This document shows positions 1-64,000 of a DNA stretch of 64,000 nucleotides, one piece after another (position 1 is the stretch's first letter; every line of letters begins with the position of its first letter). Origin of the DNA: Agromyces ramosus (GTDB lineage: Bacteria > Actinomycetota > Actinomycetes > Actinomycetales > Microbacteriaceae); contig NZ_JAUSYY010000001.1 of NCBI RefSeq assembly GCF_030817175.1, positions 3,782,001 through 3,846,000 on the forward strand, read 5' to 3'. The position numbers were made by a program, and so were the translations under genes. The notes below the pieces were generated by a model. That model did no database searches. It was given only the letters and a program-made list of their open reading frames with translations, and was not told where the DNA came from.

Positions 1-2
1 CG

Positions 3-761
3 GTGCCGCTGCTGTTCATGGTGTCGGGCTCGCTCAAGTCCGCTCAGGAGATCAACGCCTTCCCGCAACCGCTGCTTCCCGAGACGCCGATCTGGCAGAA
101 CTTCGCCGACGCGTGGAATTACCTCACCCCCCAGGTGATCGGCAACACGTTCATCTTCAGCCTGGGCATCGTGGGACTCCAGCTCCTCATCTCGCTGCCG
201 GCCGCGTTCGCCCTCGCGAAGATCCCATTCAAATGGACTGCCGTGATCCTCACCACGCTCGTCGTGCCGATGTTCGTGCCCGCCAATCTCACGCTCATCC
301 CGCTCTTCGTCGTGACGTTCCAGCTCGGCTGGCTCAACTCGTTCGCCGGCCTGATCATCCCGATGGCGGCGCAGTGCGCGTTCGCGATCCTGCTGTTCCG
401 CCAGTTCTTCGTGACCCTCCCGCCCGGACTCATCGAGGCGGCCCGCATCGACGGCGCGGGGTGGCCGCGCGTCTTCACCTCGATCGCGCTGCCCTTGGCC
501 AAGCCGGCGCTCGCCACGTTCTGCTCGATCAGCTTCCTGACGGCGTGGAACATGTACATCTGGCCATTGGTCGTGGCGCCGAATCCCGCACAGCGAGTGA
601 TCAACGTGGCGCTCGCACCCCTCGCCGGCGGTGAGAACTCGGTCATCTCACCGGCGATCGGGCTGGCGGGTGCCGTGATCGCGATGGTCCCGGTGCTGAT
701 CGTCTTCATCGTGCTCCAGAAGTGGTACATCAAGGGCGTCGTGGGAACCGGGCTCGAGTAG
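3..761 (+). CDS. Carbohydrate ABC transporter permease (5' end outside window)
   Basis: Inner-membrane subunit of a sugar importer of the MalG/AraQ type. Several hydrophobic segments are visible, and the cytoplasmic EAA loop is clear (EAARIDGAG followed by a run ending in LPLAKPAL), which is where the ATPase docks. The protein ends in the usual short basic and hydrophobic tail. About 252 residues are inside the window; family members are normally about 280-300, and the reading frame is open to the left edge, so the true start lies upstream. The next gene, an alpha-L-rhamnosidase, begins at the base after the stop codon, so the two are co-transcribed and the imported sugar is probably a rhamnose-containing oligosaccharide. 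The substrate is inference from context only. Confidence 0.9.
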   Translation: MPLLFMVSGSLKSAQEINAFPQPLLPETPIWQNFADAWNYLTPQVIGNTFIFSLGIVGLQLLISLPAAFALAKIPFKWTAVILTTLVVPMFVPANLTLIPLFVVTFQLGWLNSFAGLIIPMAAQCAFAILLFRQFFVTLPPGLIEAARIDGAGWPRVFTSIALPLAKPALATFCSISFLTAWNMYIWPLVVAPNPAQRVINVALAPLAGGENSVISPAIGLAGAVIAMVPVLIVFIVLQKWYIKGVVGTGLE

Positions 762-3374
762 ATGACGATGCAGAAACCGGTGCTGCCGAACGGCGGCGCC
801 GAGCCCGCCGCCGCCTCGTCGGCCATCGCGACGGTCGCGCGCGTCTCGCGACTCCGGGTCGAGCAGGCCGAGCCCGGGGCGGCCCTCGGCACTGGGACGC
901 CGCGGCTGTCCTGGGTGCTCGAGACACGCGACCGCGATTGGCGGTCGGACCGCTACGAGATCGAGTTCCAGGATTCGTCGGGCGCGGCATCCGTCGCCGT
1001 CGTCTCGAGCGGCGAGAGCGTGCTCGTCGACTGGCCGCTCGCCCCACTCGAATCGCGGCGGCACGGCCGCGTTCGCGTGCGCGTGGGATCAGGCGCCAGG
1101 TGGACCGAGTGGAGCGACGCCGAAGCGCTCGAAGTCGGGCTGCTCGAGACGGACGACTGGTCGGCGTCATTCGTGAGCCCGGTCTCCTTCGGCGGGCTTG
1201 ATGACGCGGCGCCACTCGTCTTCACCGAGTTCACGCTCGACGCCCTGCCGGTGCGCGCCCGCCTCTACGCGACCGCGCACGGCGTCTACGAGGCCTCGCT
1301 GAACGGTGCACGCATCGGCGATGACGTGCTCGCGCCCGGCTGGACCGCGTACGAGCACCGCCTGCGTTACCAGGCATACGACGTGCTCGCCCATCTCCGC
1401 AGGGGCGCGAACACCATCAGCGCTCTGCTCGGCAACGGTTGGTACCGCGGCCAGCTCGTCTGGCCCGGCAACCGTTCGAGCTACGGCGACCGACTCGCGT
1501 TGCTCGCGCAGCTCGAGCTCGAGTTCGCCGACGGCTCGCGACGCGTCATCGCAACGGATGCCTCGTGGCGGGCGAGCCCGAGCGGCATCCTCTTCGACGA
1601 CCTGTACGACGGTGAGCGGCGCGACCTGCGCGTTCCGAACGCGCCCGACCGCGCGTCGAGCGAGCCGGTCGAGGTCGTGCCCGGTGATCACGCGCGACTC
1701 GTCGCCCGCCGCAGCCCTGCCGTGCGCGTGACCGAGCGAGTGCCGACCGCCGAGATGTCGGTTTCGCCGTCGGGGGCGACGATCGTTGACTTCGGGCAGA
1801 ACCTCGTCGGCTGGGTCGAGCTCGTGGTGCGCGGTGGTCGTGCCGGCGACGAGGTTACGGTGCGCCATGCCGAGGTGCTCGAGGCGGGTGAGCTCGCACT
1901 GCGCCCGCTCCGGAGCGCCAAGGTGACGGCGACGTACGTGCTGAGCGGGGCCGACGTCGAGGTGCTGCACCCGACGTTCACCTTCAACGGCTTCCGCTAT
2001 GCCGAGATCACGGGTGCGCCTCACATCGCGCTTGGAGATGTGACGGCGCTCGTGCTCGGCTCGGATCTGCGTCGCACCGGGTGGTTCGAGAGTTCCGACC
2101 CGCTCGTCGACCGATTGCACGAGAACGTGGTCTGGGGCATGCGCGGCAACTTCCTCGATCTTCCGACCGACTGCCCCCAACGGGACGAGCGGCTCGGATG
2201 GACCGGCGACATCCAGGTGTTCGCACCCACCGCCGCAACGCTTTTCGACACCTCGGGGTTCCTTGCGGGCTGGCTCGAGGACCTCGCAGCCGAGCAGCGA
2301 CCCGACGGGGGAGTGCCGTACGTCATCCCGGACGTGCTGCGCGAGGAGGACCCGGCGGCCGCGGGATGGAGCGACGCCGCCACGATCGTGCCGTCGGCGC
2401 TGTTCCTCTCGTATGCCGATCGCGACGTGCTCGAGCGGCAATATCCCTCGATGCGTGCCTGGGTCGACAAGGTGACGAGCCTCGCTGGTGACGACCATCT
2501 CTGGAACAGCGGTTTCCAGTTCGGCGACTGGCTCGATCCAACGGCACCGCCTGAGGAGCCAGCGAAGGCAGCAGCCGATCCCTACGTCGTCGCGACCGCC
2601 TACTCTGCGCGCTCGGCCGGTCTGCTCGCGACCGCGGCAGCGACGCTCGGCCATGCCGAAGACGCCAGGCGATACGGTGCGCTCGCCGACCAGATCGTGA
2701 TCGCCTTCAATCACGAATACGTCACCCCAGGGGGGCGTGTGCTGAGCGATTGCCAGACGGTCTACGCGCTGGCCCTGTGCTGGGATCTCATCGTCGATGA
2801 CGCCGCACGCCGTGCCGCAGGCGATCGGCTGGTGGAGCTCGTGATCGCCGCCGACCACCGGGTCGCCACCGGATTCGTCGGCACGCCGCTCATCCTCGAT
2901 GCGCTCTGCCTGGCCGGCCGGCCGGATGTCGCCCACCGGATGCTGCTCGAGACCACGTCGCCGTCGTGGTTGTACGCCGTCACGATGGGGGCAACCACCA
3001 TCTGGGAACGTTGGGACTCGATGCTGCCCGACGGCACGGTGAACCCTGGCACGATGACCTCGTTCAACCACTACGCATACGGGGCCGTTGCCGACTGGCT
3101 CCACCGTTGTGTCGGGGGCCTGGCCGCGGCGGCGCCCGGGTGGAAGCGCGTCACGGTTCGGCCGCTCGTGACCGGCCAGCTCACGCACGCGCGGACCGCC
3201 GTCGACTCGCCGTACGGTCGCATCGAGAGCTCGTGGCGGCTCGACCACGGGCGCGTGCTGCTCGAGGTGGAGGTGCCCTACGCAGTCACGGCAGACGTGT
3301 GGGTACCGGGAGCGGATGCCCCGGTGACCGTCGGTCTCGGCAGACATCGCTTCGACGGCACGGCCGGCTTGTGA
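762..3374 (+). CDS. Alpha-L-rhamnosidase, GH78 family
   Basis: Glycoside hydrolase that removes terminal alpha-L-rhamnose from glycosides or pectic side chains. 870 residues, with the family's order: N-terminal beta-sandwich, the lectin-like rhamnosidase N domain (around residues 165-260, RLYATAHGVYEASLNG), a central (alpha/alpha)6 barrel and a C-terminal beta domain. The active-site signature CPQRDERLGWTGD starts at residue 471 and carries the acidic residues D475 and E476 expected in GH78. No signal peptide is visible, so the enzyme is probably cytoplasmic and acts on imported oligosaccharides, which fits the permease that ends one base before its ATG. No anomaly was seen in length or motifs. 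Confidence 0.93.
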   Translation: MTMQKPVLPNGGAEPAAASSAIATVARVSRLRVEQAEPGAALGTGTPRLSWVLETRDRDWRSDRYEIEFQDSSGAASVAVVSSGESVLVDWPLAPLESRRHGRVRVRVGSGARWTEWSDAEALEVGLLETDDWSASFVSPVSFGGLDDAAPLVFTEFTLDALPVRARLYATAHGVYEASLNGARIGDDVLAPGWTAYEHRLRYQAYDVLAHLRRGANTISALLGNGWYRGQLVWPGNRSSYGDRLALLAQLELEFADGSRRVIATDASWRASPSGILFDDLYDGERRDLRVPNAPDRASSEPVEVVPGDHARLVARRSPAVRVTERVPTAEMSVSPSGATIVDFGQNLVGWVELVVRGGRAGDEVTVRHAEVLEAGELALRPLRSAKVTATYVLSGADVEVLHPTFTFNGFRYAEITGAPHIALGDVTALVLGSDLRRTGWFESSDPLVDRLHENVVWGMRGNFLDLPTDCPQRDERLGWTGDIQVFAPTAATLFDTSGFLAGWLEDLAAEQRPDGGVPYVIPDVLREEDPAAAGWSDAATIVPSALFLSYADRDVLERQYPSMRAWVDKVTSLAGDDHLWNSGFQFGDWLDPTAPPEEPAKAAADPYVVATAYSARSAGLLATAAATLGHAEDARRYGALADQIVIAFNHEYVTPGGRVLSDCQTVYALALCWDLIVDDAARRAAGDRLVELVIAADHRVATGFVGTPLILDALCLAGRPDVAHRMLLETTSPSWLYAVTMGATTIWERWDSMLPDGTVNPGTMTSFNHYAYGAVADWLHRCVGGLAAAAPGWKRVTVRPLVTGQLTHARTAVDSPYGRIESSWRLDHGRVLLEVEVPYAVTADVWVPGADAPVTVGLGRHRFDGTAGL

Positions 3375-3443
3375 AGAGTCCCCGGTCGGTGACCTCGTTC
3401 GCTGCGCTTCGATACTCACTCCATCAACGACGATTGGAACACC

Positions 3444-6400
3444 TTGCGCTTCACGACCTCGTTCTTCACGCAGCCGCTCGTTTCGGCCGTGCTCGCATTC
3501 ACGCTCATGGTCGGGCTCATTCTGGTCGGTGTCCCCGCGCCAGCAGGGGCGACCTCGCTCGCCTCGGCGGACGGCCGGGTCGTCTCTGCGGGTCAAGCGG
3601 CTGACCCTGTTGCGGAGGTGGGTGACGACTGGTTCACGTCGTGGGCGCAATCGCAGGATCGGCGGTCCGGCATCACGTTCAAGGAACAGACCTTCCGCAT
3701 GATCACGCATCTGAGCCAGGGCGGTGACGCACTTCGAATCCGCTTCCAGAACCAGTACGGCGCCGCGCCGATCACGATCGATGCGGCCGCAGTGGCGTTG
3801 AGCGCGAAGGGTTCGGCGACCGTGCCGGGGACCACCCGGACGCTCGCGTTCGCCGGCCTGCCGAGCGTGACCATCCCGGTGGGCGGCGAGGTCTGGAGCG
3901 ACACCGTCGAGCTCGAGACCGCCGCGCAGGACGACGTCGCGGTGAGCATGTACGTCAAAGCGCCGACGGTGCCGAGCCTGCACAGCTACCCCTATCGCGA
4001 CAATTACGTCTCAGCCGCAGGATCGGGAGACCAGGTCGCCGACGAATCTGGTACGCCGTTCGCCGAGAAGATGGCGTGGACCTACCTGGTGAGCGCCGTC
4101 GATGTGCACAACACGGAGCTGCTCGGCACTATCGTGTCATTCGGCAGCTCGGTGGTCGACGGCGAGGGCAGCCAGAATTGCGGGCCCGGCTGCACCGCGA
4201 CCGGCACGAATCGTCGCTGGTCGGATGAGCTGGCGCGACGGATCAACAGCGAACTCCCGGCCGATGCGCAGCTCGCCGTCGCCAACGCGGGAATCGGAGG
4301 CACGACCAGCGCCCCGAGCTGTGCCGACGGCGTCAGCCGGCTGGAGCGCGACGTGCTCGCACTGCACGGCGTGACCGGAGTGATCTTCTATTACGGCACG
4401 AACGATCTGGGCGAGAACTGCAGCAGCGCGACGATCCTCGCGAGCTATCAGGACATGTTCTCCCGACTCAGGGACGCCGGAATCGCGGTGTACGTCACGC
4501 CGATCACCCCCCGGCCCTCGTACACCGCGCAGCAGAATGCCGAGCGCAACGCCGTCAACGCCTTCGTCCGGAACTCGGGCGACTGCAGCGGCACTTGCGA
4601 CGGCGTGCTCGACTTCGATGAGGTGTTGAAGGATCCTGCGAACCCCAACGCCATCTTCCGGCCCTACGACACCGGTGACGGCACGCACGTGAATGTCGCA
4701 GGCCAGCAGGCCATCGCCAACAGCATCTCGCTGCCGCTCATCGCCTCATCCGCACTGGCACCGGATGACACCCGGCCGCTGACCAAGACGTTCTCGATCT
4801 ACGACTTCGAAGACGGGTTCCAGGGCTGGCGCGCCGGCACCGGCGTCGGGGCCGTGGAGTGGGCCGACAGCTTCGCGAACGGACCCAAGACGCCGTTCGC
4901 CGGGAATCGGGTGATGGATGCGTCGTCGGTCGCGCTCCCCGCAGACGCCATGCGATCGGTGTTCGTCGAGCCGCCGCATCCGCTCGATCTCAGTGCGGCG
5001 ACGCAGCTGGTGGCGCACCTCGATGCCTGGGGCGGTTTGGGCGGCGGCACCGGCTACGAGGCCGCGATCACGCTGACGAGCGCAGATGGCGAGGAGCTCA
5101 TCGAGACGTTCCAGGTGTCGCCCGACACCTGGAACGAATTGACCCTCGACGTGTCCTCATGGGCTGCGCGCGGTGCGGTGAGCCGCATCGAGATCGGGTT
5201 CCGTGCGCTCGGCACCTCGAGCATCTGGGTGCCGCATTTCCAGATCGATGACGTCACCTGGAACGCCGGTCCCGTCGCTGGACCCGCGGAAGCGACATCG
5301 TGTGACACGGCCGCCACGGCCGACGGCCAGCAGCCGGTGTTGCAGCTGCAGCTCGGCACCGACTCGACCTGGGCGGGTGTTCGACCGAACTACTCCTTCG
5401 ACGGGCTCGACGCCGTGCGGAACGGGTTCGACCGCGTGGGGTACTGCCTCGAGACGGCCGGAGGCACCGGCGACCAGTGGGCCTGGGCAGGGATGGACCC
5501 GTTCACCGCGGACTGGAGCCTGCTCGGCCTGCACACCATTCCCGGGCAGATCTCGCAGCAGCGCGTGACGGATCTCGAGGTCGCGTCGAACGTCGCCGGC
5601 GTGGCGACCGGTGAGCACCTCACCGGGTGGCTCGAACACTGGCCGAACAGCTACCTGACTCACCGCAGTGGTCAGGTAGAGGGTGCGACGAGCGAGCGAT
5701 ACGACGCCGACGACCAGCCGATCACCGGATGGCACGGCTCCTTCCAGATCCACCGCGTGAATGAGGAGCCGGGCAATGCCGGGGCGCCGAGCACCGTCAT
5801 GGCGCTCAACAACTTCACCGGCCCCGGAACACTCGCGCTCGGCTTCGGCGATGCCCCGCGGGGCGGGCCGGCGGAATCGGACTGGACCTTTGCCGCGAAC
5901 GCCAACGCGTTCACCAGTCGCACCCTGACGGTGTTCGCGCGACCCGCGGTGGTCTCGCTGACCCAGGCGCCGCAGGACCGGCAACTGTTCGCGCGGGACA
6001 CCGACAACGGCGCGAACGTGGTGATCGCGGGCGAAGCGGATGCCTCGGTGGACTCCGTGCGGATGTCTTCGACCAGCCAGGGCGAGACCGTGCAGCAGGT
6101 GGGCTCGGGTCCGTCGTTCTCCTTCGACACCCGGATCACGGCAGGCCTGCACGACTACGACTTCCTCTTGGAAGCGCGCGTCGACGGAGTCTGGCGCGAG
6201 GTCGGCCACTGGACGCACGTCGTCTCGGGTGACGTCTTCGTGATTCAGGGCCAGTCCAACGCGGAATCGGCTGCCTGGGAGAGCGGTTCGGATTCCAGTA
6301 CGGGCAACCAGTCACCCTGGGTGCGCACCTACGGAACGACATCGTGGAACTCCGATACGTCTCGTGCCAACCGCGCGTGGCAGTACGCCTACGGTGACAT

Positions 6401-7859
6401 GACCTCGCCGAACAAGGGCGAGGTCACCAATGCAGGGATGGTCGGTCAGTGGGGCATGCGCATGGGCGGCGTGCTCTCGCAGCAGCAGGAGGTTCCGATT
6501 GCGATCTTCAACGGTGCGCACGGTGGCCAGCGAATCGGCTTCTTCCAGCGCAATGATGCTGATCCGAATGACGCCAACACGAACTACGGTCGGCTGCGTC
6601 ACCGACTCGAGGCCGCGGGTGTGCTCGCAGATGTGAAGGCTGTGCTCTGGTATCAGGGTCAGGCGGAGAACGGCGACACTCGCACCCACATCGAAGGCTT
6701 CACCTCGTTGCTCGAGGACTGGCAGGGTGAGCTGGGCTCCGATCTGACGAACGGATCGTCGTACTACGCGTTCCAGATTCGGGGCTCGTGCAATCCCGCC
6801 GGAGATGCCGCCCGCGAGAGCGACATCGACTTGCGGAACGCGCAGCGAAACCTCTCGCGAACACTCGGCGTGACGGTGCTCTCCACAACTGGGGCGCCGA
6901 ACCACGACGGGTGTCACTTCGGATACGAGAACGGCTACAAGATGCTTGGCGAACAGGCCGCTGCTGTACTCTCCCGCGACTTGTACGACGGCCCGAGTGC
7001 TGGGGTTGCAGCTCCCGACCCGATTGCCGCGACTGCGGCATCCGCGTCGAGTACCGAGTTCTCGATCCAACTCGATTCGGCAACTGATCCTCTGACCGTC
7101 GATGCCGGTTTCGACTCGATGGGCGACTTCGTTCTTCACAACTCTGCAGCGAGCGTGACGAACGTGACGTATGTGGATGGAGGAAAGCTTCTCGTCACGG
7201 TGGCGGGATCGATCGGTGCGGATGCCACGATCTCCTACCTTTCCCACTACGGCCCAGGTCCGATGATTCGAACGTCGAGAGGTGTCGGCCTGCTCGCCTT
7301 CGACCGGATACCGGTTGTGGTGGGAGTTGCTGCTCCGCAATTGGTGGACTCGGTTCCGGAGGCCATTGCCGGTGGTGAGTATTCGACCACATTGGGTGCG
7401 GTGGGTACGGATGCAGCGCGATACACGGTGACGAATGGCATTCTGCCCACCGGGTTCGCTCTCGACCGGGTTACGGGGGAGTTGACCGGAACATCGACGG
7501 TTGCGAACGCGACGACGTTCACGGTTCGGATGGACTCGGCGGCAGGCACCAGCAGCCGAGAGTTCTCGTTCATCGTCGCGCCGGCACCGGTTGCGAAACT
7601 GACAGTGTCATCGGATTCGATGACGTCGACAGTGCGTGGCAGCGTTCAGATCAGCGTCACGGGTGAAGACGCATTCGGAAACGATCTCGGGGACCTCGCG
7701 GCTGAGGCCGTGTTGACCAGCGACAAGCCGGATGACGTGATCTCTGGTAGCCGAGTCACCTTCACGCACGCCGGTGCGCACGTGATCACGGCCACAGTGG
7801 GAGAAGTGTCTGGATCGGTGCGTATCGATGTCCGCGGCAGAGGCCGGTGGTTCCGGTGA
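3444..7859 (+). CDS. Large secreted protein with two SGNH-type esterase domains and Ig-like repeats
   Basis: 1471 residues from a TTG start that is preceded by GGAA and gives a good signal peptide (hydrophobic core about residues 12-32, likely cleavage after AGA). First catalytic domain, about residues 60-430: SGNH/GDSL hydrolase with FGSS (Ser236), YGTND, and a DGTH pair at D412/H415. About 451-610 resembles a carbohydrate-binding beta-sandwich. Second catalytic domain, about 850-1190: sialate-O-acetylesterase-like, with QGQSN (Ser938), WYQGQ, and D1155/H1158. About 1280-1471 holds two Ig-like modules. The likely role is deacetylating or de-esterifying decorated polysaccharides outside the cell, complementing the neighbouring glycosidases. 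The C terminus stops just after an Ig-like domain in a basic tail (RGRGRWFR) with no anchor, and overlaps the next gene. A GTG start at 3489 is an alternative. Confidence 0.82.
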   Translation: MRFTTSFFTQPLVSAVLAFTLMVGLILVGVPAPAGATSLASADGRVVSAGQAADPVAEVGDDWFTSWAQSQDRRSGITFKEQTFRMITHLSQGGDALRIRFQNQYGAAPITIDAAAVALSAKGSATVPGTTRTLAFAGLPSVTIPVGGEVWSDTVELETAAQDDVAVSMYVKAPTVPSLHSYPYRDNYVSAAGSGDQVADESGTPFAEKMAWTYLVSAVDVHNTELLGTIVSFGSSVVDGEGSQNCGPGCTATGTNRRWSDELARRINSELPADAQLAVANAGIGGTTSAPSCADGVSRLERDVLALHGVTGVIFYYGTNDLGENCSSATILASYQDMFSRLRDAGIAVYVTPITPRPSYTAQQNAERNAVNAFVRNSGDCSGTCDGVLDFDEVLKDPANPNAIFRPYDTGDGTHVNVAGQQAIANSISLPLIASSALAPDDTRPLTKTFSIYDFEDGFQGWRAGTGVGAVEWADSFANGPKTPFAGNRVMDASSVALPADAMRSVFVEPPHPLDLSAATQLVAHLDAWGGLGGGTGYEAAITLTSADGEELIETFQVSPDTWNELTLDVSSWAARGAVSRIEIGFRALGTSSIWVPHFQIDDVTWNAGPVAGPAEATSCDTAATADGQQPVLQLQLGTDSTWAGVRPNYSFDGLDAVRNGFDRVGYCLETAGGTGDQWAWAGMDPFTADWSLLGLHTIPGQISQQRVTDLEVASNVAGVATGEHLTGWLEHWPNSYLTHRSGQVEGATSERYDADDQPITGWHGSFQIHRVNEEPGNAGAPSTVMALNNFTGPGTLALGFGDAPRGGPAESDWTFAANANAFTSRTLTVFARPAVVSLTQAPQDRQLFARDTDNGANVVIAGEADASVDSVRMSSTSQGETVQQVGSGPSFSFDTRITAGLHDYDFLLEARVDGVWREVGHWTHVVSGDVFVIQGQSNAESAAWESGSDSSTGNQSPWVRTYGTTSWNSDTSRANRAWQYAYGDMTSPNKGEVTNAGMVGQWGMRMGGVLSQQQEVPIAIFNGAHGGQRIGFFQRNDADPNDANTNYGRLRHRLEAAGVLADVKAVLWYQGQAENGDTRTHIEGFTSLLEDWQGELGSDLTNGSSYYAFQIRGSCNPAGDAARESDIDLRNAQRNLSRTLGVTVLSTTGAPNHDGCHFGYENGYKMLGEQAAAVLSRDLYDGPSAGVAAPDPIAATAASASSTEFSIQLDSATDPLTVDAGFDSMGDFVLHNSAASVTNVTYVDGGKLLVTVAGSIGADATISYLSHYGPGPMIRTSRGVGLLAFDRIPVVVGVAAPQLVDSVPEAIAGGEYSTTLGAVGTDAARYTVTNGILPTGFALDRVTGELTGTSTVANATTFTVRMDSAAGTSSREFSFIVAPAPVAKLTVSSDSMTSTVRGSVQISVTGEDAFGNDLGDLAAEAVLTSDKPDDVISGSRVTFTHAGAHVITATVGEVSGSVRIDVRGRGRWFR

Positions 7860-9340
7860 GATGCCGGGTGGCGAGCCGGGTAGCGCGCGTTCGCCGGAGC
7901 GGATCCGACGCTCCCACGCTCCCGCGGGGCTTCGAGTTCGGTGTCGCGACGAGCGCCTACCAGATCGAGGGCGCCTGGGACGTCGACGGGCGCGGCCCGT
8001 CGGTGTGGGACACCTTCAGCCAAACCCTTGGCAAGGTGTTGGGTGACGTGCCCGGAAACGACGGCGTACGCCATTACGAACGTATGGATTCGGACGTCGG
8101 GTTGCTCCGCTGGCTCGGCGTGGACTCGTACCGGTTCTCGATCTCCTGGTCTCGTATTCTTCCGGACGGGGTCGGAACGCTCAACCAGCGCGGCGTGGAC
8201 TTCTATCGTCGGCTCCTCGACCGTCTCGAAGATGCCGGCATCTCGCCCAGCATCACGCTCTACCACTGGGACCTGCCACAAGCGCTGGAGGATCGGGGCG
8301 GGTGGCGAAGTCGCGACGTTCAGTTCTGGTTCGCCGAGTACGCGCAGCGGGCGTTCGAGCAGTTCGGTCGGTACACGCCCCGCTGGGCGACGCTCAACGA
8401 GCCCATCGCCAACTGGGTAGGGTACGGTCTGGGCGTGTTCGCGCCAGGTTACCGCGATGAACTCGGCGGTCGCGCCGCGATGCACAACGCCTTGCTTGCC
8501 CACGGGCAGGCCGTTCGCGCTTTCCGTGCCGCGGGGTCGCCCGGAGAGATCGGGATCGTGGTCGATGTGTGGCCGAGATCTGCGGTGCAACCCACTCCCG
8601 AACGGTTGCGGCAGGTGCGGGAGGAGGAGGCGGACTCGTACGAGGCATTCCTCAATCCACTGTTCCGCGGCGACTACTCGACCTTCCAACGGGAGCGATG
8701 GGGATCACAGGGCACGCTTCCGGAGATCGGGCCGGATGATCTCGCCCTCATCGGCGAGCCCATCGACTTCTTCGGGCTGAACGTCTACAACCGTGTCTAC
8801 ATCGACGGTGCTCCGACCGAGGGCGACGACGACTCGACGGACGTCGTGGCCGGGAACTTTCTCGACAACGGGCACTTCTACGATCCGTCGGTGGCGTACG
8901 AGGTGCTCATGATGCTCAAGAACGACTATCGACTGTCCGTGCCGATCTACGTCACCGAGAACGGCTCGGCGAACTGCAATGAGGACGTCGTGGCCGGTCG
9001 AATCCACGACGGCGATCGGATCGCGTACGTGCGGAGCTTCCTCGAGGAGATCAGCCGAGCTGTCGCCGACGGCGTGGACGTGCGTGGGTACTCGCTCTGG
9101 TCGTTCCTCGACAATTACGAGTGGAGCAGCGCGTACTCGCAGCGCTACGGGATCATCCATGTCGATCTCGACTCGTTCGAACGGGTTCCGAAGGACAGCG
9201 CCTATTGGTACCGGGAGATCGTCCGAGCACGATCGCTGAATCTCCCACCCGGAGAACAGCACACCGAGGCGGCACAGGCGGAGCCTAAGGACACGACGAC
9301 TGGTCACAAAGCTGACGGCGGCACGCCGCAGCCGGGTTGA
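7847..9340 (+). CDS. GH1 beta-glucosidase
   Basis: Retaining beta-glucosidase or related beta-glycosidase of family GH1, cleaving aryl or oligosaccharide beta-glycosides. 497 residues from GTG 7847; the conserved fold begins at about residue 26 (FEFGVATSAYQIEG). The acid/base glutamate is in TLNEP (E185) and the nucleophile is in VTENG (E371). The last 25 residues are a polar low-complexity tail. No ATG is available in this frame before the conserved part: GTG 7847 and GTG 7868 are the candidates, and the first overlaps the end of the esterase gene by 13 bases. No signal peptide, so probably cytoplasmic. It is the last gene of the glycoside-utilisation cluster. Confidence 0.9.
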   Translation: MVPVRCRVASRVARVRRSGSDAPTLPRGFEFGVATSAYQIEGAWDVDGRGPSVWDTFSQTLGKVLGDVPGNDGVRHYERMDSDVGLLRWLGVDSYRFSISWSRILPDGVGTLNQRGVDFYRRLLDRLEDAGISPSITLYHWDLPQALEDRGGWRSRDVQFWFAEYAQRAFEQFGRYTPRWATLNEPIANWVGYGLGVFAPGYRDELGGRAAMHNALLAHGQAVRAFRAAGSPGEIGIVVDVWPRSAVQPTPERLRQVREEEADSYEAFLNPLFRGDYSTFQRERWGSQGTLPEIGPDDLALIGEPIDFFGLNVYNRVYIDGAPTEGDDDSTDVVAGNFLDNGHFYDPSVAYEVLMMLKNDYRLSVPIYVTENGSANCNEDVVAGRIHDGDRIAYVRSFLEEISRAVADGVDVRGYSLWSFLDNYEWSSAYSQRYGIIHVDLDSFERVPKDSAYWYREIVRARSLNLPPGEQHTEAAQAEPKDTTTGHKADGGTPQPG

Positions 9341-10384
9341 GGATGTTGGTGTGGATCTTCATAGGGATCGCGACAATGCCCGTCTGGTCGTTCGCTCCAG
9401 CCGGCGACACGGTAGTTGACCCGATCGCTGCACGTTCTCGTGGGCACCGTTCCCATCCACCCTGACGACGACGGAGCCTGGGGCGACGATGCCACCAGCG
9501 AGATCGCCGCGCTGCCGTGGGGTCCCGACGCCTGCAACACGGTCGCCGGAAACGTGAAACCGGGTACGACTGGATGATGCAGAAGGCCGACGCTGCCTAC
9601 ATGATCGACTCGTGTAGGCCAGAGTCGCATTCGACAGGCTCCACACGCGGACGAGCCTGTAAGTAGGAAGTCGACGCTGGACAGCAACCGAACCCGTCAC
9701 GAAGGAGCAGCCGATCGGCGGCCAGTACGCCTCCCACTCCCGCGACGAAGCATCCGTCAGCCTTGAACCGTTGAAGTTGGACGTCTCGTTCCTCGCAGGC
9801 ACAGGCCAGCGCGATCCGGTCCGGATCGGGAAGGGCATAGCCGGCTGACGGCGCGGACCCAGAGGTCACAGCTTCAGCTCAGAGGGCTCGGCACGTGTAT
9901 TCACCACTTACTGCCTCGTTTCCATCTAGGCGCTGAGTGCGAGGACGGGGTCGGCGAGTACTTCGAGGGTGGACTCCGGATCGAGTCGCGACTGTTCGCA
10001 CGGCACTCGATGCGTTCACGTTTATCCAACGATTATTCGATCCGAGCCTCACGGAGTCACACCGAGGCGACCCGAGTAGTCTGAGATGTGCAGTTTCAGG
10101 ATCGGCGAGAAATCCCCGATCATGTCGAGATCGGTCGAGCAGTCGCCGAGGTTCCGGCGCCGGGGGAGTGGTCCTCGGGAGAGTCCATCGGTCACGGGTT
10201 CAAGTCCCGTCCGCCCTACCTCGAGAAATTCCCAGCGGTTCTGCTCGTCGCGAAGCAAATCGGTGCGCGCGGCGCCACCGTACTCCGACGACTCGAGTGT
10301 CTGATCGAAAGGCTGTGAGCCGGACTTGGGCGCGAACTACGAGCCGTGCAGCCGTCCCGGTGAGCGATCCGACTGATGGGTCCC
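9341..10384. other. One-kilobase stretch without an intact gene; decayed coding remnants
   Basis: No frame on either strand gives a protein I can recognise. Short coding-like stretches remain, for example a + strand run around 9440-9570 (translating to ...VPIHPDDDGAWGDDA...) that breaks by frameshift into DWMMQKADAAYM, and a - strand tail ending near 9930 (PESTLEVLADPVLALSA) reminiscent of a small antitoxin tail. These look like debris from lost genes. The stretch ends with a tRNA 3' half (separate entry). Local base composition is less GC-rich than the flanks, notably around 10020-10130. Confidence 0.5.
10194..10220 (+). pseudogene. 3' half of a tRNA gene (possible attachment-site remnant)
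   Basis: A perfect T arm (ACGGG, loop TTCAAGT, CCCGT) is followed by a seven-base acceptor strand CCGCCCT, discriminator A and CC. The matching 5' acceptor AGGGCGG, D arm and anticodon arm are not found upstream, so only the 3' half is present. Phage and integrative elements that recombine in tRNA genes leave such 3' fragments; that interpretation is inference. Confidence 0.6.
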
Positions 10385-11020
10385 TCAGTCGCGACGCTTC
10401 CACCACCGAGTTCGTGACGTCCTCTGCTCGTGCTCGAGCTGTTCGCGCTCCGCGGCCGCCTCACGTCGTCGGGCTTCGCGGCGCTCGCGCCATGCGCGAA
10501 CCTCATCGCCCGCGTCCCGAGTGGGCGTCACGACGGGCGGCCCGCCGAGCAATTGGCGGCGTGCCTCGATCACGCGCCGGTTGAAGTCCTCGACGGCCTC
10601 GCGCACCTCGGATTCGCGGTGCATTCGATCCAGCTGGGCCTCGAGTTGGGCGTTCTCGACCCGCAGGGTGAGCGCAGGCGGGCCCAATCCGCTCAGTTGC
10701 TCGCGCTCGATCTTGCGACGAATCCACCAGTCGGGGTCGTGCTGCCCAGTCAATCCATCGAGGGGCTTTCCCGCGCCCGGCAGGTTGTCGAATTCGCCGC
10801 GACGGATGGCCTGCTGGATCGCGTTCTCCACGTATGCCGACCGCTCAGCCTGCGTGGACGGTCCAGCCGGTTCGGGCGCCGCATCGGCGTCATCGGGCTC
10901 TTCGCCACACGCGATGGCCTCTTCACGGGCGAGGCGATCGAGCCGGTACTGCCACGCGGCGCGCTGAGGATCCTCGCTCAACCTCGCCCTCCCTCGCGGT
11001 ATCGGATTTCGATCTTCCAC
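10385..11020 (-). CDS. DUF1992 (DnaJC28-like) domain protein
   Basis: 211 residues from a GTG start. The diagnostic DUF1992 core is clear in the middle: IQQAIRRGEFDNLPGAGKPL, then a WWIRRKI segment. It is followed by a long charged helix rich in Arg and Glu, probably a coiled coil, to the C terminus (ending TRWWKRRD). The family is widespread in actinobacteria as a stand-alone protein and is related to the conserved domain of eukaryotic DNAJC28; its biochemical function is unknown. It stands alone, 117 bases from the next gene, at the right edge of the decayed region. Confidence 0.85.
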   Translation of the reverse strand: MEDRNPIPRGRARLSEDPQRAAWQYRLDRLAREEAIACGEEPDDADAAPEPAGPSTQAERSAYVENAIQQAIRRGEFDNLPGAGKPLDGLTGQHDPDWWIRRKIEREQLSGLGPPALTLRVENAQLEAQLDRMHRESEVREAVEDFNRRVIEARRQLLGGPPVVTPTRDAGDEVRAWRERREARRREAAAEREQLEHEQRTSRTRWWKRRD

Positions 11021-11137
11021 GATACGACGCCGCGCCTCAGGGTGCTCGTCGCAGGCGCCCCAGCCGATCCTTCAGCGGGCGACTGAGAGCGCGGCGAGCC
11101 GGACCTGACGCCGTGACCAGTCTGTGTGAACCTGACG

Positions 11138-11725
11138 TCAGCCGCGGGCCGGTGGGATCGTCTTGCGCATCACGGTCTTGCTCTTGCCGATGTGACGCTC
11201 GAACGTGAATCCCGCCTTCTCGAACATGGCCCTCGTGCCGTTGTGGAGGAACGAGGACGACGTCCTCTTGCCGGGGGCGAGCTCGTTAGGAAACGAGACG
11301 ACCTCGCCCCCGCCGGCCTGCGCGATCAGCTCGAGCGCGCCATCCAGCGCCTCCCGTGCCACTCCCGACCGTCGGTGGTCGCGATCGACGAAGAAGCAGG
11401 TGATGCGCCACGGTGCCGACTTGGTCTCGCCCGCGTCGTATTGCTTGCGATGGTAGATGTTCGGCAGCTCGACCGGACTGCCGAACTCGCACCACGCGAT
11501 CGCGTCGTCACCGTCGAAGACGAGCGCGGCGTGCGCGACGCCCTCCGCCACGAGTCGCTGCTTGAACGTCGGCCGGTCGTATTCGTCCTTGACGGTGTGC
11601 TCCGTGTCGTCATGGAAGTACGAGCAGTAGCACCCGCCCCAGACGCCGTTGTGCTTCTGCGCGAGCGCCAGCCACGCCGGGAAGGTCTCGGGAGTGAGCG
11701 GCTTGATCACATGCGAATTCGTCAC
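11138..11725 (-). CDS. GNAT family N-acetyltransferase
   Basis: Acyl-CoA-dependent acetyltransferase, substrate unknown. The acetyl-CoA-binding motif A is recognisable (ITCFFVDRDHRRSGVAREALDGA, in two parts: strand beta4 then R-x-x-G-V-A). A cysteine pair near the N terminus (GGCYCSYF) is typical of a small actinobacterial subgroup. I chose the GTG at 11725 (VTNSHVIKPL) because a GGTGAGG Shine-Dalgarno-like run precedes it and homology starts there, giving 195 residues. The frame is open further upstream to 11842, but that part overlaps a broken gene in another frame (11733-11837). Confidence 0.8.
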   Translation of the reverse strand: MTNSHVIKPLTPETFPAWLALAQKHNGVWGGCYCSYFHDDTEHTVKDEYDRPTFKQRLVAEGVAHAALVFDGDDAIAWCEFGSPVELPNIYHRKQYDAGETKSAPWRITCFFVDRDHRRSGVAREALDGALELIAQAGGGEVVSFPNELAPGKRTSSSFLHNGTRAMFEKAGFTFERHIGKSKTVMRKTIPPARG

Positions 11726-11732
11726 CACCACC

Positions 11733-11837
11733 TCACCCGCCACACGTCTCGACGCACGCGGCCCGCCAATCCGAGACTCGCGATTGCTCGTGGAAGGCGG
11801 CTGGCGTGTATCCAGTCGGAACGTCCTCATCGGCCAT
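11733..11837 (-). pseudogene. N-terminal fragment, possibly of a 4a-hydroxytetrahydrobiopterin dehydratase
   Basis: An ATG preceded by GAGGAG opens a 34-codon frame. Its residues up to DWR (MADEDVPTGYTPAAFHEQ, then SRVSDWR) resemble the head of actinobacterial pterin-carbinolamine dehydratases. After DWR the similarity stops and a TGA follows nine codons later, eight bases before the GNAT start. The simplest reading is a deletion that removed the rest of the gene and joined its start to the GNAT leader. The identification rests on about 20 residues. Confidence 0.35.
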
Positions 11838-12031
11838 GGCAACTCCTCGCGTCGGTGCTGCCAGTCTGCCGACTGGTTCCGACTTTCGACAAGATCGGCG
11901 CGGCCACCTGCGGGCGTACTCGTCGGATCCGACGACCGCCGTCAACGCAACGGCCTCTGGTCTCGTACCTGGCCAGGACCTCGCCGTCGGGAAACGTCCG
12001 GGTACCCAGCTGTTCCAGGGTGGTGAAGAAT

Positions 12032-12135
12032 GGCGTACCGCCAGACGGCTTCGTGCTCGTCGAGCTCGCGCCCGGGGTGACCACCGAGCAGGTGACGGAT
12101 GCCACGGGCGCGCCGTTCGTCCAGCCGTCAACGCG
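12032..12135 (+). pseudogene. C-terminal fragment of a 3-oxoacid CoA-transferase subunit B
   Basis: In one + strand frame the translation PDGFVLVELAPGVTTEQV, followed by TDATGAPFV, matches the very conserved last 30 residues of ScoB/AtoA-type CoA-transferase subunits. The rest of the gene is absent: upstream in this frame there is no CoA-transferase sequence, and the frame runs on past the normal end. This is debris of a lost gene in the same scar as the fragment at 11733-11837. About 300 bases (11838-12146) contain nothing else I can support. Confidence 0.6.
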
Positions 12136-12146
12136 GTGGCGTCGCA

Positions 12147-12572
12147 TCAGCGTTCGAGCAGCTCCTTCAATACCTGCAGATTCGCGGCGACGGAGGTCTG
12201 CACCTTCCGCGTGGCCAGGTTTGCGACGAGGCCCAGCGGGCCCGCCGCCGCGAGGTCCATATGGTTCGTGAGCGTCGTCGCGCCGCGCGCTTCGCTCAAC
12301 TCGTACGTCACGCGGCCGTGGAGGAATGCGAGGTCGCCGACGACGGCGAGCAACCGGTTCGGTTCGATCTCGACGACCTCGAACTCCTCCTCGCCCGGCG
12401 AGGGAAGTGTGCGGGTCTGTCGGTAACGGGTGCCGAGGCCGACCGGACCGCTCGTGAGCTTTCGTGTCTCACTGATCGCGTAATTCCAATTGGGAATGTT
12501 CTCGAATCGCGCAAGGTAGGCGAACACGGCGGCTTGCGGGCGGCTGATCGTCACGACGTTCTCGAACTTCAC
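12147..12572 (-). CDS. SRPBCC family (polyketide cyclase-like) protein
   Basis: 141 residues from a GTG start with GGGAG at good spacing. The sequence has the START/Bet-v1-like pattern: an N-terminal strand (FENVVTISRPQAAVFAYLARFENIPNW), a central antiparallel sheet, and a long C-terminal helix (TSVAANLQVLKELLER). Such proteins form a hydrophobic cavity that binds lipids or small ligands. No catalytic residues can be assigned and the ligand is unknown. It lies between the gene scar and the D-Ala-D-Ala ligase gene, on the same strand as the latter but downstream of it. Confidence 0.82.
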   Translation of the reverse strand: MKFENVVTISRPQAAVFAYLARFENIPNWNYAISETRKLTSGPVGLGTRYRQTRTLPSPGEEEFEVVEIEPNRLLAVVGDLAFLHGRVTYELSEARGATTLTNHMDLAAAGPLGLVANLATRKVQTSVAANLQVLKELLER

Positions 12573-12626
12573 GAAGGATCTCCCAATGGCTGCGGAATGG
12601 GCGGATGGGTGATGGCCGGACCGCCG

Positions 12627-13598
12627 TCAAGCTGAGACTGGGGGCGGCACCGTCGCGGCGCCGACCAGGCGGGCGACCAGCTCGTCATACGGTACTCCCG
12701 CGGCCGCGAACATGCGGGGCACCTGAGACGCGGCGGTCATCCCGGGCATCGTGTTGACCTCGTTGAGCACGGGACCGTCAGCGGTGAGGAAGAAGTCCAT
12801 TCGAGCGACTCCGTCGCAGCCGAGTGCGTCGAACATCCTCACGGCCGCTTCCCTCAGGGCCACGCGATCGGTGCTGCCCAGGTCGGCCGGCACCGTGAAG
12901 CGGGCGGTTCCGTCGTACTTGGTGGCCGTGTCGAACAGTCCCTCGGCGTGGATCTCCAACGGCGGTGGCGTCCACCGGCTGCCGTCGGCTTCGCTCAGGA
13001 CCGCGACGTCGATCTCGCGGCCGTACACGACGTCCTCGATGAGGATCCGATCGTCGTACTGAGCAGCGGTGCGGAGCGCCCCACCGAATTCGCCGGCTTC
13101 CCTCACCAATGTGACCCCGAAGCTGGAACCGGCGGAGACCGGCTTGACGACGACCTCGGTCTCGAAACCGATGCCTCCAAGGTCGGCTGCATGCACCAGC
13201 CGCCCGTGGGCGGTCCGTATCCCGACGGCTTCGGCGACGAGCTTGGTCGCCCATTTGTCCATGCCGATCGCTCCGGCACGCACGCCGGAACCGACCACGG
13301 GCTTGTGGGAGAGGGCGCACAGTGCTGCCAGTGTCCCGTCCTCACCCAGCGGGCCGTGGATTGCCGGAAAGACCACATCGGCTCGGGCGAGAAATGGGAG
13401 TGATGCGCTCAGCGAGTCGGCAGCGCTCGCTCCGAGGGGATCTCCGCGCAGTCTCCATCGCCCGTCGCGACCGATGGTGATGGCGGTGACCTCGAACCCG
13501 CCGCGGCGGAGCGCGCCATCGATGGCGGCAGCCGTCGCCAGGGAGACGTCGTGCTCGGCGTTCTGGCCGCCGCCGATGACCAAGACGTGGGGTTTCAT
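12627..13598 (-). CDS. ddl: D-alanine-D-alanine ligase family enzyme in a van-like cluster
   Basis: ATP-grasp ligase joining two D-amino acids to make the peptidoglycan-terminal dipeptide. 323 residues from the ATG at 13598, which overlaps the racemase stop as ATGA. Landmarks: NAEHDVSLATA near the N terminus, HGPLGEDGT, MDKWATK, a substrate-loop segment FDTATKYDG, and C-terminal metal-binding DFFLTADGPVLNEVNTMPG. The Lys-Tyr in the loop is the arrangement of D-Ala-D-Ala ligases, so D-lactate specificity is not indicated; whether D-Ala or D-Ser is the second substrate cannot be read securely. The usual QG after GEDGT is replaced (GEDGTLAAL). Neighbours (racemase, carboxypeptidase, two-component system) resemble glycopeptide-resistance modules. 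Confidence 0.88.
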   Translation of the reverse strand: MKPHVLVIGGGQNAEHDVSLATAAAIDGALRRGGFEVTAITIGRDGRWRLRGDPLGASAADSLSASLPFLARADVVFPAIHGPLGEDGTLAALCALSHKPVVGSGVRAGAIGMDKWATKLVAEAVGIRTAHGRLVHAADLGGIGFETEVVVKPVSAGSSFGVTLVREAGEFGGALRTAAQYDDRILIEDVVYGREIDVAVLSEADGSRWTPPPLEIHAEGLFDTATKYDGTARFTVPADLGSTDRVALREAAVRMFDALGCDGVARMDFFLTADGPVLNEVNTMPGMTAASQVPRMFAAAGVPYDELVARLVGAATVPPPVSA

Positions 13599-14725
13599 GC
13601 GATCGCCCTTCTCACGCGTGCTCCGATGCCAGTGACGATGGTGTGGGGTATGGTTCCGGCCCAGCGAGCCCATTCGTGGATGGTCGGGGTGGGGCCGCCC
13701 TTCGGACCGAACACGGTCGCGATCGTGCCGCGCGGAATCGAATCCGCTCCGGTGTCGATCACGATCTGGTCCATCGAGACGCGCCCGACGATCGGGTAGC
13801 GTCGCCCACGGATCTCCACCGAAGCCTCCGAACAGATCTCTCGCGGTATTCCGTCGGCGTACCCCAGGGGCAGGACACTGAGATTGGTGGATGTCCCGGT
13901 GACGAAGGTGCCGCCGTATCCGACCGGCGTTCCCGCCGCGGCGGTGGCGCCGTGCACGATCGCCGCGGTCAGACGCGCTGCGCCGTGCAGTTCGGTGGTC
14001 CCGGATGGATCGATGCCGACGAGACCCGCCCCGAGGCGGACCATTCCGAAGTGCGTCGCAGGGTCGCACAGCGTTCCCGAGGTTGCAGCCAGATGGGTGA
14101 GCGGGGCACCGAACCCTGCCGCCGTCATCCTTCGCCTGGCGCGGTGCATCTGAGCGACCGCGGACTCGTTGGCCTCGGGTTGCGCCTGATCGGCCAACGG
14201 CAGGTGCCCCATGAGACCCACGACGCGGATGCTCCCTCGCCGCTGCTCCTGCCGTGCGCGCGCGATCAGCGCATCCCAATCGCGCGTGGGGCAGCCCTCA
14301 CGTGCCATGCCGGTGTCCACGTACAGGTGGACTCGAACGTGGGCGGAGCCGTGCTCGAGCAGAGCCTCCAGTTCGTCGATCGAACCGATTGCGACGTCGA
14401 TCCGGTCGGCGGCGGCTGCCTCTGCGTCCACGCCGGACGGGTTCAACCACGTCAGGATCGGCACCGTGAGCCCTGCCGCGCGCAGCCGGGACGCGTCCGC
14501 GATGTCGGTCGTGCCAAGCCAGTCCGCTCCGGCCGCGACCGCGGCCTTCGCGACCGCGATGGCCCCGTGCCCGTACCCATCCGCTTTGACCACCGCCATG
14601 ATCCGCGCACGGGTCCGTCGCCGAGCGATCGCCACGTTCTGTGCGACCGCCTCGGAGAGAGTCTGCAAGGTGGGCTGCGAGAGGTGTCGGAGGCCGGGAC
14701 GGCGGAAGTCGACAGTGACGGTCAT
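13595..14725 (-). CDS. alr: Alanine racemase
   Basis: PLP-dependent racemase providing D-alanine (or, in VanT-like enzymes, D-serine). 376 residues from the ATG at 14725. The PLP lysine is in VVKADGYGHG near residue 48, and the catalytic-tyrosine region of the C-terminal beta domain is present (LGYADGIPR, GRVSMDQIVID). It has no N-terminal membrane domain, unlike enterococcal VanT, so it is soluble. It overlaps the carboxypeptidase stop and the ligase start as ATGA at both ends, so the three genes are translationally coupled. A housekeeping alr probably exists elsewhere; this copy looks dedicated to the cluster. Confidence 0.9.
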   Translation of the reverse strand: MTVTVDFRRPGLRHLSQPTLQTLSEAVAQNVAIARRRTRARIMAVVKADGYGHGAIAVAKAAVAAGADWLGTTDIADASRLRAAGLTVPILTWLNPSGVDAEAAAADRIDVAIGSIDELEALLEHGSAHVRVHLYVDTGMAREGCPTRDWDALIARARQEQRRGSIRVVGLMGHLPLADQAQPEANESAVAQMHRARRRMTAAGFGAPLTHLAATSGTLCDPATHFGMVRLGAGLVGIDPSGTTELHGAARLTAAIVHGATAAAGTPVGYGGTFVTGTSTNLSVLPLGYADGIPREICSEASVEIRGRRYPIVGRVSMDQIVIDTGADSIPRGTIATVFGPKGGPTPTIHEWARWAGTIPHTIVTGIGARVRRAIA

Positions 14726-15375
14726 TGCTGCATCCTCGGGTCTTGCGTGGGGTCGGCGAACATGGGTGGACAACCACGGTCGATCGCCTCTGGACGCAGT
14801 TCGTAGTGCCACGATTCGTTGCCGTAGATCTGGCACAGCCCGTACCCGGCGCCGTGTTCTGACAGCCACGCCGTGGCATCGTAGGACCCGATGTCGACCG
14901 CTTTCCCGGACACGTGGGCGGAGGTGTCCGCCGTGGCGACCCAACGCGCGGCTTCCTCTTCGGACCCGTAGTCGGAGACCGCCTCACGAAGCAGTTGATC
15001 CTGGTACTCAGCGGAACGCCATCCGCTGTTGACGGTGAACTCCACGCCGTCGTCCGCGGCAGCCATCGCCGCCGCGCGAACGGCGTGGAGCAGATCCGGG
15101 TCGAGGTTGGCGACGGCGGGATAGTCGTCGTCGAATACCGACACGCCGCCGGGCAGGATGCCGTCGTGCTCGCTGATTGCGCCGTCATCCGCCGCGATCG
15201 TCGTGCCCGGGTCGCCGGGAGGGACCTCGCTGAACGAGTGCGCCGATGACGACGCCGGCTCCGAGAGCTGAGAGACAACGGTTCCCGTGACCGCAGTCGC
15301 GACGACGACCAACCCGAGGGCGAAGAGCCCGAGACGTCTGCGGGGCCGTGTTCGTGCTGTTGCCGTTCGACTCAT
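14722..15375 (-). CDS. VanY-like D,D-carboxypeptidase (M15 family)
   Basis: Zinc peptidase that trims the terminal D-Ala from peptidoglycan stems. 217 residues from the ATG at 15375 (a TTG at 15387 is also in frame). An N-terminal basic stretch and a hydrophobic segment (LGLFALGLVVVATAVTGTVV) form a membrane anchor or signal peptide, placing the catalytic domain outside. The M15B motifs are complete: SGWRS, SAHVSGKAVDIG (His and Asp zinc ligands) and SWHYEL (catalytic Glu region and third His). It is the first gene of the coupled carboxypeptidase-racemase-ligase operon and is divergent from the two-component system, with an 86-base shared promoter region. Confidence 0.9.
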   Translation of the reverse strand: MSRTATARTRPRRRLGLFALGLVVVATAVTGTVVSQLSEPASSSAHSFSEVPPGDPGTTIAADDGAISEHDGILPGGVSVFDDDYPAVANLDPDLLHAVRAAAMAAADDGVEFTVNSGWRSAEYQDQLLREAVSDYGSEEEAARWVATADTSAHVSGKAVDIGSYDATAWLSEHGAGYGLCQIYGNESWHYELRPEAIDRGCPPMFADPTQDPRMQQ

Positions 15376-15449
15376 GCTGCCAGTCAAGGCCGCGAGCCGT
15401 TGCCGGCACGTATGGGGTTTTCGATACGCCGACGATATGCTCCGGCCCG

Positions 15450-15455
15450 TAGCAT
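15450..15455 (+). promoter_or_regulatory. -10 element of a leaderless promoter (response regulator gene)
   Basis: TAGCAT lies exactly six bases before the ATG at 15462, so transcription would start at the start codon. No Shine-Dalgarno is present. The same 86-base gap must also carry the promoter of the divergent carboxypeptidase operon. Confidence 0.55.
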
Positions 15456-15461
15456 CGAGGG

Positions 15462-16157
15462 ATGCGCGTGTTGGTCGTCGAGGATGAGCCCTACATGGCA
15501 GAGGCCATCCGCGACGGGCTCCGCCTCGAAGCGATCGCGGCCGACATCGCCGGCGACGGTGACACGGCTCTCGAGCTGCTGAGCGTCAACGCCTACGACA
15601 TCGCCGTGCTCGACCGCGACATCCCCGGGCCCTCCGGCGACGAGATCGCCGCACACATCGTCGCCTCCGGCAGCGGCATGCCGGTCCTCATGCTCACCGC
15701 GGCCGACCGCATCGACGACAAGGCCTCCGGGTTCGAGCTCGGCGCCGACGACTATCTCACCAAGCCGTTCGAACTCCGCGAACTGGTGCTCCGTCTCCGA
15801 GCGCTCGATCGCAGGCGCGCGCACAACAGGCCACCCGTGCGGGAGATCGCCGGACTGCGTCTGGATCCGTTCCGCCGCGAGGTCTACCGCGATGGCCGGT
15901 ACATCGCGCTCACCCGCAAGCAGTTCGCCGTGCTCGAAGTCCTCGTCGCAGCTGAAGGCGGCGTCATCAGCGCGGAAGAACTGCTGGAACGGGCCTGGGA
16001 CGAGAACGCCGATCCCTTCACCAATGCCGTGCGCATCACCGTCTCAGCCCTGCGCAAGCGGCTCGGAGAACCGTGGCTGATCGCAACGGTGGCCGGCGTC
16101 GGATACCGCATCGACACGCAGCCGGGCGCCGGGCGTCACGGAGCCGACCGTGCATAG
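15462..16157 (+). CDS. OmpR-family response regulator (VanR-like)
   Basis: DNA-binding response regulator of 231 residues. The receiver domain has the acidic pair in VVEDEPYM, the phospho-acceptor D51 in AVLDRDIPG, the switch threonine in MLTA and the lysine in LTKPFE. The C-terminal winged helix is of the OmpR/PhoB type (LTRKQFAVLEVLV, then NAVRITVSALRKRLG). It overlaps the sensor kinase by eight bases. Divergence from the carboxypeptidase-racemase-ligase operon suggests it controls that operon in response to a cell-envelope signal, as VanR does; this is inference. Confidence 0.92.
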   Translation: MRVLVVEDEPYMAEAIRDGLRLEAIAADIAGDGDTALELLSVNAYDIAVLDRDIPGPSGDEIAAHIVASGSGMPVLMLTAADRIDDKASGFELGADDYLTKPFELRELVLRLRALDRRRAHNRPPVREIAGLRLDPFRREVYRDGRYIALTRKQFAVLEVLVAAEGGVISAEELLERAWDENADPFTNAVRITVSALRKRLGEPWLIATVAGVGYRIDTQPGAGRHGADRA

Positions 16158-17229
16158 GGAGCGCGGTTTGAGTGCTCGCCTCAAGCTCACCCTGAGCTAC
16201 GCCGGGTTCCTGATGATCGCCGGTGCCGCCTTGCTCGCGGTCGTGTGGGTTTTCCTCCTGCGCTACGTCCCTGACGGTCCCATCATGGCCATCGGAGGGA
16301 GCGTGCCCAACCGTGACGACCTCGTGCGTGCGTTCGTGCCAGCCGTGGCTTGGGCTCTGGTCTTCCTGCTCGGATTCGGTCTGGTGGGAGGTTGGATCCT
16401 GTCGGGCCGCATGCTCGCGCCCCTGACTCGCATCACACGTGCCACCCGCCTCGCCGCGAACGGATCGCTCTCGCACCGCATCCACTTGGAAGGCCGCAAT
16501 GACGAGTTCCGCGAGCTCGCCGACGCCTTCGACGCCATGCTCGCGCGTCTCGAAGCGCATGTGGCGGAACAGCAGAGGTTCGCCGCCAATGCGTCGCACG
16601 AGCTCCGCACCCCCTTGGCGATCACGCAAACGCTGCTCGAAGTCGCCCGCGACCATCCGAACGGCGTCACGAGCGAGCTCGTCGAACGCCTCCGCGGCGT
16701 GAACACCCGAGCGATCGATCTCACGGAGGCACTCCTCGTGCTCAGCCACGCTGACCGGAGGTCGTTCGTCCGCGAACGCGTCGACCTGTCGCTGCTCGCG
16801 GAACAGGCCACCGAAACGCTGCTCCCGCTCGCCGAGAGGCGCGGGATCACCATCGACACCTCTGGCAAGGTCGCGCTTGCGCTCGGCTCGCACGCCCTCC
16901 TGCTGCAGCTGACGACGAACCTCGTGCACAACGCGATCGTGCACAACCTCGCTGAGGGCGGCACCGTGCGGGTCAGCACCGGCGTCGACCGCGCGGGCGT
17001 GACGCTGACGGTCGAGAACAGCGGTGAGAAGCTCAGTCCACAACTGGTGTCGACACTCACAGAACCGTTCCAGCGCGGCACCGAACGCATCCGAACCGAC
17101 CACGAAGGGGTCGGTCTCGGCCTGGCGATCGTGAAGAGCATCACCCAGGCACATGACGGCATCCTCACGCTCGCCCCCAGGGCCGCTGGAGGGCTCCGCG
17201 TCAGTGTGGAACTCCCGAGCGCCCACTGA
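16150..17229 (+). CDS. Sensor histidine kinase (VanS-like)
   Basis: 359 residues from a GTG start that overlaps the regulator gene. Two transmembrane segments (about residues 15-35 and 68-88) enclose a short extracytoplasmic loop of about 30 residues, followed by a HAMP region (SGRMLAPLTRI), the dimerisation and phospho-accepting H-box with H150 (NASHELRTPL), an N-box (NLVHNAIVHN) and G-boxes (GVGLGLAIVKS). The very short outer loop suggests sensing within or at the membrane and not by a large ligand-binding domain. Partner of the preceding response regulator. Confidence 0.92.
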   Translation: MHRERGLSARLKLTLSYAGFLMIAGAALLAVVWVFLLRYVPDGPIMAIGGSVPNRDDLVRAFVPAVAWALVFLLGFGLVGGWILSGRMLAPLTRITRATRLAANGSLSHRIHLEGRNDEFRELADAFDAMLARLEAHVAEQQRFAANASHELRTPLAITQTLLEVARDHPNGVTSELVERLRGVNTRAIDLTEALLVLSHADRRSFVRERVDLSLLAEQATETLLPLAERRGITIDTSGKVALALGSHALLLQLTTNLVHNAIVHNLAEGGTVRVSTGVDRAGVTLTVENSGEKLSPQLVSTLTEPFQRGTERIRTDHEGVGLGLAIVKSITQAHDGILTLAPRAAGGLRVSVELPSAH

Positions 17230-17244
17230 CACCGCCGAACCGAC

Positions 17245-17250
17245 TACGAT
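17245..17250 (+). promoter_or_regulatory. -10 element of a leaderless promoter (CGNR/LacI-HTH gene)
   Basis: TACGAT ends six bases before the ATG at 17257, with no ribosome-binding site in between. Confidence 0.5.
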
Positions 17251-17256
17251 GGTGTC

Positions 17257-18072
17257 ATGAGCGTCGTCGACTCTCCTTCGCGATTCACGCCACCGCCGTC
17301 GATCGTGCTGCTGCGCGACTTCGTCAACACCGTGGAGTGGCAGGTCGATCACGACGAGTGGGAGTCCCCGGTCGATCTCGGTTCGTGGTTCGCCGAACAC
17401 GCAGAGCTCGCCGTGCATGACCTGAGCATCGAGGATCTGGAACTGGCGCGCCGGGTACGCGAGGGGCTGCGTTCGGTGCTGCTGATGAATGCCGGTCACG
17501 AGCCGCTCGAGACATCCATCGACGATCTGAACGACGCCCTTGGCGTCGTCCCGCTTCGGATGCGATTCAGTGACGACGGCTCCGCGGTGCTCGCGGCGGC
17601 GCATTCATCAGCTCTCGAGCGCGCGCTCTCCGTCGTCATGGAGGCGATCGAGGCGGCCCACCACGACGGAAGCTGGCCGCGGTTGAAGGCATGTTCCCGG
17701 GATTCCTGTCGATGGGCCTACTGGGACGGCTCTCGCAACCGATCGGGCCGATGGTGCTCGATGGCGGGCTGCGGCAACTACGTCAAGATGCGCCGGCGAA
17801 ACAGTCCCGAGGAGGCGCAGGCTGACGTGATATCCGAATCGGCGAGCAACCGGATCCCGACCCTCGTCGATGTCGCGGGACGCGCGGGTGTGTCCATGAA
17901 GACCGTGTCGAACGTCGTCACGGGCGCATTCAATGTGGCGGAGCCGACCAGGTCGCGAGTGTTGGCGGCCATCGAGGAGCTCGGCTACCAGCCCAACCTC
18001 GCCGCGCGCGCCCTGCGAGCTCGCCGCACTGCCAAGCCTGATGCGCCTGGAAGCGAGGCCGCACGCGACTGA
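17257..18072 (+). CDS. ABATE/CGNR zinc-finger protein fused to a LacI-type helix-turn-helix
   Basis: 271 residues. The first part (about 15-140) matches the ABATE domain found before CGNR fingers in putative stress-linked regulators. The CGNR zinc finger begins at C147 ([14 protein letters not shown]) and ends with [12 protein letters not shown], in which the usual CGNR reads CGNY. Unusually, a LacI-type DNA-binding headpiece follows (from about residue 201: [20 protein letters not shown], hinge helix near [10 protein letters not shown]) with no sugar-binding domain after it. The protein is therefore a regulator with two candidate DNA-contacting modules. Its target is unknown; it stands between the two-component system and a Vsr-like gene. 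Confidence 0.8.
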
Positions 18073-18129
18073 ATCGCCATCGGATGCGCGCGACGGCAGG
18101 CCACGCCGCGCGGCGTCGTGGCCGCGTCG

Positions 18130-18891
18130 TCACGACACAGCCGGCTGCTGGATCGCGATCGCGTCGACGGGGTCGTCTCCACGGATCTGCCGCATCAGCG
18201 TCACGACCTCGTCGACGGCCGCCACCGTCAGCGAGCGGCAGACGACGCTGTACGTGCCGAAGGGTTCGAGGCCGCCTGCGCGAATGCGGATGACCTCCCA
18301 GCCCACCTCGCGGAGGGCCTCGTCTTTCTCGAGGTCGGATGCCTCCTTGAGGCCTCGGTGCGCGCGACGCGACCTCCCGGGGTCGTCGTACTCGATCGCG
18401 ATGCGCAGTTGCGGCACGAGGATGTCGGGCCAGACCTCCTGCTTGCCGTAGAACATGCGGGCGATGCGTACGGCGTTGACACGGTGGTGGAGGCGGATGC
18501 GTTCGCCGAGGAGCATGCGGAGGCGCTGCTCGACCATCGAGGTGCCGACCTTGAGCCCGGGTTTCATGAATGCGAGTCCGGCTTCGCGTGACGCCGCTGG
18601 GCCTGCAGCGTTCGCGCGGCACTTCGCGCAGCTCGGACCGGTGAGCACCTCGCGAACGGTGGCGGGGTAGCGGTCGTGCCCGCGCGCACACCGCCAGTCG
18701 TAGTTCGCCCCCACGCGGGTCTCGCGGGCGAGCGCCGCCCGCTGCGGTGGTGCGACCCGCGCGAGGAGCTCCGAGCGCGAGCGGTGCGTCTCATGAAGGA
18801 GCATGCACAAGGGACAGACGCGCCGCAGGGCGACGACCCCCGGCTCGCCGACCGTACCGCCATGGCCGCACACGAACCCCACCGCGACCAT
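18130..18891 (-). CDS. Zinc-ribbon protein with a Vsr/DUF559-like nuclease-fold domain
   Basis: 253 residues from ATG 18891. The N-terminal half holds treble-clef zinc-binding repeats (C-G-H near the start, CPLC, later CARGHD and SCAKC). The C-terminal half resembles very-short-patch-repair or DUF559 endonuclease folds: SMVEQRLRMLLGERIRL, then PDILVPQLRIAIEYDD (the acidic residues of a PD-(D/E)xK-type site) and a KDEALREVGWEVIRI strand. Proteins with this architecture occur widely in actinobacteria as single genes; nuclease activity is likely but unproven. No methylase or mobile-element gene is adjacent. Confidence 0.72.
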   Translation of the reverse strand: MVAVGFVCGHGGTVGEPGVVALRRVCPLCMLLHETHRSRSELLARVAPPQRAALARETRVGANYDWRCARGHDRYPATVREVLTGPSCAKCRANAAGPAASREAGLAFMKPGLKVGTSMVEQRLRMLLGERIRLHHRVNAVRIARMFYGKQEVWPDILVPQLRIAIEYDDPGRSRRAHRGLKEASDLEKDEALREVGWEVIRIRAGGLEPFGTYSVVCRSLTVAAVDEVVTLMRQIRGDDPVDAIAIQQPAVS

Positions 18892-19020
18892 CGGCCACTC
18901 CCATCACTCGTTGCGAACATGGTGTCGCGGGCCACCGACACTCGGGTGTCGAGCGTCACGCGCGGCGTGAGACGCGACCATCGGCCACCGATGTCGGCCC
19001 GGGCCCGGGAGAATGGAACG

Positions 19021-20817
19021 GTGCAGATCGCGGTGGGAACGGCGGGGCAGGGCCGGGTCGCCCTCGTCGACCTCGACGCATCCGACCAACCGATTGCGAC
19101 GGTGTCGATCGCCGAGCTCCCGCCCGCGGTACGCGAGCTCGAGTCGCATCGTCCACGCTGGGTGTGGGGTGACACCCGCGATTGGTATCCGTCGCTCCTT
19201 GACGCCGGGATCCGCGTCGAACGCTGCCACGACCTGCGGCTGTGCGGCGCGATCCTCGGCCAGTCGTCGACCACCGAGGCGGCGCGCGTGGCGCACCCGC
19301 GACCGGCGTGGCTGCCGCTCGGCCCGAGCGAGCCGGGCGGAGCCGTGACGCCGGTCGAGGCATCCGTCGACCGCACGCCCCTCTTCGATTTCGAGGAGTT
19401 CGACGTCCTCCAGGCAATCGGCGTGGAGGAGCGCACCGGCGAGGCATCCGATCGGGTCGCGTCCGCCGACGCGGCCGCGGTGCCGGTGGCAGCCGTCGCG
19501 GCCGAGTACCGCCGCCAGCTCGAGGTCGTGGCGCAGAGCACGTCACCGGGGGCGCTGCGCCTGCTGCTCGCGGCAGAATCGGTGGGAGCCCTCATCGGCG
19601 TCGAGCTCCATGCCGCCGGGCTCCCGTGGGATCGAGCCGTGCACGAACGGGTCCTCGAGACCGAGCTCGGGCCGAAGCCGAAGCCCGGCTGGAAGCCGGC
19701 CCACATGGAGCGGCTCGCCGCCGAGGTGCGTGCAGCCCTGGAGGCGCCGTCCGTGAACCTCGACTCGCAGGTCGACCTGCTGCGCGCCCTGCGTCGGGCG
19801 GGCATCCATGTCGCCTCCACAGGGCGCTGGGAGCTGAAGGAGCACGAGCATCCGGCGATCGAGCCGCTCCTCGCCTACAAGAAGCTCGCTCGGCTCCTGA
19901 GTGCCAACGGCTGGGCGTGGCTCGACGAGTGGATCGCCGATGGCCGGTTCCGGCCCGACTACGTTCCGGGCGGCACGGCGACGGGCCGCTGGGCGACCGC
20001 CGGCGGAGGCGCACTGCAGCTGCCGAAGAACGTTCGCAGCGCCGTCGTCGCCGACCCCGGCTGGAAGCTGGTGGTGGCGGATGCCGCACAGCTCGAGCCG
20101 CGCGTGCTCGCCGGCCTCGCGCGCGATGAGGCGATGGCCGAAGCCGGCCGGGGCAAGGACTTCTACCGCGGCATCGTCGACGCGGGGGTCGTCGAGAACC
20201 GCGAGCAGGCGAAGTACGCGATCCTGGGTGCCATGTACGGCGCGACGACGGGGGAGAGCGGGCGACTCGTGCCGCGACTCGCGCGCGCCTACCCGCGGGC
20301 GATGGCCCTGGTCGACCGCGCCGCGGCCGACGGCGAGCGAGGTGCGATCGTCACGTCGCACCTCGGCCGCTCGTCACCCCTGCCGTCGGCGGAGTGGCGC
20401 GAGGTGCAGTCGCGAGCGAGCCAGCCCGAGGCGACCTCCGCCGACGAACGCCGGGCCCGGTCGGTCGCTCGCGACTGGGGCCGCTTCACGCGCAACTTCG
20501 TGGTGCAGGGCAGCGCGGCCGAGTGGGCGCTCTGCTGGATGGCCGCCCTTCGTTCGCGGCTCGCGGCTATCGCGGCGACCGCGGTCGTCGATGAACTCGC
20601 TCGCGCGTCCGGTCCCGCCTTCGAGCGGGCCCCGCACCTCGTGTACTTCCTCCACGACGAGATCATCGTGCATACACCGGCGGTGCTGGCAGAACAGGTC
20701 GCCGAGGCTGTCACCGAGGCGGCGCGTGGTGCGGGCAAGCTGCTCTTCGGCGAATTCCCGGTCGAGTTCCCGCTCGACCTTGAAGTCGTCGACAGCTACG
20801 CCCTCGCCGAGGGCTGA
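19021..20817 (+). CDS. Bifunctional 3'-5' exonuclease/DNA polymerase (PolA-like, actinobacterial type)
   Basis: 598 residues from the GTG at 19021, where homology begins; the frame is open further upstream. The C-terminal half is a family A polymerase: TGRWATAGG, motif A near residue 354 (VVADAAQLEPRVLAGL), motif B in the form R-x3-K-x3-L-x3-YG (REQAKYAILGAMYG) and motif C near 545 (LHDEIIVHTP). The N-terminal part corresponds to the exonuclease-like domain, but I cannot point to a full set of DEDD metal ligands, so proofreading may be lost. It lacks the 5' nuclease of true PolA, which should be elsewhere. The role is presumably repair or gap filling. It converges with the PadR gene, overlapping by 22 bases. 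Confidence 0.85.
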   Translation: MQIAVGTAGQGRVALVDLDASDQPIATVSIAELPPAVRELESHRPRWVWGDTRDWYPSLLDAGIRVERCHDLRLCGAILGQSSTTEAARVAHPRPAWLPLGPSEPGGAVTPVEASVDRTPLFDFEEFDVLQAIGVEERTGEASDRVASADAAAVPVAAVAAEYRRQLEVVAQSTSPGALRLLLAAESVGALIGVELHAAGLPWDRAVHERVLETELGPKPKPGWKPAHMERLAAEVRAALEAPSVNLDSQVDLLRALRRAGIHVASTGRWELKEHEHPAIEPLLAYKKLARLLSANGWAWLDEWIADGRFRPDYVPGGTATGRWATAGGGALQLPKNVRSAVVADPGWKLVVADAAQLEPRVLAGLARDEAMAEAGRGKDFYRGIVDAGVVENREQAKYAILGAMYGATTGESGRLVPRLARAYPRAMALVDRAAADGERGAIVTSHLGRSSPLPSAEWREVQSRASQPEATSADERRARSVARDWGRFTRNFVVQGSAAEWALCWMAALRSRLAAIAATAVVDELARASGPAFERAPHLVYFLHDEIIVHTPAVLAEQVAEAVTEAARGAGKLLFGEFPVEFPLDLEVVDSYALAEG

Positions 20818-21467
20818 GCGCTGCCGTCGCGGCCGCCGTCTGCCGACGACGTCGGTTCGTCGTCGGCCCTGCGTGGAGCAGCAGGCCGCCGACCGCGCCG
20901 AGGGCGTGTCGCCTTCGGGGCGAACGCAGAGCTCGACGCCGCTACGGCCGAGACGCCGCCGAGCCACTCGAGGGCCGCTCTCGCCTTGGCGGCGTCGGCA
21001 TGCGCCGCCTGCACTGCGAGCTCGGCTTCGGGTGCGAGCGGCGTGTCGGGATCCGGCGACACACCCGCGACAGCGGCATTCGCCTCCGCCGCAGCGAGCC
21101 GGCCGCGCCAGCGCGCGAGCTCACCGTCGACGGTCGACTCGGCATCGACCCCGGGCAGCGAGAGCGCAATGAGCACGCGATCGACCGTCTCGTCCCAAGG
21201 GTCGGCGCCCGCGGCATCCACTCCGCCGAGCCAGGCGAGGGCGGCGGTCTCGCCCGCCGGGGTCAGCGCGTGCAGGGGGAGCCCGTCGTCGGTCGTGCCG
21301 GCCGGGGTGATGAGCTTCTGCGCGGTCAGGCGATCGAGCGTGGCATACGTCTGGCCGACGTTGACCTGCCGCCGCCCTCCCGTGCGAGCTTCGACGCCGC
21401 CGTGCAACTGGAAGCCGTAGGCCGGACCCATCGTGAGCAGGGTGAGGAGCGCGTCACGTACGGCCAT
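20796..21467 (-). CDS. PadR family transcriptional regulator
   Basis: 223 residues from ATG 21467, preceded by CCTCCTCCC on the + strand (GGAGGAGG in the gene sense), a strong ribosome-binding site. The N-terminal PadR winged helix is clear (LLTLLTMGPAYGFQLHG, then VNVGQTYATLDRLTAQKLI), followed by the C-terminal helical dimerisation domain. The last 60 residues are an Ala/Pro/Arg-rich tail (RPRRGRRPAAPRR) that is longer than usual for the family and could bind DNA. The target is probably its own promoter and an unlinked transporter; nothing adjacent is an obvious partner. Confidence 0.85.
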   Translation of the reverse strand: MAVRDALLTLLTMGPAYGFQLHGGVEARTGGRRQVNVGQTYATLDRLTAQKLITPAGTTDDGLPLHALTPAGETAALAWLGGVDAAGADPWDETVDRVLIALSLPGVDAESTVDGELARWRGRLAAAEANAAVAGVSPDPDTPLAPEAELAVQAAHADAAKARAALEWLGGVSAVAASSSAFAPKATRPRRGRRPAAPRRADDEPTSSADGGRDGSAQPSARA

Positions 21468-21502
21468 TGGGTCTCCGAATCGGGAGGAGGAACGATTCAC
21501 CG

Positions 21503-21508
21503 AGTATA
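21503..21508 (-). promoter_or_regulatory. Possible -10 element for the padR gene
   Basis: TATACT on the minus strand lies 35 bases before the padR start codon, in an AT-richer patch containing a run of five A. No convincing -35 was found at standard spacing. Confidence 0.35.
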
Positions 21509-21557
21509 GAGTTTTTGAGCCGCGGATGCCCGTCAACACGAAACGACGCCCGAGATC

Positions 21558-21586
21558 TTGCCTTCCGCCCTGATCCGGAGCATAAT
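21558..21586 (+). promoter_or_regulatory. Promoter of the DUF3145 gene
   Basis: TTGCCT, a 17-base spacer and CATAAT form a good SigA-type promoter, followed by a leader of about 85 bases ending in the purine-rich ribosome-binding site GGAGAGAGAG just before ATG 21679. Confidence 0.5.
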
Positions 21587-21678
21587 CGCCCATGACGGCT
21601 CGCCGTCGACAACCGAACACCGGCCATCCGCCGCTCCGAGGTCGTAGGGGAAGACGCACCTCAGGAACGGAGAGAGAG

Positions 21679-22200
21679 ATGGCGGAGAAGGTCACGCGGG
21701 CCGTGCGCGCCGCGCGAGGGGTGCTGTTCGTGCACTCCTCGCCGCGGGCGCTGTGCCCGCATGTCGAATGGGCGGCCGGCGGTGCGCTGGGCACGCCGGT
21801 CAACTTCGACTGGAGCGAGCAGCCCGTGCTGCGCGGCATGATGCGCGCCGAGTTCTACTGGGAGGGCGAGGCCGGCAGCGGTGCGAAGCTCGCCTCGGCA
21901 CTGCGCGGCTGGGAACAGTTGCGGTTCGAGGTGAGTGAGGACCCGACGCCGGGCTCCGATGGCGCCCGGTGGATGCACACGCCTGAGCTCGGGGTGCACT
22001 TCGCGCAGACCGACACCGCGGGCAATGCGGTGATTCCCGAGGACCGCATCCGGTATGCGATGGAACTCGCCGGGCATGACCCGGTCGAGCTGCACCGCGA
22101 GCTCCGGCTCGCGCTCGGGCAGGCATGGGACGACGAACTCGAGCCGTTCCGCCACGCCAGTGATTTCGCTCCGGTCGTCTGGTTGCACCAGGTGGGCTGA
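21679..22200 (+). CDS. DUF3145 family protein
   Basis: 173 residues from the ATG at 21679, which has an immediately preceding purine-rich ribosome-binding site; the frame is open upstream to 21592 but similarity starts here. It matches the actinobacterial DUF3145 family over its full length (ARGVLFVHSSPRALCPHVEWA near the start, then RMAE-like helices, ending in APVVWLHQVG). The function is unknown. In Microbacteriaceae it commonly sits beside the fatty-acid synthesis operon, as here, with which it converges across a strong terminator. Conservation in this position suggests a link to envelope or lipid metabolism, but that is inference. Confidence 0.88.
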   Translation: MAEKVTRAVRAARGVLFVHSSPRALCPHVEWAAGGALGTPVNFDWSEQPVLRGMMRAEFYWEGEAGSGAKLASALRGWEQLRFEVSEDPTPGSDGARWMHTPELGVHFAQTDTAGNAVIPEDRIRYAMELAGHDPVELHRELRLALGQAWDDELEPFRHASDFAPVVWLHQVG

Positions 22201-22289
22201 GCGGCAGGTGTGACGAGGCGGTGGCGTGACGCGATCGTCGGATGACCCATTCCCGGCGACGCACGATCGAAACCCACGAGTCACGACGA

Positions 22290-22327
22290 AGAAGACCCCG
22301 GCGCTGGGACGGCGACCGGGGTCTTCT
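22290..22327. terminator. Bidirectional terminator between DUF3145 and fabF
   Basis: A 12-base perfect stem (AGAAGACCCCGG with CCGGGGTCTTCT) and 14-base loop, followed by CTT on the + strand and flanked by purines that give a pyrimidine tail on the - strand. It serves both convergent genes. Confidence 0.8.
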
Positions 22328-22369
22328 CTTGTGCGCTCTGCACGATGCCGCGGCGGAGCCGCCGGGATG

Positions 22370-23605
22370 TCAGGCGGTACGGAATGCCGCGACGGCGTTG
22401 TGCCCGCCGAAGCCGAAGGAGTTCGAGATGGCGATGATGTCGTCGCCCTCGAGCGCACGCGGCGAGGTGACCACGTCGAGGGGGATCTCGGGATCCTGCT
22501 CGGTGAGGTTGATCGTCGGCGGGATGACCCGCTCGTGCAGTGCGAGCACTGTGAACAGCGCCTCGATCGCACCGGCCCCGCCGAGGAGGTGGCCGGTCGA
22601 CGCCTTGGTGGCGGTGACGGCGATGCCGTCGAGCAGGTCGCCGAACACACGGCGCAGGGCGTTGTACTCCGCGATGTCGCCGACGGGCGTGCTCGTGGCG
22701 TGCGCGTTGACGTGGCGTACGTCGGCGAGGCTCGCACCCGCTCCTTCGATCGCCGTCTTCATCGCCCGTGCCGCGGCCGAGCCCTCGGGGTCGGGCGCCG
22801 TGATGTGGTACGCGTCGCTCGTGATCGTGCCGCCGAGCAGCTCGGCGTAGATGCGGGCGCCGCGGGCCTTCGCGTGCTCTTCGGTCTCGACGACGAGCGC
22901 AGCCGCGCCTTCGCCGAGCACGAAGCCGTCGCGTCCGAGGTCGTACGGGCGGGACGCGATCGCCGGGTCGTCGTTGCGACGCGAGAGCGCCTGCATCGAC
23001 GCGAACGCCGCGATCGGCAGCGGGTGGATGGCTGCTTCGGAGCCCCCGGCGATGACGACATCGGCGAGCCCCTGCTGCAGGTGGTCGTAGGCGTTCACGA
23101 GCGCCTCGGTGCTCGACGCGCACGCCGAGACGACCGTGCGGATGCCGGCACGAGCGTGCAGGTCCATGCCGATCGCCGCGCCCGGGCCGTTCGGCATCAG
23201 CATCGGCACCGTCATGGGCAGGACGCGACGCGGGCCGCGCTCGCGCAGGGTGTCCCATGCATCGAGGAGGGTCCACACACCGCCGATGCCGGTGGACCAG
23301 TCGACGGCGAGCCGCTCGGGGGCCACCTCGGGCGCGCCCGCGTCAGCCCAGGCCTCACGGCCGGCGATGAGAGCGAACTGGCTCGACGGATCGAGTCGCT
23401 TCACCTCGTGCCGTTCGAGGACGCCGGCTGTCGGCACCTTCGCAGTGGCCGCGAACGTCACGGGCAGCGCGAGCTCGGTCACCCACTCATGCTCGAGCGG
23501 GCGAGCGCCGGACTCGCCGGCGAGCAGCGCATTCCAGCTGTCGCGGGCGGTGCCGCCGATCGGCGAGGTCGCGCCGATGCCGGTGATCACGATCTTCTTG
23601 GTCAT
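22370..23605 (-). CDS. fabF: Beta-ketoacyl-ACP synthase II
   Basis: Condensing enzyme of type II fatty-acid synthesis, extending acyl-ACP with malonyl-ACP. 411 residues from ATG 23605 (MTKKIVITGIGATSPIG). The Cys-His-His triad is intact: C162 in VVSACASSTE, His in NAHATSTPVGD, and His in KASTGHLLGGAGA. The glycine-rich C terminus (SNSFGFGGHNA) is typical. It is the last gene of the fasR-fabD-fabH-acpP-fabF operon and ends at a strong terminator. The presence of a FAS-II operon, with no giant FAS-I gene in the window, fits Microbacteriaceae. Confidence 0.95.
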   Translation of the reverse strand: MTKKIVITGIGATSPIGGTARDSWNALLAGESGARPLEHEWVTELALPVTFAATAKVPTAGVLERHEVKRLDPSSQFALIAGREAWADAGAPEVAPERLAVDWSTGIGGVWTLLDAWDTLRERGPRRVLPMTVPMLMPNGPGAAIGMDLHARAGIRTVVSACASSTEALVNAYDHLQQGLADVVIAGGSEAAIHPLPIAAFASMQALSRRNDDPAIASRPYDLGRDGFVLGEGAAALVVETEEHAKARGARIYAELLGGTITSDAYHITAPDPEGSAAARAMKTAIEGAGASLADVRHVNAHATSTPVGDIAEYNALRRVFGDLLDGIAVTATKASTGHLLGGAGAIEALFTVLALHERVIPPTINLTEQDPEIPLDVVTSPRALEGDDIIAISNSFGFGGHNAVAAFRTA

Positions 23606-23681
23606 TCGAGAAACACTCCGATGGAGGAACGGTGAGACTGATCGAGCGGGCCGGGCGGTCGCGCCGGCCCGCTCCACGCAG

Positions 23682-23930
23682 TTAGGCCTGAGCCTTGACG
23701 ATGAAGTCGACGGCGTCGCCGACGGTCTTCAGGTTCTTGACCTCTTCATCGGGGATCTTCACGTCGAACTTCTCTTCGGCGTTGACGACGATCGTCATCA
23801 TGGAGATCGAGTCGATGTCGAGGTCGTCGGTGAACGACTTGTCCAGCTCAACCGTGTCGGTCGCAATGCCGGTCTCGTCGTTGATGAGCTCGGCCAGGCC
23901 GGCAAGCACTTCTTCGGTGGACAATGCCAT
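23682..23930 (-). CDS. acpP: Acyl carrier protein
   Basis: 82-residue acidic helical protein carrying growing acyl chains. The 4'-phosphopantetheine attachment serine is S41 in DLDIDSISMM. Length, charge and helix pattern are typical. It sits between fabH and fabF with gaps of 68 and 75 bases, each with a purine-rich ribosome-binding site (GGAGAAG before its ATG), consistent with a need for high expression. Confidence 0.96.
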   Translation of the reverse strand: MALSTEEVLAGLAELINDETGIATDTVELDKSFTDDLDIDSISMMTIVVNAEEKFDVKIPDEEVKNLKTVGDAVDFIVKAQA

Positions 23931-23998
23931 TGTTCTTCTCCTTGTGGGGGGTGTCTCGTTTGACCGAGAGACAGTCTAGATGGACAGTGGTCGGCGGT

Positions 23999-25003
23999 TC
24001 AGGGGAGAACCACCACTTGGGCGCCGAACACGAGGCCGGCGCCGAAGCCGATCTGGAGGGCGAGGCCCCCCGAAAGCTCCGGATGCTCTTCGAGCAGGCG
24101 GTGGGCTGCCAGGGGGATCGAGGCCGCCGAAGTGTTGCCGGTCGTCTCGATATCCCGCGCGATGACGACCGACTCGGGCAGCTTCAGCTGCTTCGCGAAC
24201 TCGTCGATGATGCGCATGTTCGCCTGGTGCGGAATGAACGCGGCGAGGTCGGCAGAGGTCACGCCGGCGGCATCCAGTGCCTGCTTGGCGACCTTTGCCA
24301 TGTCCCACACCGCCCAGCGGAAGACCGTCTGACCCTCTTGACGGAGGGTCGGCCACTCGGCCCTGCCGTCACGGTACTCGGTGAGCGTCCCGTTCATGCC
24401 GACCGCTCCAGCCTTCGAGCCGTCGGAGCCCCAGATGGTGCGTGCGATACCCGGGAAGTCGCTCGGACCGATCACGACCGCGCCGGCGCCGTCGCCCAGG
24501 AGGAACGAGATGCTGCGGTCGGTCGGGTCGACGACGTTCGAGAGCTTCTCGGCGCCCACCACGAGCGCGTAGTGTGCGTTGCCGGTGCGGATCAGCGCGT
24601 CGGCCTGGGCGATCGCGTATGCGTATCCGGCGCACGCGGCGTTGGTGTCGTACGCGGCCGCCGGGTTGGCACCTACGCGATCGGCCAGGACAGCGGCGAT
24701 CGACGGCGTCTGCTGCACGTTCGAGACGGTGGCGACGATGACGAGGTCGATGAGCTCGGGCGTGACGCCGGACTTCGCGATGGCCTCGCGTGCGGCATCG
24801 GTCGCGAGATCGAGCGCCTCCACGTCGGCCCCGGCCCGCATTCGCGTGACGATGCCCGTGCGCTGCTGGATCCATTCGTCGGAGGAGTTGATCGGGCCGA
24901 CCAGGTCGTCGTTCGGCACCGCGTTCTCGCCGCGGGCCGCTCCGATGGAGTAGATGCGCGTGTACGCGGGTCCACGTGACTGCTGCAGGGTGGGCTTCGT
25001 CAT
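23999..25003 (-). CDS. fabH: Beta-ketoacyl-ACP synthase III
   Basis: Starts each fatty acid by condensing an acyl-CoA primer with malonyl-ACP. The Cys-His-Asn triad is visible: Cys in NAACAGYAYA, His in FIPHQAN and Asn in TGNTSAAS. I used the ATG at 25003 (MTKPTLQQ), giving 334 residues; the ATG at 25018 in the same frame is equally possible and both ribosome-binding sites are weak. The gene begins within 40 bases of the fabD stop, so the two are co-transcribed. Primer preference (branched or straight) cannot be read from the sequence. Confidence 0.94.
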   Translation of the reverse strand: MTKPTLQQSRGPAYTRIYSIGAARGENAVPNDDLVGPINSSDEWIQQRTGIVTRMRAGADVEALDLATDAAREAIAKSGVTPELIDLVIVATVSNVQQTPSIAAVLADRVGANPAAAYDTNAACAGYAYAIAQADALIRTGNAHYALVVGAEKLSNVVDPTDRSISFLLGDGAGAVVIGPSDFPGIARTIWGSDGSKAGAVGMNGTLTEYRDGRAEWPTLRQEGQTVFRWAVWDMAKVAKQALDAAGVTSADLAAFIPHQANMRIIDEFAKQLKLPESVVIARDIETTGNTSAASIPLAAHRLLEEHPELSGGLALQIGFGAGLVFGAQVVVLP

Positions 25004-25034
25004 GCTCGGCTTTCTCATGTCGTTCCGGACGCCG

Positions 25035-25955
25035 TCAGGCGGCGTGCTCGATGAGCTCGATCGCAGCGGCGAGGTCGTCGGGCGTCTTCACCGCGACGGC
25101 GGGCACGCCCTTCAGCCCTCGCTTCGCCAGGCCGACGAGCGCACCGGCGGGGGCGACCTCGATGATGCCGGTGACGCCGGCCGCGGCGAACGACTGCATG
25201 CATCGGTCCCAGCGCACCGGCGATGACACCTGGCCGACGAGCAGGTCGAGGAACTCGGCTCCGGATGCCACGGCGCTGCCGTCGCGGTTCGTCCACAGCG
25301 TGACTCCGGGGTCGGAGACATCGTGGTCGGCCGCGACCGCAGCGAGTCGCTCGACGGCCGGGCGCATGTACCGGGTGTGGAAGGCGCCGGCGACCTGGAG
25401 CGGGATGACGCGTGCGCCCGCGGGCGGCTCGGCCTTCAGCTGCTCGAGGGCGCCGAGGGCGCCGGCGACCACGATCTGGCCGCCGCCGTTGAAGTTCGCG
25501 GGTTCGAGTCCGAGTTCGTCGAGGCGGGCGATGAGGGCGCCTTCGTCGGCGCCGATGACGGCGCTCATGCCGGTCGGCTCGAGCGCGGCGGCATCCGCCA
25601 TCGCACGGCCGCGCTCGGCGACGAAGCGCATCGCCGCGGTGTCGGTGAGCACGCCGGCGGCGGCGGCCGCGGTGATCTCGCCGACCGAGTGGCCGGCGAT
25701 GCCGCCGATGCGCTCGGCACGGCCGTCGCCGAGGAGCGCCGAGAGCGTGAGGAGGCCGGCGGCCACGATGAGCGGCTGCGCGATCGCGGTGTCGCGGATG
25801 GTGTCGGCGTCGCTCACGGTGCCGTGGGTCGCGAGATCGATGCCGGCGGCATCGGACAATTCGGCGAGCCGCTCGGCTGACGCCGGCTCGGCGAGCCAAG
25901 GGGCGAGGAATCCGGGGGTCTGCGAGCCCTGTCCAGGGCAGACGACGACGATCAC
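25035..25955 (-). CDS. fabD: Malonyl-CoA:ACP transacylase
   Basis: Loads malonyl groups onto ACP. 306 residues from the second of two consecutive GTG codons (25955; the other is 25958), with TGGAG just upstream. The catalytic serine is in IAGHSVGEITA and the partner histidine in VAGAFHTRYM. The N terminus CPGQGSQTPGFL is characteristic of actinobacterial FabD. First biosynthetic gene after the regulator fasR, 92 bases downstream of it. Confidence 0.95.
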   Translation of the reverse strand: MIVVVCPGQGSQTPGFLAPWLAEPASAERLAELSDAAGIDLATHGTVSDADTIRDTAIAQPLIVAAGLLTLSALLGDGRAERIGGIAGHSVGEITAAAAAGVLTDTAAMRFVAERGRAMADAAALEPTGMSAVIGADEGALIARLDELGLEPANFNGGGQIVVAGALGALEQLKAEPPAGARVIPLQVAGAFHTRYMRPAVERLAAVAADHDVSDPGVTLWTNRDGSAVASGAEFLDLLVGQVSSPVRWDRCMQSFAAAGVTGIIEVAPAGALVGLAKRGLKGVPAVAVKTPDDLAAAIELIEHAA

Positions 25956-26047
25956 CACTCCAGTCTGCCAATGACCGGCGGCGTCGGAGTGTGCATACGC
26001 TACAAGCTCTTCGGGGAACCCTTGTACCGGGCGAACAGAATCCCAGG

Positions 26048-27262
26048 TCAGTTGGACGGACGACGGCGTGGCGGCGCCTCGTGGTCGCTCATCGAACCGA
26101 TGATGAGCGCCGACTGCAGGATGAGCGCCTCGCGGGCGCCGGTGGCGTCCCAGCCGATCACGTCGGACACGCGCTTCAGGCGGTACCGCACCGTGTTCGG
26201 GTGCACGAAGAGCTCCCGGGCGGTGGCCTCGAGTGAGCGGCCGTTGTCGAGGTAGCTCCAGAGCGTCGTGAGCAGTTCGGTCGAGTGCGCCTGGAGCGGA
26301 CGGTAGATGCGGTGCACGAGGGTCGCCCGGGCGAGCGGATCGCCGGCGAGGGCGCGTTCGGGAAGCAGGTCGTCGGCGTGCACCGGACGCGGCGCGTGCC
26401 GCCACGACCGTGCGACCGCGAACCCCGCGAGCGCGGCCTTCGCGCTCTTCGACGCGTCGACCAGGTTCGGCACCTCGTGTCCGAGCACCAGGTGACCCGG
26501 CCCGAACTGCGGCTCGAGCTGGGCGGCGATCTCCATGAAGGTGAGCGCCGACGCCGTGCCGATCGCCTCGTCGTTCTCGCGGGCGAGGGGATCGGCGCGG
26601 CCGATGACGAGCACGAGCCGGTTGCCCTGCACGCCGATCAGCACGTCGGCCTGCATGTGCCGGGCGGCCCGGCGCAGGTGGTCGACGTCGAGTTGCTTCG
26701 GCGAGGTGCCGACGAGCACCGCCACCTCGCCGTGCCCGTGCCAGCCGAGCGCTGCGATGCGGCTCGGCAGCTCATCGTCGGCCTCGCCGGAGAGGATCGA
26801 ATCGACGACGAGCGCCTCGAGGCGTGCATCCCACAGCCCGCGCGCTTCGGCGGCCCGAGCGTACACGTCGGCCGCCGCGAACGCGATCTCGCGCGAGTAG
26901 AGCAGGATGGCCTCGCGGAGCGGCTCGCTGCCGTCTTTGACGCGCTCCTCGACGACCTCGACCGTGACCCGGATGAGCTGCAGCGTCTGCTGCAGGCTCA
27001 CCGAACGGAGCAGCTCACGCGGGGCGGCGCCGAAGACGTCGGCCGCGATCCATGGCGTCGAGCGGGGGTCTTCGAACCAGGAGATGAACGACGAGATGCC
27101 GGCTTGGGCGACGAGGCCGACGGCGGAGCGGCGACTCGGAGGCATGTCGCCGTACCACGGCAGCGTGTCTTCGAGTCGCTTGAGGGTCGCGGTCGCGAGT
27201 TCGCCCGCGATGGTGCGCAACCACGCGAGCGTCTCCGCCTTCGTCTTCGGCCTCGTCGCCAC
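26048..27262 (-). CDS. fasR: FasR-type regulator of fatty acid synthesis (PucR C-terminal HTH)
   Basis: 404 residues from a GTG start. The C-terminal helix-turn-helix of the PucR family is clear (LWSYLDNGRSLEATARELF, then HPNTVRYRLKRV). The middle region (about 160-290) resembles the GGDEF-like domain of such proteins, and the N terminus is helical. In Streptomyces the equivalent gene in the same place activates fabD-fabH-acpP-fabF; the same arrangement here supports that role. It lies 11 bases after aceE, so regulator and FAS genes may also be read from the aceE promoter. The last 20 residues are a basic tail (PPRRRPSN). Confidence 0.88.
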   Translation of the reverse strand: MATRPKTKAETLAWLRTIAGELATATLKRLEDTLPWYGDMPPSRRSAVGLVAQAGISSFISWFEDPRSTPWIAADVFGAAPRELLRSVSLQQTLQLIRVTVEVVEERVKDGSEPLREAILLYSREIAFAAADVYARAAEARGLWDARLEALVVDSILSGEADDELPSRIAALGWHGHGEVAVLVGTSPKQLDVDHLRRAARHMQADVLIGVQGNRLVLVIGRADPLARENDEAIGTASALTFMEIAAQLEPQFGPGHLVLGHEVPNLVDASKSAKAALAGFAVARSWRHAPRPVHADDLLPERALAGDPLARATLVHRIYRPLQAHSTELLTTLWSYLDNGRSLEATARELFVHPNTVRYRLKRVSDVIGWDATGAREALILQSALIIGSMSDHEAPPRRRPSN

Positions 27263-27273
27263 CTCGTCGCCTG

Positions 27274-30000
27274 CTAGCTCTCGCCGCCGGCCGATCCGGT
27301 GGTACCGGCGTTCACGTCGTGCAACCGGTACCGCTCGATGGCCTGGGCGGGGAGCGTGCGGTCGACTTCTCCGCGTTCGGCGAGGAGCTCGAGCGTGCGC
27401 ACCACGACCGAGGGTCCGTCGATCTTGAAGAATCGACGAGCCGCCGGCCGCGTGTCCGAGAATCCGAAGCCATCGGCGCCGAGGGTCGCGTACTGACCGG
27501 GCACATAGGGCCGGATCTGCTCGGGCACCCCGTGCATGAAGTCGGAGACCGCGACGAACGGGCCGCGCGCGTCGCCGAGCTTCTGCGTCAGGTATGGCAC
27601 CCGGCGCTCGGCGTCGGGGTTCAGGAAGTTGTGCTCGTCGGCGGCGAGGCCGTCACGGTTCAGCTCGGTCCAGCTCGTGACCGACCAGACGTCGGCCGAG
27701 ACTCCCCAGTCCTGCTCGAGGAGTTGCTGCGCCTCGATGATCCATGGCACCGCGACACCCGACGCGAGCAGCTGCGCCTTCGGTCCGCCGACGGCGGACT
27801 CGGAGAGTCGGTGGATGCCGCGGACGATGCCCTCGACGTCGGTGCCCTCGGGCTCGGCGGGCTGCACGATCGGCTCGTTGTACACCGTGAGGTAGTACAT
27901 GACGTTCGGATCGGGGTGCTGGCCGCCGTACATGCGCTCGAGGCCCGAGCGCATGATGTGCCCGATCTCGTAGCCGTATGCGGCGTCGTAGGACACCACG
28001 GCCGGGTTCGTCGCCGCGAGGAAGAGCGAGTGGCCGTCGGCGTGCTGCAGGCCCTCGCCCGTGAGCGTGGTGCGGCCCGCGGTCGCCCCGATCATGAAGC
28101 CGCGCGTCATCTGGTCGCCGGCCGCCCAGATCGCGTCGCCCGTGCGCTGGAACCCGAACATCGAGTAGAACACGTAGATCGGGATGAGCGGCTCGCCCTC
28201 GGTGGAGTACGAGGTACCGACGGCGGTGAACGCGGCGAGCGCGCCGGCCTCATTGATGCCGACGTGGATGATCTGGCCCTGCGGGCTCTCCTTGTAGGCG
28301 AGGAGGAGCTCACGATCGACCGAGGTGTAGTGCTGTCCGTTCGGGTTGTAGATCTTCGCGGTCGGGAAGAACGCGTCGATGCCGAAGGTTCGTGCCTCGT
28401 CGGGGATGATCGGCACGATGCGGTTGCCGAAGTCCTTCGAGCGCATCAGGTCTTTCAGGAGCCGCACGAACGCCATGGTCGTCGCGATCTCCTGAGTGCC
28501 GGAGCCCTTCTTCGAGATCGCGTACGCCGAGTCGTCGGGGAGCGTGATCGCCGTGTGCGTCGTGCGACGCTCGGGCAGGTACCCGCCGAGCGCGCGCCGG
28601 CGCTCGTGGAGGTACTGGATCGCCTCGTCCTGATCGCCGGGCGTGTAGTACGGCGGCAGGTAGGGGTTCTCCTCGAGCTGCGCGTCGGTGATCGGGATGC
28701 GCATCGCGTCGCGGAACGTCTTGAGGTTGTCGAGCGTCATCTTCTTCATCTGGTGGGTCGCGTTGCGACCCTCGAAGGACGGACCGAGGCCGTAGCCCTT
28801 GATCGTCTTCGCCAGGATGACCGTCGGCTGGCCCTTGTGCTCGGCTGCCGCCTTGAACGCCGCGTAGACCTTGCGGTAGTCGTGGCCGCCGCGCTTGAGA
28901 CCCCACACCTCGTCGTCGGAGAGGTGGGAGACCAGCTCGAGCGCACGCGGGTCGCGACCGAAGAAGTTCTCGCGAACGTAGGCGCCCGACTCGGCCTTGT
29001 ACGTCTGGTAGTCGCCGTCGGGGGTGACGTTCATGAGGTTGCGGAGCGCGCCGTCGTGGTCGCGGGCGAGCAGGTCGTCCCATTCGCGGCCCCAGACCAC
29101 CTTGATGACGTTCCAGCCGGCGCCGCGGAAGAAGCTCTCGAGCTCCTGGATGATCTTGCCGTTGCCGCGCACCGGGCCGTCGAGCCGCTGGAGGTTGCAG
29201 TTCACGATGAACGTGAGGTTGTCGAGGCCCTCGTTCGCGGCGACCTGCAGCTGGCCGCGGCTCTCGACCTCGTCCATCTCACCGTCGCCGAGGAACGCCC
29301 AGACGTGCTGGTCGGAGGCGTCCTTGATGCCGCGGTTCGTGAGGTACTTGTTGGCCTGCGCCTGGTAGATCGCGTTGATGGGGCCGAGGCCCATGGACAC
29401 GGTCGGGAACTGCCAGAACTCCGGCATGAGGCGCGGGTGCGGGTACGACGAGAGCCCGTTCGGCGCGTGCGACTTCTCTTGACGGAACCCGTCGAGCTGC
29501 TCGGCTGACAGGCGGCCCTCGAGGAAGGCGCGGGCGTAGGTGCCGGGGGAGGCGTGCCCCTGGATGAAGATCTGGTCGCCGCCGCCCGGGTGGTCCTGGC
29601 CGCGGAAGAAGTGGTTGAAGCCGACCTCGTAGAGCGCAGCGGATGACGCGTACGTCGAGATGTGCCCGCCGACCGCGATGCCCGGACGCTGTGCACGATG
29701 CACGAGCATCGCCGCGTTCCACCGGATCCACGCGCGGTAGCGACGCTCGATCTCCTCGTCGCCCGGGAACTCGGGCTCGTTCTCGGGCGCGATCGTGTTC
29801 AGGTAGTCGGTCGTCGGCACCATCGGCACGCCGAGGTGCAGTTCCTTCGAGCGCTTGAGCAGGCTGAGCATGATCTCACGCGCCCGCTGGTGCCCCCTCT
29901 CGGCGACGAGCGCGTCGAGGGACTCGGCCCATTCGGATGTCTCCTCGGGATCGGAGTCCATCGTCTCGACCGAGTAGGGGTCCTGGTCGTTGACAGTCAC
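27274..30000 (-). CDS. aceE: Pyruvate dehydrogenase E1 component (homodimeric)
   Basis: Thiamine-diphosphate enzyme that decarboxylates pyruvate and passes the acetyl group to the E2 lipoyl domain. 908 residues from GTG 30000, preceded by GAGAGAGG. The ThDP signature runs from [13 protein letters not shown] to [11 protein letters not shown]; the N-terminal [16 protein letters not shown] and the C-terminal VSDFMHGVP regions are typical of the AceE type. Its E2 and E3 partners are probably the products at 47041-48594 and 48662-50035. Upstream, minus-strand TAGGAT and TAGAAT hexamers around 30092-30106 are candidate -10 elements for a leader of about 90 bases. Confidence 0.96.
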
Positions 30001-30172
30001 ACTCGACCTCTCTCTTCAGCAGTGCTTGACTGCGGGGTGTGGGCGTGCGCACGTCGAGGCAGACCGTCGCGCGGTCGCATGGCACCACGCCATCCTAGTG
30101 ATTCTATGCCCCGCGAGTGCGGGCTAGGCTGGGCGCCCGATCCAGCCGAACCTCGACGAAACGGACTCCGCG

Positions 30173-30631
30173 ATGATCCTCGAACCCGGCGCTCCCGCCC
30201 CCGGCTTCGCACTTGTGAACCAGTTCGGCCAGACGACTCGGCTCAGCGATCTCGTGGGGGGCAAGCCGGTCGCGCTCGTCTTCTTCCCGCTCGCCTTCTC
30301 GCGTGTCTGCCAGGGCGAGCTCTGCGAGTTGCGCGACAACATCGCGGTGTTCCGCGGCGCGGGCGTCGAACTCGTCGGCGTGTCGGTGGACTCGAAGCAC
30401 ACCCTTCGCGCGTGGGCGGAGGCCGAGGCCTACGAGTTCCAGCTGCTCGCCGACTTCTGGCCGCACGGCGCGGTCGCCTCGGCGTTCGGGGCGTTCGACG
30501 AGGAGAAGGGCACCGCTGAGCGCGCGACCTTCGTGATCGGCGCCGACGGGGTGATCCGGGCGAGTTTCGCATCGCCGCGGGGCGAGGCACGATCGCTCGA
30601 GCAGTATCGCGCGGCGCTCGAGTCGATCTGA
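30173..30631 (+). CDS. Peroxiredoxin, AhpE-type
   Basis: Thiol peroxidase reducing peroxides. 152 residues with the thioredoxin fold. The peroxidatic cysteine is C46 in the motif P-L-A-F-S-R-V-C; C51 lies five residues later. In most AhpE enzymes the motif residue before the cysteine region is Thr or Ser, and here it is Ser43. One-Cys or atypical two-Cys mechanism cannot be decided from sequence. A TAGGCT -10 element at 30124-30129 gives a leader of about 43 bases. Divergent from aceE. Confidence 0.9.
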   Translation: MILEPGAPAPGFALVNQFGQTTRLSDLVGGKPVALVFFPLAFSRVCQGELCELRDNIAVFRGAGVELVGVSVDSKHTLRAWAEAEAYEFQLLADFWPHGAVASAFGAFDEEKGTAERATFVIGADGVIRASFASPRGEARSLEQYRAALESI

Positions 30632-30647
30632 GCGCCGGGGCATCCGG

Positions 30648-31346
30648 TCAAGGCGAGAGGATGTTCACCGACCGCGCGATCACGAGCGCGAGGATCAGGA
30701 AGCCGCCGAACGCCTGCAATCCCATGAGCAGCTTGAACCGGGGCGAGAGCGGCATCGCGTCGGTGGCGCTGAACGCCATCGTGTTGGACAGCGACGAGTA
30801 GAAGTAGTCGACGAATCGCGGCGTCCAGTCGTTCCTGGCCGAGGAGCGCGCAGCGACCTCGGTGACGGCGTCGTGGTCCTCGTCCTGGGGGAATCGGAAG
30901 TCCGCGGGCGGCAGTGCCTCGCGCGCCTCCATGGTGCGGCTGACCGGACCGCCGCGGTCGACCTCCCAGTAGAGGATCGTGAAGCCGATGACGTTCGCGA
31001 CCCATACCTGCAGTGCCGCACGCAGGAGGCTCGGGGCATCCTGCGCACCGCCGATGAGCTGGACGATGAGCAGCACGAGCGTGACCTGGTTGGCCACCAC
31101 GAGCCCGATCGCGAACCCGATCGCGAGCCGGCGCGTCGCCGGCGTCTGACGCGTCAGGCGGTGCGGGTTCACGATGATGAGCGGGACGAGCAGGGCGAGC
31201 CCCGCGGCGACGACGATGAAGCGTTGCGGGCCGAAGACCTCGTCGGGCAACAGCGCGTACAGCGAGAGGGCGACCAGCACGGCGACGACGACCGGCCATC
31301 GATGCTCAGCGGGGGCGCTGCGGCTCGGATGCTGCATCGGTTCCAT
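30648..31346 (-). CDS. Multi-pass membrane protein, DUF1345-like with an ion-channel-like C terminus
   Basis: 232 residues with about five or six hydrophobic segments: residues ~17-33, 42-58, 76-100, 110-128 and 205-225. Before the last segment there is a re-entrant-loop-like sequence (DYFYSSLSNTMAFSATDAMP) resembling the pore region of two-TM potassium channels, but the TVGYGD selectivity filter is replaced by MAFSATD. I therefore call it a conserved membrane protein of unknown function, possibly a degenerate channel. Stand-alone; the minus-strand TAGACT at 31354-31359 is seven bases before the ATG. Confidence 0.65.
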   Translation of the reverse strand: MEPMQHPSRSAPAEHRWPVVVAVLVALSLYALLPDEVFGPQRFIVVAAGLALLVPLIIVNPHRLTRQTPATRRLAIGFAIGLVVANQVTLVLLIVQLIGGAQDAPSLLRAALQVWVANVIGFTILYWEVDRGGPVSRTMEAREALPPADFRFPQDEDHDAVTEVAARSSARNDWTPRFVDYFYSSLSNTMAFSATDAMPLSPRFKLLMGLQAFGGFLILALVIARSVNILSP

Positions 31347-31353
31347 GGCCGCG

Positions 31354-31359
31354 AGTCTA
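31354..31359 (-). promoter_or_regulatory. -10 element for the DUF1345-like gene
   Basis: TAGACT on the minus strand, seven bases before the start codon; near-leaderless spacing. Confidence 0.45.
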
Positions 31360-31397
31360 GGCAGCCTCGGATACCATGGTCGTGCGCCGCGCGCGGC

Positions 31398-31473
31398 GGG
31401 CCTTTAGCTCAGTTGGTAGAGCGCCACGTTTACACCGTGGATGTCGTCGGTTCGAGCCCGGCAGGGCCCACCA
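31398..31473 (+). tRNA. tRNA-Val (anticodon TAC)
   Basis: A complete 76-base cloverleaf: acceptor GGGCCTT with AGGGCCC, D arm with AGCTCAGTTGGTAGAGC, anticodon stem CCACG/CGTGG around loop TTTACAC (anticodon TAC, reading GUA), T arm GTCGG-TTCGAGC-CCGGC, and an encoded CCA. Confidence 0.97.
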
Positions 31474-31513
31474 TCCCGCCGTCTCCCCACCCGGGTGGCG
31501 GGTGCACTCGGGC

Positions 31514-31519
31514 TAGGCT
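31514..31519 (+). promoter_or_regulatory. -10 element of a leaderless promoter (Nif3 gene)
   Basis: TAGGCT ends exactly six bases before the GTG start at 31526; no ribosome-binding site lies between. Confidence 0.55.
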
Positions 31520-31525
31520 GGGCGG

Positions 31526-32344
31526 GTGCCTGTCACCCTCGCCGCGCTCCTCACGACGGTCGATCGACTCTGGCCGCTCGCGGGCGCCGAGTCGTGGGAC
31601 GCCCCCGGCCTGATCACGGGCGATCCGGATGCCTCGGTGGGCCGTGTGCTCTTCGCCGTCGACGCCGTGGCCGCCACCGTCGACGAGGCGATCGAGGCCC
31701 GTGCCGACCTGCTCATCGCCCACCACCCGCTGTTGCTCCGCGGGGTGACGAGCATCGCCGAAGACCGGTACAAGGGCGCCCTCCTGACTCGGCTGATCCG
31801 TGCACGTTGCGCGCTGCTGGCTGCACACACGAACGCCGACGTCGTCGAGCAGGGCACCTCCGCGGTCCTGGCGGCACGCCTCGGCCTCGTCGACGTGCGC
31901 CCGATCGTCCCGGGCGCCGACCCTGCGCTCGGACTCGGACGCATCGGGCGCCTCTCCGAGCCGTCAACGCTCGGCCGGCTCGCCCGCCTGCTGGCCGAGG
32001 TGCTGCCCGCGACCGCCACCGGTGTTCGCGCCTCGGGCGGCTTCGACGATCAGGTGCAGACCGTGGCGGTGTGCGGCGGCGCCGGCGACTCGCTGCTCGG
32101 CGACCCCGGGGTTCGAGCCGCCGACGTGTACATCACCGCCGACCTCCGGCACCACCCGGCATCCGAAGCCCGCGAGCAGGCGCTCCTGGTCGGGGGGCCC
32201 GCACTCATCGACGTGTCGCACTGGGCGAGCGAGTGGCTCTGGCTCGATGCCGCGGCCGCCGAGCTCCGCGTCGCCCATCCGGAGCTCGAGGTCGTCGTCA
32301 GCGACCTCCGCACCGACCCTTGGGACTTCCAGGTCGTGCAATGA
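31526..32344 (+). CDS. Nif3-like dinuclear metal centre hexameric protein
   Basis: 272-residue member of the Nif3/YbgI family, which assembles into toroidal hexamers with a two-metal site; some act as GTP cyclohydrolase I type 2-like enzymes, but the usual function is unknown. Metal ligands are visible as the HH pair in LIAHHPLLLRG, D/H in AAHTNADV, and the C-terminal DVSHWASEW segment. The GTG start has a leaderless promoter. The next gene (zinc-ribbon coiled-coil protein) follows after 37 bases, an arrangement conserved across actinobacteria. Confidence 0.9.
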   Translation: MPVTLAALLTTVDRLWPLAGAESWDAPGLITGDPDASVGRVLFAVDAVAATVDEAIEARADLLIAHHPLLLRGVTSIAEDRYKGALLTRLIRARCALLAAHTNADVVEQGTSAVLAARLGLVDVRPIVPGADPALGLGRIGRLSEPSTLGRLARLLAEVLPATATGVRASGGFDDQVQTVAVCGGAGDSLLGDPGVRAADVYITADLRHHPASEAREQALLVGGPALIDVSHWASEWLWLDAAAAELRVAHPELEVVVSDLRTDPWDFQVVQ

Positions 32345-32381
32345 TGACTCACTCCACCCCGACCCCCACGAGGAGCACCAC

Positions 32382-33119
32382 GTGAAGGCCAGCCCAGCCG
32401 AACAGCAGCAGCTACTGCGACTCCAATCGCTCGACACGAGGCTGCAGCAGATCGCGCACCGGCTCGGCAGCCTGCCGCAGGCGGCGCCGCTCGCGGAGCT
32501 CGCGCAGCGCGACACCGCGGTGCGCGGCAGCCGCGCTGAGGCCTTCGGCGCACTCGAAGACGCGCGAGCAGAGCTCAAGCGGCTCGAATCCGACGTCGCG
32601 GTGGTCGAAGCGCGCATCGCACGCGACGGCGATCGCCTGCAGCACACCTCGTCCGTGAAGGACGTCGCGGGGCTCGAGTCGGAGCTCGCCTCGCTCGCCA
32701 AGCGGCTCTCCGACCTCGAAGACCAGGAGCTCGTCGTCATGGAGCGGGTCGAGGAGGCCGAGGTGGCCGTGTCGAGCATCGACATGCAGCGCGCGGCCAT
32801 CGCTTCCGAGGCCGCGAGCCTCGAGGCGGCACGCGACGAAGCGGCGGGCGGGCTCGCCGTCGAGCGCGAGCAGACCGAACGCGATCGCGGCGTCGTCGCC
32901 GGCGGCATCCCCGAGGCACTGCTCGCGTTCTACGAGCAGCGTCGAGTGCGCGGCGGGGGAGTGGGGGCGGCATTGCTCCAGGCGCGCACCTGTGGCGGCT
33001 GCGGAATGACGCTCACCGGCTCCGACCTCGACGTCGTGCGTCGCTCGGCGCCCGATGAGGTCGTGGCCTGTCCCGAGTGCGACCGCATCCTCGTGCGCAC
33101 CGATGAGTCGGGCCTCTGA
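32382..33119 (+). CDS. Coiled-coil protein with C4-type zinc ribbon
   Basis: 245 residues from the GTG at 32382, which has GAGGAG seven bases upstream; the ORF is open further left but that part overlaps Nif3. About residues 5-175 are a long Ala/Glu/Arg-rich coiled coil. The C-terminal ribbon has two cysteine pairs, CGGCGM and CPEC, about 30 residues apart. Homologues are found next to nif3 and rnpB in most actinobacteria. They are thought to act as nucleic-acid-associated scaffolds, without proof. Ends 56 bases before RNase P RNA. Confidence 0.88.
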   Translation: MKASPAEQQQLLRLQSLDTRLQQIAHRLGSLPQAAPLAELAQRDTAVRGSRAEAFGALEDARAELKRLESDVAVVEARIARDGDRLQHTSSVKDVAGLESELASLAKRLSDLEDQELVVMERVEEAEVAVSSIDMQRAAIASEAASLEAARDEAAGGLAVEREQTERDRGVVAGGIPEALLAFYEQRRVRGGGVGAALLQARTCGGCGMTLTGSDLDVVRRSAPDEVVACPECDRILVRTDESGL

Positions 33120-33175
33120 CCTGCGCGCAGCCGCCGCGTGAAGCCGAACGTCAGGTTCTGACGGTAGTCTGAGAG

Positions 33176-33559
<384 letters not shown>

Positions 33560-33564
33560 TTCAA

Positions 33565-33586
33565 GACGGTCCGCAAGCGGGCCGTC
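33565..33586. terminator. Hairpin after rnpB, between convergent genes
   Basis: A nine-pair stem (GACGGTCCG with CGGGCCGTC, one G-T pair) and a four-base loop. There is no T tract. It lies between rnpB and the convergent ppgK stop. Confidence 0.6.
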
Positions 33587-33596
33587 TCGTCGACTC

Positions 33597-34349
33597 CTAC
33601 CGCGTCGCGAGCGTCGCGGCACCCAGGATGCCCGCGTTGTTGCGGTGCACCGCGGGCACGATCGGCGTGCCCAGGTCGAGGAGCGGCAGGAACTCCTGGT
33701 GGTGCTTCGAGACCCCGCCGCCGACGACGAAGAGGTCGGGCGAGAAGAGGGCCTCGACGACCGAGAAGTAGCGCTGCAGCCGCGCGGCCCACTCGGTCCA
33801 GCTGAGCGACTCCCGCTCCATGGCCGAGTACGCCGCACGCGTCTCCGCGTTGACCCCGTCGATCTCGAGGTGCCCCAGCTCGGTGTTCGGCACGAGGATC
33901 CCGTCGTAGATGAACGCGGAGCCGATGCCCGTGCCGAGCGTCGCGAGGATCACGAGACCTTCTGCGCCGGCCGCGGCGCCGTATCGGGACTCGGCGTACC
34001 CCGCGGCATCCGCGTCGTTGATGAAGTGGATCTCGCGACCGAATCGCTTCTCGAACAGCGTCTCGGCGGGCAGGCCGATCCACTCGTGGGAGATGTTCGC
34101 CGCCGAGAGCGTGCGGCCGTGCTTCACGACCGCCGGGAAGCAGACGCCGAGGGGGAGTGCGGCACCCGATGCCTGATCGAGTTCGGCGAGCAGATCGTCG
34201 GTCGCCTCGAGGATGTCGGCCGGCCGGCCACCCTCGGGCGTGGCCACCTTCTTGCGGTCCGACACGAGCTTGCCGGTGGACAGGTCGACGACCGCCCCCT
34301 TGATTCCGGTGCCGCCGATGTCGATGCCGATCGCGAGGTCAGTGGCCAT
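33597..34349 (-). CDS. ppgK: Polyphosphate glucokinase (ROK family)
   Basis: Phosphorylates glucose using polyphosphate or ATP. 250 residues. The ROK nucleotide-binding motif is at the N terminus (IGIDIGGTGIKGAVVD), the glucose-binding region includes FINDADAAGYAE, the second phosphate loop is ATLGTGIGSAF, and GHLE provides the catalytic neighbourhood. Length and motifs match the actinobacterial PpgK type. It has a leaderless promoter and converges on rnpB. It would commit glucose released by the window's beta-glucosidase to glycolysis. Confidence 0.93.
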   Translation of the reverse strand: MATDLAIGIDIGGTGIKGAVVDLSTGKLVSDRKKVATPEGGRPADILEATDDLLAELDQASGAALPLGVCFPAVVKHGRTLSAANISHEWIGLPAETLFEKRFGREIHFINDADAAGYAESRYGAAAGAEGLVILATLGTGIGSAFIYDGILVPNTELGHLEIDGVNAETRAAYSAMERESLSWTEWAARLQRYFSVVEALFSPDLFVVGGGVSKHHQEFLPLLDLGTPIVPAVHRNNAGILGAATLATR

Positions 34350-34355
34350 GCCGCC

Positions 34356-34361
34356 AGACTA
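34356..34361 (-). promoter_or_regulatory. -10 element of a leaderless promoter (ppgK)
   Basis: Minus-strand TAGTCT ends six bases before ATG 34349; no Shine-Dalgarno. Confidence 0.55.
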
Positions 34362-34383
34362 TCGCGAGCTCCACGGCCGTGAT

Positions 34384-35247
34384 TCAGGCGACGGTCAGGA
34401 TGTCGGCACCGCGCTCGGTGACGACGAGGGTGTGCTCGAACTGGGCCGTGAGCGCACGATCCCGTGTGACGACGGTCCAGTCGTCGGGCCAGAGATCCCA
34501 TTCGATGGTGCCGAGCGTGAGCATCGGCTCGACGGTGAAGACCATCCCAGGCTCAAGCACGGTGTCGAAGTCGGCGTCGTCGTAGTGGGGGATGATGAGG
34601 CCCGAGTGGAAGGCGCGGCCCACGCCGTGACCGGTGTAGTCGCGAACGACGCCGTAGCCGAATCGCTTCGCGTAGGCCTCGATCGCACGTCCGATGACGT
34701 TCACCTGGCGGCCTGGGGCGACGGCACGGATGCCTCGTGCGAGGGCTTCTCGCGTACGCTCGACGAGGAGCCGCGCCTCCTCGGTCGCCGAGCCCACGAG
34801 GAACGTCTGGTTGAGGTCGCCGTGGAACCCGTCGAGGTAGGCGGTCACGTCGAGGTTCACGAGATCGCCGTCGTCGAGCACCGTGTCATCGGGGATGCCG
34901 TGGCAGACCACCTCGTTCACCGAGGTGCACGATGACTTCGGGAAGCCCCGGTAGCCGAGGGTCGACGGGTACGCGCCGTGCGCGATGACGTACTCGTGCA
35001 CGATGCGGTCGAGTTCGTCGGTGGTCACGCCGGGTCGGATGGCCGCGGCCGCCGCGTCGATCGCACCCGCTGCGATGCGTCCGGCGGCGCGGATGCGCTG
35101 CACGTCATCGGGGGCGTACCAGTCGCCGCCAGAGTACGGGGCGGGACCGCGCCGGCCCACGTACTCGGGACGCGCGATGCCAGCGGGCACGGCGCGAATG
35201 GGCGACAGACGGCCGGGAATCAGGTGGCCGGAGGCATCCTTGGGCAT
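34384..35247 (-). CDS. map: Methionine aminopeptidase, type I
   Basis: Removes the initiator methionine from nascent proteins. 287 residues, with an N-terminal extension of about 40 residues (residues 1-40, [21 protein letters not shown]), as in mycobacterial MapB. Metal ligands are present: D in [11 protein letters not shown] in GDLNQTF, H in [11 protein letters not shown] in TVEPML and E in FEHTLVV. It is divergent from a small SPOR-like gene with only 11 bases between the two start codons. Confidence 0.95.
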
Positions 35248-35259
35248 AGGATCAGCCTA
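35247..35259. promoter_or_regulatory. Overlapping divergent leaderless promoters of map and the SPOR-like gene
   Basis: Plus-strand TAGGAT (35247-35252) ends six bases before ATG 35259, and minus-strand TAGGCT (35254-35259) ends six bases before ATG 35247. Each -10 element includes or touches the other gene's start codon, so two polymerases cannot occupy both at once. Confidence 0.5.
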
Positions 35260-35444
35260 TGGCCGAGGACGTCGAGCACATGTTCTGGTACAACCTGCAC
35301 ACCGGCGAGGTGGAGCAGGGATTCGAGTCGCCCTCAGTCGATCGGGTCGGTCCGTTCGAGACACGGGCGGAGGCCGAGCGGGCCCTCGAGATCCTGCGCG
35401 CGAACAGCGCGAAGTGGGCTGAAGAGGAAGCCGCCGAGGAGTAG
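35259..35444 (+). CDS. Small SPOR-domain-like protein
   Basis: 61 acidic residues (MAEDVEHMFWYNLHTGEVEQ at the start). It matches a short family annotated as SPOR domain-containing in Microbacteriaceae. The first half forms a beta hairpin with aromatic residues and the second a single amphipathic helix (RAEAERALEILRANSAKW). There is no signal peptide or membrane segment, so a septal role, as known for long SPOR proteins, is doubtful. It always accompanies map in related genomes to my recollection. It ends three bases before the convergent panB stop. Confidence 0.8.
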   Translation: MAEDVEHMFWYNLHTGEVEQGFESPSVDRVGPFETRAEAERALEILRANSAKWAEEEAAEE

Positions 35445-35447
35445 CCG

Positions 35448-36332
35448 CTACTCGTAGCTGTGCTCGGCGTTCGGGTAGCTGCCCGACTCCACGTCGGCGC
35501 GCCATTCCTTCGCCGCCGAGCTGAGGATGCCCGAGAGATCGGCGTACTGCTTCACGAACTTGGGCACCCGACCGATCGTGAGTCCCGCCCAGTCGGTCCA
35601 TACGAGCAGCTGCCCGTCGGTGTGCGGGCCCGCCCCCACGCTGATGGTGGGGATGTCGAGGAGTTCGGTCACCTGGCGGGCGGCGTCGGCCGGCACCATT
35701 TCGAGCACGACCGCGAACGCGCCCGCATCCTGCACCGCCTTGGCGTCGGCGAGCAGTTGCTTCACACCCTCACCGCGTCCTTGGATCACGTGCCCGCCGA
35801 GCCCGTGCTCGCTCTGCGGCGTGTAGCCGATGTGCCCCATGACCGGGATTCCGGCGCCGACGATGCGACGGATCTGCTTGTAGCTGCGCTCACCGCCTTC
35901 GAGCTTCACCGCGTGCGCACCGGTCTCCTTCATGAACCGCACGGCCGTGTGCAGTGCGTCTTCGGGGCCGTTCTCGTAGGAGCCGAAGGGCATGTCGGCG
36001 ACGACGAACGCCCGCTTCACCGCGCCGGCGACGGCACGGGTGAGGGGGATCAGCTCGTCGACGGTGACGGGCAGCGTCGTCTCGTAGCCGAAGACGTTGT
36101 TGCCGGCAGAGTCGCCGACGAGGAGGAAGTCGATACCGGCCTCGTCGAAGATGCGGGCGGTGAGCATGTCGTAGCTCGTGAGCCCGGTGATCTTGATGCC
36201 CTCGCGCTTGGCGTTCTGGAAGTGCCGGGTGCGCACGCGCTTCGGCCCTCCGGTCGCGGCGGCGCCGCCATAGGGGTTCTGCTCGGCGCCGGTCGAGGTG
36301 TCGGATGCTGCGGTCTGGGGCTCGCCTGACAT
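35448..36332 (-). CDS. panB: 3-methyl-2-oxobutanoate hydroxymethyltransferase
   Basis: First committed step of pantothenate (hence CoA and ACP cofactor) synthesis. 294 residues from ATG 36332; the first 30 residues are a poorly conserved Ala/Gly-rich extension. Motifs: [29 protein letters not shown] (metal-binding Asp), [14 protein letters not shown], and GHIGYTPQ. It produces the precursor of the prosthetic group used by the acyl carrier protein in this window. A leaderless-type -10 is at 36339-36344. Confidence 0.94.
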
Positions 36333-36338
36333 GGGGCA

Positions 36339-36344
36339 AGTCTG
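36339..36344 (-). promoter_or_regulatory. -10 element of a leaderless promoter (panB)
   Basis: Minus-strand CAGACT ends six bases before ATG 36332. Confidence 0.45.
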
Positions 36345-36419
36345 GCACACGCGGCATCCGGTCCCGGCCGTGCAGGCGCGCGCGAGCCAGTACGCTGAGA
36401 GATGCGAGAGAGGGTGTGG

Positions 36420-37757
36420 ATGGATAAGCAGCGCGACTTCGTTCTTCGCACGATCGAGGAACGGGGGGTCAAGTTCGTCAGGCTCTGGTTCACCGATGTC
36501 GTGGGCACGCTGAAGTCGGTGGCCATCGCGCCGGCCGAGGTCGAGGGGGCGTTCACCGAGGGCATCGGGTTCGACGGCTCGGCCATCGAGGGACTCAGTC
36601 GCACGTTCGAGTCCGACCTGCTCGCCTTCCCCGATCCGACGACGTTCCAGACGCTCCCGTGGCGTGGCGATGTCGATCCGACCGGCCGAATGTTCTGCGA
36701 CATCACGACGCCCGACGGCGAGCCGGCGGTGGCCGATCCCCGCAACGTGCTCAAGCGCACGCTCGAGCGTGCAGCCGACCGCGGGTTCACGTTCTACACG
36801 CACCCCGAGATCGAGTTCTACCTGCTGCGCTCGTCGAAGTACGGCGAAGAGGGCCCCGTGCCCGTCGACTCGGCCGGCTACTTCGACAACGTGCCGGGCG
36901 GCACGGCCCACGACTTCCGGCGGCGTTCGGTGCGCATGCTCGAAGACCTCGGCATCTCGGTGGAGTTCAGCCACCACGAGGCCGGTCCTGGTCAGAACGA
37001 GATCGACCTGCGCTACGCCGACGCGCTGACGACCGCCGACAACATCATGACGTTCCGCACCGTCGTGAAGGAGGTCGCGATCGAGCAGGGTGTGTATGCC
37101 ACGTTCATGCCCAAGCCGTTCTCCGACTATCCCGGCTCCGGCATGCACACCCACCTCTCACTCTTCGAGGGTGACGCCAACGCGTTCTACGAGCCGGGGG
37201 CGCAGTACCAGCTCTCGAAGATCGGGCGCCAGTTCATCGCCGGGCTCCTCCGCCATTCGGCTGAGATCTCGGCAGTCACGAACCAGTTCGTGAACTCCTA
37301 CAAGCGCCTGTGGGGCGGCGGTGAGGCGCCGAGCTTCGTCTGCTGGGGCCACAACAACCGCTCCGCCCTCGTGCGGGTGCCGCTCTACAAGCCGAACAAG
37401 GGCCAGAGTGCACGTGTCGAGTACCGCGCGATCGACTCAGCGGCGAACCCCTACCTCGCGTTCTCGCTGCTGCTCGCAGCCGGCCTCAAGGGCATCGAAG
37501 AGGGGTACGAGCTGCCTCCCGAGGCAGAAGACAACGTCTGGACCCTGAGCGACAGCGAGCGCCGCGCCCTCGGGTACAACCCGCTGCCTGCGAGCCTCGA
37601 CCATGCGATCGAGTTCATGGAGGAGTCGGAGCTCGTCGCCGAGACGCTCGGCGAGCAGGTCTTCAACTACGTGCTCGCGAACAAGCGGGCCGAATGGCGC
37701 GACTACCGCTCGCAGGTCACGCCCTTCGAGCTGCAGCGCAACCTCGAGATCCTCTGA
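36420..37757 (+). CDS. Glutamine synthetase, type I, GlnA2-like
   Basis: Forms glutamine from glutamate and ammonia. I chose ATG 36420, which has GAGAGAGG six bases upstream, giving 445 residues; an ATG at 36402, five bases after a TACGCT hexamer, is also in frame. Catalytic landmarks are complete: [50 protein letters not shown]. At the place of the adenylylation tyrosine the sequence reads EDNVWTLSD, with Trp, so GlnE should not be able to modify this enzyme. It lacks the 25-residue insertion of GlnA1. Twelve bases upstream of glnE. Confidence 0.92.
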
Positions 37758-37768
37758 TCCAGCAACGG

Positions 37769-40700
37769 ATGTCCCGGCAGGCCCCAACCCTCGGCAGACT
37801 CGCTCGCGCGGGGTTCGACGACCTCGACGGGTCCTCCGTTGCGCTCGAAGCGCTGTCGGTCGCAACGGGCATCGAAACCGAGCGTCTGCTGACGACGTTC
37901 GCACATGCGGCCGATCCCGACGAGGCGCTCGCGGCGGTGCAGCGCCTCCACGACCGCGCGCCGGGGGAGGTCGCGGCGGCACTGGGCCACGACGCCTCGG
38001 CTGAGCGCTTGGCACGCCTCCTCGGCGCCTCCCGCGGGCTTGCCGAGTTCCTGCTGCGGCATCCGGCTGAACTCGGTGTCCTGCGGCAGGCGCCGACGGC
38101 ACCTGCCACGGTCGACGAGGCGCGAACGGTGATGCTCGACGCCGTCAGCGAGGTGCCCGCATCCGCCGCCGATCTCGTCGATGCGGCGTCGACGGCGATC
38201 CGCGTGGCATACCGGCGACTCCTCACCGGCCTCGCCATCTACGACCTCACGCGCGCCGACGCGGTCGACGCCGTCGACGTGGTGGCCGCTGGCTTGGCCG
38301 ATCTCGCCGGCGCCACCCTCAACGCGGCCGTGGCCGCCGCTCGGCGTGCCGTCTCGCGGGTCGAGGGCGAAGCGGCGGGCTTCGGCCGGTTCCCGGCTAC
38401 CGAGGTCGCCGCCACCCGGCTGGCGATCATCGGCATGGGCAAGGCCGGTGCGCGCGAGCTCAACTACGTGAGCGACGTCGACGTGATCTTCGTCGCGGAA
38501 TCGGCCGACGATGCGATCGTCTCGACACCGCGGGCGCTCGAGATCGCAACTCGGCTCGCGATGCTCACCATGCGCATCATCGGCGAAGCCGGCATCGAGC
38601 CTCCGCTCTGGGAGGTCGATCCGAACCTCCGGCCCGAAGGCAAGGACGGCGCGCTCGTGCGCACGCTCGAGTCGCACCTCCAGTACTACGACAGGTGGGC
38701 GAAGAGCTGGGAGTTCCAGGCCCTGCTCAAGGCGCGCCCGCTCGCCGGTGATACCGATCTCGGCGCGCGTTACGCGGCCGGCGTCGCCCCGAAGGTGTGG
38801 GCGAGCTCGAGTCGCGAGGGGTTCGTCGAGTCGGTGCAGCGCATGCGCGAGCGTGTCACGCAGCACATCCCGGCCGGCGAGCTCGACGTGCAGGTGAAGC
38901 TCGGCCCCGGGGGGCTCCGCGACATCGAGTTCACAGTGCAGCTCCTGCAGCTCGTCCACGGTGCCACCGACCCGTCCATCAGGCAGGGCGGCACCCTGCC
39001 CGCACTCGCCGCCCTCGCCGAGCACGGCTACGTGGGACGCGAGGAGGCGGCGGAGTTCTCACGCGACTACCGCATCCTGCGGGTGCTCGAGCACCGATTG
39101 CAACTCGATCGCCTGCGGCGAACCCACCTCATGCCCCGCGATGAGGGCAGTCTCAGGGTGCTCGCCCGATCGTCTGGTCTCGGCCGCAACGCCCGCGAGC
39201 TGACGGAGGTCTGGCAGTCGACGAGGCAGCGAGTGCGTGGCCTCCACGAACGCCTCTTCTACCGGCCGCTGCTCTCGGCGGTCGCCGCGCTGCCCGCTTC
39301 AGGCCTCGAGCTCACGAGCGCCCAGGCCGAGGCCCGGCTCGCCGCCATCGGGTTCCGCGATCCGCGCGGAGCGCTCGCGCACATCGGCGCCCTCACCGCC
39401 GGCGTCTCGCGACGGGCCACCATCCAGCGGCACCTCATGCCGGTGCTCATCTCGTGGTTCGCCGATGGTACTGATCCCGATTTCGGCCTGCTCTCGTTCC
39501 GCCGGCTCAGCGACACCCTCGGCACGACCCACTGGTACCTTCGACTCCTGCGCGACTCCTCCGACGCGGCGTTGCGGCTCACGCGCGTCCTCTCGGGGTC
39601 GAGGTTCGCCGCCGAGCTGCTCGAGCGGAGCCCAGAGGCGGTCGCGTGGCTCGAAGACGTCGACGAGCTGCGGCCGAGACCGCTGGCCTCGCTCGTCGAC
39701 GAGACGCGCGCGGTGCTGCGTCGCCACGGTGAGCCCGACGAGGCGGCCAAGATCTTCCGTGCCATCCGTCGCCGCGAGGTGCTGCGCCTCGCGCTCTCCG
39801 CCATCCTCGACGTCTGCACGGTCGAGGAGCTCGGTCGCGGGCTCAGCGACGTCAACGAGAACCACATCGCCGCCCTCGTGGCGGCGATCCGTGGCGGCTC
39901 ACCCGATGGCGTCGAGTTCGCGGTGATCGGCATGGGCCGATTCGGCGGCCGTGAGCTCGGCATCGGCTCCGACGCCGACATCATCTACGTCTACCGCGCG
40001 ACGGATGCCGCGCCCGACGCCGCGCACAGTCGCGCGCTTCGCATCGTCTCCGAACTCGTGCGCCTCAGCGAAGACGCGCGGCTCCCGTTCGAGCTCGACG
40101 CCGACCTTCGGCCAGAGGGCCGCAATGGCGTCGTCGCACGCTCACTCGACGCCTATCGCGCCTACTACTCGCGCTGGTCGCTCACGTGGGAGGCGCAGGC
40201 CCTGCTGCGGGCCAGGGGAGTGGCCGGCGACGACGCGCTCATCCGCGACTTCACCGAGCTCGCCGACGGTGTTCGGTATCCGGCCGAGATCTCCGAGCGA
40301 GACATCCGCGAGGTGAAGCGCATCAAGGCGCGGGTCGAGAACGAACGACTGCCGCAGGGCGCCGACCCGACGCGTCACCTGAAGCTGGGGCGCGGCTCGC
40401 TGTCCGACGTCGAGTGGTTCGTGCAGCTCGTGCAGCTTCGCCACGGGGCGCGGGTGACCGCACTCCGCACCACGTCGACGCTCGACGCGCTGGCCGCCGC
40501 GGTCGAGCACGACCTCGTCGAGGCATCCGAGGCCGAAGTGCTCCGGGCGGCCTGGGTGTTCGCCTCGCGCGCCCGCTCGGCGCTCACCCTCTGGCTCGAC
40601 CGCACCACCGATGTGCTGCCGGTCGAGCGTTCGCAGCTCGAAGGCGTCGCGCGCATCATGGGATACCCGCCCGGCTCGGCCACGCAGCTCGAACACGACT

Positions 40701-40786
40701 ACCTGCAGGTCACCCGCCGGGCTCGCGCCGTCTTCGACCGCGGCTTCTACGGCATCGAGCCGCGCCGGGAGCCGACCACGACGTGA
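37769..40786 (+). CDS. glnE: Bifunctional glutamine synthetase adenylyltransferase/deadenylase
   Basis: Adds and removes AMP on the regulatory tyrosine of glutamine synthetase I, in response to nitrogen status. 1005 residues from ATG 37769; the ribosome-binding site is weak, so coupling to the upstream glnA2 is likely. Two nucleotidyltransferase domains are seen: the deadenylase half with LNYVSDVDVIFV (about residue 230) and the adenylylase half with LGIGSDADIIYV (about residue 730), each followed by helical PII-response domains. The only partner in the window with a target tyrosine is GlnA1 (Tyr402), encoded convergently just downstream. Confidence 0.94.
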   Translation: MSRQAPTLGRLARAGFDDLDGSSVALEALSVATGIETERLLTTFAHAADPDEALAAVQRLHDRAPGEVAAALGHDASAERLARLLGASRGLAEFLLRHPAELGVLRQAPTAPATVDEARTVMLDAVSEVPASAADLVDAASTAIRVAYRRLLTGLAIYDLTRADAVDAVDVVAAGLADLAGATLNAAVAAARRAVSRVEGEAAGFGRFPATEVAATRLAIIGMGKAGARELNYVSDVDVIFVAESADDAIVSTPRALEIATRLAMLTMRIIGEAGIEPPLWEVDPNLRPEGKDGALVRTLESHLQYYDRWAKSWEFQALLKARPLAGDTDLGARYAAGVAPKVWASSSREGFVESVQRMRERVTQHIPAGELDVQVKLGPGGLRDIEFTVQLLQLVHGATDPSIRQGGTLPALAALAEHGYVGREEAAEFSRDYRILRVLEHRLQLDRLRRTHLMPRDEGSLRVLARSSGLGRNARELTEVWQSTRQRVRGLHERLFYRPLLSAVAALPASGLELTSAQAEARLAAIGFRDPRGALAHIGALTAGVSRRATIQRHLMPVLISWFADGTDPDFGLLSFRRLSDTLGTTHWYLRLLRDSSDAALRLTRVLSGSRFAAELLERSPEAVAWLEDVDELRPRPLASLVDETRAVLRRHGEPDEAAKIFRAIRRREVLRLALSAILDVCTVEELGRGLSDVNENHIAALVAAIRGGSPDGVEFAVIGMGRFGGRELGIGSDADIIYVYRATDAAPDAAHSRALRIVSELVRLSEDARLPFELDADLRPEGRNGVVARSLDAYRAYYSRWSLTWEAQALLRARGVAGDDALIRDFTELADGVRYPAEISERDIREVKRIKARVENERLPQGADPTRHLKLGRGSLSDVEWFVQLVQLRHGARVTALRTTSTLDALAAAVEHDLVEASEAEVLRAAWVFASRARSALTLWLDRTTDVLPVERSQLEGVARIMGYPPGSATQLEHDYLQVTRRARAVFDRGFYGIEPRREPTTT

Positions 40787-40842
40787 TTCGGTGATCCCGA
40801 TGCCGACGCGCTGACGGCGGCATCGCCCTCACCTGAAACGAC

Positions 40843-40880
40843 GGATGGGCCCGCCCCGCCGAAGCGGAGCGAGCCCATCC
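40843..40880. terminator. Terminator between glnE and glnA1
   Basis: An extended imperfect hairpin: GGATGGGC pairs with GCCCATCC outside, and CGC-CCGC with GCGG-GCG inside around a CGAA tetraloop. It separates two convergent genes. Confidence 0.7.
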
Positions 40881-40907
40881 TGTGGGGACCTGCAGGTGGC
40901 TGCAGGA

Positions 40908-42332
40908 TCAGACGCCGTAGTACAGCTCGAACTCGAAGGGGTGGGGACGCTGTGCGAGGGGCTTCAGTTCCTTCTCGCGCTTGTAGTCGATCCAGGTCTC
41001 GATGAGCTCCTTGGTGAACACGCCGCCCTCGAGGAGGAAGTCGTGGTCGGCCTCGAGCGCCAGGAGCGCCTCGCCCAGCGAACCGGGCACCTGCGGGATC
41101 GACTTGGCCTCCTCGGGGGGAAGCTCGTAGAGGTCCTTGTCGACCGGCTCGTGCGGCTCGATGCGGTTCTTGATGCCGTCGAGACCGGCCATGAGCTGCG
41201 CGGCGAAGGCGAGGTACGGGTTGCCCGAGGCATCCGGCGCACGGAACTCGATGCGCTTGGCCTTCGGGTTCGTGCCCGTGATCGGGATGCGGATCGACGC
41301 CGAGCGGTTGCCGGCCGAATAGACCAGGTTCACGGGTGCTTCGAAACCGGGAACGAGGCGGTGGTAGGAGTTCACCGTCGGGTTCGTGAAGGCGAGCACC
41401 GCGGGAGCGTGCTTCAGCAGGCCGCCGATGTACCAGCGGGCGAGGTCGGAGAGGCCGCCGTAGCCGGCCTCGTCGTAGAAGAGCGGCGTGCCGTCGTTCC
41501 ACAGCGACTGGTGCGTGTGCATGCCCGAGCCGTTGTCGCCGAAGAGCGGCTTCGGCATGAACGTCGCCGTCTTGCCCCACTGCTCGGCCGTGTTCTTCAC
41601 GATGTACTTGAATTTCAGGATGTCGTCGGCCGCGTGCACCATCGTGTCGAAGCGGTAGTTGATCTCGGCCTGGCCGCCCGTGCCGACCTCGTGGTGGCTG
41701 CGCTCGAGGATGAGGCCGGCGTCGATGAGCTTCAGGCAGATGTCATCGCGAAGGTCGGCCTGCTTGTCGACCGGGGAGACCGGGAAGTAGCCGCCCTTGT
41801 AGGGCGTCTTGTTGGCGAGGTTCCCGCCCTCTTCGGTGCGACCCGAGTTCCAGGCGCCCTCTTCGGAGTCGACCGAGTAGAAGCTCGAGTGCTGGTTCAC
41901 TTCGTAGCGCACGTCGTCGAAGATGTAGAACTCGGCTTCGGGGGCGAAGAACGCGGTGTCGGCGATGCCGGTCGACGCGAGGTACTTCTCGGCCTTCTTC
42001 GCAACCTGGCGCGGGTCCTTGGCGTAGATCTCGCCATTGCGCGGGTTGTAGATGTCGAAGACCATGATGAGCGTGCGCTCGGCGCGGAAGGCGTCGATGT
42101 ACGCGGTCGTCACGTCGGGGATGAGTTGCATGTCGGATTCGTGGATGTTCGCGAAGCCGCGGATCGACGAGCCGTCGAAGAGCTGGCCGACGGTGAAGAA
42201 CTCCTCGTCGACGGTCGATGCCGGGATGTTGAAGTGCTGCTGCACGCCCGGGAGGTCGGTGAAACGGATGTCGAGGAACTTGACATCCGTTTCCTTGATG
42301 AACTTGAGCACTTCGGACGAATCACTGAACAT
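40908..42332 (-). CDS. glnA: Glutamine synthetase, type I (main, adenylylated form)
   Basis: Principal ammonia-assimilating enzyme. 474 residues from ATG 42332 with TTGGAG upstream. Motifs: [51 protein letters not shown], and the regulatory adenylylation site DKDLYEL with Tyr402, the target of GlnE. It has the GSI-beta insertion (residues ~145-170). A near-perfect four-box GlnR operator lies 73-110 bases upstream of the start, followed by a candidate -10 TAGCGT at 42389-42394 on the same strand. Transcription (GlnR) and activity (GlnE) control are thus both visible. Confidence 0.97.
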
Positions 42333-42404
42333 GTGACTGAATCTCCAAGGGGGCGGGGTGACCGGACGGACGTGCACAGCCGCTAGCGACGCTATCCGGG
42401 CGCC

Positions 42405-42442
42405 GTTTCCCTGCCGTGACCGGAATGTTTCCGCCATGTTAC
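42405..42442 (-). promoter_or_regulatory. GlnR operator, two a/b site pairs, upstream of glnA
   Basis: Read on the minus strand from 42442: GTAAC-N6-GAAAC-N6-GTCAC-N6-GAAAC, exactly 38 bases. This matches the actinobacterial GlnR pattern of alternating GTnAC and GnAAC pentamers separated by six bases at all four positions and all three spacers. It sits just upstream of a candidate -10 of glnA, so it probably activates glnA when nitrogen is limiting. It also overlaps the upstream region of the divergent RDD gene. Confidence 0.85.
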
Positions 42443-42458
42443 GCGGGGCGCCGCTCGG

Positions 42459-42464
42459 TAGACT
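42459..42464 (+). promoter_or_regulatory. -10 element of a leaderless promoter (RDD gene)
   Basis: TAGACT ends six bases before the GTG at 42471. The GlnR operator lies 16 bases further upstream. Confidence 0.55.
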
Positions 42465-42470
42465 CGACGG

Positions 42471-42905
42471 GTGCCCGACGCGAAGCCCCAGACCTCCGGA
42501 GATCTCCAGCCGAACCGGTGGCCGGGGGAGCGGCTGGGTCTTCCGGCGAGCGGGCCGACGTCGGTCGGCCGCGTCGGCCGGCGCCTCGCCGCGATCGCGA
42601 TCGACTGGGCGAGCGCAATGCTCATCGCCCTGCTCTTCACGCCCTACGAGTCGACGGCCTACACCTGGGTGACGCCACTCGTGTTCGCGGTACTCCAGGT
42701 CGTCTTCATCCCGACCATCGGCGGCAGCATCGGGCATCGGCTCGTCGGCCTGCACCTCGCTCCGCTCGCCGGCGGGTGGGTCGGCCCGTGGCGCCCGGTC
42801 GTGCGCACGGCGCTCCTGATGCTCGTCATCCCCGCGCTCATCTGGGACGCCGACCAGCGCGGCTTCCACGACAAGATCGCGGGCACGGTGCTCGTCCGCG
42901 CCTGA
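42471..42905 (+). CDS. RDD family membrane protein
   Basis: 144 residues from GTG 42471. After a soluble N-terminal 30 residues, the RDD signature appears as [20 protein letters not shown] (Arg and Asp of the name), with three hydrophobic segments at about 42-58, 65-83 and 108-122, and the conserved [11 protein letters not shown] loop. Ends with [12 protein letters not shown], typical of the family. RDD proteins are membrane proteins of mostly unknown function; some act as Na+/H+ antiporters. This gene keeps its place between glnA and DUF4191 in related genomes. Confidence 0.9.
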
Positions 42906-42910
42906 ACGTG

Positions 42911-42948
42911 CGAATGCGGCATCCGCCGATCGACGGATGCCGCATTCG
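42911..42948. terminator. Bidirectional terminator between RDD and DUF4191 genes
   Basis: A perfect 15-base inverted repeat (CGAATGCGGCATCCG and its complement) around an 8-base loop between two convergent genes. No T tract, but the stem is very stable. Confidence 0.75.
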
Positions 42949-42959
42949 AAGAGTTCGGC

Positions 42960-43673
42960 TCAGCGCGCCTTGCCGCGCTGCGGGCGTGCCTTCAGGGGGT
43001 CGATGCCCTTGGGGATCGGCAACGAGGTCTGCAGCGAGTTCAGCCGGTTCGACACCGCGAGCACCTCGGGCTTGGTGAGCGTGCGCTTCTTCTTGCGCAG
43101 CGTCGCCGGGAGCCGGTAGAGCTCGATCGACCCCTCGTCGTGGCCGACCGAGATGAGCGAGATCGGCACGTTCGGCAGCACGCGTGCGATCTTGCGCTGC
43201 TCGTCGTCGAGCATGCGCTTCGTGCGAGTGACCGGTCCTTCGCTGATGAGCACGACCCCGCCGCGACCGACCGCGCGGTACACGGCGTCTTGCGTCTTGC
43301 CGTTGACTGCGATGGGCATCTCGTTGCCGACCCAGCCGCCGCGGAGGCCGCTGCGGAGTACGGCACCCACCGCACCCGGCTGACCCTCGATCTGCGAGTA
43401 GGCGGCGCGCTCTGCACGCCGCCCGAGAACGACGAGGGCGATGAGCAGGCCGGCGAGGACTCCCGCGACGATCCACAGCGCAATCGTGAAGCCGTTGCCG
43501 TCGCCCAGCCAGATGGCGACCCCGAGGCCCACGAGGATGGGGGCGAGGAAGGCGAGGAGCATCAGCCACTGCGCAGTCGGGTCATAGCGGCGGGTCATCT
43601 GGAAGACCTGCCACATCTGCTTCATGCGGCCTGGCTCCTTCTGAGCCTTCGATGCGTCCTTGGTGCGTGCCAT
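42960..43673 (-). CDS. DUF4191 family membrane protein
   Basis: 237 residues from ATG 43673. The N-terminal 30 residues are basic (MARTKDASKAQKEPGRMKQM), followed by two adjacent transmembrane segments (about 36-55 and 62-82) and a soluble C-terminal domain (SQIEGQPGAVGAVLRSGLRGGW). It ends in a basic tail rich in Lys and Arg (RPQRGKAR). The family is found only in actinobacteria next to lipA, without known function. It has its own -10 (43681-43686) and is separated from lipA by a strong terminator. Confidence 0.88.
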   Translation of the reverse strand: MARTKDASKAQKEPGRMKQMWQVFQMTRRYDPTAQWLMLLAFLAPILVGLGVAIWLGDGNGFTIALWIVAGVLAGLLIALVVLGRRAERAAYSQIEGQPGAVGAVLRSGLRGGWVGNEMPIAVNGKTQDAVYRAVGRGGVVLISEGPVTRTKRMLDDEQRKIARVLPNVPISLISVGHDEGSIELYRLPATLRKKKRTLTKPEVLAVSNRLNSLQTSLPIPKGIDPLKARPQRGKAR

Positions 43674-43680
43674 GGTGTCT

Positions 43681-43686
43681 AGGATA
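43681..43686 (-). promoter_or_regulatory. -10 element for the DUF4191 gene
   Basis: Minus-strand TATCCT, seven bases before ATG 43673, between the lipBA terminator and the gene. Confidence 0.4.
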
Positions 43687-43698
43687 CCGGCGTCGGGG

Positions 43699-43737
43699 GT
43701 CGCCTCGGACCGCTGGGGACGAGCGGTCCGAGGCGAC
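43699..43737. terminator. Terminator of the lipB-lipA operon
   Basis: A perfect 16-base stem (GTCGCCTCGGACCGCT and complement) with a 7-base loop, just after the lipA stop. Confidence 0.8.
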
Positions 43738-43746
43738 GCTTGCCGC

Positions 43747-44736
43747 TCAGCCCACGGCTTGAGCGAAGCCGAGCGAGGTGTCGGCGAGGTGCGAGAGTTC
43801 GGCCGGCAGGTCGAGCCCCTTGGCGTGCATCGACTGCGCCCAGAGGCGCCCCGCGCGGTACGACGACCGCACCAACGGCCCGGCCAGCACGCCGAGGAAG
43901 CCGATCTCCTCGGCCTCCGCCTTGATCTCCACGAACTCCTCGGGCCGCACCCATCGCGCGACCGGGAGGTGGCGGGGACTCGGACGGAGGTACTGCGTGA
44001 CGGTGATGATGTCGGTGCCCGCATCGTGGAGGTCTCGAAGCGCCTGAGTCACCTCGTGGCGTTCCTCGCCCATGCCGAGGATGAGGTTCGACTTCGTGAT
44101 GAGGCCGGCCTCCCGGCCCTGCGTGATCACGTCGAGCGATCGCTCGTAGCGGAACGCCGGGCGGATGCGCTTGAAGATGCGCGGAACCGTCTCGACGTTG
44201 TGGGCGAACACCTCGGGCCGAGCGGAGAAAACCTCGGCGAGGTGCGCGGGATTGCCCGAGAAGTCGGGGACGAGGATCTCGACCCCCGTGCCGGGCGACT
44301 GGCGATGGATCTCGCGGATGGTCTCGGCGTAGAGCCACGCTCCCTCGTCGGGCAGGTCGTCGCGAGCGACGCCCGTGACCGTCGAGTAGCGCAGCTGCAT
44401 GCGAACGACCGACTCGGCCACCCTGCGCGGCTCGTCGACGTCGTAGTCGGCGGGCTTGCCGGTGTCGATCTGGCAGAAGTCGCACCGCCGCGTGCACTGC
44501 GAGCCGCCGATCAGGAAGGTCGCCTCGCGATCCTCCCAGCACTCGTAGATGTTGGGGCAGCCGGCCTCCTGGCAGACGGTGTGCAGCTCCTCGCTCTTCA
44601 CGAGCGCATGGAGCTCCCGGTACTCGGGCCCCATCTTCGCCTTCGTCTTGATCCACTCGGGCTTGCGTTCGATGGGCGTCTCGGCGTTGCGGACCTCGAG
44701 GCGCAGCATCCGGCGCCCTTCGGGTGCGGCGCTCAT
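43747..44736 (-). CDS. lipA: Lipoyl synthase
   Basis: Radical-SAM enzyme inserting two sulfurs into protein-bound octanoyl groups. 329 residues. Both iron-sulfur sites are seen: the auxiliary cluster cysteines in [13 protein letters not shown] (C-x4-C-x5-C) and the radical-SAM motif CTRRCDFCQ. The C-terminal serine ligand region RSSYRAG is present. Start ATG overlaps the lipB stop as ATGA. It supplies lipoyl groups for the E2 protein encoded 2.3 kb away. Confidence 0.96.
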
Positions 44737-45368
44737 GCGGCGACCGCCGCCTCGGCGAGGAACCGCTCGCTGATCGGTGCGACGAGATCTGCCGGGTCGA
44801 CGGTGCGGCCGAGCACCCTGCTGATGGTCGTGACTCCTGCATCACGGATGCCGCAGGCCACGATCTTCCCGTATGGGTCGAGCGAGTTGCTGCAATTGAG
44901 CGCGAACCCGTGCATCGTGACGCCGTCGGCGACGCGGATGCCGATGGCGGCGATCTTGTCCTCGGCGCCGGGTGAACCGACCCACACACCGGAGCGCCCG
45001 TCGACGCGACGGCCGGCGACCTCGAACTCTTCGAGGACGTCGATGAGGATCCCCTCGAGGCGTCGCACGTAGCCGACGACGTCGATCGGTTCCGCGAGTC
45101 GGAGGATCGGATAGCCGACGAGCTGCCCCGGTCCGTGCCAGGTGATCTTGCCGCCGCGGTCGACATCGATGACGGGGGTGCCGTCGGTCGGTCGTTCCTC
45201 GGGAGCCGTTCGCTTGCCGGCGGTGTAGACGGAAGGGTGTTCCAGAAGGATGACGGTGTCGGGGCGTTCGCCCCTGACGACCGCGCGATGGACGGCGCGC
45301 TGAAGGTCGAGACCCTCGATGTACGGCACGGAGTTGGCGCTTAGCCCCGCGACGACGAAGTCGAGCAT
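44733..45368 (-). CDS. lipB: Octanoyl-(ACP):protein N-octanoyltransferase
   Basis: Moves octanoate from ACP to lipoyl domains, the step before LipA. 211 residues with [20 protein letters not shown], the conserved [13 protein letters not shown], the lysine in [10 protein letters not shown] and the catalytic cysteine in KIVACGIR. A leaderless-type -10 lies at 45375-45380. Confidence 0.95.
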
Positions 45369-45374
45369 GCGGCA

Positions 45375-45380
45375 AGTCTA
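45375..45380 (-). promoter_or_regulatory. -10 element of a leaderless promoter (lipB-lipA)
   Basis: Minus-strand TAGACT ends six bases before ATG 45368. Confidence 0.55.
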
Positions 45381-45463
45381 GGGGACTCGTCCTCGACAGG
45401 TGCGTGCGCGCTCGAGCTGTGCGCGGACGCGTCCACCCGACGGCCGGCTCGTCGGCGGCACGG

Positions 45464-45469
45464 CACGAT
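45464..45469 (+). promoter_or_regulatory. Possible -10 element of a leaderless promoter (pseudokinase gene)
   Basis: CACGAT ends six bases before ATG 45476; the first base departs from the TA consensus. The intervening CGGGGG could alternatively be a weak ribosome-binding site. Confidence 0.35.
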
Positions 45470-45475
45470 CGGGGG

Positions 45476-47044
45476 ATGAGCCGAAGCCCTCGACCCGTCC
45501 GACCTCCCGTCGAAACGGCGGCCGTCGAGGCCGAGCGGCCGGCCGACACGCGCGTCGCCGGCTACCGGCTGCTCCGGCGCATCGCCTCGGGCGATCGCGC
45601 AGACATCTATCTCGCCACCGTCGATCACTCCCGAACATCGGGCGACGAGGAGTCCGGCACGGCGCTCGTGGCGCTTCGCATCTACGACCGAGCGCGATGG
45701 AACGAGTCGATCGCCGTGGAGGTCGAGGCGATGTCGTCCGATGCCTCGGGCACCCTGCCGCTGCTCTACGACATCGCGACTCTCGACGACGGGCGTTGCT
45801 GCCTCGCCGTCGAGCGCATCGCCGGCATCCCGGCATCGCGCCTGCTCGCCGAGCGTCGCCTGGAACCGGGGGAGGCGGTCACGCTGCTCGCCCCGATCGT
45901 CGCGGCCGTGGCCGAGCTCGCTCGGCTGGGGTTCGTGCACACCCGCCTCACGGTCGCCGACGTGCTCATCGACGACGCCGGCCGACCCCGACTCGTCGGG
46001 CTGGGCGCACTGCAACGCATTCCCGCTCAGCGCGGTGCCGACCGCACGGCGCTGCTGCGCCGCAGTCACGAGGCACTCGCCGGGCTCATCTCCGATGTCG
46101 GCGACGCCACACGCCCCGCGGGTGCACTCGAAGCTGTAGACGGACTCCTGCGAGCTCGGCTCGATGCGCGTCCGTTCACGAGTTGCGAAGAGGAGGTGGA
46201 GCGAGCACTCTTCGCCGCCGCGACTCCTGAACCGATCGCGGGAATCGTGCCGCGCGCACGTCCCGCGGCGCTCCCCGCAAGGATGACCACCACCCCCGAG
46301 TCCCAACACGGCGCGCCGATGCCCGTCGACGACGAGGCCGGCGCCGGTCCCGCCGACCTGGCTGATGCGGTCGAGCGGCGGCGGGGGCCCGGCGGCCTCC
46401 GTACGCTGCTTGCGCTGGCGCAGCTGCCCGGAATCGATGAGTTCGCGGGCGCGGCCGACGTCGATCCGACGCGCCCTCTGCTCGCTCGACTGCGGGCCGC
46501 AGCATCGACGCGGCAGCGTCCGCTGGCGTTCGGCGCACTCATCGGCGGCGGTGCGCTCGTGCTGCTCCTCACCCTCGTGCCACCGGCGACCGCTGGCGGC
46601 GCAGGTCCCGCCCCGACGATGCCGACGGCAGACGCAGAGACCCCGCTCGGCGACGCGTCGGCGGCCGGTGGCGACCGATCGCCCGCCGCATCAGCGTCAC
46701 CGCGCCCCCGACCCGCTGTCGACTCCGACGACGCGGTCGCCGCGGTGGCGGAGCTGCTGGAGCTCCGGTCGAGTTGCTTCGCCACACTCGATCTCGCGTG
46801 TCTCGACCAGGTCGCGCAGCCCGGCTCGGCGGTCGAAGCCGACGATCGCGCGGCGATCGTCGCCGCCCGCGAGGGCAGCGCTGCCGAGTCGGTGGAGTTC
46901 GACCTCGACGCCATCGCCGTCAGTGCCGAGATGGGTGCCGCGGTGCTGGTCACCGTGCAGTACATCGATGCCGAACGCGAACCGGCCTCGATCCTCGTGA
47001 TGAGGAGCGAGGCCGGATGGCGATTGCGTGAGCTGTTCGACTAG
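45476..47044 (+). CDS. Membrane protein with a degenerate Ser/Thr kinase-like domain (pseudokinase)
   Basis: 522 residues from ATG 45476. Residues ~27-260 follow the fold pattern of bacterial Ser/Thr kinases, but catalytic positions are lost: the glycine loop reads [14 protein letters not shown], the ATP lysine is Arg (ALRIYD), the HRD-x-K-x-x-N motif reads HTRLTVAD, and DFG reads GLG. About 260-345 is a low-complexity linker, a single transmembrane segment spans about 348-366 ([15 protein letters not shown]), and the outside has a Pro/Ala linker and a small SnoaL-like domain of about 100 residues. It is thus topologically like PASTA-type kinases but inactive. Its stop shares the CTAG palindrome with the convergent sucB stop. 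Confidence 0.75.
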
Positions 47045-48594
47045 ATGCCGAGGTCGGCCTCGAACGCACCCTCTTCGAGACGCTGCTTGACCGCGGTGAG
47101 GAAGCGGGCCGCGTCGGCGCCGTCGATGATGCGGTGGTCGTACGACAATGCGAGGTAGACCATCGAACGGATCGCGATGGCCTCGGAGCCGTCCTGGCTG
47201 ATCACGACGGGGCGCTTCACGACCACACCCGTGCCGAGGATGGCCGACTGAGGGAGGAACACGACCGGCGTGTCGAACAACGCGCCGCGTGAACCCGTGT
47301 TCGTGAGCGTGAACGTGCCCCCCGAGAGCTCGTCGGGCTTCAGCTGGTTGTTGCGCGTGCGGTCGGCGAGATCGGCGATCTGCGCGGCGAGTGCCGCGAT
47401 GTCGAGCTCTCCGGCGTCGCGGATCACCGGGGTGAGGAGGCCTCGCTCGGTGTCGACCGCGATGCTGATGTTCTCCTGCGCCGGATAGACGATGCTGTCG
47501 CCGTCGACCGTCGAGTTGATGATCGGGTAGGCCTTGAGGGCCTCGGCGGTCGCAAGCGCGAAGAACGGCAGGAAGGAGAGCTTGTTGCCGGTCTTGGCGA
47601 GGAAGTCGCCCTTCACCTGGTCGCGGAGGCGAGCCACTCGCGTGACATCCACCTCGACCACCGACGTGAGCTGTGCCGTCGACTGCATCGACACCACAGC
47701 GCGTTCGGCCACAACCTTGCGCAGGCGGGTCATCGGCACGGTCGTCCCGCGCAGCGGCGACGTCTCGAGAACCTGGCGCGGGGCCGGTGCACCGGCCGCG
47801 GCGGCCGGGGCGACGTTGGCCGAGATCACGTCTTGCTTGCGGATGCGTCCGCCGACACCGGTGCCCGTAACGCTCGCGAGGTCGACGCCCTGCTCGTTCG
47901 CGAGCTTGCGGACGATGGGGGTCACGTAGCCGGCAGGTCCGGCGTGCGATCCCGTCGTGGGGGCAGCAGGAGCAGCGGGCGCGGCCTGCGGTGCGGCGGG
48001 AGCCTCAGCGGCAGGAGCCGGAGCTGCCGGCGCGGCAGGAGCCTCAGCGGCAGGAGCCGGAGCCGGCGCTGCCGGTGCGGCAGGTGCCTCAGCGGCAGGA
48101 GCCGGAGCGGCCTGCGGCGCCGAAGGCGCTTCAGCGGCCGGCGCGGGAGCCGGTGCCGGTGCCGGTGCCGGTGCGGCGGGCGCAGCCTCGGGTGCCGGTG
48201 CGGCAGGTGCCGCCTCAGGAGCGGGCGCGGCGGGCGCAGCCTCAGGTGCCGGTGCGGCAGGTGCCGCCTCAGGAGCGGGCGCGGCGGGCGCAGCCTCGGA
48301 AGCGGGTGCAGCGGCCTCCGCCGGTGCGGCTTCCGGCGCACCGGCTCCGGCGCCTGAACCGTCACCGATCGTCACCAATGCGGTGCCGACCTCGACCGTC
48401 TCGTCTTCTTGGACGAGAATCGCCTCGATCACCCCGGCCACCGGCGATGGGATCTCGGTGTCGACCTTGTCGGTCGACACTTCGAGCAGCGGCTCGTCGA
48501 CCTCGACACGGTCGCCGACGTTCTTCAGCCATCGGGTGACCGTGCCCTCCGTGACACTCTCACCGAGTGCCGGGAGGCTGACGGATTCGCTCAT
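47041..48594 (-). CDS. sucB: 2-oxoacid dehydrogenase E2 component (dihydrolipoamide acyltransferase)
   Basis: Core of the 2-oxoglutarate and/or pyruvate dehydrogenase complex. 517 residues: one lipoyl domain (1-78, lipoyl-lysine K43 in STDKVDTE), an Ala/Pro/Glu linker of about 130 residues made of near-identical repeats, the peripheral E1/E3-binding domain ([14 protein letters not shown]), and the acyltransferase domain ending with the catalytic His-Asp motif [11 protein letters not shown]. Many actinobacterial E2 proteins have two lipoyl domains; here there is one. It is followed on the same strand, upstream, by lpdA (67-base gap) and is near lipA/lipB, so the whole lipoate pathway is clustered. 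Confidence 0.92.
47958..48342 (-). repeat. Tandem Ala/Pro coding repeats in the E2 linker
   Basis: About 385 bases encoding imperfect repeats of APAPEAAPA and AAEAPAAPA type. The DNA units (such as GCGGCAGGAGCCTCAGC on the + strand) recur many times with few changes, so unit number may vary between strains by slippage. Confidence 0.85.
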
Positions 48595-48661
48595 GCGCTT
48601 GTCTCCTTCACAGCGTGGGACGCTTCCTAGCTTATTGCAGTCGTTGTACGGGCGGTCGGGG

Positions 48662-50035
48662 TCAGAGCGCGTGAAGCGGCTTGTCGGCCAGCTTCAGGAA
48701 CGCCTCGCCGAGCGCCTCGTTCTGGGTGGGGTGGGCGTGGATGAACGGGGCGATGTCTTCGGGGTACGCCTCCCAGTTCACGGCCAGCTGCGCCTCGCCG
48801 ATGAGTTCGCCGACCCGGGCACCGATCATGTGCACGCCGACCACCGGGCCGTCGTTCACGCGCACGACCTTCACCGAGCCGCTCGTCTCGAGGATGTGGC
48901 TCTTGCCGTTGCCAGCGAGGTTGTAGTCGTAGGACGAGACCTGGTCGGCGCCGAACTTCTCGGCGGCCTTCGCCTCGGTGTAGCCGACCGACGCGACCTC
49001 GGGCTCGCAGTAGGTGACCTTGGGGATGTTGACGTCTTCGACGACGATGGGGTTCAGTCCGGCGATCTCCTCCGCGACGAAGATGCCCTGCTGGAAGCCC
49101 CGGTGCGCGAGCTGCAGACCGGGAACGATGTCGCCGACGGCGTAGACGCCGGGAAGGTTGGTCGCGAGGCGCTCGTCGGTGATGACGAAACCGCGGTCCA
49201 TCGTCACGCCGACCTCGTCGTAGCCGAGCCCCTGCGTGACCGGGCCGCGTCCGACGGCGACGAGCAGGAGCTCGGCCTCGATGGTCTCGCCGTTCTCGAG
49301 CGTGACGACCACGCCGTTGTCGTGCTGGGTGACGCTCTGGAAGCGCACGCCGAGCTTGTACTCGATGCCGCGCTTGCGGAACGCGCGCTCGAGCTGCTTG
49401 GAGATCGATTCCTCTTCGTTGGGGACGAGGTGGGGGAGTGCCTCGATGATCGTGACCTCGGCGCCGAACGACTTCCAGACGCTCGCGAACTCGACGCCGA
49501 TGACGCCGCCGCCGAGTACGGCGACCTTGCCGGGCACGAAGTCGAGCTCGAGCGCCTGCTCGCTCGTGATGACGCGACCGCCCAGCTCGAGGCCGGGGAG
49601 GCTGCGCGAGTACGAGCCCGTCGCGAGAATGACGTTCTTGCCGACGATGCGGTCGTCGCCGACCTGCACCGCGTTCGGCGCGACGAGACGGCCCTCGCCC
49701 TCGATGACCGTGATGCCACGGGCCTTGATGAGGCCCTGGAGGCCCTTGAACTTGCTCGACACGATGCTCTCGCGGTACGCCGTCACTGCCGCGACATCGA
49801 TGCCCTCGAACGTCGAACGGACACCGAACTTCGACGACTCACGTGAGCTGTCGGCCACCTCTGCGGCGTGCAGCAGGGCCTTGGTCGGGATGCAGCCGCG
49901 GTGCAGACATGTGCCTCCGAGCTTGTCCTTCTCGACGAGGCCGACGGTGAAGCCCAGCTGGACGGCACGCAGCGCTGCCGCGTACCCTCCGCTGCCGCCA
50001 CCGAGGATGACAATGTCAAAGTTCTGCTCGGACAA
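48662..50035 (-). CDS. lpdA: Dihydrolipoyl dehydrogenase (E3)
   Basis: Flavoprotein reoxidising dihydrolipoamide with NAD+. 457 residues from TTG 50035 ([14 protein letters not shown]), with AGGGAG seven bases upstream; a TTG two codons earlier and a longer open frame also exist. FAD-binding [11 protein letters not shown], the redox disulfide [13 protein letters not shown], the NAD-binding [10 protein letters not shown] and the C-terminal catalytic [10 protein letters not shown] are all present. Serves the E2 protein encoded next to it and, in most actinobacteria, both pyruvate and 2-oxoglutarate complexes. Confidence 0.96.
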
Positions 50036-50134
50036 CCGCAATCTCCCTTGCGCACCAGATCTGCGACACGGACTGTCTCCGGTTCGTTGCCGGGACAGAG
50101 AGTGATGGGCGACGTTCTCGCCCATATGACCCTA

Positions 50135-51607
50135 CTACCTCGCGGAGAGGTCCTCTCCCAGCCTGACGAGGGTGCGGACGGCGGCTCCAGTGCCCCCGGT
50201 GCCCGTGAAGCCCCACGCCGATCCGGTGTTGTAGCCGGGCCCCGCGATGTCGAGGTGGGCCCATGGGATCCGCTCGTCGGAGCCCTCGCGCGTGCCGACG
50301 AACTCCTGCAGGAAGACGCCGGCGAGAAGCATCCCGGGTACCGTCTGGCCGAGCTTGGTGTTCGTGAGGTCGGCGACATCCGACTTCAGCAGACTGAGCA
50401 GCTCGGAAGGCAACGGCATCGGCCAGGTCTGCTCGCCGACGCCGTCGGCGGCCGCCCGTACGCGCGCCACGAGCTCGTCGTCGCCCATGAGCCCCGCGAT
50501 GCGGTGGCCGAGCGCGACGACCTGCGCACCGGTGAGCGTCGCGACGTCGACGATGGCGTCGGGCTGTTCCTCGCTCGCGGCGACGAGCCCGTCGGCCATG
50601 ACGAGCCGGCCCTCGGCATCGGTGTTCAGCACCTCGACGGTCGTGCCGCCATGGATGCGCAGGACGTCGTTCGGCCGCAGTGCGGTGCCCGAGGGCAGGT
50701 TCTCGGCCAGGCAGAGCCAGCCCGTCACGCGGATCGGCACCTGCAACTCGGCGAGGGCGACGACGGCGGAGAGCACCGCTGCCGCGCCGGCCATGTCCAT
50801 CTTCATGCCGACCATCGAGGCCATCGGCTTCAGCGAGAGGCCACCCGAATCGAAGGTGATGCCCTTGCCGACGAGCGCGAGGTGCACGGATGCCCCGGCC
50901 GGCGCGTACTCGAGCCGCACGAGGCGCGGCCCACGGCTCGAACCGAGGCCCACGCCGAGGATGCCGCCGAACCCGTCGGCTGCAAGGGCCGCCTCGTCCC
51001 ACACCTTCGCGGCGAGGCCGGCGCCGGTGGCGGCTTCGACGGCGAGCTCCGCGAGTCGGGCGGGGAACAGGTCAGACGGCGACGCGTTCACGAGGTCCTT
51101 CGTGCGGGCGACGGCGGCGGTCACCGCGCGCACCCGCTCGAGGCCGATCGTCTCCTCGTCGAGTGGCGAGTGCAGCACGATGCGGGTGACGGCCGGCTTC
51201 GGCTTCGAGCGGTACTCCGTGTAGCGGTAGCCGCCGAGGGCCGCCCCTTCGAGGATCGCGGCAGCCGTGTCAGCGTCGTCCGCGGGGATGCCGATCGCCA
51301 CCGAATCGATGCCGTTCAGCTGGCGCACGGCTGCGCCGACCGCAAGGCGGAAGCTCGCGGCATCCGCTCGATCGCCGACGCCGGCCACCGCGACGACTCG
51401 GGGCCCGTCGGCGTTGCCGGGCAATCGTGTGAACTCGTCGCTCGCGCCCTTCGCGCCGAGTGCCTCGAGCTGGGCCTGCACCCACTCGAACCCGTCGGCG
51501 GCCAGGAGTTCAGGGCCCTCGGGCCCGCTGCTGGCGGCGAGGAGCACGATGTCGGCGTCGCTGTCGACGGCGGATGCTGCGGTCACGGTGAGGGTGGGGA
51601 CGGCCAT
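50135..51607 (-). CDS. pepA: Leucyl aminopeptidase (M17)
   Basis: Two-metal aminopeptidase removing N-terminal residues from peptides, cytoplasmic. 490 residues from ATG 51607. The signature NTDAEGRLVMADGL is intact; metal-binding lysine and aspartates are in LALVGKGITFDSGGLSLKP (split at GKG), and MKMDMAGAAAV contains the catalytic neighbourhood. The N-terminal domain is variable, as normal. Divergent from the PAC2 gene. Confidence 0.95.
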   Translation of the reverse strand: MAVPTLTVTAASAVDSDADIVLLAASSGPEGPELLAADGFEWVQAQLEALGAKGASDEFTRLPGNADGPRVVAVAGVGDRADAASFRLAVGAAVRQLNGIDSVAIGIPADDADTAAAILEGAALGGYRYTEYRSKPKPAVTRIVLHSPLDEETIGLERVRAVTAAVARTKDLVNASPSDLFPARLAELAVEAATGAGLAAKVWDEAALAADGFGGILGVGLGSSRGPRLVRLEYAPAGASVHLALVGKGITFDSGGLSLKPMASMVGMKMDMAGAAAVLSAVVALAELQVPIRVTGWLCLAENLPSGTALRPNDVLRIHGGTTVEVLNTDAEGRLVMADGLVAASEEQPDAIVDVATLTGAQVVALGHRIAGLMGDDELVARVRAAADGVGEQTWPMPLPSELLSLLKSDVADLTNTKLGQTVPGMLLAGVFLQEFVGTREGSDERIPWAHLDIAGPGYNTGSAWGFTGTGGTGAAVRTLVRLGEDLSAR

Positions 51608-51682
51608 GCAGCCGATCGTACGTGTTCGCTCTCGGCATCATCAGCGTGATGCCGATCCGGAGGACGCCTCCGCGGCCCTCAG

Positions 51683-51688
51683 TAGGCT
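51683..51688 (+). promoter_or_regulatory. -10 element of a leaderless promoter (PAC2 gene)
   Basis: TAGGCT ends six bases before ATG 51695, with no ribosome-binding site. Confidence 0.55.
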
Positions 51689-51694
51689 GGACTC

Positions 51695-52618
51695 ATGCGC
51701 GATCCCCGGTCCCTGTACGAGCTGAACGCCGACGTGGTGGTGCCGCCCGGACTCCCGCTCGTCGCCGGCCTGACGGGCTTCGCCGACGCGGGCGGCGCGG
51801 TCGCGCAGACCGCCGAGTACCTGCTGTCGACGCTCGAGACCACGGTGGTGGCGAAGTTCGAAGCCGACGAGCTGCTCGACTACCGCGCACGCCGGCCCAT
51901 CATCCTCTTCCAGGGTGACCACCTCGCCGACTATCGTCCGCCGCGCCTGAGCCTCGACCTCGCCCGCGACGAGCTCGGGCAGCCGTTCCTGCTGCTCACG
52001 GGCTACGAGCCCGACTTCCAATGGGAGCGCTTCGGCGCCGCCGTGCTGGGGCTGATCGACGACCTCGAGGTGGCTTCGACGACCTGGATCAACTCGATCC
52101 CCATGCCCGTGCCGCACACGCGACCGATCGGGGTGACGGTGAGCGGCAATCGCTCCGACCTGATCGAGGCGATGTCGATCTGGCGTCCGACCACGCAGGT
52201 TCCAGCCAATGCACTGCACCTCGTCGAGTACCGCCTGCAGGAGCTCGACCATCCGACCACCGGCTTCGTCCTCCTGATCCCGCATTACCTGTCCGACACC
52301 GAGTACCCCGTCGCCGCGATCGCGGCACTCGAGGCCATCAGCGCGTCGACCGGGCGCATCTTCCCGACCGACGTCCTCCGCGAGCAGGGCCGCGAGTTCG
52401 TGGCGCGCATCGACGAGCAGGTCGCCGAGAACGGCGAGCTCGCGAAGCTCGTCGGCACCCTCGAAGAACGGCATGACTCCTATATGGAGGGCACGACACT
52501 CCGCTCGCCGCTCACCGACGAAGACGGAGAACTGCCGTCGGCCGACGAGATCGCGGCCGAGCTCGAGAAGTTCCTGGCCTTCCGGCGCACCCGCGACGAC
52601 GAGTCGCCGCGGGGCTGA
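51695..52618 (+). CDS. PAC2 family protein (proteasome-assembly-chaperone-like)
   Basis: 307 residues. The PAC2 fold is visible: LVAGLTGFADAGGAVAQTAE, a strand-helix series to about residue 230, with PHTRPIGVTVSG and LLIPHYLSDTEYPVAA. The C-terminal 70 residues are acidic and helical. In actinobacteria this family occurs whether or not a proteasome is present; Microbacteriaceae usually have none, so its work here is unknown. Between pepA and sigA, both peptidase and stress-linked neighbours, but no operon link since pepA is divergent. Confidence 0.88.
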   Translation: MRDPRSLYELNADVVVPPGLPLVAGLTGFADAGGAVAQTAEYLLSTLETTVVAKFEADELLDYRARRPIILFQGDHLADYRPPRLSLDLARDELGQPFLLLTGYEPDFQWERFGAAVLGLIDDLEVASTTWINSIPMPVPHTRPIGVTVSGNRSDLIEAMSIWRPTTQVPANALHLVEYRLQELDHPTTGFVLLIPHYLSDTEYPVAAIAALEAISASTGRIFPTDVLREQGREFVARIDEQVAENGELAKLVGTLEERHDSYMEGTTLRSPLTDEDGELPSADEIAAELEKFLAFRRTRDDESPRG

Positions 52619-52744
52619 TGCCCGCTTGCGAGACGGATGCCGCGGCACCGCAGGGCCCTGGGAATGACCGAGGCCACCGCGGCGTTGTGAGTAGGTGAGG
52701 TACAAGCGCGCGGTGCAGTGAACGCCCGGCAGCGCTCCGCACTG

Positions 52745-52750
52745 TATAAT
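52745..52750 (+). promoter_or_regulatory. Consensus -10 box of the sigA promoter
   Basis: A perfect TATAAT, rare in DNA of this composition, 161 bases upstream of the sigA start. No good -35 is found 16-18 bases upstream (the sequence there is ACGCCC). Confidence 0.65.
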
Positions 52751-52911
52751 GAGAGCAGGACCCGTTCTGGTCCGCTGGTGCGCGATGTTTCGCGCCGCTC
52801 CTGCGGACTTGACATGGGTCCTCATAGTGTCCGAAAACAACCGGGCCCGAGCGCATCCGCTGAGCGTCCGAGAGGGCACCCGCCGCGCGACGGTAGGAGA
52901 GGTTCAAACGT
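52751..52911 (+). other. Untranslated leader of sigA with two hairpins
   Basis: Two perfect small hairpins follow the -10 box: GGACC/GGTCC with a 6-base loop (52758-52773) and GCGCGA/TCGCGC with a TGTT loop (52780-52795). Neither has a T tract. A TTGACA at 52809-52814 has no -10 at proper spacing. The leader ends in the strong ribosome-binding site AGGAGAGG. It may modulate sigA expression; no known riboswitch class matches. Confidence 0.45.
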
Positions 52912-54279
<1,368 letters not shown>

Positions 54280-54286
54280 GCCTGCG

Positions 54287-55543
54287 GTGCGCTACGCGCC
54301 GGCGATCCTCGTCGGCAGGCTCACCCGATTCGCCGCCCGGCTGCGTAAGCCCGGCGGCGGATCGGCCGTTCCGGGCCTCGTGGTCAACCGCATCGCGACC
54401 GGGTACCTGAAGCGCACGCTCTCGGGCTTCCCGCAGGGGCTCGTCGTGGTCTCGGGGTCGAGCGGCAAGTCGACGACGACGAAGATGCTCGTCGCGGTCC
54501 TCCGTGCGCACGGCGTCGACGTCTTCACCAACCCGTCGACGGCGAACATCAGCCAGGGCCTGACCTCGGCGCTCCTCGAACGATCCGACTGGCGCGGCCG
54601 CGTGCCCGGCGACGTCGCCGTGCTCGAGATGGACGAGGGGCACGGCGCGCTCGTCATGCAGGGCGTCGACGCCCGCGTCGTGGCGCTCACGAACGTCATG
54701 GTCGACCAGATCGACCGCTTCCACGACTCCGAGATGGTCGCGGGCATGCTCGCGCGCATCGCCGCGCGCGCCGGCGAGGCGATCGTGGTGAACGCCGACG
54801 ACGCCTACCTCGAGCGGCTCGCCGCCCGGGTCGGTCCGGGCATCGCGGTGCACCGGTTCGGCGTGGCGCAGCCGGTGCTCGAGTCCGCCCCGCGTGGCCT
54901 CGGGTACACCGAGACCACCACCGCTCGCCTGGCTCCGGGCGACGGCGTTCGCGTCGCGTCGGTCGACGGCGCCTCGGCCGTGCTCGACGACGACGGGGCA
55001 TCCGTCGCCATCTCGCTGCCCGCGCGCGGCATCCACTACGCCGTCGACGCCGCCGCCGCCTACGCGACCGCCAAGACCGTGCTCGGCGACCGGTTCTCGC
55101 GCGAGACGGCCGCTGCGGCCCTCACCGCGATCCCGGCCGTCTTCGGTCGCGGCGAGCGGGTGAAGGTGCGCGGGCACGACGTCGAGTTCGTGCTGGTGCA
55201 GAACCCCGCGAGCTACCAGCTGAACGTCGACAGCATCGCGCCGGGCACGGAGCAGATCCTGTTCGCGATGGGTTCCGATGTGCGCGATCCCTCGTATTTC
55301 TGGCCGACGGATGCCTCGTCGCTCCGCCGTGTCTCGATCGTGAGCGGCTCCAAGGCCGCCGAAGCCGCACTGATGCTCGCGTACAACGGTGTGGCCATCG
55401 ACCGCGTGGAACCCGATCTCGCACGCGCCCTCGACGACTTCCTCGCCGCCCCCGCTCCAGCCACCGGCCTGAAGACGATCGTCTTCACCGCCGATTCGAT
55501 GCGGCGCACGCGTGCCCACCTCGGACTCACGGGAGCCGAATGA
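54287..55543 (+). CDS. murT: MurT-like Mur ligase (subunit of lipid II isoglutaminyl synthase family)
   Basis: 418 residues from GTG 54287, eight bases after sigA. In its family this ATP-dependent ligase amidates the D-Glu alpha-carboxyl of lipid II with ammonia from GatD. Seen here: P-loop VSGSSGKSTTTKML, the Mur central domain (VLEMDEGHGALV), and the C-terminal DUF1727-type domain with VQNPASYQLN and SDVRDPSYFW. The usual NRTGAN reads NPSTAN. Canonical MurT proteins carry a four-cysteine zinc ribbon in the central domain; this one contains no cysteine at all. The start of gatD overlaps its end (ATGA). See the finding on the pair. Confidence 0.85.
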   Translation: MRYAPAILVGRLTRFAARLRKPGGGSAVPGLVVNRIATGYLKRTLSGFPQGLVVVSGSSGKSTTTKMLVAVLRAHGVDVFTNPSTANISQGLTSALLERSDWRGRVPGDVAVLEMDEGHGALVMQGVDARVVALTNVMVDQIDRFHDSEMVAGMLARIAARAGEAIVVNADDAYLERLAARVGPGIAVHRFGVAQPVLESAPRGLGYTETTTARLAPGDGVRVASVDGASAVLDDDGASVAISLPARGIHYAVDAAAAYATAKTVLGDRFSRETAAAALTAIPAVFGRGERVKVRGHDVEFVLVQNPASYQLNVDSIAPGTEQILFAMGSDVRDPSYFWPTDASSLRRVSIVSGSKAAEAALMLAYNGVAIDRVEPDLARALDDFLAAPAPATGLKTIVFTADSMRRTRAHLGLTGAE

Positions 55544-56283
55544 CCCTCGCCATCGTCTCCATGCTCCCGACCCTGCACAACACCAACGGCGACGCCGAGA
55601 ATGCCGCCGTGCTCGTCGCGCGGGCGCGGTGGGCCGGTCTCGACGCCGAGGTCGTCGAGGTCGAATCGGTCACCGACCTCCCCGCGCGGGTCGACGCCGT
55701 CGTGCTCGGTTCCGGCAGCGACGCGTCGCTCGAGGTCAGTCGCTCGGCGCTCCTCACCATGCATGACGAGTTCCGCCGGTGGGGCACCGAGGGCGTGCCC
55801 ATCCTCGCCGTCGGCACTGGGTGGGAACTGCTCAGCTGGGGCATCGAACGGCGCGACGGCGTCGCCGTCGAGGGGCTGGGCATCCTGCCCGGCAGGGCGG
55901 TGCCCCGGCAGTCGCGAGTGGCGGGTGACCTCATCATCGCGTCACCGCGCTACGGTGCCCTCGTCGGCTTCGAGAACCATTCGCGCGACTACGTCGGTGC
56001 CGAGGGCTCACCGCTCGGGCGGGTCAGGGCGGGCCACGGCAACGGTCGCGACTCGGGGCAGGAGGGCGTCGTCATGGGCGAGGTCTTCGGCACCCACCTG
56101 CACGGACCCGTGCTCGCGAAGAACCCGGCGTTCGCCGATCACCTGCTCGAGATCGCCGCGCGCCGCAGCGGGGCCGACTACATCCCTGGTGCGCAGGCGC
56201 TCGTCGTCGATGAGTACGCGGCGACCGCACGCCGGGCGCAACTCGCCGCGGCCGGGGTCGCGGCATCCGCTGCGCGTCCCTGA
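55540..56283 (+). CDS. gatD: GatD-like class I glutamine amidotransferase homologue lacking the catalytic cysteine
   Basis: 247 residues with the class I amidotransferase fold of GatD, the glutaminase subunit of the MurT/GatD complex. N terminus LAIVSMLPTLHNTNGDAENA, oxyanion region VVLGSGSD, and the histidine motif FGTHLHGPVLAKNP are recognisable. The nucleophile elbow, normally V-C-G-G-Y-Q-L-L, reads V-G-T-G-W-E-L-L, with Gly92 (codon GGC) at the cysteine position; there is no cysteine anywhere in the protein. Glutamine hydrolysis by the known mechanism is therefore not possible. The reading frame is otherwise intact and translationally coupled to murT, so this looks like a repurposed subunit and not decay. 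Confidence 0.85.
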   Translation: MTLAIVSMLPTLHNTNGDAENAAVLVARARWAGLDAEVVEVESVTDLPARVDAVVLGSGSDASLEVSRSALLTMHDEFRRWGTEGVPILAVGTGWELLSWGIERRDGVAVEGLGILPGRAVPRQSRVAGDLIIASPRYGALVGFENHSRDYVGAEGSPLGRVRAGHGNGRDSGQEGVVMGEVFGTHLHGPVLAKNPAFADHLLEIAARRSGADYIPGAQALVVDEYAATARRAQLAAAGVAASAARP

Positions 56284-56331
56284 GACGCACCGCACACGCC
56301 AGCGTCCTGAACGCGCCCGAAGCCTGAAACG

Positions 56332-56364
56332 ACGAACGCCCCGGCGCGATGCCGGGGCGTTCGT
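56332..56364. terminator. Strong bidirectional terminator after gatD
   Basis: A perfect 14-base stem (ACGAACGCCCCGGC and complement) with a 5-base loop, between the convergent gatD and DUF7455 genes. Confidence 0.8.
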
Positions 56365-56379
56365 GTGAAGAGGTACGGG

Positions 56380-56616
56380 TCAGTCGCGACCGTCGGCCAG
56401 GAGGCGGCTCGACTCGTCGTGCCAGCTGTGCGCGATCTGCGAGAGCTTCTCCTGGTGCTTGCGACCGTGGTGGGCGCAGAACAGCAGTTCTCCGCTGGCG
56501 ACGACGACGCGGATGTACGCCTGTGCACCGCACGCATCGCATCGATCGAGCGCCGTGAGCTCGTAAGGGGTCTCGAGTTCATCGACCGCACCGGTGGTCT
56601 CGGTGTATTGGGTCAT
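56380..56616 (-). CDS. DUF7455 small zinc-binding-like protein
   Basis: 78 residues from ATG 56616, which has a strong GGAGGAGGAG ribbon just upstream. It carries the motif RCDACGAQAYIRVV and a later FCAHHGRKH, that is a C-x2-C and C-x-H-H set likely to bind zinc. This small protein family is common in actinobacteria near the sigma factor and topoisomerase genes, often several copies per genome, with no known function. Confidence 0.85.
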   Translation of the reverse strand: MTQYTETTGAVDELETPYELTALDRCDACGAQAYIRVVVASGELLFCAHHGRKHQEKLSQIAHSWHDESSRLLADGRD

Positions 56617-56748
56617 GGCTCCTCCTCCGTGGCTCAAGCTCGATGTTCCGTTCCTCAATGAAAACACGGGTCGGCCCCGGTTCCTTCCGTTGAGCCGGGC
56701 ATTTCGCTCTGCGCGTAGCGCCTGACCGAAGGTACCCCCGCGCCTCAG

Positions 56749-56754
56749 TAGGCT
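56749..56754 (+). promoter_or_regulatory. -10 element of parE
   Basis: TAGGCT ends eight bases before GTG 56763; near-leaderless. Confidence 0.45.
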
Positions 56755-56762
56755 TTACCGAC

Positions 56763-58841
<2,079 letters not shown>

Positions 58842-58855
58842 TCGGCGGTGGCCCG

Positions 58856-60184
58856 TCAGGCGCCGGGCGAGATGTTCTGGTTCAGATGGAACACGTTGTC
58901 GGGGTCGTACGCGCGCTTCACCGTGGTGAGGCGGGCGAGCTTCGCGTCGGGGAACGCGCGGCGCAGGCCGGCCGGGCCGTCATCGCCCAGCACGTTGACG
59001 TAGGCGCCACTGGCGAACGGGTCGAGCCTGCCCGCGTAGCGGCGTGCCGCGGACATCCGCTGCTCATCCTCCCGAGGGTCGCTCCATCGCGACGCGGCGA
59101 CGAACTCGAACGCGGTGTCACGCCGTGAGAAGGCCGTCGCTTCGTCGGCGATCTCCGCGATGGCGCCGCCGTAGGCCTGCAGGCTCGCGGCAGGCAAGTA
59201 GGCCCCGCCGCGCTCGAGCAGGGCATCGATGAGCTCATCGCTCAGCGCGCGGAAGTAGTGACCCTTCCAGTAGCGGCGCCAGGCATGACCCTTGGCATCG
59301 TCTTCGCGCGACTGCAACTCGAGGTACGACATCGTGTCCACGCGAGAGCGCCGGCCGGCTGGTTGGGCAAGCGCGTCGACGACTGCGTCGGCGTGCGTTC
59401 GGCCTTCGACTGGCTCGCCCACCCACACGAAGCCGAGCGAGACGACGTCGCCGTCGATCAGGGCGTTGAAGGTCGCGCGGCGCGGTGCCGTCTCGCTCAG
59501 GTCGCGCCACCGCCGCATCGCGGGCGCCGCCTCTGCGAGCGGCACGAGCACCTCCACGGTGGTCACCTGGCCCGGCTCGGGGTGCAGGACGAACTCGAAC
59601 GCCGTGACGACGCCGAAATTGCCGCCCCCTCCGCGGAGTGCCCAGTACAGCTCGGGATGCGATTCGGCACTCGCGTGAATCGCCTCGCCCGCCGCCGTCA
59701 CGACATCGAAGCCGACGACGTTGTCGCAGGAGAGCCCGTGCTGCCGTGCCAGCCACCCCATGCCTCCGCCGAGCGTGAGGCCGCCGACGCCGGTGTGCGA
59801 GACATTGCCCGCCGTCGTTGCGAGTCCATGCGGCTGCGACGCTCGGTCGAGCGCACCCAGGAGGGCTCCGCCCTCGACCCTTGCCCGCCGCCGCTGCGCG
59901 TCGACCTGCACGCCGCCCATGCGCCGGAGATCGATCATGAGGCCGTCGTCGGGCACAGCGTGCCCGACGATGCCGTGCCCGCCGCAGCGAATCCCGATAT
60001 CGAGCTCGTGCTCCCGCGCGAACCGAACAGCGGTGGCGACGTCGGCATCCGACGTGCACTGCACGATATAGCGCGGTCGGCGATCGACCATGCCGTTCCA
60101 CACCGAGCGCGCAGCGTCATACCCCGCATCGCCGGAGACGAGCACGCTTCCATCGAGTCGCGACTGCAGTGTCGAGTGCATCAC
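58856..60184 (-). CDS. FAD-linked oxidoreductase, berberine-bridge-enzyme type
   Basis: 442 residues from GTG 60184 (ATG 60181 next to it). PCMH-type FAD domain: FAREHELDIGIRCGGHGIVG contains the histidine used for 8-alpha-histidyl attachment, and the later GLSCDNVVGFDVV supplies a cysteine at the site of 6-S-cysteinyl linkage, so FAD is probably bound by two covalent bonds. The BBE C-terminal segment YDPDNVFHLNQNI closes the fold. Substrate unknown; such enzymes oxidise sugars, alcohols or alkaloids. It is inserted between parE and parC, an arrangement that may be lineage-specific. A minus-strand TAGCTT at 60191-60196 gives a leaderless start at the GTG. Confidence 0.9.
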   Translation of the reverse strand: MMHSTLQSRLDGSVLVSGDAGYDAARSVWNGMVDRRPRYIVQCTSDADVATAVRFAREHELDIGIRCGGHGIVGHAVPDDGLMIDLRRMGGVQVDAQRRRARVEGGALLGALDRASQPHGLATTAGNVSHTGVGGLTLGGGMGWLARQHGLSCDNVVGFDVVTAAGEAIHASAESHPELYWALRGGGGNFGVVTAFEFVLHPEPGQVTTVEVLVPLAEAAPAMRRWRDLSETAPRRATFNALIDGDVVSLGFVWVGEPVEGRTHADAVVDALAQPAGRRSRVDTMSYLELQSREDDAKGHAWRRYWKGHYFRALSDELIDALLERGGAYLPAASLQAYGGAIAEIADEATAFSRRDTAFEFVAASRWSDPREDEQRMSAARRYAGRLDPFASGAYVNVLGDDGPAGLRRAFPDAKLARLTTVKRAYDPDNVFHLNQNISPGA

Positions 60185-60190
60185 GCATCG

Positions 60191-60196
60191 AAGCTA
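60191..60196 (-). promoter_or_regulatory. -10 element of a leaderless promoter (BBE-type oxidase)
   Basis: Minus-strand TAGCTT ends six bases before GTG 60184, supporting the GTG and not the following ATG as start. Confidence 0.45.
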
Positions 60197-60236
60197 GCGC
60201 ACGTCGCCGGCCACCGCACGGGTGCGCTGGTGGTGA

Positions 60237-60506
60237 TCAGCCGATCTTGTACCCGATGGAGCCGACCACCGCGTCGAGCGGCTGCCCGGAGCCGTCGCGC
60301 TTGGCGCCGCCGTCGGGCAGGGTGCGCGCCGAGCCGTCGGTGCCCACTGCGAGTGCGGGGGAGCGGCCCACCCAGGCGAGGTGCAGGGCATCTTCACCCT
60401 TCAGGAAGCGGTGGGCGCGCACACCTCCGGTGGCCCGGCCCTTCGCCGGGAACTCGGAGAAGTCGCTGACCTTCGCACTGCCGGGGTCGGCGCCGAGCAC
60501 GCGTGT
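60237..60506 (-). pseudogene. Displaced C-terminal end of parC (after frameshift)
   Basis: In a frame shifted relative to parC, the translation [20 protein letters not shown], then [19 protein letters not shown], to IGYKIG is the conserved end of ParC/GyrA beta-pinwheels. The frames can be joined as S-G-D-T-R-V-L-G-A-D if one CG dinucleotide is restored in ACGCGTG at about 60498-60504 (to ACGCGCGTG). See the parC entry. Confidence 0.85.
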
Positions 60507-62712
60507 CACCGCTTGCCGCCAGTGTGACCACGACGACCTCGGGAACGGCCTCGACCGGCACGCTCGTGAAGTGGATGGCGTGGCCACCGCTGCCGAGGTT
60601 GATGCCCGCCATGCCGCCCGCGGGGCAGCCCTGCGGGCGCACCGATGCGGCGGGGAATCGCAGCAGCTGCGCATCGGATGCCACGAAGACCAGTTCATCG
60701 CTCTCGTCGCCCTGTACGGCGCCGACGACCTCGTCGCCCACCTTCAGGCCGATGACCTCGAACTCGGGCTTGTTGGGGTAGGCGCCCGCCGCAACGCGCT
60801 TCACGATGCCCTGCCTGGTGCCCAGCGCGACCGACCGGTCGGAGTCGAGCGAGACGATGGCGAGCACCTTCTCGTCACGATTCGGCAACGCAAGGTAGTC
60901 GGAGATCTTGACGCCCGCTCCGAGCTGCACCGACGTCGGCGGCAGCATGGGCAAGTCGACCGGTGTGAAGCGGATGAGGCGCCCGAGGCTCGTCACGGCG
61001 CCGATCTCGGCTCGGCTCGTGGTGTCGAGCGTCGACCGGATCGCGTCGTGCTTGCTGCGTCGTGTCGGGGCCGTGACGATGGCAGCGCCGCTCTCACCGA
61101 CCGGCAGGTCGACCCGCGCGATGCGGCCCGTCGCCGAGAGGAAGACCCGGCACGGCACATCCGCGACCTCGAGCACTGCCGCGGCGCGCTTCGCCGCCGC
61201 TCCGGCGATGCTCGGACGCGCGTCGGTGAGCAGGGTCCGGCGGGGAGTTCCGTAGCGGTCGGCGACCTCGGCGAGCTCATGGGAGACGAGCGCCTCGATG
61301 CGGTGACGACTCGACAGGAGCGCTTCGAGTTCGGCGATCTCGGCGCGCAGCCGGTCGCGCTCGGTCTCGAGCTCGATGCGTGAGAACCGCGTGAGGCGAC
61401 GCAGCTGCAACTCGAGGATGTAGTCGGCCTGGAGCTGGCTCAGGTCGAACACCTCGATGAGGCGCGCACGCGCCGCAGCGGTGTCGTCGCTCGAACGGAT
61501 CAGTTGGATGACCTCGTCGATGTCGAGGATCGCGATCAGGAGGCCGTCGACGAGGTGGAGGCGCTCGCGCCGGCGGGCGAGGCGATACTGCGAGCGGCGC
61601 GTCACCACCGCGATGCGATGCGCGACGTAGACCTGCAGGAGCTCACGCAGGCCGAGCGTCTGCGGTCCGCCGTCGACGAGCGCGACGTTGTTAATGTTGA
61701 AGGAGTCTTCGAGCGGAGTGAGGCGGTAGAGCTGCTCGAGCACCGCTTCAGGACTGAATCCCGTCTTGATGCCGATGACGAGCCGGAGTCCGTTCGTGCG
61801 GTCGGTGAGGTCGGTGACATCGGAGATGCCGCTGATCTTCTTGGCGTTGACGCCGTCTTTGATCTTCTCGATGACCTTCTCGGGGCCGACGAGGTAGGGG
61901 AGCTCGGTCACGACGAGCCCGGTCTTGCGAGCCGTGATGTTCTCGATGCGCACCTTCGCGCGGGTCTTGAAGGCCCCGCGGCCGGTGGCGTAGGCGTCTC
62001 TGATGCCGGCGAGGCCGACGATGGTGCCGCCGGTGGGGAGGTCTGGGCCGGGCACGAACTCCATGAGCTCGTCGAGCGTTGCGTTGGGGTGCGCGATGAG
62101 GTGACGCGCCGCGCCGACGACCTCGATGAGGTTGTGCGGTGCCATGTTCGTCGCCATGCCGACCGCGATGCCGCTCGCGCCGTTGACGAGGAGGTTCGGG
62201 TAGGCCGCGGGGAGCACTTCGGGCTGGGTCAGCTGGTTGTCGTAGTTCGGCACGAAGTCGACGACGTCTTCGTCGAGCCCCTCGGTCATCGCGAGCGCCG
62301 ATGAGGCGAGTCGCGCCTCGGTGTAGCGTGCCGCGGCGGGGCCGTCGTCGAGGGAGCCGAAGTTGCCGTGTCCGTCGATGAGCGGCACCCGCAGCGTGAA
62401 CGCCTGCGCCATGCGCACGAGTGCGTCGTAGATCGCGGTGTCGCCGTGCGGGTGGAGCTTGCCCATGACCTCGCCGACGACGCGCGCCGACTTCACGTGC
62501 CCCTTGTCTGGTCGCAGACCCATCTCGGTCATCTGGTAGAGGATGCGCCGCTGCACCGGCTTCAACCCGTCGCGCGCGTCGGGGAGCGCGCGCGAATAGA
62601 TGACGGAATACGCGTATTCGAGGAACGAGCCCTGCATCTCGGTGGCGACGTCGACGTCTTCGATGCGTTCGACGATCGGCTCGTCGGCGGGCTGATTCTT
62701 GGCTCGGGTCAT
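60394..62712 (-). CDS. parC: Type II DNA topoisomerase subunit A (ParC/GyrA-like), frameshifted near the 3' end
   Basis: DNA-cleaving subunit partnering ParE. As written, 772 residues. N-terminal QRDR region [20 protein letters not shown], catalytic Tyr130 in AARYTEARL, coiled-coil gate ([19 protein letters not shown]) and most of the C-terminal pinwheel are intact. After TLAASGDT the frame changes and yields about 35 aberrant residues ([11 protein letters not shown]...) before a stop at 60394, while the natural last 90 residues lie in another frame down to 60237. Either a real 2-base deletion truncates the last blades or the assembly is wrong at this spot. Catalysis should survive; supercoiling or DNA wrapping could be affected. 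Confidence 0.9.
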
Positions 62713-62774
62713 CCGTCGTCTCTGGAGCTGGGCGTGGCACGCACGCGTGGAACAAGGGCGCGCCCGGCCTGTGC

Positions 62775-62780
62775 CAGACT
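62775..62780 (+). promoter_or_regulatory. -10 element for the alkaline-phosphatase-superfamily gene
   Basis: CAGACT ends seven bases before ATG 62788. Confidence 0.4.
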
Positions 62781-62787
62781 GGGCGCG

Positions 62788-63936
62788 ATGCCTGCAATGC
62801 TACCGGTGCCAGCCGTCAGCGCTCCGCGGCTTGCCGGGGTGCTCGCCAGTTCGGTCGCGAGCCTCCAGGGCGTCGCGAACCCGTTCGAGCTGCCGTCGGT
62901 GACGAGCGCCGTCATCGTGCTCGTCGACGGGCTCGGAGCGGCCAACGTCCAAGCCCGCACCGGACACGCCCGTTTCCTCGCGAGCCGCATGGCCAAGCGC
63001 GACGTGATCCGCACGGTGTTCCCCTCGACGACGGCCGCCGCGATCGCGAGCTTCGCCACCGGGCGCACTCCCGGCGAGCACGGACTCGTGGGCTACCGCG
63101 TGCTCGACGCCGAACGCGACCGGCTCGTGAACCAGCTGAGCGGCTGGGACGACGGCATGCGGCCCGAGACGTGGCAGCGGGCGCCCACCCTGTTCGAGGC
63201 GGCGGGGGCGGCCGGCATCGCGAGCTACGCCATCGGAGCTGCGCGCTACCACGAGTCGGGCTTCACGCACGCGGTGCTCCGCGGTGCGGAGTACCGCCCT
63301 GCGGCGTCGATCGCCGATCGCTTCGCCGTGGCTGCCGAGCTCATCGCCGACGGCGACCCGGCCCTCGTCTACCTCTACGTGCCCGAGCTCGATCAGGCCG
63401 CGCACGCCTACGGCTGGGAGTCCGACCGCTGGCTCACGATCCTCGAAGACCTCGACGGTGCGCTGGGAGCATTCGAAGCGCGGATGCCGCGGGGCACGGG
63501 TCTCCTCGTGACGGCCGACCACGGGGTCATCGACGTCCCGGCGCATCGCCACGTGTTCATCGACAAGCATCCCGAGCTCCTCGCCGACGTGCGTCACGTC
63601 GGCGGCGAGCCGCGCTGCCTGGCCCTCTACGTTGAGCCCGGCCTCGGCGATGACGCGACGGCCGCGCTCGTCGACGGCTGGCGCGCGGCTGAGGGGCATC
63701 GCGCCTGGGTGCTGAGTCGCGACGAGGCGATCGATGCCGGCCTCTACGGCCCCGTCGCCGAGGAGGTGCGGCCGCGCATCGCGGACGTGCTCATCGCGGC
63801 GCGTTCGTCGATCGCGTACTACGACCGGCGCGAGCATGACCGCCGGGCCGAGGCCATGATCGGGCAGCACGGGTCGCTCAGCGACGACGAGACGCGAGTG
63901 CCGCTGGTTCGGGGTGGAGCGTTCACGCGCGCGTGA
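62788..63936 (+). CDS. Alkaline phosphatase superfamily (nucleotide pyrophosphatase/phosphodiesterase-like) protein
   Basis: 382 residues from ATG 62788 (ATG 62797 also in frame). The metal and nucleophile motifs of the NPP-type phosphodiesterases are seen: [13 protein letters not shown] (first metal Asp), [17 protein letters not shown] with the nucleophile Thr/Ser, [12 protein letters not shown] (metal Asp and His), and [10 protein letters not shown] (metal Asp-His). No signal peptide, so it is cytoplasmic despite the family. It may cleave phosphodiester or pyrophosphate bonds of nucleotides or sugar nucleotides. It stands after parC, divergent from it, as in other Microbacteriaceae. Only 64 bases follow to the window end. 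Confidence 0.88.
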
Positions 63937-64000
63937 GCACGATGAGGCGCGGCCATGGGGACGTGCGTACTCGAGGACTCCGCCGGGCACGCGGCCCGGA

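Follow-up and report, generated by a model that had tools for sequence, protein, structure and literature searches.

What does a MurT/GatD pair do when its glutaminase subunit has no catalytic cysteine? The question is raised by two overlapping genes in the window, by which we mean the whole stretch of Agromyces DNA that was analysed, 64,000 nucleotides in length. The two genes occupy a slot between a sigA-like and a gyrB/parE-like gene; these genes, the residues discussed below and the alr gene of the window are located as follows.

13598-14983: window alr (TIGR00492, 230.8 bits)
52912..54279, + strand: sigA-like gene (putative principal sigma factor), ending 7 bases 5' of murT; left border of the slot
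54287..55543, + strand: murT-like gene, starting at GTG and encoding 418 aa with 0 Cys; domains: Mur ligase middle, MurT C-terminal
54455..54478, + strand: ATP-binding loop of MurT, GSSGKSTT
54701..54703, + strand: MurT Val139, at the site of the gate Arg (S. pneumoniae Arg135)
55286..55288, + strand: MurT Asp334, corresponding to S. aureus Asp349 of the shared triad; present
55540..56283, + strand: gatD-like gene, ATG start, 247 aa, 0 Cys; GATase_3 fold minus the nucleophile
55585..55587, + strand: GatD Asn16, at the site of the channel-plugging Tyr (S. pneumoniae Tyr30)
55813..55815, + strand: GatD Gly92, at the site of the glutaminase Cys (S. aureus Cys94)
56101..56103, + strand: GatD His188, the catalytic His, present; corresponding to S. 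aureus His189
56763..58841, + strand: gyrB/parE-like gene (putative); right border of the slot

The pair in the Agromyces window

Translation gives no cysteine in either protein and a glycine at the nucleophile position of GatD, as a preliminary description made from the letters alone had stated; the retained His motif (THLHGP) and the coupling of gatD to murT by an ATGA overlap at 55540-55543 were likewise confirmed. The nucleophile elbow of GatD reads ILAVGTGWELLS, its counterpart in S. aureus GatD being TICGGYQFLG, with Cys94 replaced by Gly. In Pfam, MurT matches Mur_ligase_M and reaches 24.8 bits against the cut-off of 25 bits for MurT_C (28.1 in the genome scan), and GatD matches GATase_3. 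Among NCBIfam models, those for the two subunits of isoglutaminyl synthase come closest, with scores well under their cut-offs (80.2 of 800 bits for MurT and 86.4 of 400 bits for GatD), although for GatD this says little, since its equivalog cut-off is passed by none of the 296 genomes of the class sample. The AlphaFold2 model of GatD (pLDDT 96.5) superimposes on S. aureus GatD (6gs2_A) with a TM score of 0.89 and an rmsd of 2.0; that of MurT has a mean pLDDT of 94.2, and its fold was assigned by sequence. The named proteins closest to the window pair are mostly from Agromyces.

A scan of the Agromyces genome returned one MurT_C match, three GATase_3 matches beyond GatD and six Mur_ligase_M matches, which we read as MurC, MurD, MurE, MurF, FolC and the window MurT. 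With its single MurT_C match, this genome gives no sign of the second, canonical MurT/GatD pair that the preliminary description would have counted against its proposal of a new function. Relatives of the window GatD are named lipid II isoglutaminyl synthase in UniRef; very likely, the window GatD does not have this activity by way of glutamine. The Cys to Gly change is the same as that in the S. aureus GatD variant C94G, which, according to PMC3266927, abolished amidation from glutamine and left amidation from ammonia at pH 8.5 unchanged.

Residues kept and lost among relatives

To our knowledge, the whole family Microbacteriaceae, whose members live in soil and on plants, has type B peptidoglycan, with its unusual cross-link. 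In our sample of this family (149 genomes), GatD is matched in 116 genomes, and 105 MurT/GatD loci from 100 genomes were examined. The GatD Cys is absent from 90 of these loci and present in 15, one locus with an alignment gap at the site and no Cys in its sequence (L132) being counted with the former. The catalytic His is kept at all 15 Cys loci and at 57 of the 90 no-Cys loci (33 are without it, gaps included), and MurT stands beside GatD at every family locus examined, within a larger set where this holds for 140 of 140. Outside the family, Cys and His are both present at all 111 loci examined and Cys loss was seen at none; 55 of these loci come from profile searches, best matches first, with 5 repeating a genome, the other 56 are named Micrococcaceae and others from a pattern scan biased toward the Cys motif, and the count leaves out about 50 further order-level and more than 100 class-level matches. 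Among the matches listed in three protein searches (241 proteins), 228 are without the GatD Cys and 13 have it. All 14 named proteins examined among them (from Agromyces, Clavibacter, Leifsonia, Pseudoclavibacter, Planctomonas, Cryobacterium and Luethyella) are without Cys, and the four from Clavibacter lack the His as well.

Pairs in which both proteins are free of cysteine account for 47 of the 90 no-Cys family loci, compared with none among the 15 Cys loci of the family and none among a further 135 Cys-bearing loci (including 24 named Leucobacter and Canibacter), a difference beyond chance. The preliminary description had also noted the absence of the four-Cys zinc ribbon from MurT. The window MurT is indeed without Cys, but ribbon loss has no tie to glutaminase loss and was dropped from the argument: MurT has at most three Cys, making a four-Cys ribbon impossible, in 121 of the 150 pairs whose GatD has its Cys, and at one locus (L073) a Cys-bearing GatD stands beside a MurT with none.

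The residues of 82 main-type no-Cys pairs were compared with those of 150 Cys-bearing pairs. Three residues separate the two sets without exception, each being present in 0/82 and 150/150: the GatD Cys, the GatD Tyr at the S. pneumoniae Tyr30 site (Asn16 in the window) and the gate Arg of MurT at the S. pneumoniae Arg135 site (Val139 in the window). The structural account given in PMC6085368 has Tyr30 of S. pneumoniae GatD plugging the ammonia channel, with 7% activity left in Y30A, and Arg135 of MurT flanking the gate, while Asn85, Asp112 and Glu113 serve the acceptor and Mg2+; the triad of MurT/GatD and the DNAAD loop are treated in PMC6113224. In contrast to these losses on the ammonia side, MurT Lys61, Asn87, Glu114, Asp116-Glu117, Asp140 and Arg144 are found in all 82 and all 150 pairs, and Asp334 in 82/82 and 147/150 (the remaining 3 being gaps). 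The stretch around Asp334 (325-341) has been shortened by 3 residues, being 17 residues long in 81 of the 82 main-type pairs against 20 in 147 of the 150 Cys-bearing ones, and a new QxN motif is present at MurT positions 311-313 in 75 of the 82. Eight divergent no-Cys pairs lack Cys, His and Tyr altogether; Arg135 is kept in six of them and Asp349 in none.

A MurT tree of 95 rows, obtained by a quick search with SH-aLRT support only, places 58 no-Cys rows in one clade (SH-aLRT 100), with a single change of Cys state. Most Cys-bearing members of the family (Leucobacter, Canibacter and others) fall among other Micrococcales, and L120, L122 and L137 group with the more distant L144. Apart from the main clade lie L127, L128, L130, L133, L134 and L135, which keep the ribbon Cys in MurT and have a GatD without Cys and His; in trees that include this second no-Cys group the Cys state changes twice. 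These divergent ribbon-bearing pairs led us to set aside the idea that the Cys was lost only once, although one no-Cys clade is rejected only at a borderline p-AU of 0.0416, where long branches meet. The glutaminase-dead state thus arose at least once and perhaps twice. The preliminary description had expected the Cys to be lost only in B-type lineages and had named B-type relatives with an intact GatD Cys as evidence against its idea. Among the loci examined, the loss is seen in Microbacteriaceae only, but such relatives do exist: Leucobacter chironomi, L. musarum and L. celer (L232, L242 and L233), described as having a type B wall in PMC4511665 and PMC4804768, retain the Cys.

Sequence comparisons show purifying selection on the no-Cys pair, with dN/dS between 0.058 and 0.356 in seven comparisons. 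The ratio is higher for GatD than for MurT in 7/7 of these, a modest contrast, as the same is true of 4/6 comparisons between Cys-bearing pairs. Protein identities separate the two sets more clearly: at MurT identities of 0.55-0.65, mean GatD identity is 0.465 among no-Cys and 0.575 among Cys pairs; by this measure, GatD without its Cys is constrained, yet less so than in working pairs. The faster evolution of GatD, the 33 of 90 no-Cys loci without the catalytic His (gaps included) and, in one Agromyces genome (G636), a GatD broken into two frames would all suit a decaying or purely regulatory relic. We consider a relic highly improbable, given dN/dS of at most 0.356 for both proteins, ligase residues kept without exception in 82 pairs and the upkeep of the pair across the family.

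The slot between sigA and gyrB

sigA lies directly upstream of 83 of the 90 no-Cys loci, compared with 0 of the 15 Cys loci of the family. Downstream of the 90 no-Cys loci, the next recognised gene is gyrB in 52 cases, an Alr-like gene in 25 and an ATP-grasp gene in 4, with none in 9. In one Agromyces genome (G327) MurT and GatD are both missing, and the slot between sigA and gyrB holds CofE-like and ATP-grasp genes. The same arrangement of a CofE-like gene right after sigA occurs in 17 of the 20 MurT-less genomes examined (G017, G045 and G047 are without it), accompanied in these slots by ATP-grasp genes in 15/17, among them ATPgrasp_ST, named for sugar transfer, and by Alr-like genes in 11/17.

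Strong CofE-like matches (E < 1e-110) are found in 21 of the 149 family genomes, none of which has MurT; the other 128 comprise 122 with MurT and 6 with neither MurT nor a CofE-like gene. The MurT genomes are made up of 108 strong and 14 weak matches, of which 11 were seen beside GatD, one (G097) is placed by coordinates only and two (G005 and G120) are counted by their weak match alone. For this mutual exclusion Fisher's test gives p = 1.5e-20, a value to be read with the related genomes as not independent. Both slot states are found inside eight genera (g1, which is Agromyces, g7, g9, g54, g55, g71, g77 and g78), and in g78 the Alr-like protein of a MurT-slot genome (G096) is 62% identical to that of a CofE-slot genome (G293): here the ligase was swapped and its companion stayed. 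MurT and CofE-like genes are nevertheless not strict alternatives, as weaker CofE-like matches (in genus g50, with E near 1e-45) lie beside a divergent MurT/GatD pair in G049 and G112, while G134 combines its MurT slot with a weaker CofE-like match elsewhere. Two CofE-like slot proteins were scanned; they score 56.7 and 39.3 bits for PF01996 (cut-off 25) and 35.9 and 24.2 bits for TIGR01916, the model of the F420-0:glutamate ligase CofE, short of its curated cut-off of 180.65 bits.

Before this exchange was found, the patchy absence of the pair had seemed to argue against a role in the wall, an argument that we have since dropped. An extra Mur ligase in the MurT-less genomes was also considered and rejected: 21 of 23 have five Mur_ligase_M genes only, with seven in G018 and six in G020 (split matches in G327 and G128 counted once). 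In Leucobacter edaphi (G144), sigA adjoins gyrB, there is no CofE-like match, and a Cys-bearing pair lies elsewhere; a slot ligase is therefore not present in every B-type bacterium and, Leucobacter having a B-type wall, cannot be the only way to build one. In a 16S tree, G047, with neither ligase, groups with Leucobacter and Canibacter.

The Alr-like proteins of the slot are 27-34% identical to the product of the window alr and up to 63% identical among themselves. The PLP Lys is present in 16/16 and the second catalytic Tyr in only 3/16, so these proteins may not be racemases, and their identification as plain alanine racemases is weakened. The slot of a single genome, G053, contains a diaminobutyrate transaminase (TIGR02407, 603 bits against a cut-off of 552.2).

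A possible step in wall synthesis and its known counterparts

The loss of Cys, Tyr and Arg, the retention of the ligase residues under purifying selection, and the exchange in the slot are the observations from which we infer what reaction takes place, which amine it uses and where in wall synthesis it belongs. We propose that the MurT/GatD complex acts in B-type wall synthesis as an amino-acid ligase, in which GatD serves as a scaffold, a proposal on which we regard the balance as even. GatD would be a glutaminase turned pseudoenzyme, retained as a structural subunit of a MurT-type ligase. MurT would bind ATP, form an acyl phosphate on a wall-precursor carboxylate, most likely the D-Glu alpha-carboxyl of a lipid-linked precursor, and join it to an amine, which would no longer be GatD-derived ammonia. 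This amine would most likely be supplied by an amino acid of the B-type wall of the family, either Gly or a diamino acid, for instance Orn or Dab; bacteria with diaminobutyrate as the diamino acid of their wall include C. michiganensis and Rhodoluna. Elsewhere in the family, the CofE-like ligase in the sigA-gyrB slot would do the same job. With the ligase half intact, the ammonia half gone and a CofE-like stand-in, the simplest common reaction would be the addition of an amino acid at the alpha-carboxyl of D-Glu. That the slot encodes the starter of the B-type bridge, carrying out this addition through either a dead-glutaminase MurT/GatD or, interchangeably, a CofE-like ligase, is a wider claim, which we advance tentatively and hold to be possible though somewhat short of an even balance.

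The preliminary description had already suggested that the complex serves another use, such as adding the bridging amino acid. What stands of this suggestion is that Cys loss was seen in no other family among the loci examined, the B2gamma wall recorded for Agromyces aureus in PMC5217419, the intact ligase residues with the ammonia parts lost, and the partners in the slot. It had counted amidated D-Glu against itself, and for a relative with a B2gamma wall, Clavibacter michiganensis, 'amidation or hydroxylation of D-Glu' appears in PMC9603630. Together with the Leucobacter Cys, this report implies that B-type bacteria as a whole do not share the pair as their sole bridge ligase; several such ligases may exist, with the pair among them.

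The Clavibacter report, from a genus whose GatD lacks both Cys and His, would also suit a pair that is still an amidase, in which MurT puts free ammonia on unbridged D-Glu alpha-carboxyls and GatD only stabilises it. So would the absence of the pair from some genomes, as expected of an accessory modification, and the ammonia-dependent activity that S. aureus C94G keeps at pH 8.5 (PMC3266927). However, the loss of channel Tyr and gate Arg in 82/82, the shortened loop and the QxN motif exceed mere glutaminase loss. An amino acid is also what the slot companions point to, as does the swap with a CofE-like ligase, given that CofE itself joins one. The authors of PMC3266927, moreover, take glutamine rather than ammonia as the cellular donor because of the neutral pH. 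We therefore consider continued amidation unlikely. A different acceptor, for instance the carboxyl of a bridge amino acid or a wall glycopolymer, might be served by MurT and the CofE-like ligase alike. An ATPgrasp_ST occurs in the same slot, S. pyogenes has a CofE-like gene, qimC, in a wall-modification operon, where its part was unclear to the authors (PMC13059722), and the D-Glu specificity of the pair is a prediction only; with the acceptor-carboxylate Asn and the Mg2+-binding Asp-Glu kept in 82/82, which suits the same D-Glu acceptor, we find this quite improbable.

Several further observations bear on the proposed amino-acid ligase. According to PMC3266927, S. aureus MurT could replace MurE in vitro, ammonia was the one alternative nitrogen donor that GatD/MurT accepted, and putrescine is joined to D-Glu at a membrane-bound stage in Cyanophora. 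This donor range counts against an amino-acid ligase, as do Leucobacter edaphi, the 6 of 149 genomes with neither ligase, the amidation report for Clavibacter, the co-occurrence of both ligases in g50 and G134, the loss of Tyr from the Alr-like proteins and the confinement of the transaminase to one genome.

The Cys loss and the slot exchange point to a wall-building step that has so far gone unidentified. An open-access literature search returned no published link between GatD and B-type walls and no paper naming an enzyme of the B-type bridge, and we know of no described family of B-type bridge ligases. If the wider claim is true, B-type cross-bridges would have a first known enzyme, and unrelated ligases would have replaced one another repeatedly at a single chromosomal slot. 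The pair also offers a glutaminase turned pseudoenzyme under lasting selection; the exchange between MurT/GatD and CofE-like genes yields a short list of genes that can be tested singly, and the swaps within genera are natural pairs for comparing walls.

Of known systems, the MurT/GatD isoglutaminyl synthases (S. aureus 6gs2, S. pneumoniae 6fqb, S. pyogenes 9sq9) share with the Agromyces pair the gene arrangement, both folds by sequence and that of GatD also by model, the ATP and acceptor residues of MurT, the GatD His and the triad Asp of MurT. The Agromyces pair differs from them in having no Cys nucleophile, channel Tyr, gate Arg or zinc ribbon, and in its shortened loop, its new QxN motif and its place after sigA. 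In the MurT tree, the main no-Cys clade lies closest to Cys-bearing pairs (Leucobacter, Arthrobacter and others), which mostly have too few Cys for a four-Cys ribbon as well, but their glutaminase and gate are intact, and none of the 15 family loci adjoins sigA. The CofE-like ligase (PF01996) occupies the same slot, and its namesake joins an amine to a carboxylate by a mechanism likened to that of the non-homologous MurD in PMC10861534; it belongs to an unrelated family, however, and lies far below the CofE equivalog cut-off. MurD, MurE and FolC have the same middle domain and acyl-phosphate chemistry, and add amino acids without any glutaminase, whereas the Agromyces pair has a MurT-type C-terminal domain and a GatD partner, and the acceptor of the S. 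aureus pair is lipid-linked.

Genomes with two MurT/GatD pairs, and a split GatD

Three genomes (G050, G113, and G060; loci L092, L093, and L098 with L095, L080, and L083) each encode a MurT/GatD pair that retains the nucleophile cysteine of GatD together with a pair that lacks it. In all three, the pair lacking the nucleophile cysteine follows sigA, and the cysteine-bearing pair lies away from sigA. Two further genomes, G111 and G145, carry a second pair lacking this cysteine (L111 and L113, respectively) in addition to one pair of the main type without it; neither of these second pairs adjoins sigA.

In the Agromyces genome G636 (C1:2739017-2739753), GatD is made up of two overlapping frames next to an intact MurT, a split that is a frameshift or a sequencing error.

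Ribbon-bearing MurT and CofE-like ligases

Six loci (L127, L128, L130, and L133-L135) form a MurT/GatD type of their own, in which the MurTs read have six cysteines and keep the four-cysteine zinc ribbon, and GatD has lost both the nucleophile cysteine and the catalytic histidine. The pairs of L127, L133, and L134 follow sigA, with an ATP-grasp gene also present there.

In genus g50, a divergent ribbon-bearing MurT has a CofE-like gene immediately upstream (L129 in G112 and L131 in G049). Both GatDs lack cysteine and histidine, and a single cluster combines the CofE-like and MurT/GatD ligase kinds.

Transaminase and racemase genes

The sigA-gyrB slot of G053 holds CofE-like, alanine-racemase-like, and ATP-grasp genes alongside the following gene:

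L347 (G053), 4505-5782, minus strand: diaminobutyrate transaminase (EctB-like)

The window itself encodes an alanine racemase about 40 kb ahead of the slot:

Window, 13598-14983, minus strand: alanine racemase (TIGR00492, 230.8 bits)

Both the PLP lysine and the second catalytic tyrosine are present, and this is probably the housekeeping racemase.
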